A stretch of 30,365 bases of DNA. Source: Anaerolineae bacterium (GTDB lineage: Bacteria; Chloroflexota; Anaerolineae; JAAYZQ01). The stretch covers positions 1 through 30,365 of the forward strand of contig JAFGOG010000630.1 of NCBI GenBank assembly GCA_016926595.1, given 5' to 3'. Below are positions 1 to 30,365 of this stretch, piece after piece. The position numbers and the translations under genes are program-made. The first letter of the stretch is position 1. Every line of letters begins with the position of its first letter. The notes under the pieces are model-generated. The model was not told where the DNA came from, did not search any database, and saw only the letters and a program-made list of their open reading frames with translations.

Positions 1-41
1 ACAAGTTGGGGACTCCCCACTCACCACCCTTCCGGTCACAG

Positions 42-71
42 TTGCCAATAGCGACCATCATAGGGTAAAAT
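42..71 (+). promoter_or_regulatory. Probable sigma70 promoter of the ABC exporter operon
   Basis: A -35 box TTGCCA (42-47) and a -10 box TAAAAT (66-71) are separated by 18 bp. It lies about 85 bp upstream of the first gene of the operon at 158. The match is good but not perfect, and no other promoter is evident before the gene. Confidence 0.5.
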
Positions 72-88
72 AGGGCCCAACGTCCGTA

Positions 89-110
89 GAGACGCAAGAT
101 GTTGCGTCTC
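89..110. repeat. Short perfect palindrome GAGACGCAA/TTGCGTCTC
   Basis: A 9-bp perfect inverted repeat (89-97 and 102-110) surrounds a 4-base loop, inside the leader of the exporter operon. Palindromes of the type GTAGAGACGCAA are, as I recall, dispersed in many copies in cyanobacterial and Chloroflexota genomes; only one copy is in this window. It has no T-run, so it is not a terminator. Confidence 0.45.
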
Positions 111-157
111 GGTACAAACGCAACGCGTCGCTCCCTACCCAAAATGGAGGTACAAGC

Positions 158-376
158 ATGCAAATATCGGACCAGCTAGCTGCCCAGTTGGCACGATACA
201 TCCCCCTGCTCATCCCGATCCTGCTGCTCGAACTGGGGCTGATGGTCTTTGCTTTGATCGATCTCAGCAACCGGGCGGCCACACGCGGCCCGAAGTGGGC
301 CTGGATCCTGGTTATCGTCCTGATCAACGTGATCGGCCCGATCCTCTACCTGCTCTTTGGCCGCCAGGAAGAATGA
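158..376 (+). CDS. PLDc_N-domain small membrane protein (YxlE-like)
   Basis: A 72-residue protein with two hydrophobic segments (about residues 14-36 and 46-66) separated by a short charged loop. The pattern DLSNR....KWAWILVIVLIN.IGPILYLLFGR is the PLDc_N (cardiolipin synthase N-terminal-like) signature found in stand-alone small proteins. The start has a GGAGG-type site (AATGGAGGTACAAGC) just upstream. The stop lies one base before the ATG of the next gene, so translation is probably coupled. The arrangement PLDc_N, ABC ATPase, ABC-2 permease resembles Bacillus subtilis yxlE-yxlF-yxlG, in which YxlE is a small membrane partner linked to SigY control. The role here is inferred from that arrangement; whether it regulates or assists the exporter cannot be read from the sequence. 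Confidence 0.8.
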   Translation: MQISDQLAAQLARYIPLLIPILLLELGLMVFALIDLSNRAATRGPKWAWILVIVLINVIGPILYLLFGRQEE

Positions 377-377
377 G

Positions 378-1316
378 ATGGACGCTATCCGCTGCGAACG
401 ATTGAGCAAGACATTCGGCGACGTGCAGGCCCTGCAGTCGCTCGACCTGGCCGTGGAGGCCGGGTCGATCTTTGGCTTCCTGGGTCGCAACGGCGCCGGC
501 AAGACCACGACCATCCGTCTCCTGGCCGGCCTGGCCAAGCCGAGCGCCGGCACGGCCAGGATCGCCGGGGTGGACAGCACCCAGATCGACAGCGTCGCGC
601 GGCAGGTTTTTGGCTATCTGCCCCAGGATCCTGCCTTTTACCCCTGGATGACCCCGGTTGAATACCTGAGCTATGTGGCCGGCCTGTTCCAGATCGAGAA
701 GGCCCAGCGCAAACGGCGTGTAGAAGAGATGCTGGAACTGACCGGGTTGACCGACGCAGCCCAACGCCGCATCGGCGGTTTTTCCGGGGGCATGCACCAG
801 CGGCTGGGCATCGCCCAGGCCTTTATCCACCGCCCGCCGGTGCTCCTGCTCGACGAGCCGACCAGTTCGCTCGACCCGGCCGGGCGCTACGAACTGCTGG
901 AGCTGATCGCCGGCCTGCGTGGCCAGACCACCGTCTTTTTCTCCAGCCACATCCTGGCCGACGTGGAGCGGGTGTGCGACACGGTGGGCATCATCCACCA
1001 GGGGCGCCTGCTGTTGGTCGCCCGGCGCGACGAGCTCCTGGCCCAATATGCCAGCAACGTGATCTTCCTGGAGGTCGAACGCGACAGCCTGCCGGCCGTC
1101 GACGCGTTTGTGGCCCAGCTGCGGGCCCAGCCATGGGTGGCCGGGATCACAGCCGACAACGCCGTCTTGCGCGTCGCGGTGACCGACCCGGCGCTGAGCA
1201 AGCAGGCGTTGTGGCCGCTGGTCGCCCGGCACAACCTGGCCCTGGCCCGTTACGAGTGGATCCGCCCCTCCCTGGAAGAGATCTTTATCCAACTCAGTGG
1301 AGGCGTGACACCATGA
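378..1316 (+). CDS. ABC transporter ATP-binding protein (CcmA/YxlF type)
   Basis: ATPase subunit of a type ABC-2 exporter, 312 residues from the chosen start. It shows Walker A (GRNGAGKTTT, about residue 36), a Q-loop region (YLPQDP), the signature FSGGMHQR, Walker B (LLLDEPTSSLDP) and the switch histidine (FFSSHILADVER). The C-terminal 90 residues are the regulatory extension common in the CcmA family. An ATG at 357 is in frame, but the ATG at 378 is preferred: it has AGGAAG at 366-371 and leads straight into the conserved core (MDAIRCERLSKTFGD). Its end overlaps the permease start in an ATGA. Substrate unknown; it powers the membrane protein that follows. Confidence 0.93.
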   Translation: MDAIRCERLSKTFGDVQALQSLDLAVEAGSIFGFLGRNGAGKTTTIRLLAGLAKPSAGTARIAGVDSTQIDSVARQVFGYLPQDPAFYPWMTPVEYLSYVAGLFQIEKAQRKRRVEEMLELTGLTDAAQRRIGGFSGGMHQRLGIAQAFIHRPPVLLLDEPTSSLDPAGRYELLELIAGLRGQTTVFFSSHILADVERVCDTVGIIHQGRLLLVARRDELLAQYASNVIFLEVERDSLPAVDAFVAQLRAQPWVAGITADNAVLRVAVTDPALSKQALWPLVARHNLALARYEWIRPSLEEIFIQLSGGVTP

Positions 1317-2905
1317 TCCTACTCGCCTACATCCCGGTCACCCTGGCCATCATCGCCCTGCCGGTCGTGTTGGGCAGCCTCGTCCGCCGCCGCCTGGGGG
1401 CGCCGTGGTGGCTTTTCTGCGTGGGCATGGCCACCTTTGTCGTCTCACAAGTCTACCACCTCCCGCTGAACGCCTGGCTGGGACGGCTGGGTGTGTTCGG
1501 GCCGATCGCACCCGACGAGCCCACGCTGCTGCGCACCGCCCTGCTGGTCGGCCTCTCGGCCGGCTTTTGTGAATCGTTGGCCCGGGCCGCGGGGTATGCC
1601 CTGCTTTTCTGGCTGCCGAAAGTCAGGCAGACCGTCCGTGACCCCGCGAGCCGTTGGGAAGGCGCACTGATGGTCGGGCTCGGCCACGGCGGCATCGAGG
1701 CTATGCTCGTTGCCGTGACGGTGGCCGCCACGATCGCCTCCCTATGGGGGCTGCGCGGCCAGGACCTGTCGGCCCTGAACCTGTCGACCGAGCAGCTGGC
1801 AGCGGTAGAGCGGCAGATATCGGCATTCACGACCTCTGCCTGGCTGGCCCTCGCCCCACTGCTCGAACGCTGCATCGCCATCCTGATCCACGTCGTGCTC
1901 TCCGTGGGCGTGTGGGCGGCGTTCCGCCATCGCCAGCTGCTCTACGCACTGGCGGCGGTGCTCTATCACGCCCTCTTTGACGCCCTGGCCGTGGGCCTCT
2001 CCCAGTTCGTCACCAATCCCTGGGTGATCGAGGGTACGCTGTTGCTGCTCGCTTTGCCGGGCGCGGCCTGGGCCTGGGGCATGCGCAAAAAACACCCACC
2101 GACGGTCCCCCCGGCGGCCAGGACTACCTATGCCATCGAGTGGAGGCTGTTCGCCCTCAGCCTGGGCAAAGAGCTGCTTCAGCAGTGGCGCTCGCGGCGG
2201 GCGCTGGTCGTGGGAGTGGTCTTTTTGCTGTTCGGGTTGGGCTCGCCGCTGCTGGCCAAATTCACGCCCGAGATGCTGCGGCTGGTCCCGGGAGCCGAGC
2301 AGTTTGCCGACCTCGTGCCCACGCCAACGGCCGCTGATGCCATGGGCCAGTACATCAAGAACCTGACCCAGTTTGGCTTTATCCTGGCCGTCCTGTTGGG
2401 CATGGGCGCGGTGGCCGGGGAAAAGGAACGGGGCACGAGCGCGCTGATCTTGAGCAAACCGTTGCCACGTTGGGCTTTTATCCTGTCCAAGTTCGTGGCC
2501 CAAGCGTTGGTTTACCTGCTGGCCTTTGGGCTAGCCACAGCAGGCGCGGCCTATTACACCGCCTTGCTCTTTGAGCCGTTGGCCCTGGGGCCGTTCATGT
2601 TTGGCAACCTGCTACTGTGGGTGTGGCTGCTCTGTTTCGCCGCCGTCGTCCTGCTGGGCAGCACCCTGGTCCCCTCGACCGGCGCGGCGGCCGGCATCGG
2701 CTTTGGCGGCGCAGTCGCCCTGCTGCTGGCCGGCAGCATCCCGCGCTACGGCCAACTGGCCCCGGCCGGGCTGGTGACCTGGGCCAGCCAGTTGGGCCTG
2801 GCCGGCCCGGAAACCGCCAACGGCGGCGCGCTGGCCGCCGCCCTGGTGTGGATCGTCGTGTGTCTCATCGCCAGCGTCGCCGCATTCGAGAACCAGGAGC
2901 TGTAG
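1313..2905 (+). CDS. Fusion of a YhfC-type intramembrane protease domain to an ABC-2 permease
   Basis: A 530-residue polytopic membrane protein starting at the ATG that overlaps the ATPase stop (ATGA). Residues 1 to about 255 look like the YhfC family (glutamic-type intramembrane protease, CPBP relative): a Glu in FCESLARAAG (about residue 87), the signature GLGHGGIEA (about 121-129), a His in LIHVVLS (about 193) and YHALFDAL (about 218). After a Pro-rich linker (KKHPPTVPPAA), residues 275-530 form an ABC-2 permease: a cytosolic entry helix with LGKELLQQWRSRRA, then GAVAGEKERGT.ALILSKPL.R, typical of ABC2_membrane_2 permeases, and about six hydrophobic helices. The two parts are in one uninterrupted frame. 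The permease pairs with the ATPase at 378. Whether the protease domain is catalytic, and on what, is unknown; it might process or guard the exported substrate. Confidence 0.85.
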   Translation: MILLAYIPVTLAIIALPVVLGSLVRRRLGAPWWLFCVGMATFVVSQVYHLPLNAWLGRLGVFGPIAPDEPTLLRTALLVGLSAGFCESLARAAGYALLFWLPKVRQTVRDPASRWEGALMVGLGHGGIEAMLVAVTVAATIASLWGLRGQDLSALNLSTEQLAAVERQISAFTTSAWLALAPLLERCIAILIHVVLSVGVWAAFRHRQLLYALAAVLYHALFDALAVGLSQFVTNPWVIEGTLLLLALPGAAWAWGMRKKHPPTVPPAARTTYAIEWRLFALSLGKELLQQWRSRRALVVGVVFLLFGLGSPLLAKFTPEMLRLVPGAEQFADLVPTPTAADAMGQYIKNLTQFGFILAVLLGMGAVAGEKERGTSALILSKPLPRWAFILSKFVAQALVYLLAFGLATAGAAYYTALLFEPLALGPFMFGNLLLWVWLLCFAAVVLLGSTLVPSTGAAAGIGFGGAVALLLAGSIPRYGQLAPAGLVTWASQLGLAGPETANGGALAAALVWIVVCLIASVAAFENQEL

Positions 2906-2969
2906 ACGAAAGCGGCAGGAACTGTGAGCGGCGCGGTGGTCGATCACGATGGCATTGCCAATCGGACAG

Positions 2970-2998
2970 AAAAAGAGTGGACACACGCGTGCCCACTC
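2970..2998 (-). terminator. Intrinsic terminator of the csp-RRM operon
   Basis: On the minus strand AGAGTGG and CCACTCT form a stem that also encloses the self-complementary CACGCGTG, followed by TTTTT. It lies about 60 bases past the RRM gene stop. The rest of 2906-3057 shows no gene. Confidence 0.7.
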
Positions 2999-3057
2999 TC
3001 CCGGCTATCTTGATAGTGGCTCAGATCACGGCACTCCAGGCGCCACGATCACAAACC

Positions 3058-3354
3058 TTACCAGCGGCGCCGGCGGTTTCCACCACCGCGATCGTCCGAA
3101 CGCGGTTCGCGGGGTTTGGCTTCGTTCACCTTGAGGGCCCGGCCGTCTAATTCCTGTCCGTTCAAAGCAGCGATCGCCGCATTGGCCGCCTGATCCGTCG
3201 CCATTTCCACAAAGGCAAAGCCGCGGGGGCGTCCCGTATCACGATCGGTGATCACGTTGACCGACGTCACCTCGCCGTGCGCCCCAAAGACCTCTCGCAG
3301 CCTGTCCTCGCTCGTATCAAAGCTCATGTTGCCTACGTAAATATTCTTACCCAT
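3058..3354 (-). CDS. RRM-domain RNA-binding protein
   Basis: A 98-residue single RNA-recognition-motif protein. RNP2 is IYVGNM at residues 5-10 and RNP1 is RGFAFVEM at about 44-51, both with the aromatic residues that stack on RNA. The C-terminal tail after residue 80 is basic and Gly/Arg-rich (DDRGGGNRRRRW), like the glycine-rich tails of bacterial and cyanobacterial Rbp proteins, which are often cold-induced. It is 20 bases downstream of a cold-shock protein gene and has AAGGAG in that gap, so the two are probably co-transcribed. Expected role: RNA chaperone or mRNA stability in the cytoplasm, perhaps at low temperature. That function is family knowledge, not shown by the sequence. Confidence 0.93.
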   Translation of the reverse strand: MGKNIYVGNMSFDTSEDRLREVFGAHGEVTSVNVITDRDTGRPRGFAFVEMATDQAANAAIAALNGQELDGRALKVNEAKPREPRSDDRGGGNRRRRW

Positions 3355-3374
3355 AGTTAATCTCCTTCTCCTGT

Positions 3375-3584
3375 TTACAGGGCCACAACTTGGGTGGCCT
3401 GCAAGCCTTTGGGGCCTTGCTCCACCGCAAACTCGACCTGCTGTCCCTCGTCCAGGTTCTTGTACCCTTCACCCTGGATGGCCGTGTGGTGGACAAACAC
3501 GTCTTCACCATTTGCTCTGGCGATGAAACCATAGCCTCTTGAACCATTGAACCATTTCACGGTTCCACGTTCGCGCTCACTCAT
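3375..3584 (-). CDS. csp: Cold-shock protein (CspA family)
   Basis: A 69-residue single cold-shock domain with GTVKWFN, RNP1 SRGYGFIAR and RNP2 VFVHHTAI, and the ending [17 protein letters not shown]. Length is that of the CspA family. It binds single-stranded RNA/DNA and melts secondary structure; some members act as transcription antiterminators. The gene follows a 167-base leader that contains an intrinsic terminator and a second hairpin, which suits cold- or Csp-responsive readthrough. It is followed by the RRM gene. The start at 3584 gives the canonical N-terminus. Confidence 0.96.
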
Positions 3585-3604
3585 TCTCTTGTTTTTCCTT
3601 TTCC

Positions 3605-3626
3605 GCCATATCTTCCAAGATACGGC
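3605..3626 (-). other. Hairpin near the csp ribosome-binding region
   Basis: GCCGTATCTT and AAGATATGGC can pair on the minus strand with one G-U pair and a very tight turn, about 20 bases upstream of the csp start. It could form a temperature-sensitive or Csp-sensitive structure in the leader. Confidence 0.4.
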
Positions 3627-3681
3627 CTAAACCGACTGATTACTCCTGAAGCCAGGTCGCCAGGCAGTGCGTCAAACACGG

Positions 3682-3711
3682 AAAAAGCCCCGGACTGGTG
3701 AGTCCAGGGCT
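3682..3711 (-). terminator. Intrinsic terminator inside the csp leader (candidate attenuator)
   Basis: On the minus strand AGCCCTGGACT (3711-3701) pairs with AGTCCGGGGCT (3696-3686) with one G-U pair, across loop CACC, followed by TTTTT (3686-3682). It sits about 40-70 bases after the predicted transcription start and about 100 bases before the csp start codon. No minus-strand gene ends just before it, so it can act only on the csp transcript itself. Confidence 0.75.
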
Positions 3712-3757
3712 CTGCTCTTCACATCAACTTGGAATCTCGCTTCATCTTACATAGATT

Positions 3758-3786
3758 ATTATAACAGATTTATCAAGAATTGTCAA
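3758..3786 (-). promoter_or_regulatory. Consensus sigma70 promoter of csp-RRM
   Basis: On the minus strand TTGACA (3786-3781) and TATAAT (3763-3758) are exact consensus boxes with a 17-bp spacer, in a local AT-rich island. Predicted start of transcription is near 3751, giving a 167-base leader. Confidence 0.9.
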
Positions 3787-3810
3787 GTTTTATTTTGAAC
3801 AAAATGCCAA

Positions 3811-3839
3811 GCCCTAAGGGTTTCGGAAACCCTTAGGGC
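3811..3839. repeat. Perfect 13-bp palindrome with CGG loop
   Basis: GCCCTAAGGGTTT (3811-3823) and AAACCCTTAGGGC (3827-3839) form a perfect stem between the ZIP gene end and the csp promoter. No T-run follows on either strand. It could be a dispersed REP-like element or a transcript-end protector for the zip mRNA. Confidence 0.5.
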
Positions 3840-3840
3840 C

Positions 3841-4003
3841 TGCCTTTGCCGGAGCCTGGCTTGGGGGCAGCGACGTCCTGGCCGCCACCTCGATCGACGG
3901 CGGTGAGACGCAACAGACCAAGTTCCTTATTCCCTTGGCACATCCAGCCGATCCTGCAGACTCTTCTATTCTGTCCATCCTGCCAATCCTGCCCATCTCT
4001 TTC
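3841..4003. other. Intergenic stretch with degenerate TCC(A/T)GCC repeats
   Basis: No gene recognised. Between 3940 and 3995 a degenerate repeat of the kind ATCCTGCC/ATCCAGCC recurs about every 9-10 bases. Such runs are frequent in intergenic DNA of this kind of genome; no function can be assigned. Confidence 0.35.
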
Positions 4004-4816
4004 TTACCCCAGCGCCACGTCCAGGGTCATCATCACCGCGAAACCGAGCATCGACCCCACCGTCGCCACGTCCGACAGCGACTCGCGCTGAGCTTCGGGG
4101 ATCAGCTCCTCCACCACCACGTAGATCATCGCCCCCGCGGCAAAGGCCAGGGCGTAGGGCAGGATCGGCTCCATTGCCACCACCGCCATCGCGCCCAGCA
4201 CCCCGGCGATCGGCTCGACGATCCCTGACAGTTGGCCGTACCAGAACGCCTTTAGCTGCGACATCCCCTCCCGCCGCAGCGGCACCGACACCGACGTCCC
4301 CTCGGGGAAATTCTGGATGCCGATGCCCAGGGCCAGGGCCAGCGCGCCGGCAAACGACGCCGACGGTAAGTTGGCTGCCAGCGCGCCAAAGGCCACGCCC
4401 ACGGCCAGACCTTCGGGGATATTGTGCAGCGTGATCGCCAGCACCAACAGCACGCTGCGCTGCCAGGTGGTCTTGATGCCATCGGCCTCGTTAGTCGGAA
4501 ACCCGCGGTGCAGGTGCGGCAGGATCGAGTCAACCAGCCATAAAAACCCGCCGCCCAGCAAAAAACCCACCGTCGCCGGCACCCAGGCCACGTTCCCGGC
4601 CTGTTCGGCCATCTCGATCGCTGGGGCCAGCAGCGACCAGTAACTGGCCGCGATCATCACCCCCGCCGCGAAACCGAGCATCCCGTCCAGGACCTTGCGG
4701 TTGATCGTCTTGAACACAAAGACCAGGCCCGAGCCGGCCGCGGTCAGAAACCAGGTAAAGCAGGTCGCCAGCAGCGCCTGCAAAATGTGATTTTGAGCTT
4801 CCAACCAGGCTATCAT
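4004..4816 (-). CDS. ZIP-family divalent metal transporter (ZupT-like)
   Basis: A 270-residue inner-membrane protein with about eight hydrophobic helices. The two metal-binding helices are clear: [10 protein letters not shown] at residues 131-140 (helix IV) and QNFPEG at 168-173 with EP at 201-202 (helix V and beyond); EELIPE at 236-241 is also conserved. A short loop HLHRG (101-105) gives two His as in other ZIPs. It imports Zn or other divalent metals (Fe, Mn, Co, Ni are possible). It follows the ECF S component gene by 46 bp on the same strand, with an AAGGAA site, and probably shares its transcript. Confidence 0.92.
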
Positions 4817-4862
4817 AACCCATGTTCCTTTCTGCTAAAAACGATATAGACAATATGCCGCG

Positions 4863-5678
4863 TCATTGGCTCACTAAAAACGTAAACCGCCGGCCAAACC
4901 GGCGCAGCAGGCGCAAAATGGGCAGTCCAAACAAACCAATCAACAGGGCGTTGCCGCTGGCCCGGCCCAGGTCCCACCACAGCGAGGTGACCACGTAGAA
5001 CGCCCAATACCGTTGCAGCGTCTGCCACGGACCGATACCCGGCTCCCAATACAGCCCGGCCTGCCCGGCGTCGAACACAAACGGCCAGAACCAGAGGTTC
5101 ATCACCAACCCAAAGGCCAGTCCCACCACGAGCCCCCACCCGGCCAGCATGGCCACCTCGAGTTTGGGATGTCGGTGCAGCTTGGGCAGCCAGGCCGACA
5201 GCAGCCCCACCCAGCCCAGCGCGAACATTTGGTAGGGCATCCATGGCCCGATCCCCGCCCCGATCAGCGCCGAAACGGCCAATGACAGCGCGCCGAGCAG
5301 AAACCCAAACGTCGAGCCGAAACAATACCCGCACAGGATGGGCAAGGCAAACATTGCCGAGAACCCAGTCGGGCCGGGTAGCGCACGCAGCACCGCATTG
5401 ATCGCCGTCAGCACCCCCAGCGTGGCGATCACCTTGGCGTTGAGCCCCCCGCTCCCAGCCATATTGCCCATCACCGCCCCCAGCGACAGCACGATCAGTA
5501 CGATAAAGATCAGCAGCGCGTCCTGGACGTGAGCCGCGCTGCCCATCGCCGTCGACTGCGGGCGCGGTTGGAAAAAGGGATACAGAAAAGCAGCGACGCC
5601 GATCAGGCTGACCACCAACAGGATCGCACCGTTGAGAACCCTGGCGATGTCCCATCTCTTGGAACTCGTTCCAGCCAA
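4863..5678 (-). CDS. ECF transporter S component, substrate unknown
   Basis: A 271-residue membrane protein: a non-conserved N-terminal part with two helices (residues 15-35 and 50-75) and then an S-component-like core from about residue 80. The core has ALPGPTGFSAMFALPIL, FGFLLGALSLAVSAL and GIGPWMPYQMFALGW, a pattern seen in energy-coupling-factor substrate-binding subunits annotated for vitamins or cobalamin. The start is a TTG at 5678, with GGAG 11 bases upstream; no ATG fits better. No cobalamin, thiamine or FMN riboswitch is visible upstream. It is an orphan S component (no T or A subunit adjacent) and is followed by a ZIP gene. The nearby cbiMNQO module has its own S component, so sharing is possible but unproven. 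Confidence 0.75.
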   Translation of the reverse strand: MAGTSSKRWDIARVLNGAILLVVSLIGVAAFLYPFFQPRPQSTAMGSAAHVQDALLIFIVLIVLSLGAVMGNMAGSGGLNAKVIATLGVLTAINAVLRALPGPTGFSAMFALPILCGYCFGSTFGFLLGALSLAVSALIGAGIGPWMPYQMFALGWVGLLSAWLPKLHRHPKLEVAMLAGWGLVVGLAFGLVMNLWFWPFVFDAGQAGLYWEPGIGPWQTLQRYWAFYVVTSLWWDLGRASGNALLIGLFGLPILRLLRRFGRRFTFLVSQ

Positions 5679-5740
5679 TGTCCGTTACACTCCGTCTATA
5701 CTGTCGCCCTGGCAGGTCTATCCTGCCCTGCGCCATCCCG

Positions 5741-5769
5741 ATTATAACTGCTTTTGCAGCGGCCGCAAA
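5741..5769 (-). promoter_or_regulatory. Probable promoter of the ECF S component-zip pair
   Basis: On the minus strand TATAAT (5746-5741) is preceded by TTTGCG (5769-5764) at 17 bp. The -10 is exact and the -35 moderate. It overlaps the divergent plus-strand promoter, so the two may be co-regulated. Confidence 0.6.
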
Positions 5770-5770
5770 A
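5752..5770. promoter_or_regulatory. Dyad TTTTGC-N7-GCAAAA in the divergent promoter region
   Basis: A perfect 6-bp inverted repeat overlapping the -35 box and spacer of the plus promoter and the -35 region of the minus promoter. It contains the TTGC...GCAA arrangement also seen at the cbiM promoter. Candidate operator for both directions. Confidence 0.4.
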
Positions 5771-5781
5771 TCTGCTATAAT
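5754..5781 (+). promoter_or_regulatory. Promoter of the SLC13 transporter gene
   Basis: TTGCAG (5754-5759), 16-bp spacer, TATAAT (5776-5781) with an extended -10 TG (5773-5774). Start of transcription near 5788, about 53 bases before the gene. Confidence 0.7.
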
Positions 5782-5840
5782 GCCCCCATCCTGCATTTCA
5801 CCGGCTCACCACCTGACCATATGGACCGAGGAGCTGCGCC

Positions 5841-7619
5841 ATGACCGTATCCATGGCCCTGCTGTTGATCATCGTCGCCGCAGCGGTCGTGCTCTTTTCG
5901 CTGGAGCACCTGCCAGCCGACGTGATCAGCCTGGGGTTGCTGCTCACCTTGACCTTGACCGGCCTGCTTCCACCCGAACAGGCTTTTGCCGGCTTTGGCA
6001 GCGACACGGCGATCATGATCTTTTGCATCCTGGTGCTCACCGCCGCGCTGGTGCACACGGGCGTGGCCGAGATGGCCGTGAGCTGGATGCTCAAATTGAG
6101 CCGCGACCGCCCGCAGCGCCTGGTCACCGCGATCATGGCCGTCGCCGCTGGCTTGAGCGCATTTATCAGCAACACCGCGACCACCGCCCTGCTGGCCCCG
6201 GTGGTGATCGCCCTGGCCCGGCGCACCCGCCGCTCGATCTCCAGACTGCTCATGCCCCTGGCCTTTGCCTCGATCCTGGCCAGCTCGGTCACCCTGATCA
6301 GCTCGTCGACCAACATCGTGATCAGCGGGCTGATGAGCCAATACGGACTGCCGCCGCTGGGCATGTTCGAGCTGTCGCTGGTGGGGCTGCCCATCGCCGT
6401 GGTGGGCGTGGCCTACATGCTGCTCGTCGGCCGGCGCCTCATCCCGGATCGAACCGGCATCCAGCAGGACGAACAACCCTTTGGTATCCGCCCCTATACC
6501 GCCGAAGTGACCGTTCTGCCCGCTTCGCCGTTGGTGGGCAAAACGCTGCGCGAGTCGAACCTGGGGCAGAACCTCGACCTGACCGTGCTGCGGGTGCTGC
6601 GCGACGGCAACCACTACCTGGCCCCGCGCCCCGACCTGAGCCTGCATGCCGGCGACGAGCTCCTGGTCGAGGGACAGCACAACGACATCCTCCGGGTCAA
6701 AGACGCGGTGGGCATTGCCATCAAATCCGATGTGACCCTGTCCGACCTCACCTGGCCCGGGCAGGACGTGCGGTTTGTCGAAGCCATCGTCTTGCCCAAC
6801 TCGCCCATGCTCGGGCGCACCCTCAAATCGTTGGACCTGCGGCGGCGCTACAACGTGCAGTTGCTCGGCATCAACCGGCACGGCAGAAACATCTATCGCA
6901 AGTTGAGCCAGATCGCGTTTCGCGTCGGCGACCAGCTTTTGCTGCAGGGAGCGCAGTCCGACCTTGCCGCGCGGGAACGTGAGCATTTCTTCCAGGTGCT
7001 GGGCATGGTCACCCACCAGCGCGCGGATGTGCAACACGCGCCGCAGGCGATCCTGATTTTCGCCGGTACGCTGGTCCTGGCCGCGCTCAACATCCTGACC
7101 CTGCCCGTCGCCGTCCTACTGGGCACCCTGCTGGCTTTTCTCACCCGCTGTATCACCCCGGCCGCCGCCTATCGCGAGGTCGAGTGGAAGGCGATCATCG
7201 TCATCGGCAGCATGCTGGCTCTGGGCAGCGCGATGCAATACACCGGTACGGCCCAATTCCTGGCGGCCCAGATCGCCGTCCTCTTTGCCCGCACCCACCC
7301 GGTTTGGCTGCTCAGCGCCTTTTTCGCCCTGACCATGCTGCTCACCCAGCCGATGTCGAACCAGGCTGCGGCGGTGGTCGTGCTGCCGGTCGCCCTGCAG
7401 ACGGCAACCCAATTGGGGCTCAACGAGCGCGCCATGGCCATCATGATTGCCGTGGGGGCCAGTTGCTCGTTCATCACCCCGTTGGAGCCGGCCTGCCTGA
7501 TCGTATTTGGGCCAGGGCGCTACAAATTCACCGATTTTGTGCGCGTCGGCCTGCCGCTGACCCTGCTCATCTATGGGCTGGCGATCGCCCTGGTGCCGCT
7601 GATTTGGCCGCTTCAGTAG
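5841..7619 (+). CDS. SLC13-family permease with two TrkA_C domains
   Basis: A 592-residue transporter. Residues 1-205 and 400-592 are membrane halves of the DASS/ArsB-NhaD (ion transporter) superfamily; the first half has the SNT-like motif SNTATTALLAP and the second has SNQAAAVVVLP, matching hairpin motifs of SLC13 proteins. Between them lie two cytosolic TrkA_C (RCK_C) domains at about 217-293 (TVLPASPLVGKTLRE) and 309-388 (IVLPNSPMLGRTLKS). Such proteins move sulfate, dicarboxylates or other anions with Na+; the substrate cannot be assigned here. A GAGGAG site precedes the ATG. It is divergent from the ECF S component gene and shares a control region with it. Confidence 0.92.
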   Translation: MTVSMALLLIIVAAAVVLFSLEHLPADVISLGLLLTLTLTGLLPPEQAFAGFGSDTAIMIFCILVLTAALVHTGVAEMAVSWMLKLSRDRPQRLVTAIMAVAAGLSAFISNTATTALLAPVVIALARRTRRSISRLLMPLAFASILASSVTLISSSTNIVISGLMSQYGLPPLGMFELSLVGLPIAVVGVAYMLLVGRRLIPDRTGIQQDEQPFGIRPYTAEVTVLPASPLVGKTLRESNLGQNLDLTVLRVLRDGNHYLAPRPDLSLHAGDELLVEGQHNDILRVKDAVGIAIKSDVTLSDLTWPGQDVRFVEAIVLPNSPMLGRTLKSLDLRRRYNVQLLGINRHGRNIYRKLSQIAFRVGDQLLLQGAQSDLAAREREHFFQVLGMVTHQRADVQHAPQAILIFAGTLVLAALNILTLPVAVLLGTLLAFLTRCITPAAAYREVEWKAIIVIGSMLALGSAMQYTGTAQFLAAQIAVLFARTHPVWLLSAFFALTMLLTQPMSNQAAAVVVLPVALQTATQLGLNERAMAIMIAVGASCSFITPLEPACLIVFGPGRYKFTDFVRVGLPLTLLIYGLAIALVPLIWPLQ

Positions 7620-7661
7620 GGGCAAAGCAGCTGCGCACCACAGCAAATGCCTCGCCCCCAC

Positions 7662-7690
7662 TTGCGAAATCCATCCATTTGCGCTATAAT
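7662..7690 (+). promoter_or_regulatory. Promoter of the cbiM nickel/cobalt operon
   Basis: TTGCGA (7662-7667), 17-bp spacer, exact TATAAT (7685-7690). Transcription start is near 7697, inside the adjacent dyad. Confidence 0.8.
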
Positions 7691-7691
7691 T

Positions 7692-7707
7692 TTGCAATGG
7701 ATTGCAA
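7692..7707. promoter_or_regulatory. Candidate Nur-type operator, TTGCAA-N4-TTGCAA
   Basis: A perfect 7-bp inverted repeat TTGCAAT/ATTGCAA with two central bases lies immediately after the -10 box and covers the start of transcription, an ideal position for repression. As recalled, the box of the nickel regulator Nur of Streptomyces is tTGCaa-N5-ttGCAA, very similar except for spacing. A Fur-family gene is the last gene of this cluster. Binding is inferred. Confidence 0.6.
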
Positions 7708-7740
7708 CAACAATTTCACCACAACAAGCGGGAGGACATG

Positions 7741-8391
7741 ATGCACATTCCAGATGGGTTTTTGGACACCGCGACTTCTGCCGTGGCCTGGGTGGCTGCG
7801 GCAGGGGGCGTGGCTGTGGCGACGCGCCAGGTCAACAAGACGCTGAGCGAGCGCCAGGTGCCGCTGATGGGCGTTTCGGCGGCGTTCATCTTTGCCGCGC
7901 AGATGATGAACTTTACCGTCGCCGGCGGCACATCGGGACACCTGCTGGGCGGCGCGCTGGCGGCGATCCTGCTCGGGCCATGGGCAGGTACGTTAGTCAT
8001 CTCCTGCGTGCTGGCCGTACAGGCCCTGCTGTTTCAAGATGGCGGGCTGGTCGCCCTGGGTGCCAATATCCTGAACATGGCCGTGCTCGGGGTGTGGTCG
8101 GGCTGGTTCGTTTATGTGGGCCTCAAGCGGCTGCTCGGCGAAAAGAGCTGGGCGGTGGTCGCGCGCGGGTTTGCCGCGGGCTGGGTATCGGTCGTGCTGG
8201 CCTCGCTGCTGGCCGCGGTTGAACTGGCCGTGTCCGGCGCCTCACCGTGGGGAGTGGTGCTCCCGGCGATGGGCGGCGTACACGCTCTGATCGGCATTGG
8301 CGAAGGGTTGATCACGGTGGCCGTGCTGGCCTTTTTGCACGCCACCCGTCCCGACCTGTTGGCGCTGCATTCGGCTGCGTCGGAAGCGTAA
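7741..8391 (+). CDS. cbiM: CbiM/NikM, S component of a nickel/cobalt ECF transporter
   Basis: A 216-residue membrane protein beginning MHIPDGFLD, the hallmark N-terminus of CbiM/NikM in which the amino group, His2 and a later His bind the metal. Two ATGs are adjacent (7738 and 7741); 7741 is chosen because it places His at position 2, which metal binding requires. A GGGAGG site (7730-7735) precedes both. Conserved segments FAAQMMNFTVAGGTSGHLLG and ALLFQDGGLVALGANILNM are typical. Six to seven hydrophobic helices follow. It works with the PDGLE protein, CbiQ and CbiO downstream. CooT next door argues for nickel over cobalt. Confidence 0.96.
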   Translation: MHIPDGFLDTATSAVAWVAAAGGVAVATRQVNKTLSERQVPLMGVSAAFIFAAQMMNFTVAGGTSGHLLGGALAAILLGPWAGTLVISCVLAVQALLFQDGGLVALGANILNMAVLGVWSGWFVYVGLKRLLGEKSWAVVARGFAAGWVSVVLASLLAAVELAVSGASPWGVVLPAMGGVHALIGIGEGLITVAVLAFLHATRPDLLALHSAASEA

Positions 8392-8403
8392 GGAGAAAGC
8401 GAG

Positions 8404-8700
8404 ATGATAAAAAAGTACTGGTGGCTGATCGGGCTGCTGATCGCCCTCGCTGTGACCCTGTTTTCCCCGTTGGCCTCGCCCTATCTCGACGGGTTGGAAC
8501 GCGTCGCCGAAGACAAGGGATTCATCGACCGGGCCCAGGACGCCCCTTACGAGATCGTTCCCGACTATGTGTTCCCAGGCATCGCCGATGAGCGCGCGGC
8601 GACCATCATGGCCGGGCTGATTGGCACGCTGGTGGTGTTCGGGCTGGGCTATGGCCTGGCCTGGATCTTGCGCCGGCGGGCCAAACAGGCCTTACCATGA
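8404..8700 (+). CDS. PDGLE-domain protein (CbiN/NikN-like subunit)
   Basis: A 98-residue protein with an N-terminal helix (residues 6-26), a periplasmic segment containing ASPYLDGLERVAEDKGF, and a C-terminal helix (about 67-90) ending in basic residues. The segment is the PDGLE domain of NikN/CbiN-type small subunits, with Leu replacing the usual Pro of P-D-G-L-E. These subunits help CbiM load metal. AAGGAG precedes the start; the end overlaps cbiQ by four bases (ATGA). Confidence 0.9.
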   Translation: MIKKYWWLIGLLIALAVTLFSPLASPYLDGLERVAEDKGFIDRAQDAPYEIVPDYVFPGIADERAATIMAGLIGTLVVFGLGYGLAWILRRRAKQALP

Positions 8701-9503
8701 TCCTGCAGCCTGCGTTGGAGTCGTATCACGTCGCCGACAGCCCGATCCACCGGCTCGACGCCCGGCTCAAGCTGCTGGCGACGCTGGCGTTTGTGCTGGC
8801 CGTGACCAGCTTGCCGCCATCGGCGTGGGCAGCGCTGCTGCTGCTGGGGGTCGTCGCCCTCGCGCTGACGGTCAGCTCACGCGTGCCGCTGGTCACGGCA
8901 CTCAAACGCTCGCTGATCGCCCTGCCCTTTGCCGGCATGATCGCCCTGTCGATCCCGTTCACCCGTGGCGGCCTGGTGCTCTGGCGGGTTCAGCTTGGAT
9001 CCTGGACGCTGGCGGTCACTGACCTGGGGTTGGTCACCTGGACATCGATCGTGGTCAAAGCCTGGCTGTCGGTGTGGGTCAGCGGGCTGTTGGTGGCGAC
9101 CACGCCCTTTCCGGCCTTGCTCAAGGCCATGCAAGCCTTGCGGCTTCCCCAGATCCTGGTCACCATCATCGCCTTGATGGTCCGCTATCTGTTCGTCCTC
9201 GTCGACGAAGCCACGCGCCTGCAGACGGCTCGCCAGGCTCGTTCGGCCGGAACGGCGGCGACGGCGCGGGCGGGCGGCACGCTGTTCTGGCGGGTCAAGG
9301 TGCTGGGCGGGATGATCGGTTCGCTGTTCATCCGCAGCTATGAGCGCAGCGAGCGCATCTATCACGCCATGCTGTCGCGCGGTTACGATGGGCAGTGGCC
9401 CGCGTTGAACCCGCTCATATGGCAGCCACAGGACACCTGGGCCGGCATCCTGCTGGGGACATGCCTGACCGCCATTGCTATCCTTGGCCAGGTGATGGGG
9501 TAG
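8697..9503 (+). CDS. cbiQ: CbiQ, T component of the nickel/cobalt ECF transporter
   Basis: A 268-residue transmembrane coupling protein. It begins with the characteristic HVADSPIHRLDARLKLL and has five or so hydrophobic helices, then the cytosolic coupling segment RSYERSERIYHAMLSRGYDG (about residues 203-222), whose A-R-G-like motif contacts the ATPase. Translation is coupled to the PDGLE gene by an ATGA overlap. It connects CbiM with CbiO. Confidence 0.95.
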   Translation: MILQPALESYHVADSPIHRLDARLKLLATLAFVLAVTSLPPSAWAALLLLGVVALALTVSSRVPLVTALKRSLIALPFAGMIALSIPFTRGGLVLWRVQLGSWTLAVTDLGLVTWTSIVVKAWLSVWVSGLLVATTPFPALLKAMQALRLPQILVTIIALMVRYLFVLVDEATRLQTARQARSAGTAATARAGGTLFWRVKVLGGMIGSLFIRSYERSERIYHAMLSRGYDGQWPALNPLIWQPQDTWAGILLGTCLTAIAILGQVMG

Positions 9504-9507
9504 GCCC

Positions 9508-10263
9508 ATGCAGCCATTGATCGAGATCGAGAACCTGTCTTTCGCCTACCCCGATGGGCACGCCGCTTTGCATGGCGTGGATCTGGCCATCTATCCGGGC
9601 GATAAAGTCGCCATCGTCGGGCCCAACGGTGCGGGCAAGTCGACCCTGTTCTTGCACCTGAACGGCATTTTGAGCGCCTCACCAGCCCACGGCGCGGGGA
9701 GCGTGCGCGTGGCTGGCATCGAGATCAACAACCGCACGGCGCGGCAGGTTCGGGCGCTGGTCGGCCTCGTCTTTCAGGATCCCGACGACCAGCTCTTTTC
9801 GCCGACAGTTTTCGAGGACGTGGCCTTTGGCCCGCTGCATATGGGCTTGCCCGCCGCCGATGTGCGCGAGCGGGTCACCTACGCGCTGTCGGAGGTGGCC
9901 ATGCATGGCTACGAGGCTCGCATGCCACACCATCTCAGCCTGGGCGAACGCAAGCGCATCGCGATCGCCACCGTTCTATCGATGAATCCGGACATCCTGG
10001 TTCTCGACGAACCGTCGGCGGGGCTCGATCCCCGCGCACGCCGCAGCCTGATCGGACTGTTGCGTTCGCTGCCGCAAACGATGCTCGTCGCCACCCACGA
10101 CATGCGCCTGGTGTGGGAGCTGTGCCCGCGCACCGTGGTGATCGACGGAGGGCGCATTGCCGCCGACGGCCCAACCGCCGAACTGTTGTGCGACCAAACG
10201 CTGATGGAACAGCATGGGCTGGAGACGCCGTTGGAAGCGCTCAGTGCTGCCGCCGTTTGTTGA
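9508..10263 (+). CDS. cbiO: CbiO, ATPase of the nickel/cobalt ECF transporter
   Basis: A 251-residue ABC ATPase with Walker A GPNGAGKST (about residues 38-46), the Q-loop GLVFQDPDDQLFSPTVFEDVAFGP typical of ECF ATPases, signature LSLGERKR, Walker B ILVLDEPSAGLDP and switch His (ATHD). It starts four bases after cbiQ. The four cbi genes make a complete group I ECF transporter with dedicated ATPase. Confidence 0.96.
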   Translation: MQPLIEIENLSFAYPDGHAALHGVDLAIYPGDKVAIVGPNGAGKSTLFLHLNGILSASPAHGAGSVRVAGIEINNRTARQVRALVGLVFQDPDDQLFSPTVFEDVAFGPLHMGLPAADVRERVTYALSEVAMHGYEARMPHHLSLGERKRIAIATVLSMNPDILVLDEPSAGLDPRARRSLIGLLRSLPQTMLVATHDMRLVWELCPRTVVIDGGRIAADGPTAELLCDQTLMEQHGLETPLEALSAAAVC

Positions 10264-10285
10264 TCGGCGACGGGCGTGTTATACT
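10257..10285 (+). promoter_or_regulatory. Possible internal promoter before cooT
   Basis: TTGTTG (10257-10262), 17-bp spacer, TATACT (10280-10285) at the end of cbiO. It would give the cooT-81aa-fur part separate expression in addition to readthrough from the cbiM promoter. The -35 match is weak. Confidence 0.45.
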
Positions 10286-10321
10286 TTGTAGACTGTCATT
10301 AGCAGGTTAGGAGCGAACGAG

Positions 10322-10525
10322 ATGTGCCAGGCAACTGTATACCTCGACGAACAAAAAATCATGGAAGACGTGATCTGGTTGGAACCGACGGCCGATGGCC
10401 TGCGGATGCGCACCTTTTTCAGCGATCCGGTAGAGGTCAGAGCCAGGCTCGTGGGGATCGACCTGCTCAAACACCGAGTGCTGCTGAAGTCGGCCGAGCA
10501 GTTACAGAAAGGAAACGAAGGATGA
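10322..10525 (+). CDS. cooT: CooT-family nickel-binding protein
   Basis: A 67-residue protein with the family's N-terminus MCQATVYL, where Cys2 is the nickel ligand in CooT of Rhodospirillum rubrum, and the later V.GIDLL.H.VLL pattern. CooT-like proteins are dimeric cytosolic Ni(II) carriers feeding nickel enzymes such as CO dehydrogenase. Its place straight after cbiMNQO strongly supports nickel as the transported metal. A GGAG site precedes the start; the stop overlaps the next start. Confidence 0.92.
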   Translation: MCQATVYLDEQKIMEDVIWLEPTADGLRMRTFFSDPVEVRARLVGIDLLKHRVLLKSAEQLQKGNEG

Positions 10526-10767
10526 CCGAGATCGAAAAACTGCGCGCCTTGCTGCCGCACTGGATCGAGCACAACCGTGAGCATGCCGTCGAGTTTGAGC
10601 GCTGGGCCGGCACGGCCGAGTCGGTCGGCCACCAGGATGCTGCTGATCTGATTCGTCAGGCGATCCAAACCATGCAGCAGGCGAATGACGATCTGGAAAA
10701 GGCCCTGGACGCGCTCGGCGGGCCGGTGTCCCTGGAAATATACGGCCACCACGGCCACGCTCACTGA
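10522..10767 (+). CDS. Small helical protein with His-rich C-terminus, probable nickel partner
   Basis: An 81-residue, highly helical protein: MTEIEKLRALLPHWIEHNREHAVEF, then an amphipathic helix (about residues 30-62), then a tail YGHHGHAH. The ATG at 10522 overlaps the cooT stop and has GAAAGGAA upstream; longer in-frame starts run through cooT and are not credible. I recognise it only as a family that accompanies CooT. The four His of the tail plus WIEHNREH suggest metal binding, perhaps nickel storage or transfer to CooT. That role is inferred. Confidence 0.75.
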   Translation: MTEIEKLRALLPHWIEHNREHAVEFERWAGTAESVGHQDAADLIRQAIQTMQQANDDLEKALDALGGPVSLEIYGHHGHAH

Positions 10768-10799
10768 AAGGCGCCCACTGGAAGGAAGGTGCACCAACG

Positions 10800-11243
10800 A
10801 TGGCCTGCGAAGAGGTTTTCCTGGAGAAACTGCGTGCGCGCGGCCTGCGCCTCACCCCGCAGCGCGAGATGATCCTGTCGGCCATGCACGAGATAAAAGG
10901 GCTGGCTACGGTCGAAGAGGTCTATGCCCGCGTCCAGGCCGTCACCTCGGCGGTGGATGTCTCGACGGTATACCGGACGCTGGATCTGCTGCAGGCATTC
11001 GACATCGTGGCCTGCATCGATTGCGGCGATGGCCAACACCGCTACGAACTGCTGGGCGTACACGGCCCTCACATCCACCTGATCTGCCAATCGTGCGGCA
11101 AGGTGGTGGGCGTCGACCTGCAAGAAGCCCAGCCGCTCGCCGAGCAGTTCAGAGCCAGGTATGGGTTTGCTGCCGACCTGGACCACCTCACGATCTCGGG
11201 GCTGTGCCAGGCGTGTGCCGAGCGTGCGGCAAAAACGCCCTAA
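10800..11243 (+). CDS. Fur-family metalloregulator, probably nickel-responsive (Nur-like)
   Basis: A 147-residue regulator: N-terminal winged helix (LTPQREMIL.AM.....TVEEVYA; STVYRTLDLL at 55-64 is the recognition helix), then the dimer domain with H80, H88, H91, H93 and two structural zinc pairs CQSC (97-100) and CQAC (136-139). Family members sense Fe, Zn, Mn, Ni or peroxide. Position at the end of a nickel uptake locus, and the TTGCAA dyad at the head of it, favour nickel sensing and autoregulation. Assignment to Nur rather than Zur or Fur cannot be settled from residues alone. GGAAGG lies upstream of the ATG. Confidence 0.93.
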   Translation: MACEEVFLEKLRARGLRLTPQREMILSAMHEIKGLATVEEVYARVQAVTSAVDVSTVYRTLDLLQAFDIVACIDCGDGQHRYELLGVHGPHIHLICQSCGKVVGVDLQEAQPLAEQFRARYGFAADLDHLTISGLCQACAERAAKTP

Positions 11244-11262
11244 GTTTTTTCGGCGTTCTTTT
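11234..11262 (+). terminator. Possible terminator after the Fur-family gene
   Basis: AACGCC (11234-11239) can pair with GGCGTT (11252-11257) around a 12-base loop, followed by CTTTT. The stem includes the end of the coding region. Weak but correctly placed. Confidence 0.45.
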
Positions 11263-11272
11263 GGACTTGGAC

Positions 11273-11301
11273 TTGTGCAAATCCTGATTCCATGCTAGAA
11301 T
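11273..11301 (+). promoter_or_regulatory. Promoter of the selenium operon leader
   Basis: TTGTGC (11273-11278), 17-bp spacer, TAGAAT (11296-11301) with an extended -10 TG (11293-11294). Predicted start of transcription near 11308, about 295 bases before yedE. Confidence 0.65.
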
Positions 11302-11307
11302 GGCTGC

Positions 11308-11531
11308 CATTGAACCCTTGATAGATGGCCCAACAGGAGTGAAAAAGTGTTTAGGGTGACTCACCGCCAAATCTGATCGGTGTGCCCGAGCGCCAGTTGG
11401 CGTTCACGACCTGTCCAGCACACACCAGCGGACGGCGAAGCCTTCCTCAGAACGGACGGTGAAGCCGCCCCCTAACCGGGCATGGGATGTTCTCCCTGAC
11501 CGCTGCTGGCGTGTGCCGGCAGCGGTTTTTT
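11308..11531 (+). ncRNA. Structured leader RNA upstream of yedE, candidate riboswitch or sRNA
   Basis: The 224-base segment between promoter and terminator has no gene but much structure. TTAGGG (11351-11356) pairs with CCCTAA (11470-11475), closing a multibranched domain. Within it are GGTG/CACC (11355-11365), GGTGTG (11379-11384) with CACACC (11421-11426) enclosing CGCC-AGTT-GGCG (11391-11402), and two copies of GGACGG(C/T)GAAGCC (11430-11442, 11454-11466) able to form GG(C/T)-GAA-GCC hairpins. A terminator follows. GCACAC (11418-11423) can alternatively pair with GTGTGC (11511-11516) in the terminator, a possible switch. It matches no riboswitch class I know. Fold and function are inferred. 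Confidence 0.55.
11500..11531 (+). terminator. Strong intrinsic terminator in the selenium operon leader
   Basis: CCGCTGCTGGC (11500-11510), loop GTGT, GCCGGCAGCGG (11515-11525) with one G-U pair, then six T (11526-11531). It stands about 70 bases before the yedE start, after the leader RNA, so the operon needs readthrough, or the leader is a stand-alone RNA. Confidence 0.88.
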
Positions 11532-11602
11532 GATCCATGTCGTGGCCTGCGGCAAGTGGCGTCGTGGGACGCGTGGTGATAACAATAGAAAAGGGAGAAT
11601 CC

Positions 11603-12730
11603 ATGTCCGAAAAGTTAACCCGTTTCTTTGCTTCGCGCTGGGGGATCATCCTCGCCGGGGCCGTGATCGGCGTCCTGGCGCCGCTGCTGCAGGTCGCAGG
11701 GAACCCCAAGAACATGGGCATCTGCGTGGCCTGCTTTGAGCGGGACATTGCCGGAGCGTTGGGGCTGCACCGCGCCGCCGTCGTCCAGTACGTCCGGCCC
11801 GAGATCGTCGGCTTTGTGCTGGGCGCGACGATCGCCGCGCTGCTATTCCGCGAGTTCAAAGCCCGCGCCGGCTCTGCCCCGATCGTGCGCTTTGTGCTGG
11901 GCATACTGGCCATGATCGGCGCATTGGCTTTCCTGGGCTGCCCCTGGCGGGCGCTTTTGCGCTTTTCGGCCGGCGATCTGAACGCCATTATCGGCCTGCT
12001 TGGCCTGGCAGCCGGCATCTTTGTCGGCGTGCTGTTCCTCAAGTCCGGTTACAACCTCGGTCGCTCGCACGCCACCTATGCCGCCGTCGGCTGGATCATG
12101 CCTGTGATGATGATCGGCTTGCTCCTGCTGCTCGTCTTCCGGGTCAAGGTAAGCGACACAGGCGCCCTCTTTTTCAGCGAGGCCGGCCCCGGTTCGCAGC
12201 ATGCTTTCTGGCTGATCTCACTGGGAGCCGGGCTGCTGATCGGCTTTTTGGCCCAACGCACCCGCTTCTGCACGATGGGGTCGATCCGCGACGTGATCTT
12301 GATGGGCGACACCCACCTGATCAGTGGCCTGGGGGCGCTGGTCATTTTTGCCATCCTCACCAACCTGCTCCTGGGACAGTTTGGCCCCATCGCTTTCTTT
12401 GGCCAGCCGGTGGCGCACAGCCAGCACCTGTGGAACTTTTTAGGGATGGCACTGGCCGGGCTGGTTTTTGCCCTGGCAGGCGGCTGTCCGGGCCGCCAGC
12501 TTTTCCTGGCCGGTGAGGGAGATAGCGATTCAGGCGTGTTTGTGCTGGGCATGATCGTCGGCGCGGGCCTGGCCCACAACTTTGCCCTGGCTGGCTCGCC
12601 GGATACGGTGATGGAAGGTGTGAAAAAGGTCGGCGGCATCGGTCCGTACGGCATGGCGGCGGTGGTGCTGGGTTTGGTGGTCTGCGTTGTCATTGGCTTG
12701 ACAATGCGTGAAAAGATGGAGGTAAAGTGA
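11603..12730 (+). CDS. yedE: YedE-family putative selenium transporter
   Basis: A 375-residue membrane protein with about ten hydrophobic helices. Cys motifs typical of YeeE/YedE proteins are present: GICVACF near residues 38-44, FLGCPWR, TRFCTMGSIRD and AGGCPGRQL. YedE of this subfamily is found with yedF and selD and is proposed to import selenium compounds. The start at 11603 has AAGGGAG (11591-11597); an upstream in-frame ATG at 11537 lacks a site and lies just past the terminator. One base separates its stop from the next gene. Confidence 0.93.
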   Translation: MSEKLTRFFASRWGIILAGAVIGVLAPLLQVAGNPKNMGICVACFERDIAGALGLHRAAVVQYVRPEIVGFVLGATIAALLFREFKARAGSAPIVRFVLGILAMIGALAFLGCPWRALLRFSAGDLNAIIGLLGLAAGIFVGVLFLKSGYNLGRSHATYAAVGWIMPVMMIGLLLLLVFRVKVSDTGALFFSEAGPGSQHAFWLISLGAGLLIGFLAQRTRFCTMGSIRDVILMGDTHLISGLGALVIFAILTNLLLGQFGPIAFFGQPVAHSQHLWNFLGMALAGLVFALAGGCPGRQLFLAGEGDSDSGVFVLGMIVGAGLAHNFALAGSPDTVMEGVKKVGGIGPYGMAAVVLGLVVCVVIGLTMREKMEVK

Positions 12731-12731
12731 A

Positions 12732-12941
12732 ATGGCTCACACGGTAGATGCGCGGGGACTATCTTGCCCCCAACCGGTTATCCTGGCTCGCAAGGCCATC
12801 CAGGCCGGCGAGTTCCCGATCGAGCTGCTAGTCGACACCGTGACCTCGCGCGAGAACGTCCGGCGCGCGGCAGAGAAACTTGGCTGCACAGTGCGGGTCG
12901 AGCAGATGGGAGACGAATTCAAGCTGACGCTCAAGAAATGA
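12732..12941 (+). CDS. TusA/SirA-like sulfurtransferase-type protein
   Basis: A 69-residue TusA-fold protein with the signature VDARGLSCPQPVIL; Cys12 is the expected persulfide or perselenide carrier. It lies between yedE and yedF, so it likely relays selenium between the transporter, the desulfurase-like enzyme and SelD. Within the family TusA carries sulfur; the selenium role is inferred from context. GGAGG ends yedE and serves as its ribosome-binding site. Confidence 0.92.
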   Translation: MAHTVDARGLSCPQPVILARKAIQAGEFPIELLVDTVTSRENVRRAAEKLGCTVRVEQMGDEFKLTLKK

Positions 12942-12954
12942 ACCACTAAACGAC

Positions 12955-13008
12955 AAACCCATGAACAATGGGCCAATGAACCACATACAGCCCATTGTTC
13001 ATGGGTTT
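12955..13008. repeat. Perfect 19-bp inverted repeat between the TusA-like gene and yedF
   Basis: Arms 12955-12973 and 12990-13008 are exact reverse complements with a 16-base loop. There is no T-run, and the stem ends about 13 bases before the yedF start, so it could limit yedF translation or mark an mRNA processing or stabilising site. It may also be a mobile palindrome. Confidence 0.75.
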
Positions 13009-13021
13009 CAAGGATGAATGA

Positions 13022-13624
13022 ATGTCAAAGATAGTCGATGCACGTGGGCTTCCATGCCCGCAGCCGGTCATCCTGACCCGCAACGCAATGCGCGATAATG
13101 ATGCTGTCATAACCATCGTGGACAACGAGACGGCCCAGCAGAATGTAACCCGTATGGCCGAAAAGGCCGGGGCCACGGTGCAGGTTGAACAGAAAGAGGA
13201 TGGTATCTACCTCCACATCCATGGTCACACCGGTGGCGAGCAAACGCCGCAGGAAGAAGAGGTCGTCTGCGAAGCAGATCCCGCCGGCGGGCCGCTGGTG
13301 TTGGTCATCCCGAGCGAGTTCATGGGGCGCGGCGACGACGAGTTGGGCCAACTTCTCATCCGCGGCTTTTTTCACACCTTGGGTGAGGTAATGCCGCTGC
13401 CTGACACGATCATCTTTTTCAACAGTGGGGTCAGGCTGGTTGTGCAAGGCTCTCCTGTTCTGGAGGACGTAAAGGCCCTGAGCGAGCAGGGTGTAGAGAT
13501 CCTGGCCTGCGGCACCTGCCTGGGGCATTATGGGTTGAAGGAGCAGGTCGCCATCGGTGAGGTGTCCAACATGTACACTATCGCTGAGACCATGCTGCGC
13601 GCCGGTAAGGTGGTAAGCCTGTAA
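13022..13624 (+). CDS. yedF: YedF, sulfurtransferase-like selenium metabolism protein
   Basis: A 200-residue protein with an N-terminal TusA-like domain (VDARGLPCPQPVIL; Cys12) and a C-terminal DsrE-like domain from about residue 95 (LVIPSEFMGRGDDELGQLLIRGFF...FFNSGVRL...CGTCLGHYGL). This two-domain form is the YedF of selenium-using bacteria. Two Cys in ACGTCLGHYG (about residues 161-164) are the DsrE-like redox pair. It is expected to handle selenium between desulfurase and SelD. AAGGATG is upstream of the ATG, just after the 19-bp inverted repeat. Confidence 0.94.
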   Translation: MSKIVDARGLPCPQPVILTRNAMRDNDAVITIVDNETAQQNVTRMAEKAGATVQVEQKEDGIYLHIHGHTGGEQTPQEEEVVCEADPAGGPLVLVIPSEFMGRGDDELGQLLIRGFFHTLGEVMPLPDTIIFFNSGVRLVVQGSPVLEDVKALSEQGVEILACGTCLGHYGLKEQVAIGEVSNMYTIAETMLRAGKVVSL

Positions 13625-13634
13625 GGAGATCGAG

Positions 13635-14807
13635 ATGATCTATTTTGACAACGCCGCCACCTCCTGGCCCAAGCCGCCGGGTGTGGTCGAAGCGATGGTA
13701 CACTTTATGCAAGAGGTGGGCGCCAATCCCGGCCGGGCTGCCCATCGCCGGGCCATCGACGCCGGGCGGATCGTCTATGGGGCCCGCGAGACGGTGTGCG
13801 AGCTGTTCCACGCCCCCGATCCGCTGCGCCTGGTGTGGTGCAAGAACGTGACCGAGGCGCTCAACCTGGCACTGCGCGGCCTGCTGCGGCCCGGCGACCA
13901 CGTGGTCACCAGCTCAATGGAGCACAACTCGACCATGCGCCCCCTACGTGTGCTGGAGCAGGATGGCGTCACAGTGACAGTCGTAAGGTGCACCCCACAG
14001 GGTGTGCTGCACCCAGCCGACTTGGAAGCAGCGATCCAGCCGAACACCAAACTGGTAGCACTCAACCACGCCTCCAATGTGGTAGGCACGCTGCTGCCGG
14101 TCGCCGAGGTGGGCGCGATCTGTCGCCAACGCGGCATCCTGCTGCTGGTAGACGCCGCCCAGACAGGCGGCGCTTGCCCGATCGACTTTCAGGCCGACCA
14201 GATCGACCTGCTGGGTTTCACCGGCCACAAATCGCTGGGCGGCCCGATGGGCACCGGCGGCCTGATCATCGGCGAGCGGGTAGACGAGGCGCAGCTTGAG
14301 CCACTGATTCGCGGTGGCACGGGCAGCCGCTCGGAGCACGAGCTGCAGCCCGATTTTTTGCCCGACATGTGCGAAAGCGGCACACCAAATGCAGTCGGCC
14401 TGGCAGGGCTGCAGGCGGGCGTGCGCTGGGTACTGGCCCAAGGCGTCGAGCGTATTCGCGCCCACGAGGTAACGCTCGCGCAGCGGCTGATCGAGGGTCT
14501 GCGAGACATCCCCGGCGTAGTTGTCTATGGTACGCTGGACGCAGAGCTGCAAACGGCGACAGTGTCGTTCAACGTCGCCGGCATGCTCTCCTCAGAGCTC
14601 GGGTTGCGATTGGATGACGAGTACGGTGTCATGTGCCGGGTGGGCCTGCACTGCTCGCCGGCCGCGCACAAGACAATCGGCACCTTTCCGGCCGGCACGG
14701 TGCGCTTTGGTCTGAGCGCGTTTAACACTATGGACGAGGTCAAGGCTGCGCTGGCGGCTGTAGCGGCGTTGGCCGGGGAAGCCATTGACCCGGATAAGGC
14801 AGGATAA
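13635..14807 (+). CDS. Cysteine desulfurase/selenocysteine lyase-like PLP enzyme
   Basis: A 390-residue class V aminotransferase-fold enzyme. MIYFDNAATSWPKP opens it; the PLP lysine is K199 in FTGHKSLGG and the catalytic cysteine is C340 in LHCSPAAHKTIGTFP. RRAIDAGRIVYGARE near the N-terminus is typical of the cysteine desulfurase family subgroup that accompanies selD and yedF. It releases S or Se from cysteine or selenocysteine; selenium mobilisation for SelD is the likely role from context. AAGGAG precedes the ATG, 10 bases after yedF. Confidence 0.93.
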   Translation: MIYFDNAATSWPKPPGVVEAMVHFMQEVGANPGRAAHRRAIDAGRIVYGARETVCELFHAPDPLRLVWCKNVTEALNLALRGLLRPGDHVVTSSMEHNSTMRPLRVLEQDGVTVTVVRCTPQGVLHPADLEAAIQPNTKLVALNHASNVVGTLLPVAEVGAICRQRGILLLVDAAQTGGACPIDFQADQIDLLGFTGHKSLGGPMGTGGLIIGERVDEAQLEPLIRGGTGSRSEHELQPDFLPDMCESGTPNAVGLAGLQAGVRWVLAQGVERIRAHEVTLAQRLIEGLRDIPGVVVYGTLDAELQTATVSFNVAGMLSSELGLRLDDEYGVMCRVGLHCSPAAHKTIGTFPAGTVRFGLSAFNTMDEVKAALAAVAALAGEAIDPDKAG

Positions 14808-14847
14808 TGCCTATGGCACCGGCGTTCCGGCGTAGAAACGGAGGTCT

Positions 14848-15894
14848 ATGACACGCCAAGAGATTCGTTTGACGGCGCTAGCCAGCGCGGCGGGTTGAGC
14901 GGCCAAAAAAGGGCCCGAGGCCCTGGCGCAGGTGCTGCGCCCCTTAGCAGGCATGTTCACCGCCGCGCAGTTTCCAAACCTGCTCGTCGGCCTGGAGGTG
15001 AGCGACGATGCCGCCGTCTACAAGATCAATGACCAGGTCGCGGTCATCCAGACGGTCGATTTCTTTACCCCCGTGGTGGATGACCCGTATGACTATGGCG
15101 CCATCGCCGCAACCAACGCCATGAGCGACGTCTATGCCATGGGCGGCGAGGTGACGCTGGCGCTCAACATCTGCGGGTTTCCGCCCGAGCTGCCGGATGA
15201 GGTCGTGGGCGCGATTTTGCGTGGTGGCGCGGACAAGATCGCCGAGGCAGGTGGGGTACTGGCTGGCGGCCACACCATCGACGCCAAAGAGCCAACCTAC
15301 GGCCTGGCGGTGATGGGCCTGGTCCATCCAGACCGCGTTTGGACCAAGGGCGGCGCCCGCCCGGGGGACGCACTGGTTTTGTCCAAGCCGTTGGGCGTCG
15401 GCATGGTCACCACAGCGCTCAAGGGCGAGGTCGCCGATCCGGTCCACGTCGCCGAGGCCGTGGACAGCATGAAACGCCTCAACCGTGAGGCCGCGTCTCT
15501 CATCGGCCAGGTTGAGGCGCACGCCTGTACCGACATCACCGGCTTTGCCTTGCTGGGTCACAGCTACGAGATGGCCCACAAGGGCGGCGTGCAGGTACGG
15601 TTCTTTTTTGACGCCCTCCCGTTTGTCGCCGGGGCGGTAGGGTATGCAGAGGACAATCTCTTCCCCGGTGGCTCTTGCAAAAATCAACAGGCCTACGAGC
15701 GGTACGTGGCGTTTGCACCGACTCTCTCCGCGGAAATGCAGCTCTTGCTGTTTACCCCCGAGACCTCGGGTGGCTTGCTGGCTGCCATCTCGCCGGCCAA
15801 GCTCGATGTGCTCCTGGCCCTCTTTGCCCAGGCCGGCCATCCCTGTTGGGTGATCGGTGAGGTGGTAGAGGGCGAAGGGATCCAGGTCGTCTGA
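14848..15894 (+). CDS. selD: Selenide, water dikinase (selenophosphate synthetase), selenocysteine-containing
   Basis: SelD makes selenophosphate from selenide and ATP. Read through the in-frame TGA at 14896-14898 the protein is 348 residues, usual for SelD. The start ATG 14848 has GGAGG upstream. The reading gives LTALASAAGUAAKKGPEAL, where U is position 17 and K20 follows, aligned with catalytic Cys17/Lys20 of E. coli SelD. Downstream are the family's DFFTPVVDDPYDYGAIAATN, GGHTIDAKEPTYGLAV and TDITGFALLGHSYEMA. A frame that begins after the TGA (14932) lacks the catalytic loop and is rejected. The cell must therefore have selA, selB and selC elsewhere. It ends the selenium operon at a terminator. 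Confidence 0.95.
14899..14930 (+). promoter_or_regulatory. Candidate bacterial SECIS element in selD
   Basis: Directly after the UGA, GGGCC (14911-14915) pairs with GGCCC (14919-14923) around a CGA loop, and GCC (14902-14904) can pair with GGC (14925-14927) below an A-rich internal loop. Position 10-30 bases after the UGA fits SelB-bound SECIS hairpins. Bacterial SECIS has little sequence consensus, so this is tentative. Confidence 0.5.
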
Positions 15895-15905
15895 GTAGAT
15901 CGGTT

Positions 15906-15931
15906 AAAAAGCCAATCGGCATTGGCTTTTT
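15906..15931. terminator. Terminator at the end of the selenium operon
   Basis: AAAAAGCCAAT (15906-15916), loop CGGC, ATTGGCTTTTT (15921-15931): a perfect 11-bp stem with T-run on the plus strand and A-run giving bidirectional potential. It follows selD by about 12 bases. Confidence 0.9.
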
Positions 15932-15988
15932 GACTTGTTTGGAAGCCAATCGGAAGGGGCCTTTTGATCAGAGCCAGAACCGGCCTCT

Positions 15989-16018
15989 TTGACAATGTCT
16001 GGCTTTCCAAGATATGGT
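15989..16018 (+). promoter_or_regulatory. Possible promoter in the selD-DUF92 gap
   Basis: Exact TTGACA (15989-15994), 18-bp spacer, TATGGT (16013-16018). It points at a small open frame and a hairpin-rich stretch at 16061-16200. Confidence 0.5.
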
Positions 16019-16060
16019 ATCATGAGAGTGTCATGAACGGCGATCGAGAGGAGGCAAACC

Positions 16061-16222
16061 ATGCACTGCAAACGCGTGCTGGCCAGGTCAGCACGGCTGA
16101 CCCGTGCGGATAGAAAAACCCGGGCCGATCGGGTGACTCGGGGCATCAGGTTGTCACGATCGGAAAGGATCTGTTGCCACTGGTGGATCGACTGGGCAGG
16201 GATCAGCCAATATGGATGGTGA
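16061..16222 (+). other. Possible small gene or small RNA
   Basis: A 53-codon frame with ATG 16061 follows a strong GAGAGGAGG site (16047-16053) and a plausible promoter. The peptide is Arg-rich in the first two thirds and ends CCHWWIDWAGISQYGW. It matches nothing I know. The same stretch has GGTCAGC-ACG-GCTGACC, a perfect 7-bp hairpin near 16085-16101, so an RNA is equally possible. The end overlaps the opposite-strand DUF92 gene by 20 bases. The rest of 15932-16060 shows nothing else. Confidence 0.3.
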
Positions 16223-17066
16223 TCCAGGCCAACGCGCCGATCGCGGCCCCGACCAACGAGCTGAGAAAATTGACCCAGTCGTTCGTCAGCCAGGGCCAGC
16301 CGCGCCGGTAAAGGTTAGGCGCGCCGCCGGGATCGACCTTTTTCTCCGTTTCCTTGTGACGGGCCGGCGAATAATAGATGGCCTGCACCGTGGCGCCCAA
16401 CACACTGTCAAACAGCGAGCCGGCCAGACCCCCCAGAGCCGCCGCGGGAAACAGGAATGTTCCCCCCAAGAGGCCGTCCGCTCCCAACAGGGCGTTGACG
16501 GACCCGCCCAGCAGGCCGTCCAGGACGATCATGATAGCAGCGACCAGGCCAATGGCCAACGCCCCGGCCAGCGCAGCCAGCGTGCCCGGGAGCGAAACGC
16601 CGCCAGAGCTGCCGGCTTCGACGATCCGCCAGGTCGTGATCAACCGGGGTGGGCGTTTGCTGAGCACACCCAGCTCGGTCGCCCAGGTGTCGGCGTTGAC
16701 CGCGGCCATCGCCCCGACAAAGGCAGCCAACAGCACCGGCTGAGGGTAGAACAAAAAAGCCACCGCGATCAGGGCGCCTGCTCCGCCATTGGCCAGCGCC
16801 TGTCCCAGGTCGCGGCGATGGCCTTTGTCGAACTTTTCGGCCAGATCGGCCTTGGCAGCGGCTTTGTAGTGCGACAGCGCGCTGGAAAGCACAAAAAAGA
16901 CGATCAACAGCGCGCCCCATACCCAGCCACCAAAGCCAAAGATGGCCGTGCCTACGATCATCGCCCCAACCACGCCGCTCCTGGCGAGAGAACCACGACG
17001 ATACGCGGCCAGCCCGATCAGCCCACTGATCAGGATGCCCCACAGCGATTGCCAGAGGATTTTCAT
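16203..17066 (-). CDS. DUF92 membrane protein, VTE6-like phytyl/prenyl-phosphate kinase
   Basis: A 287-residue polytopic protein of the DUF92 family, with signature NADTWATELGVLSKRPP (about residues 124-140) and GSLFDSVLGATVQ (about 218-230) and about six hydrophobic helices. The plant homolog VTE6 phosphorylates phytyl phosphate to phytyl diphosphate using CTP. Here the gene follows a VTE5-like kinase gene, with AAGGTGA in the gap beside that gene's stop, so the pair is translationally close. Substrate could be phytol, geranylgeraniol or another isoprenoid alcohol. Function is from family and context. Confidence 0.88.
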   Translation of the reverse strand: MKILWQSLWGILISGLIGLAAYRRGSLARSGVVGAMIVGTAIFGFGGWVWGALLIVFFVLSSALSHYKAAAKADLAEKFDKGHRRDLGQALANGGAGALIAVAFLFYPQPVLLAAFVGAMAAVNADTWATELGVLSKRPPRLITTWRIVEAGSSGGVSLPGTLAALAGALAIGLVAAIMIVLDGLLGGSVNALLGADGLLGGTFLFPAAALGGLAGSLFDSVLGATVQAIYYSPARHKETEKKVDPGGAPNLYRRGWPWLTNDWVNFLSSLVGAAIGALAWITIHIG

Positions 17067-17080
17067 GGTTTGGTTTCACC

Positions 17081-17791
17081 TTACAGAAAGCGGCTGGCCA
17101 GAACCATCGCCAGGCCGGAAAGCAGCGGCACGCTCAGGTTGTCGGTTCCGGCTGGGGAGAGCGCCTCTGCGGCCGTGGCCACGGCGGCGCCTGCCAGCGC
17201 GACCAGCCACACCGCTCCTGTCGCCCATGGTTGGCTGTTAGGGCTGAGCGCCGAAGCAGGCAGCAAGAGCAGGGTCAGCAAGATGCTGGCCAGGCTGAAC
17301 GCGGCCATCGCCGCTGTGCCTTCCCAGGAGCGCCGGTGTCCCAGGAAAACATAGTGGTGCTTGCCCCACCTGCTGCCGACGATGCTGGCCATGGCGTCGC
17401 CGACGGTCATGGCCATCGTCGCAGCCGCGGCGATGGGCACACGATCGAGCTGGCCCCCGGTCCGCCACAGGAGCACAAACAACACGGTGATCGAGAAAGC
17501 AAAGTAAATTGTCCCGGGAGTCGATTCGGCCGTGTCCATCGCCCTGAACGATTGCTGGCGGTAGAATACAGTGTTGAGCACGATAAAGGTGGCAAAGGGA
17601 ATGATGCCAACATACCAGTGGTCAAAGAGGGCCAGGATGCCCCAGATCCACAGCCCCGCGCCGATGTGAATGATCTTGCGGGTCAGCCCTTGCTCCCACC
17701 GAAATCGTTTACCGATGGCCTCGACGCCAAACAACAGCCCAAAGGCATAGACGTATGAACAGATCAGCCCCCAGATATCCCCTTGTGACAT
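17081..17791 (-). CDS. VTE5/dolichol-kinase-like prenol kinase
   Basis: A 236-residue membrane protein of the CTP-transferase (VTE5/dolichol kinase/SEC59) type. It has LTRKIIHIGAGLWIW (about residues 33-47), GDAMASIVGSRWGKH (about 131-145), RRSWEGTAAM (about 153-162) and SPAGTDNLSVPLLSG near the C-terminus, the conserved sites of phytol kinases. The start at 17791 is chosen because AAGGAG lies 7 bases upstream (17798-17803); a frame opening at 17830 has no site. It is expected to phosphorylate an isoprenoid alcohol, giving the substrate for the DUF92 enzyme. Confidence 0.88.
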   Translation of the reverse strand: MSQGDIWGLICSYVYAFGLLFGVEAIGKRFRWEQGLTRKIIHIGAGLWIWGILALFDHWYVGIIPFATFIVLNTVFYRQQSFRAMDTAESTPGTIYFAFSITVLFVLLWRTGGQLDRVPIAAAATMAMTVGDAMASIVGSRWGKHHYVFLGHRRSWEGTAAMAAFSLASILLTLLLLPASALSPNSQPWATGAVWLVALAGAAVATAAEALSPAGTDNLSVPLLSGLAMVLASRFL

Positions 17792-17832
17792 AGTCAACTC
17801 CTTTTTCGCTCCTGATAACCCATTCCTCAACG

Positions 17833-19128
17833 CTAGGATACCCTGGGCTCGACCTCGGCCTGGGCCGGCCTGTTAAAGTTGATGAACCACGAAAAGGCAA
17901 AGCTGATCACCATCAGCACCGGGGGAACGATGGTCATCAGAAAACGGGCGGCGGCATCCGGGTGGGGACCGGGGTTGTCGCCGCTTTCGAACAGGTAAAT
18001 TCTGGAGACCAGCAAATAGGCGGCGCTGGTGAACAGGCCGTTCAGGCGGTTCATAAAGCCAAGGGCGTTGGAGATGATGCCCTCCCGCCGCAGGCCGTGC
18101 CGCTGAGTATCCTCGTCCATGATCTTGGCACCGATGAGATCCATAGTGGTGATGACCCCGGCAAAGCCAAAGCCCACAAAGGCCGAAAAAACGATGGCCA
18201 TGGTCAGGTTGGAGGCGAAATAGAGCGGGACAAATGTGATGGCCAGGACAGCCAGGGCGGCCCGCCAGACCGGGATCAGCGAGAATGTTCTCACCAACCA
18301 GGCCCAGACGGCGACACCGGCAATGGCAACGACCAGGACAGCGGCGAGCAGAAAGGTGGATTTTCCACTGGAAAGCTTGAGGGTATACTCGACATAGAAA
18401 GCCACCGAAGCCAGCACCAGCGACATGGCCGCGCTGTAAAACGCGTTGGCCAGGCCGGCGATCCAGAACTTTTTGTTGGTCAGCAAGTCTTTGAGCGCTT
18501 TCCACAGGCCGGGTCGGGCTTCCTCGGGTTCGGGCTCTTTTTCCCGGCAAGTAAAGGTCATGTACAGGATGACCAAGCCACCGAGGATGCCGTACAGGAT
18601 GGCGGTCAGGCCGTAGCCGAGCGCTTCGGTCACCATAGGCGTCAGGGCGATGCTGATGATCATGGCCACCAACTGGAAAGCCTGGCGCAAGGCGTTGGTC
18701 CTGGCCCGGCTGGCGTCGCCGCGGAACAGCTCGGGGAACAAGGCTCCATAGTTGGCGTTGATGACCGAATCGAGCGTGCCGGTGAGGATGTAAAAGAGCA
18801 TACCATAGGCAAAGATAGAATTGCCCGACAGGAAGGCCGGTATGTTGTAAAAGGCGATGAAACACAGGATCAGGAGTGGGGTGCCGATGACCAGCCAGGG
18901 ACGGCGGCGTCCCCAGCGAGAGCGCGTCCGGTCGGAGAGGAACCCGTAAACGGGGTTATCGAGGGCATCGATAAAGGTATAGATCAGCAGCATGGCTGCC
19001 CATTGTTCGGTGGTTACCCCCCGCTGGAGCACGTAAAAGGCAAAAGCAAAGGTCTTGAGCATGTTGATCGGGATGGATGTGCCAAACATGCCAATGGCAT
19101 AGTTAAAGGACTTGCGTGGTTCTGACAT
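17833..19128 (-). CDS. MFS transporter of the GPH (glycoside-pentoside-hexuronide:cation symporter) type
   Basis: A 431-residue, twelve-helix MFS_2 protein with FIDALDNPVYGFLSDRTRSRWGRRRPW in the first loop region (residues 51-77), the melibiose-permease-like motif of GPH symporters, and GDASRARTNALRQAFQLVAM in the middle. Substrate usually a glycoside or related sugar with Na+ or H+; here it is unknown. An AAGGAGGC site is at 19136-19142. It is transcribed in line with the VTE5/DUF92 pair (gap about 40 bases), so an amphipathic or lipid substrate (sodium:lysolipid-like MFS_2 proteins also exist) is possible. A clear promoter precedes it. Confidence 0.9.
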   Translation of the reverse strand: MSEPRKSFNYAIGMFGTSIPINMLKTFAFAFYVLQRGVTTEQWAAMLLIYTFIDALDNPVYGFLSDRTRSRWGRRRPWLVIGTPLLILCFIAFYNIPAFLSGNSIFAYGMLFYILTGTLDSVINANYGALFPELFRGDASRARTNALRQAFQLVAMIISIALTPMVTEALGYGLTAILYGILGGLVILYMTFTCREKEPEPEEARPGLWKALKDLLTNKKFWIAGLANAFYSAAMSLVLASVAFYVEYTLKLSSGKSTFLLAAVLVVAIAGVAVWAWLVRTFSLIPVWRAALAVLAITFVPLYFASNLTMAIVFSAFVGFGFAGVITTMDLIGAKIMDEDTQRHGLRREGIISNALGFMNRLNGLFTSAAYLLVSRIYLFESGDNPGPHPDAAARFLMTIVPPVLMVISFAFSWFINFNRPAQAEVEPRVS

Positions 19129-19197
19129 AACAAAAGCCTCCTTGGTCGAGTTCGGATTCGCGGACGGATTTGGGCCCGGCTGTCGTTTTCTCTAACT

Positions 19198-19226
19198 ATT
19201 ATAGCCGGGATTCTGAAATTGAACAA
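19198..19226 (-). promoter_or_regulatory. Promoter of the MFS-VTE5-DUF92 operon
   Basis: On the minus strand TTGTTC (19226-19221), 17-bp spacer, exact TATAAT (19203-19198). Transcription starts near 19190, about 60 bases before the MFS gene. Confidence 0.75.
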
Positions 19227-19237
19227 TTGGAAAAGCC

Positions 19238-19266
19238 TTGACAAAACGCCCATAACCAGTTACCAT
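19238..19266 (+). promoter_or_regulatory. Promoter of the secreted-protein gene
   Basis: Exact TTGACA (19238-19243), 17-bp spacer, TACCAT (19261-19266). Divergent from the MFS promoter. Transcription starts near 19273, giving a 230-base leader. Confidence 0.65.
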
Positions 19267-19276
19267 GTAGGGTAAC
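19259..19276. promoter_or_regulatory. Operator-like dyad GTTACC-N6-GGTAAC
   Basis: A perfect 6-bp inverted repeat covering the -10 box and start of the plus promoter. Size and place fit a dimeric repressor; the regulator is unknown and not adjacent. Confidence 0.55.
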
Positions 19277-19502
19277 ATTCATCACCCGGCGTCACGAACT
19301 TGCTCTTAGGAAAAGCCACACCGTCTTCCAGGTTTCACTGGCACTTTTGAGACAGTGCCAGCAAGAGAGCGTAGAAGCCTTGACGGGTGTGTCTCCCGCC
19401 TTTGCCAGCTTCTCTGCCCTTATCGCACGCCAGGGCCGGAGCTATCGCCACCTTGCGGCGGTGGCAGCCATCGCCCGGGTCCGTGATCACAGGAGGATAA
19501 AC
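19273..19502 (+). other. Long structured leader of the secreted-protein gene
   Basis: No gene. It contains CTGGCACT/AGTGCCAG (8-bp stem, 19337-19360), AGAAGC/GCTTCT enclosing CGGG/CCCG (about 19373-19414) and GCCACC/GGTGGC (about 19448-19467) inside GGGC/GCCC. The last hairpins lie close to AGGAGG (19491-19496). A regulatory RNA is possible; I could not match a known riboswitch class with confidence. Confidence 0.35.
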
Positions 19503-21956
19503 GTGAACACACAGCAACCTTGCACCAGAAAAGCAGGCTCGATATGGGTGGTTGTTCTGTTACTTGTCCTGACCACCCTGTCTGCCAAGCCGGCTCGGGT
19601 AGCGCTGGCCGCCAACACCGGCTGGCACAGCCCGACGGCCGACGTCGCCGACACGGGCGGCGACAACGATGGATTTGAGGTCAGCCCGACCTATGCCTTT
19701 GACGATGGCGGCAACGGCGCCGCCGAAAGCCGGAACACCTGCACCCCGGGGACGGCTTGCACCGAGCGTCATCGCTACGACAAATATGGCCTGGACATTC
19801 CGGCCGGCGTAGCCATCCAGGGAATCGAGGTCCGGGCGGATTGGTGGTTGAACGGCACCCAAGGCGCCAACTCGCTCGCCGTTGACCTGTCCTGGGATGG
19901 CGGCGCGAGCTGGACAGGCCTGCAGACCGATACGGTCGAGTCCACCACCGAGCGCACGGCGATCTTGGGCGGCACCACGAACACGTGGGGGCGGACGTGG
20001 TCGCCCGGCGAATTCAGCGACGCCACCTTTGTGGTGCGCGTCAACATCGCCAGCGACCTGTCTAATCGCACCTTTTACCTGGACTGGATCGCGGTGCAGG
20101 TCACCTACAACCAGGCGCCCAACACGCCCACCAACCAGACGCCGGCGAGCGCTGGGTTCACCGCGGCGACCAACCCGGCATTCGGCTGGTCGGCGTTCAG
20201 CGATCTCGACGTGGGCGACACACAAGCCGCTTTTCGGGTTCAGCTTCGTACCGAGGCAGGGACCTATGGCGGCGCAGGCAGCAAGGACAGCGGTACCGTC
20301 GCCGGCACGGCCAACACCTATACCCCGACCGCGTGGAACCTGGCTGTTGGCACATACTGCTGGCACGTGCGCGTTCAGGACAGCTCGGGCACGACCAACG
20401 CCTGGAGCGCCTACAGCGCCGATACCTGTTTCACCATCGAGCGCACGGCGCCTACCTCGACGGCCAGTTCGCCGGACTATGATACCAGCGGCCCCATCGT
20501 GGTCGACTGGACGGCCGACGACGACGTGGACGGCAGTGGCATAGCCACCGTAGCCCTGTGGTACCGGCTCGGCGCCGGTGCCTGGACCAACAGCGGCCTG
20601 TCGCAGACCGGCAGCACGGGCAGTTTTGACTTTGCCCCGCCGGGCGGCACAGATGGGATCTATTCGTTCCAGACGGTCGCCACCGATGTCGTGGGCAATG
20701 TCGAATCCGGGCCTACGGGCGAAGGCGATGACGCTACCGTCTATGATGCCACGCCGCCCACCTCGCAGGCCACGCCCCCGGCCGGGCCGGTCCACACTGC
20801 GCCCATTGCCATCCCCTGGACGGCCAACGGCGCGGTGAGCGGTATCGCGACCGATGGCATCCTCTTGAGGACCAACTATAACGGGGGGGCCTACGCCGAC
20901 GGCCCGACCGCTTCGGGCACGTCCGGCACGTTCGACTTTTCTCCGTCAGACGGAAGCGGCACCTATTGCTTTTACACCATCGCCACCGACAACGCCGGCA
21001 ACGTCGAAGCAGCTCCCGGCAGCGCGAATGGGGATGGCTGCACGCTCTTTAATACGCTGCCGGTGGCCGTGGATGACGGCTATGCCGCGCTTAGAAACAC
21101 GCCGCTGACCGTCGACGCGCCGGGCGTCTTGGGCAACGACAGCGACGGCGACGGCGATACGCTCACCGCCACCCTGGACAGCGCCCCCGCCAGCGGCACG
21201 CTGGCGCTGGCGGTCGATGGCTCCTTTGTCTACACGCCGACGCTCAACATGACCGGGGTGGTTACCTTTACCTACCACGCCAACGACGGCCTGGCCGATT
21301 CGAACCGCGCCACCGTCACCATTACCGTCAAGCTGACCAACGTCGCGCCAGTGGCCGTGGACGACAGCTACAGCACGGCGGAAGACACGGTACTGACCGT
21401 TGCTGCGCCAGGCGTGCTGGGCAACGACAGCGACGATAATGGCGACCCGCTGACGGCGATCCTGCAGACGGCCCCGGCCAACGGCACACTCACGCTCAAA
21501 ACCGACGGCTCTCTTGACTATACGCCGGCGCAAGACTGGAGCGGCGTGGTCACCTTTACCTACTATGCCAACGACGGCACGGCTAACTCGGTCGTTGCCA
21601 CCGTCGCTATCACCGTCACGCCGGACAACGACGCGCCGACCTTTAGCAGCGCGCCGGTGGTCAGCGCCTCGGCGGGGGCACGCTATACGTACCACGTCAT
21701 CGCCGACGACGTGGACGATGCGGCCACGGACCTGGTCATCACCGCGCCCACCCGGCCGGCCTGGCTCACGCTGACCGACAACGGAGATGGGACGGCCAGG
21801 CTCACCGGCATCCCGACCGCCGCCGACATCGGCTCTCACGATGTTGTGCTCCAGGTCTCCGACGGCGCCGGAACGACACAACAGCCCTTTACGATCGAGG
21901 TGAGCGAGGCGGTGGATACCTTTACTTTTATGCCCGTGGTCTTTAGGAACCGGTAG
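19503..21956 (+). CDS. Secreted multidomain surface protein with cadherin-like tandem domains
   Basis: An 817-residue exported protein. The GTG at 19503 is chosen because AGGAGG lies 6 bases upstream and it gives a signal peptide (SIWVVVLLLVLTTLSA...ALA, cleavage near residue 36). Then: a beta-rich domain (about 38-205), FnIII-like and Ig-like domains (about 205-515), two cadherin-like repeats starting VAVDDGYAALRNTPL and VAVDDSYSTAEDTVL (about 520-613 and 616-707) with VLGNDSD calcium-type motifs, and an He_PIG-like Ig domain (about 709-800) with PAWLTLTDNGDGTARLTGIP. It ends TFTFMPVVFRNR, resembling the C-terminal hydrophobic tag common on Chloroflexota secreted proteins. No enzymatic domain seen; likely adhesin or surface scaffold. 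Confidence 0.9.
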   Translation: MNTQQPCTRKAGSIWVVVLLLVLTTLSAKPARVALAANTGWHSPTADVADTGGDNDGFEVSPTYAFDDGGNGAAESRNTCTPGTACTERHRYDKYGLDIPAGVAIQGIEVRADWWLNGTQGANSLAVDLSWDGGASWTGLQTDTVESTTERTAILGGTTNTWGRTWSPGEFSDATFVVRVNIASDLSNRTFYLDWIAVQVTYNQAPNTPTNQTPASAGFTAATNPAFGWSAFSDLDVGDTQAAFRVQLRTEAGTYGGAGSKDSGTVAGTANTYTPTAWNLAVGTYCWHVRVQDSSGTTNAWSAYSADTCFTIERTAPTSTASSPDYDTSGPIVVDWTADDDVDGSGIATVALWYRLGAGAWTNSGLSQTGSTGSFDFAPPGGTDGIYSFQTVATDVVGNVESGPTGEGDDATVYDATPPTSQATPPAGPVHTAPIAIPWTANGAVSGIATDGILLRTNYNGGAYADGPTASGTSGTFDFSPSDGSGTYCFYTIATDNAGNVEAAPGSANGDGCTLFNTLPVAVDDGYAALRNTPLTVDAPGVLGNDSDGDGDTLTATLDSAPASGTLALAVDGSFVYTPTLNMTGVVTFTYHANDGLADSNRATVTITVKLTNVAPVAVDDSYSTAEDTVLTVAAPGVLGNDSDDNGDPLTAILQTAPANGTLTLKTDGSLDYTPAQDWSGVVTFTYYANDGTANSVVATVAITVTPDNDAPTFSSAPVVSASAGARYTYHVIADDVDDAATDLVITAPTRPAWLTLTDNGDGTARLTGIPTAADIGSHDVVLQVSDGAGTTQQPFTIEVSEAVDTFTFMPVVFRNR

Positions 21957-21997
21957 GTTTGTAAGCAGAGCTCAGAAAGAGGTCCAGGATCACTGTT

Positions 21998-22032
21998 CTG
22001 CCCGTGCCGGGCTGCGGTCCCGGCACGGGCAG
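21998..22032. terminator. Long hairpin between convergent genes
   Basis: A perfect 14-bp stem (21998-22011 with 22019-22032) and 7-base loop; an outer GATCAC (21989-21994)/GTGATC (22040-22045) pairing also exists. It has no long T-run but lies between two convergent genes, fitting a bidirectional transcript end. Confidence 0.55.
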
Positions 22033-22105
22033 ATGTCTTGGTGATCGCTCACAGCCCGGGCACAAGGCGATGTGAGATCGAGTTGGGCTCTGCCCAGTCC
22101 ATCGA

Positions 22106-23353
22106 TCAGCGCACCGCGGCGGTAGAGAACACCGCGGCGGTAGAGAGCGCCGACGGCAGGATGTAGCGGGTGGTCAGATCGTCCACCGGGTCGCGGCCCA
22201 CATAGCTGCCGCCGGTGAACACGACCACCAGGGCCAGGTCGGGAAAGACGGTGACCCGCTGTCCACCCCAGCCTTCCTTACAATAGGCGCGGATGGACTC
22301 TGCGCCCACCCGGTATTGCTTGAGATGCCACTGGTAGCCATATTGATCCCCGACCTCGCCACCCGGCATGTCGAGGTGGCCTTGCGTGGATTCCTGAACC
22401 CATTCCTTTGAGATCACCTGCTGGCCCCGCCACGTGCCGCCGTCCAGGTACAGCTCGCCGAATTTGGCCACGTCGCGGGGGCGCAGTTGGAGATTGCCCG
22501 AAGCGTGGACCACGTTAACGTTGATAAAATCCCACTGGTAGCGGGTAATGCCCAGCGGGACGAACAGGTGTTCGTCGGCAAAGGCGTCCATACGCTGCCC
22601 GCTCACCTTTTTGATCACCTCGCCCAGCAGGTTGACGTCGCCGCCGCTGTAATAGTAGATCGTGCCCGGCTCGTGGATCAGCGGCCGGGAGAGGATGTAC
22701 TCGACCGGGTCCGGCTCGCTGAACAGCCGGATCAGGTCGTTGCGGCTGTCGCCATAGCCGACCTGTCCCTCGTTCCATTGCAGGCCAGAGGACATGGTCA
22801 GCAGGTGGCGCAGGGTGATCCGGGTTTTTTCCTCATCGAACAGGTGGGCGTACTCGGGCAAAAAACCAGCCAGCGGCTCATCGACGCTGGCGATCAGGCC
22901 ACGGTCGATGGCGATGCCGACCAGGGCCGAGGTGACGGCCTTGGTGATCGAGGCCAGGTTGTGGAGCGTGTCGGCGTCGTGGGCCACCCGCCGGCCTTGG
23001 TAATCGCGCGCGGGGTCATAGCTGAACGCGTACCCTTCCAGGTAGGTTTCAAAGACCAGGCGACCATCCTTGACGATGACGACGCCGTGCACGTCCCGGT
23101 AGGTTTGGTCCTCCATGCGATCCATCATCTCGAGCAGCGGCGCTTGGTCCATGCCCACATCCTCCAGGCTGGCGGTGAGCCAGCCGTCGCCGGTCTGCGG
23201 AGGGGTCTGGTATTGGTAGCCTGGGCTGCAGGCGGCAGCCAGGGCGCAAAGCAGCAGACACACCAACATCTTGCCCAGGCCACCGGCAGCCTGGTTTTGG
23301 CGCACCTCGCCAGAGGACGATGTGCCAGAGTTTACAGGCGATTCTTTTCTCAT
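22106..23353 (-). CDS. Lipoprotein serine hydrolase (class C beta-lactamase-like)
   Basis: A 415-residue protein of the beta-lactamase/DD-peptidase (AmpC, EstB-like) fold. The ATG at 23353 has GAAAGG upstream. A membrane segment (residues 27-41) ends in LAAAC, so Cys42 is a likely lipid anchor. The nucleophile motif is SITK at 135-138, the second motif YSG at 235-237 (usual Y-S/A-N), and a C-terminal GWGGQR replaces the KTG triad as in esterase-like members. It acts outside the membrane; substrate unknown, and it need not confer resistance. It lies 100 bases after the ANT(6)-like gene on the same strand. Confidence 0.88.
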   Translation of the reverse strand: MRKESPVNSGTSSSGEVRQNQAAGGLGKMLVCLLLCALAAACSPGYQYQTPPQTGDGWLTASLEDVGMDQAPLLEMMDRMEDQTYRDVHGVVIVKDGRLVFETYLEGYAFSYDPARDYQGRRVAHDADTLHNLASITKAVTSALVGIAIDRGLIASVDEPLAGFLPEYAHLFDEEKTRITLRHLLTMSSGLQWNEGQVGYGDSRNDLIRLFSEPDPVEYILSRPLIHEPGTIYYYSGGDVNLLGEVIKKVSGQRMDAFADEHLFVPLGITRYQWDFINVNVVHASGNLQLRPRDVAKFGELYLDGGTWRGQQVISKEWVQESTQGHLDMPGGEVGDQYGYQWHLKQYRVGAESIRAYCKEGWGGQRVTVFPDLALVVVFTGGSYVGRDPVDDLTTRYILPSALSTAAVFSTAAVR

Positions 23354-23454
23354 GGTCAACGACCTTTCTAGTTGCCTGGCGTTTGGCGTCTTGGCGCGAG
23401 ACCTTTCTCGCTGAACACGTGACTGACCAATCCAGGCTTGCGCCCAGACACAAG

Positions 23455-24324
23455 TCAATCTATCACGGTCGCATCCCCAGGCAGCGAACGCACGTGCCGC
23501 AAATGAGCGCTCACCCGCCGGTCATCGCCGTGCGGATAGACAAAGCCGAGATGGCTGGCGACGGCGACGGCCGTCGTCCTAAACAGGTCCCCTAGGGTGA
23601 ACAGCGCTTCCCAGGTCTGATCATAGCTGGCACCGGCGTAGATCTTTTGAAGCATCTCCCACAACTCGGGTTCGAGGAAGCGATCGAGGTACTTGGCGTA
23701 GGCACCTGGATTGCCCTGGAACCCGGTGCGCACACCCACGTACCAGGCCAGCATGTTCATGAGTTGCGGGCGGATGACCTGGTCGAGCATATGGTGGGCA
23801 TAGACGATCTGCCGCCGCCAGAGCCCCTTGGCCACGTAAGGACAGACCCACCAGAATTCGTTGCAGCAGTCGGCAAAGGCTTTGGCGGTGGGCGGGCGCG
23901 GCAAATAGTCGCGCTCGCTGGGCGGCGGGAAGGGCGCGATGAGGCCATCCTTGTCGAGCAGGAGCAGGCTCAGGCTGTCCCTGGGGAGGTCGTCGAGCCG
24001 GGCGACGGGGAAGAGGCCCAGGTCGATGCGGTTGCCGTCGGTGAACTGCATCAGATAGGCGAAACTGCTGTCGTTGCCGGGTGGCGGGTCCTGCATGTCG
24101 TCCGGCATCTGCATGATCATCATCTCGCCAAAGCGTCTGTTCCAATCGGGATCCTCCCGAAAGGAGGCGACCTCGGTGACGATGTAAACGATGTCAAAGT
24201 CCTGAAAGATGTCGCGGGGCGCGTCCGGGTTGGCGCGCGAGCCGTTCATGATCACGGCGCGGATCCGGTCGTCATCTCGGGCGGTGCTGATGATGAGGTC
24301 GAGCATTTCCTGTTCGCTGCGCAT
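23455..24324 (-). CDS. ANT(6)-like aminoglycoside 6-adenylyltransferase family protein
   Basis: A 289-residue protein with the family core: MNGSRANPDAPRDIFQDFDIVYIV (residues 26-49), in which G-S and D-x-D form the nucleotidyltransferase metal site, and FWWVCPYVAKGLWRRQIVYAHHML and a C-terminal helical domain with NMLAWYVGVRTG. ANT(6)/AadE enzymes adenylate streptomycin; chromosomal homologs in environmental bacteria often have untested substrates. No mobile element is near. GAGAAAG lies upstream. Confidence 0.92.
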   Translation of the reverse strand: MRSEQEMLDLIISTARDDDRIRAVIMNGSRANPDAPRDIFQDFDIVYIVTEVASFREDPDWNRRFGEMMIMQMPDDMQDPPPGNDSSFAYLMQFTDGNRIDLGLFPVARLDDLPRDSLSLLLLDKDGLIAPFPPPSERDYLPRPPTAKAFADCCNEFWWVCPYVAKGLWRRQIVYAHHMLDQVIRPQLMNMLAWYVGVRTGFQGNPGAYAKYLDRFLEPELWEMLQKIYAGASYDQTWEALFTLGDLFRTTAVAVASHLGFVYPHGDDRRVSAHLRHVRSLPGDATVID

Positions 24325-24381
24325 AGCTCTTTCTCCTGAAACGCGATTTTACCACAGGCCAGGGAACGACAGGTAGCGATC

Positions 24382-24414
24382 CCGGTTCCGGTAATTGTTT
24401 TAACCGGTTTTTTT
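24382..24414 (+). terminator. Terminator-like hairpin with no plus-strand gene before it
   Basis: CCGGTT (24382-24387) can pair with AACCGG (24402-24407), followed by seven T, one C and more T on the plus strand. No plus-strand gene ends here; an antisense transcript, or chance, could explain it. Confidence 0.3.
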
Positions 24415-24462
24415 CTTTTTTGCGGATACCTATCGGGTCCCGGCTGAGGGCGGCGGGGGAAA

Positions 24463-24810
24463 TCAAAGAACCAAGGCCAGGCTGAGCAAGGCGAGCACGA
24501 ACAACACGGCAAACATGCCGACCATCGGCCATTCGCGCCGTTGGGCAAAGTAGCCAGGGCTGACGACAATCGTGTAGAGCAGCATCCCCAGCGCGACCAG
24601 AAAAGCCGGGCGGCCCCAAGAGGCGCCGGTGAGCAGCCCCAACCCGGCGGCGATCAGGGTGGCCGCGGTGAGGAACTCACCGGCCAGGTGAAAGGAGATG
24701 CGGAACGGCTCGGTTGCGATCTCGGGCACGCGCCTGGTAGCCAGGGAAAACCCCCACTGCCCGATCATGCCGATGCCGACAAGGATGGCATAGAAAGAAG
24801 CAAATATCAT
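24463..24810 (-). CDS. Small four-helix membrane protein, unknown function
   Basis: A 115-residue protein with four hydrophobic segments (about residues 3-22, 43-60, 67-86 and 95-115) and short loops such as RRVPEIATEPFR and FAQRREWP. AAAGGA precedes the ATG. I do not recognise a named family. It stands alone on the minus strand between the KAP NTPase gene and the ANT(6)-like gene. Confidence 0.75.
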   Translation of the reverse strand: MIFASFYAILVGIGMIGQWGFSLATRRVPEIATEPFRISFHLAGEFLTAATLIAAGLGLLTGASWGRPAFLVALGMLLYTIVVSPGYFAQRREWPMVGMFAVLFVLALLSLALVL

Positions 24811-24940
24811 CGTGAATCCTTTCTTTCAGAATAGAACGGCAAGCTAGTTTCTGGTGCAAGATGCTCTTGGATGGAGCCGCGCCCGAACAAGTTCGGGGAT
24901 CCGATATGGTGTTGTCGATCAGCCAAGTTTTGACAGAGCA

Positions 24941-27058
24941 CTAGGGCGTTTTGCCCGTTTGGGCCAACGGCAGCGGCAGCGGATTCTCGACCAAAAAGTT
25001 GTCGGCCAGTTGGGCCAGGCGGCGGATCTCCTCCGGGCGGGGCATCTGGGCGAGAAGGTCGTCGGGCGGGCGCGGCGACAGTTCCGACCACGCGTCTGCA
25101 GACGTCTGCGGCCAACCTTCCCCCTCCGGCGCGCGGGTCGCCTGGTTTAGGACGGCCTGCATAAAGGCCGGCCAGCGCATGGTCATCCCCAGCCAGCCGA
25201 TCACCTGCCGCTGCCACTCCGGCCGGTCGGTGCGTTCGCCCAGCCGGGTGGACAGGATCTTGACATAGCGATAGGTGTTGAGCAGGCGCTTGATGCGGCG
25301 CGGGTTGCTCTCCAGGTGGCGGAGGGCAAAGCCGGCCAGCGCGGCCCGTTCGACGGCGGTGTCCTTGAGCGCCAGCGGCTTGACCGGGTCGTCGGGCACG
25401 TGCAGCGGGCCACGGCCAAATTCGGGCCCGAGTTCGGGCGCGAGTTCGGGCGCGGCGGCCTGCGGCGTGGACACGGCTGGTTCTCCACCCGGCTCTGCCG
25501 CCTCCTCGACCTGCATCAAGCTGTCCAGGTAGTTCGCTACCTGCTGTGACCCGGCGACGGGCACGCGGATGGGCACCTGGATGATTTTTTCCAGGTACTC
25601 GCGGGCCAGGTCGGGGTTGCGCACCTGTTGGTAGTGCAAGTGGATGGCCTCGGCGACGACGCGGGTGTCCACGGCCATCAAGACGATAAAGATCTCTTCG
25701 GCCAAAAACAGCTTGATCGCCTCCAGGATGTCGACGATCCGTTCCAGCGGGCAGCGGTCCAGTTCGTCGATGAACACCACGATCTTGAGTTTCTTTTTCC
25801 TGGCCTGTCCCAGGGTCTGCCCCTGGGTGGGCGCCTGTTCCTCCTGGTCCAGGGCGAAATAGTCCTGGATCGTCTGGCGCATCTCTTCCTGGATGTCGTG
25901 CATCACGCCGTCCACCTCGGACGTGTCCAGCTTGTCAACCAGGGCGCGGATGATGTCGGTGAGCGGCGTCTGCCGGTACAGGACCAGCGTGGAGCTGCCC
26001 AGGGCGACCAGCCAGGCCAAAACCTTGGCCACGACCTCTTGTTCTTGCGCCCAGGCCCACCACGAGTCAAAGAACATGGAGAGCATAGCCAGAGCCACCG
26101 GGATGAGCCCGAGCAAGGCCGCGCCCAGGAGCCGCCATCCACGGCGGCGGATCCAGTAGAGCGGGCGCTGCCACCAGGCGATCTCCTGGTCCAACCGGCG
26201 CGAGACCTGTTGGACCAGGCCAGCCCACAGCTTGGCCGCATCGGTGTAGGCCCAGGCGTTGTACTCCAGGCAGCTGATCTTGGGCACCGTGCGGTCGCGC
26301 GACCTGGCCCGATCCCAGCGCTGCAGGTGGTTTTTGACCAGGCCCAGCAGCGTGGATTTGCCCGACCCCCACGCGCCGTAGACGCCGATCACCACCGGCG
26401 GGATGGTCTCGGGCTTGATGATCATTTCGGCCAGGGCCTGCGCGTACAGCTCAAAGCCCAGGCGATCGCGGTCGGCGGCGGCGTCGGAAAAGGCCATGCC
26501 GGCGGCAAAGGCGAACATGCCGGCGGTGATGGTCACGTCCTCGGGGGTCCGGGCCAGGATGTCGCGCACCTGGTCCAGCGGCAGGCCCATGTCGACCAGC
26601 CACTGGCAGGCCACACCCTGCTCGTCCGCCAGCAGCCCGCGCAAGAGGTAGCGGGTGCGGACGACGGTGTTTTGTGCGCGGGCCAGGCCGGCGGCGGTAT
26701 CCCAGGCCAGCCCGGCATCGGGGGCATAAACCAGGTCGTTGGGATCCACCCTGGCCAGCTCATCGGGGCCGACCGGATCGGGCAGCGGCCGTGACCAGTT
26801 CTGACGTCCGGCCAACCCGTACCACAGGCGGGCACGGTCGATGCCAAAGGCCTGGAGCAAGGCCTGGGTGGGGTGATCGGCCAACTCGTTGAGGGCAAAG
26901 AGCAGCAGGCCGCTGGTGACCTGCTGCTGGCCTACCTGCTCGCGCAGCGCTTCGGTCAGCTGCAGCGCCCGGCGCGTCGCCTCGGACGGAGAAGGGGGCG
27001 GCGGCGCTTGCGCTTGAGAAAAATCGCCTCCTTTGATCGCACTCGAACGCATCTCCAT
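24941..27058 (-). CDS. Clp_N-like/KAP-family P-loop NTPase
   Basis: A 705-residue protein. Residues 27-80 and 113-170 resemble a double Clp N-terminal repeat (TRRALQLTEALREQ...TSGLLLFALNEL and DTAAGLARAQ...TRYLLRGLLADE). Residues 190-600 are a KAP NTPase: Walker A GAWGSGKST (228-236), two membrane segments (310-330, 343-361) inserted as in KAP proteins, Walker B KIVVFIDELDRC (425-436), and NPRRIKRLLN (585-594). A Pro/Glu-rich linker (520-560) is encoded by 12-bp repeats. AAGGAGGT precedes the ATG. It is the last gene of a STAND-unknown-KAP set. KAP NTPases occur in phage exclusion and signalling; the role here is not known. Confidence 0.9.
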   Translation of the reverse strand: MEMRSSAIKGGDFSQAQAPPPPSPSEATRRALQLTEALREQVGQQQVTSGLLLFALNELADHPTQALLQAFGIDRARLWYGLAGRQNWSRPLPDPVGPDELARVDPNDLVYAPDAGLAWDTAAGLARAQNTVVRTRYLLRGLLADEQGVACQWLVDMGLPLDQVRDILARTPEDVTITAGMFAFAAGMAFSDAAADRDRLGFELYAQALAEMIIKPETIPPVVIGVYGAWGSGKSTLLGLVKNHLQRWDRARSRDRTVPKISCLEYNAWAYTDAAKLWAGLVQQVSRRLDQEIAWWQRPLYWIRRRGWRLLGAALLGLIPVALAMLSMFFDSWWAWAQEQEVVAKVLAWLVALGSSTLVLYRQTPLTDIIRALVDKLDTSEVDGVMHDIQEEMRQTIQDYFALDQEEQAPTQGQTLGQARKKKLKIVVFIDELDRCPLERIVDILEAIKLFLAEEIFIVLMAVDTRVVAEAIHLHYQQVRNPDLAREYLEKIIQVPIRVPVAGSQQVANYLDSLMQVEEAAEPGGEPAVSTPQAAAPELAPELGPEFGRGPLHVPDDPVKPLALKDTAVERAALAGFALRHLESNPRRIKRLLNTYRYVKILSTRLGERTDRPEWQRQVIGWLGMTMRWPAFMQAVLNQATRAPEGEGWPQTSADAWSELSPRPPDDLLAQMPRPEEIRRLAQLADNFLVENPLPLPLAQTGKTP
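25419..25454. repeat. Three 12-bp tandem repeats inside the KAP gene
   Basis: Units at 25419-25430, 25431-25442 and 25443-25454, close to AGTTCGGGCGCG, code for a P-E-L/F-A/G linker. The period is a multiple of three, so unit number can vary without breaking the frame. Confidence 0.7.
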
Positions 27059-27086
27059 TTGGACCTCCTTACCTGCGTCGTGCCCA

Positions 27087-27130
27087 GGTGGTTGGGTGGT
27101 TAGGTGGTTGTTGGGCCGTTGGGTCGTTGG
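27087..27130. repeat. Low-complexity GGTTGGGT-type repeats
   Basis: Degenerate 7-8 base units (GGTGGTTG, GGTGGTTA, GGTGGTTG, TTGGGCCG, TTGGGTCG) fill the gap between the 205-residue gene and the KAP gene. Confidence 0.5.
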
Positions 27131-27154
27131 CGGCGACAGGCCACACTGGTGACC

Positions 27155-27772
27155 TCACAGCAATCTCCACTTGTCGTATTTCAGACTGAACTGGTTGTTT
27201 GCCTGTTGGCCGGTCACGCGCACGCGCCAATGACCGTCATGTGCTGCCGACGATCTGAGGGTGATGGGTGCGCCGGGATCGGCCGATCCGTATGCGTGCA
27301 CGAGTTCCTGGCCATGGGGCTCGATCTCGTACAGGTTCACACCGACCTGGCCCAGGCTCGCCTCGCATTCGACTTCAGTGCTGCCCGAGTTGTCGTAATC
27401 GACCCGGGTCGTCTTGCCCTGCTCCAGGAGTGGGTCGATGACGTAGGTGATGCGATAGGGCGGCGGCGTCTTGATGCTCAAGCGCGAAATGCCAATGTTC
27501 ACATCGTCCCAATACACCTGGGGAGCGGGTTGATCGGCCAGGGTCAACGCAAGATCCGCGGCCTCATCTCGCGCCTCGACCGGGGTCACCGTGATCTCGA
27601 TCTTGAACCGGCCTTCCTCATACTGCTGCAGCAGGTTGGCGATGGCTTCCTTGGTGGTCGCGGTGAGGTAGACCCAAAACGTGTTGTGTTGATCGTCCTC
27701 CAAAACCCCTACCGCCTGCCAAAGCCGCTTGACCGGAGAAAACTGAATGTGCTGTGTTTTTTGTGCTCTCAT
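27155..27772 (-). CDS. Unrecognised 205-residue protein between STAND and KAP genes
   Basis: The ATG at 27772 follows AAGGAC and lies 19 bases after the STAND gene stop; a longer frame runs back into that gene and is unlikely. No signal peptide or membrane helix. The N-terminal half alternates helices and strands (VGVLEDDQHNTFWVYLTATT, then EAIANLLQQYEEGRFKIEITV); the second half is rich in beta-type stretches (YRITYVIDP, VGVNLYEIEP, WRVRVTG). I do not recognise a family. Tight linkage with the two NTPases suggests an adaptor or effector of the same system; this is inference. Confidence 0.8.
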   Translation of the reverse strand: MRAQKTQHIQFSPVKRLWQAVGVLEDDQHNTFWVYLTATTKEAIANLLQQYEEGRFKIEITVTPVEARDEAADLALTLADQPAPQVYWDDVNIGISRLSIKTPPPYRITYVIDPLLEQGKTTRVDYDNSGSTEVECEASLGQVGVNLYEIEPHGQELVHAYGSADPGAPITLRSSAAHDGHWRVRVTGQQANNQFSLKYDKWRLL

Positions 27773-27791
27773 GGTCTTGTCCTTTCTCGAA

Positions 27792-30083
27792 TCACTTGCC
27801 GGGCTGTGGATAGGTGACGCAACGAAAGCCGGTGTCTTTGCCAAAACGAAAAGGGTCCGCCTCGAGCCGATACGCAATCTGATCGGGCTCCAATTTCACA
27901 CCACCCCCCTTCAAGACCAACCCCACTGGGGGATCGTGCTGCAGATCTGTCCATTCGCCCTGGTCTGCTGCGTAAGCCGAACGGGTCCACTCCCAAATCC
28001 CCTGTAATACAATGTCCTCGCCAGAACGAACAGCCCGCTCCCACTCCTTTTCCCTTGGCAAGTCCCGGCCAACCCAGGAGCAAAACTGAGCAGCCTGGTA
28101 AGCCGTCACGTTAGCGACGGCCACGTGGTCATACGCTTCTCCCTCATAGGTCGACGGCGCGGCGTTGGGCGGCGAACAGGCGCCGGCCTCCACACATTTG
28201 AGATACCGTTGGTTGGTTACCGGCAGCCGCTCGATGGCAAAGGCGGCGACGTCATAGATCCCTTCCGGCAGGAACTCGTCGGTCGCCAACACGCCCAATC
28301 CCAGGCGCACCGAGTCAGCGGCAAAGGGAACGGTCTCGCCCAAAGCGATGGCCTGACGGCGCAGCCAGGCCTGTAGAACCGGCTTTTGGGCCAACAGGAC
28401 GACGACCACGAGCGCCAACACCAGCAGTGCGGCGACGGCCCTGTTCCAGTTTCGCTGCACGCGGGCGCGGGCCGATGCCTCTCGCTCCCGCAGAGCCAGG
28501 CTTTCCCGGACGAACGCGCGCTCGCCGTCGTTCAGGTCGTCCCGCCGTCCCTCGAGCCAGCCCTCGGCCTCGGCCAGCAGCGCGCCGCGCAGCAGCGCAC
28601 CTTGGTCCTCTCCGCTTTGCCGCCACCCCTGGATGGCCATCGCCAGCCGCTCGCGCCACAGCCCAAAGGCGCGGTCCTCGTCCAGCCAGCGACGAAACTG
28701 CCCCCAACTGCGGATCAACGCCTCGTGGGCCACCTCGACCACGGGGGCCTCGCCCTGCCCGGTCACCAGCAGCCGGGCTTCCTGGCCGGCGAGCGCCTGC
28801 ACCACGCTTTCCACCGCCGCGCGCGGCGTATGCCGGGTCACCAACTCGTCCAGCGTGGCCCGCCGGCGCGTGACCCCAGCATCCTGGCTATAGTGGGCCA
28901 GCCGGGTCAAGATGCGCCGCATCGCCTGCCCTTGACCGCGCCGCTCCAGTTCGGCATAGATGGCCTCGGCGCGTTGGGCAATCGCCCCCTCGACCTGGCC
29001 GATCGTCTCATACCCCGCGTGGGTCAGCACGCCGGCGGGCGTCTGGCGCGCCCACAGCTCTTTGAGCGCATATTCGAGCAGCGGCAGATGGCCCGGCTCG
29101 CCGACCACGTCGTCCAGGATGCGCTCCACCAGCCCTGGCTCGAACGTCCGCCCGGTGCGCCGGGCCGGCTGTTCGATCGCCGCACGCAGTTCATCTTCGT
29201 CCATGGGCAGCACGTTAACCAGCCCTGCATCCACCGCCTGCCCCAGGCTGCGGTCGGCCAGTACACGGCCATAAAAGTCAGCCCGCAAAGTGAGGATGGC
29301 CGCCATGCCTTTTTCCTGCGCACATGCCAGCAGCGCAGCCACAAACGCCTGGCGTGACGACTCGTCCTGGCACTCGGTGTACAACTCTTCGAATGGGTCG
29401 GCGACCAGGACGAGGTTCGATCGCCCGGGGCGTCTGGCCCGCAGCCGGCCGGCAAGATCCACCAGCAGTGTCGTTCCCTCGCCCAGGCTGTCGGCCAGTT
29501 TTCGCGTGTCCTCGATTTGGGCCATCTCACTGGCCTGTGGTTCCAACAGCGCGATCAACAGGCCGGCCAGGGAGCGCAGCGGGTCGGCGCCGGGGACAAA
29601 AAAGTGAAACTCCCAATCGGGCAGGGCGGCGACCAGCCCGGCGCGCACCAGCGACGACTTGCCGCAGCCCGAGGGGCCGACGACGGCGACAAAGGGGCAG
29701 GCGCGCACTTTATCGGCCAGGCGGGCCGCCATGTCCTCGCGGCCAAAGTAGAAGACAATGTCCTCTTCGGTAAAGGGCTCCAGGCCGCGATAAGGACAGG
29801 GCGCCTCGGGCAGCGGAGGCAGGCGTGCCCACAGGTCGGGGACCTGGCGTTGCAGGGCAACGATGTGGTGGGCGATCTGGGCGACGTCGTCAGAAGGCGC
29901 ATCGCCGGCCAGGGCCAGGTATTCACCCAGCTGGCCCTGGATGAGAACGCCCTGTTCCCCGATCATCCGCCGGGCGCGGGCTTTTTCCTCCGGCCGGTCC
30001 GAGGTGCGCAAAATGTCCTCGTATCCACGGATGATCTGGTAGGACTCGGCGATGCTTTTTTCTAGATCGTCTTTGCGAGCCAT
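27792..30083 (-). CDS. nSTAND1 NTPase with membrane helix and C-terminal FGE/sulfatase-modifying-factor-like domain
   Basis: A 763-residue protein. Residues 1-90 are a helical N-terminal module, perhaps an effector-associated domain. PYRGLEPFTEEDIVFYFGRE (97-116) opens a novel-STAND-1 NTPase with Walker A GPSGCGKSS (136-144), Walker B LVLVADPFEELY (224-235), LRADFYGR and EVAHEALIRSWGQFRRWL (450-467). A helix (548-566) is followed by an FGE-like/C-type-lectin-fold domain (606-757): LPVTNQRYLKCV, LPREKEWERAVR, IWEWTRSAY, KGGGV and GFRCV. The catalytic Cys of true FGE is missing (AYRL for CR), so the domain probably binds a ligand. The ATG at 30083 has GGGAG upstream; longer frames lack a site. 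First gene of the three-gene set. Confidence 0.92.
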   Translation of the reverse strand: MARKDDLEKSIAESYQIIRGYEDILRTSDRPEEKARARRMIGEQGVLIQGQLGEYLALAGDAPSDDVAQIAHHIVALQRQVPDLWARLPPLPEAPCPYRGLEPFTEEDIVFYFGREDMAARLADKVRACPFVAVVGPSGCGKSSLVRAGLVAALPDWEFHFFVPGADPLRSLAGLLIALLEPQASEMAQIEDTRKLADSLGEGTTLLVDLAGRLRARRPGRSNLVLVADPFEELYTECQDESSRQAFVAALLACAQEKGMAAILTLRADFYGRVLADRSLGQAVDAGLVNVLPMDEDELRAAIEQPARRTGRTFEPGLVERILDDVVGEPGHLPLLEYALKELWARQTPAGVLTHAGYETIGQVEGAIAQRAEAIYAELERRGQGQAMRRILTRLAHYSQDAGVTRRRATLDELVTRHTPRAAVESVVQALAGQEARLLVTGQGEAPVVEVAHEALIRSWGQFRRWLDEDRAFGLWRERLAMAIQGWRQSGEDQGALLRGALLAEAEGWLEGRRDDLNDGERAFVRESLALREREASARARVQRNWNRAVAALLVLALVVVVLLAQKPVLQAWLRRQAIALGETVPFAADSVRLGLGVLATDEFLPEGIYDVAAFAIERLPVTNQRYLKCVEAGACSPPNAAPSTYEGEAYDHVAVANVTAYQAAQFCSWVGRDLPREKEWERAVRSGEDIVLQGIWEWTRSAYAADQGEWTDLQHDPPVGLVLKGGGVKLEPDQIAYRLEADPFRFGKDTGFRCVTYPQPGK

Positions 30084-30219
30084 GGACTCACTCCCATGAC
30101 ACTTGAACTCCACGCGGCGCGACAGGGCTGCGGACGAGATAGGTTCGCTGCTCGAGCGCACGTTGGCGAAGCGGGTTCGGGCTCTCCGGCCGGTAGGACG
30201 AGGCAATGGTGATACACCT

Positions 30220-30248
30220 ATTATACCATTCTCTGGGGCTCTCGGCAA
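30220..30248 (-). promoter_or_regulatory. Promoter of the STAND-KAP operon
   Basis: On the minus strand TTGCCG (30248-30243), 17-bp spacer, exact TATAAT (30225-30220) with extended -10 TGG. Transcription starts near 30213, giving a 130-base leader. The rest of the window, to 30365, has no gene I can support. Confidence 0.8.
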
Positions 30249-30365
30249 AGCAAAGCCTAGTGAGCGTTACGCACTTGGGACAAGCTCCGAAAGAGCGGCG
30301 GCTGGCCAACCCAGGAGCTGTCCTCGCAAGATGCGAGCCAGGGGCATCGTGCTGATATCATAGCC

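Follow-up and report, generated by a model that had tools for sequence, protein, structure and literature searches.

In leader-peptide attenuators of the trp/his type, the position of the ribosome on a leader ORF selects an antiterminator or a terminator. Translational attenuators of the ermC type, which sequester a Shine–Dalgarno (SD) sequence, respond to antibiotic stalling. For the 5′ leader of Escherichia coli selAB, Thanbichler and Bock reportedly described in 2002 the binding of SelB to a SECIS-like element near the translation start. The leader analysed here lies upstream of yedE, which encodes a putative selenium transporter, in a window of 30 365 nt (the whole stretch of DNA analysed). 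It resembles the trp/his attenuators in its short ORF, its sensor codon, its competing antiterminator and terminator and the deciding role proposed for the ribosome position; it differs from them in its proposed sensor, a reassigned stop codon that would be decoded as selenocysteine (Sec) with the help of SelB and a SECIS, and in having a second stop as one of its components. With the bacterial SECIS (bSECIS) of fdhA it shares a UGA, an 18-nt spacing, a small apical hairpin and a G within the first two loop positions, but its hairpin sits in a short ORF (43 codons with read-through, both stops counted) and not in the gene of a redox enzyme. As in selAB, a SECIS-type RNA in a 5′ leader would regulate selenium genes, whereas the selAB element is not known to have a UGA read-through ORF or an antiterminator. 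In a sister form of the leader, one strand can pair with the SD sequence of yedE as in ermC-type attenuators, but the proposed sensor is UGA/Sec decoding instead of antibiotic stalling. Among the matches listed in searches of an open-access library, no Sec-codon leader regulator of this design was found.

We consider it highly probable that the leader is a ribosome-mediated transcription attenuator with selenocysteine as its sensor codon, by which low selenium would turn the uptake genes on. If true, selenium status would be read through the genetic code itself, with the 21st amino acid serving as a regulatory signal and not as a catalyst, and many Chloroflexota would offer a concrete, testable case. 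Annotation may in that case be overlooking short genes in the form of UGA-containing leader ORFs, and the leader would be a ready reporter of Sec decoding.

Organization of the leader in the window

A sequence-only reading of this stretch had proposed a candidate new riboswitch or sRNA with a terminator, responding to selenium or redox state by transcription attenuation. The motifs that it listed, among them CGCC-AGTT-GGCG, the two GGACGG(C/T)GAAGCC copies and the terminator, lie where it had placed them (Table 1). Its promoter held in part: a ‒10 element (11296–11301) and a weak ‒35 element (11273–11278, 3/6) are present by eye, and a consensus scan reported no promoter. GCACAC can indeed pair with the terminator instead, and over a longer stretch than had been claimed: 13 of 14 positions match between region 2 and the 5′ half of the terminator. 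The riboswitch or sRNA interpretation found no support. What is conserved is a short ORF containing a UGA, together with a SECIS-type hairpin and, in the same frame, a second stop; the likely sensor is therefore the ribosome acting with SelB and Sec-tRNA and not an aptamer. The short ORF, the UGA and the placement of the SECIS-like hairpin had gone unmentioned in that reading. The GGACGG(C/T)GAAGCC repeats are an in-frame duplication of 24 nt (8 codons) inside the read-through frame, and the CCC-TAA side of the TTAGGG/CCCTAA closure proposed in that reading contains the second stop of this frame.

None of 200 dinucleotide shuffles folded as well as the window leader (z ‒2.73), and the terminator had a free energy of ‒26.3 kcal/mol (z ‒6.5). 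An Rfam scan of the leader at the gathering score gave no match, and a scan of 11200–11640 with E values up to 5 gave only two chance-level sRNA matches. No group II intron family matched in the latter scan. Neither a described RNA family nor an intron remnant, both of which the sequence-only reading had set against its own proposal, is thus indicated, since no Rfam match exceeded chance level.

Table 1. Features of the yedE leader and of the downstream genes in the window
Feature	Position	Strand	Details
Promoter-like site	11273..11301	+	TTGTGC - 17 nt - TAGAAT, read directly
SD of leader ORF	11335..11339	+	AGGAG, 7 nt ahead of GTG
Leader ORF	11347..11376	+	GTG start, 9 codons VFRVTHRQI, then UGA
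Read-through frame	11347..11475	+	32 codons after UGA, second stop TAA 11473–11475
Region 1	11361..11366 (11361–11368 covered by the ribosome in the model)	+	UCACCG, shortly before UGA; pairs with 11457–11462 (fold)
UGA, proposed Sec/stop sensor codon	11374–11376	+	End of leader ORF
SECIS-like hairpin	11388..11405	+	7 bp, loop AGUU 11395–11398, loop start 18 nt past UGA
CGCC-AGTT-GGCG	11391–11402	+	Motif confirmed in window
Antiterminator 5′ strand (region 2)	11418..11431	+	Pairs with 11503–11516, terminator 5′ half
GGACGG(C/T)GAAGCC, two copies	11430–11442 and 11454–11466	+	24 nt apart
Region 2′	11457..11462	+	CGGUGA, partner of region 1
Intrinsic terminator	11498..11531	+	13-bp stem 11498–11510/11515–11527, loop GUGU, U run 11526–11531
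yedE, putative selenium transporter, proposed controlled gene	11603..12730	+	TIGR04112, 473.8 bits, cut-off 200
TusA-like / YedF N-terminal-like small protein	12732..12941	+	TIGR03527 positions 1–62, below cut-off
yedF-like gene	13022..13624	+	TusA and DsrE domains
Cysteine desulfurase family gene, EF2568 type	13635..14807	+	TIGR01977, 438.7 bits, cut-off 377
selD, selenophosphate synthase	14932..15894	+	TIGR00476, 346.4 bits, cut-off 125

The product of the cysteine desulfurase family gene also resembles the Sec lyase SclA (384.9 bits with the SclA model, below its cut-off of 525).

UGA specificity of the leader among related loci

The YedE search matched 71 loci, for which the upstream stretches of 22 and then of 24 others were read, and a further sample comprised 52 loci from 50 genomes of the phylum and the class. 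ORFs ending in -HR(R/Q)(T/I)-UGA and resembling that of the window were present upstream of yedE in many relatives. We scanned for an SD sequence, a short ORF, a given triplet, a hairpin loop 16–22 nt on and the next in-frame stop 15–60 codons on, in a set of 84 yedE-upstream loci, made up of the window itself, 31 loci from the initial 71 and all 52 of the further sample. The SD-ORF-UGA-hairpin arrangement was detected in 43 of the 84 loci, the same rule giving 0 for UAA, 0 for UAG and 0 or 1 for seven other triplets; since the rule was set after viewing the sequences, these counts measure UGA specificity and not unbiased discovery. Among the 43 matches, that of L132 sits at the terminator and not at the true leader of this locus, and that of L133 is doubtful; leaders outside the strict scan (such as L007, L010, L013 and L099) were added by eye or by a looser scan. 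For the 69 of these 71 initial loci that have 200 nt or more upstream, the rule yielded UGA 14, UAA 1 and UAG 0, and on both strands of all 71 loci it gave 25, 9 and 6 matches, respectively, true leaders included.

A covariance model of the leader (R1) does not demand UGA, yet all 20 of its training sequences carry it. Of 14 R1 matches examined, 12 had UGA, one was a chance match (L195) and one (L191) had UCA at the UGA position (3182–3184, minus strand), with the other leader parts intact, ahead of a cysteine-desulfurase gene. The genome of L191 has SelB and tRNA-Sec, and the UCA reflects either natural variation or an error in the sequence. Six leaders (L013, L120, L099, L102, L111 and L115) carry UGA-NNN-UGA, two in-frame UGAs one codon apart. 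A yedE search of viral contigs found none.

Comparison of the hairpin with bSECIS elements

The bSECIS limits given in a 2026 review (PMC13188914) are an apical loop of 3–9 nt, an upper stem of 4–16 bp, a G among the first two loop nucleotides, 16–37 nt from UGA to the loop and a free energy of ‒7.5 kcal/mol or lower. The window hairpin lies within all four limits that can be computed: its loop (4 nt) and stem (7 bp) are of permitted size, G occupies position 2 of the loop, the UGA-to-loop distance is 18 nt, and 11384–11405 has a free energy of ‒10.8 kcal/mol. The frame is open on both sides of the UGA (9 codons before and 32 after), as conserved in relatives.

As a yardstick, we analysed 36 of 49 fetched FdhA loci from related genomes and found the active-site motif in 25, with UGA as the active-site codon in 23 and UGC in two. 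Each of the 23 UGA sites has GGUCU after a spacing of 18 nt, and in the two UGC genes the letters of this stretch are almost unchanged. The same 18-nt spacing occurs in E. coli fdhF. As this stretch also codes for conserved residues (VAGL), the fdhA spacing serves as a local SECIS yardstick and not as independent proof. The leaders mostly have 18 nt past the UGA, followed by a loop of GGUU, GGUC, AGUU, GGAC or similar.

Antiterminator, terminator and the region 1 helix

In an alignment of 20 leaders (A4), paired cells made up 99 % of the SECIS stem, 96 % of the terminator and 92 % of the antiterminator, and the pairs changed on both sides numbered 3 of 7, 10 of 11 and 9 of 11, respectively. 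The covariation score was reached by none of 500 shuffles, and pairing fell to 29–56 % when the partners were slid by 1–3 columns; both controls are favoured by the derivation of the structures from a single member (L048) and by the relatedness of the sequences. Hairpin, antiterminator and terminator thus covary in homologous leaders, the check that the sequence-only reading had suggested, and its idea of selenium-linked transcription attenuation through two exclusive structures is strongly supported by this covariation.

All but one of 36 loci had a recognizable terminator. The match of the leader strand to its own terminator beat 20 000 of 20 000 permutations over 35 loci and over 29 dereplicated loci (under 75 % alike); the own terminator was the single best partner of 35 in only four leaders, and for nine of the 35 leaders at least one-tenth of simple shuffles equalled the antiterminator. 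The antiterminator is weak in L007, the leader of Ornatilinea apprima P3M-1. With the ribosome on the UGA and half of the terminator transcribed, at least six antiterminator pairs are expected in 33 of 35 truncated transcripts. In a repeat on 34 loci, 32 had at least six expected pairs versus 18 % of shuffled strings, with a mean of 13.4 versus 2.7 pairs. Judged from its sequence, the leader is a translatable ORF with an SD combined with a predicted antiterminator and terminator that exclude each other, the two hallmarks of an attenuator.

For the helix between regions 1 and 2′, the own match beat 20 000 of 20 000 permutations over 29 loci, with pairs holding in only 82 % of cells. This helix is missing in the seven leaders with a second stop by +66 (1.5 expected pairs) and averages 11.2 expected pairs in the 28 with a later stop, six of which (L001, L003, L007, L009, L011 and L137) have under five pairs despite the far stop. 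The window leader is of the far-stop design (second stop at +99, 15.7 expected pairs), and the fold of its closest relative, L001, has no such helix. Once half of the terminator is transcribed, the equilibrium balance tips from the antiterminator towards the region 1 helix in just three of the 35 leaders.

Read-through frame and second stop

The next in-frame stop lies 20–34 codons past the UGA in all 29 dereplicated loci, compared with 0–84 and 0–73 codons in the other two frames; this range was named after viewing the data, and most of the 29 loci had been preselected by the 15–60-codon rule. Shuffled segments have a stop within 20–34 codons 18 % of the time on average, and no probability is claimed for the placement in 29 of 29, because the loci are related. 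In the sister form, the second stop is 18–40 codons on, except in one leader that runs off the end. Among 67 leaders (37 of the terminator form, 18 of the sister form and 12 detected with R1), UGA serves as the second stop in 38, UAG in 19 and UAA in 9, and one leader runs off the end; UGA at the first position was a selection criterion for 55 of the 67.

Sister form, other genes and other lineages

Other members of the class carry a sister form, with an -HRRT-UGA ORF and the hairpin mostly 20–21 nt on (17–26 overall). The terminator rule found a terminator in 3 of 21 sister-form leaders (scores of 27.6–31.7), compared with scores of 29.7–49.4 in 34 leaders of the terminator form. In the 15 of 18 sister-form loci for which a start was found, the match of the downstream strand to the ribosome-binding site of its own yedE beat 20 000 of 20 000 permutations, and all 13 positions were paired in L092. 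By its pairing potential, the sister form may act by masking the ribosome-binding site of yedE in place of terminator control.

In 25 genomes, R1 detected one full-length leader at the already known place in 24 and missed that of G012 (L014). In the class sample, R1 matched 39 of 396 genomes; 19 of the 39 are in the training set, and 26 have yedE. In the other 13 genomes, which include the chance match, leaders precede a cysteine desulfurase (TIGR01977, with the SclA model below its cut-off) followed by selD in L186, L187, L190 and L191; the first 77 residues of yedE followed by selD in L184; selD directly in L185; and a protein of either the YedF C-terminal or the DsrE type, with scores under the YedF cut-off for those scanned, in L189, L192 and L193. 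The leader of L194 precedes genes for a PCC protein and an ECF transporter, and that of L183 precedes a TIM-barrel protein with a transporter, for which we know of no selenium link. That of L188 is at a contig edge, and the match in G002 (L196) is the missing upstream part of its yedE. The 31-bit match in G687 (L195) was taken as chance, because this genome is without such a leader, SelB or tRNA-Sec. Across these loci, we think it very likely that the leaders form a regulator class, seen so far in Chloroflexota-related genomes, in which a UGA/Sec leader codon would act on a terminator or on the ribosome-binding site of yedE and which would govern yedE, cysteine-desulfurase (Sec-lyase-like), selD and yedF-like genes.

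Three Dehalococcoidia yedE loci (L025, L031 and L064) have a similar ORF-UGA-hairpin arrangement with a GGU loop 32 nt from the first UGA and a frame kept to UAG, L064 having two in-frame UGAs; this is perhaps an independent form. Just upstream of yedE in L029 (855–951) and L033 (4830–4923, minus strand) lie tRNA-Cys(GCA)-like genes of 94–97 nt, reminiscent of recoded selC variants. Two genomes, G547 (L136 and L141) and G619 (L126 and L142), each carry two yedE genes, one behind a leader and the other without a recognized leader.

Selenocysteine machinery in the carrier genomes

SelB and tRNA-Sec were surveyed in related genomes, with a threshold of 50 bits for tRNA-Sec, chosen because the family cut-off of 47 also matches 5 of 14 control genomes. 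Of 24 genomes, 21 had SelB above the cut-off and 20 had tRNA-Sec above 50 bits. SelB and/or tRNA-Sec was present in all 17 leader carriers among them, and the one genome with neither (that of L024) was also without the leader. In 50 further yedE genomes, SelB was found in 46, tRNA-Sec in 42 and one or both in 47, the remaining three being G199 and G265, without the leader, and G525, with it. Of 13 genomes with an R1 match and no yedE at E 1e-60, 11 had SelB and/or tRNA-Sec; the other two were G440, with the leader at a contig edge, and G687, with the chance match. The two carriers without SelB and tRNA-Sec (G525 and G440) are perhaps incomplete assemblies. Three yedE genomes with SelB and tRNA-Sec (G321, G391 and G454) have no recognized leader.

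Proposed mechanism and alternative explanations

Comparison of the leaders demonstrates, at the level of sequence, a conserved ORF, a UGA-specific hairpin geometry, a kept frame and a covarying antiterminator and terminator predicted to be exclusive. According to the proposed mechanism, RNA polymerase would make a leader with a nine-codon ORF ending in UGA and, 18 nt on, the SECIS-type hairpin. When selenium is short, Sec-tRNA/SelB would be scarce, and the ribosome would halt or terminate at the UGA with region 1 covered; region 2 would then pair with the 5′ half of the terminator and block it, and yedE and the following genes would be transcribed (ON). When selenium is plentiful, SelB would insert Sec, and the ribosome would reach the second stop and displace region 2; the freed region 1 would pair with region 2′, the terminator would form and uptake would be OFF. 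Given the usual ribosome footprint, a ribosome at a second stop beyond +66 would miss region 2, and the OFF state of far-stop leaders therefore needs displacement in passing or the 1:2′ helix. Two OFF designs may thus exist, one in which a near-stop ribosome overlaps region 2 and one in which far-stop leaders use the region 1 helix. Since this helix prevails at equilibrium in so few leaders (3 of 35), the model depends on timing during transcription, and we therefore infer the direction of the response, as we do Sec insertion and the response to selenium as such.

It is unlikely that the same element works in the opposite direction, with Sec read-through turning yedE on, for example, by matching uptake to a working Sec system. 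The second stop is often at +78/+81 and region 2 ends near +57, which would allow region 2 to re-pair behind the ribosome. However, near-stop leaders (+63/+66) place the ribosome over region 2 and are without the 1:2′ helix, far-stop leaders have this helix on average, and both designs are as expected if read-through means OFF. Nutrient uptake genes, moreover, normally rise on shortage, which counts against a selenium-inducible yedE.

The SECIS geometry of the hairpin would also suit a repressor element that SelB/Sec-tRNA grips, altering the folding without read-through, in the manner reported for the selAB leader of E. coli, but under pure binding the open frame, the placed second stop and the UGA specificity would be without reason, and we regard this explanation as very improbable. 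An ordinary leader-peptide attenuator sensing His/Arg or slow termination, with UGA as a plain stop, could draw on the HRRT-like codons before the UGA in many leaders; it appears more improbable still, given that UAA and UAG never replace UGA in the 84-locus scan, that a SECIS-type hairpin follows the UGA, that the frame is kept past this hairpin and that most of the downstream genes are selenium genes. Least probable of all is that a selenium compound is sensed by a metabolite riboswitch or by a free sRNA: selenium genes preceded by a structured 5′ region with a terminator would be in keeping with this, but there is no Rfam match above chance level, and the conserved parts are explained by the ORF, the SECIS and the attenuator pairs.

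Other features of the window

ARAGORN detected no tRNA in the window. Between the two TusA-type genes, a 19-bp inverted repeat (aaacccatgaacaatgggc / gcccattgttcatgggttt, 12955–13008) was seen by eye. Upstream of a FUR-family gene and yedE, 7702–10263 encodes CbiM, CbiQ and ABC proteins, components of an ECF transporter of the cobalt/nickel type. On the minus strand, 23455–24324 encodes an aminoglycoside 6-adenylyltransferase-like protein, below the family cut-off, and 24941–30248 encodes a KAP-NTPase protein and an nSTAND1/FGE-sulfatase protein, which are possibly defence-related.
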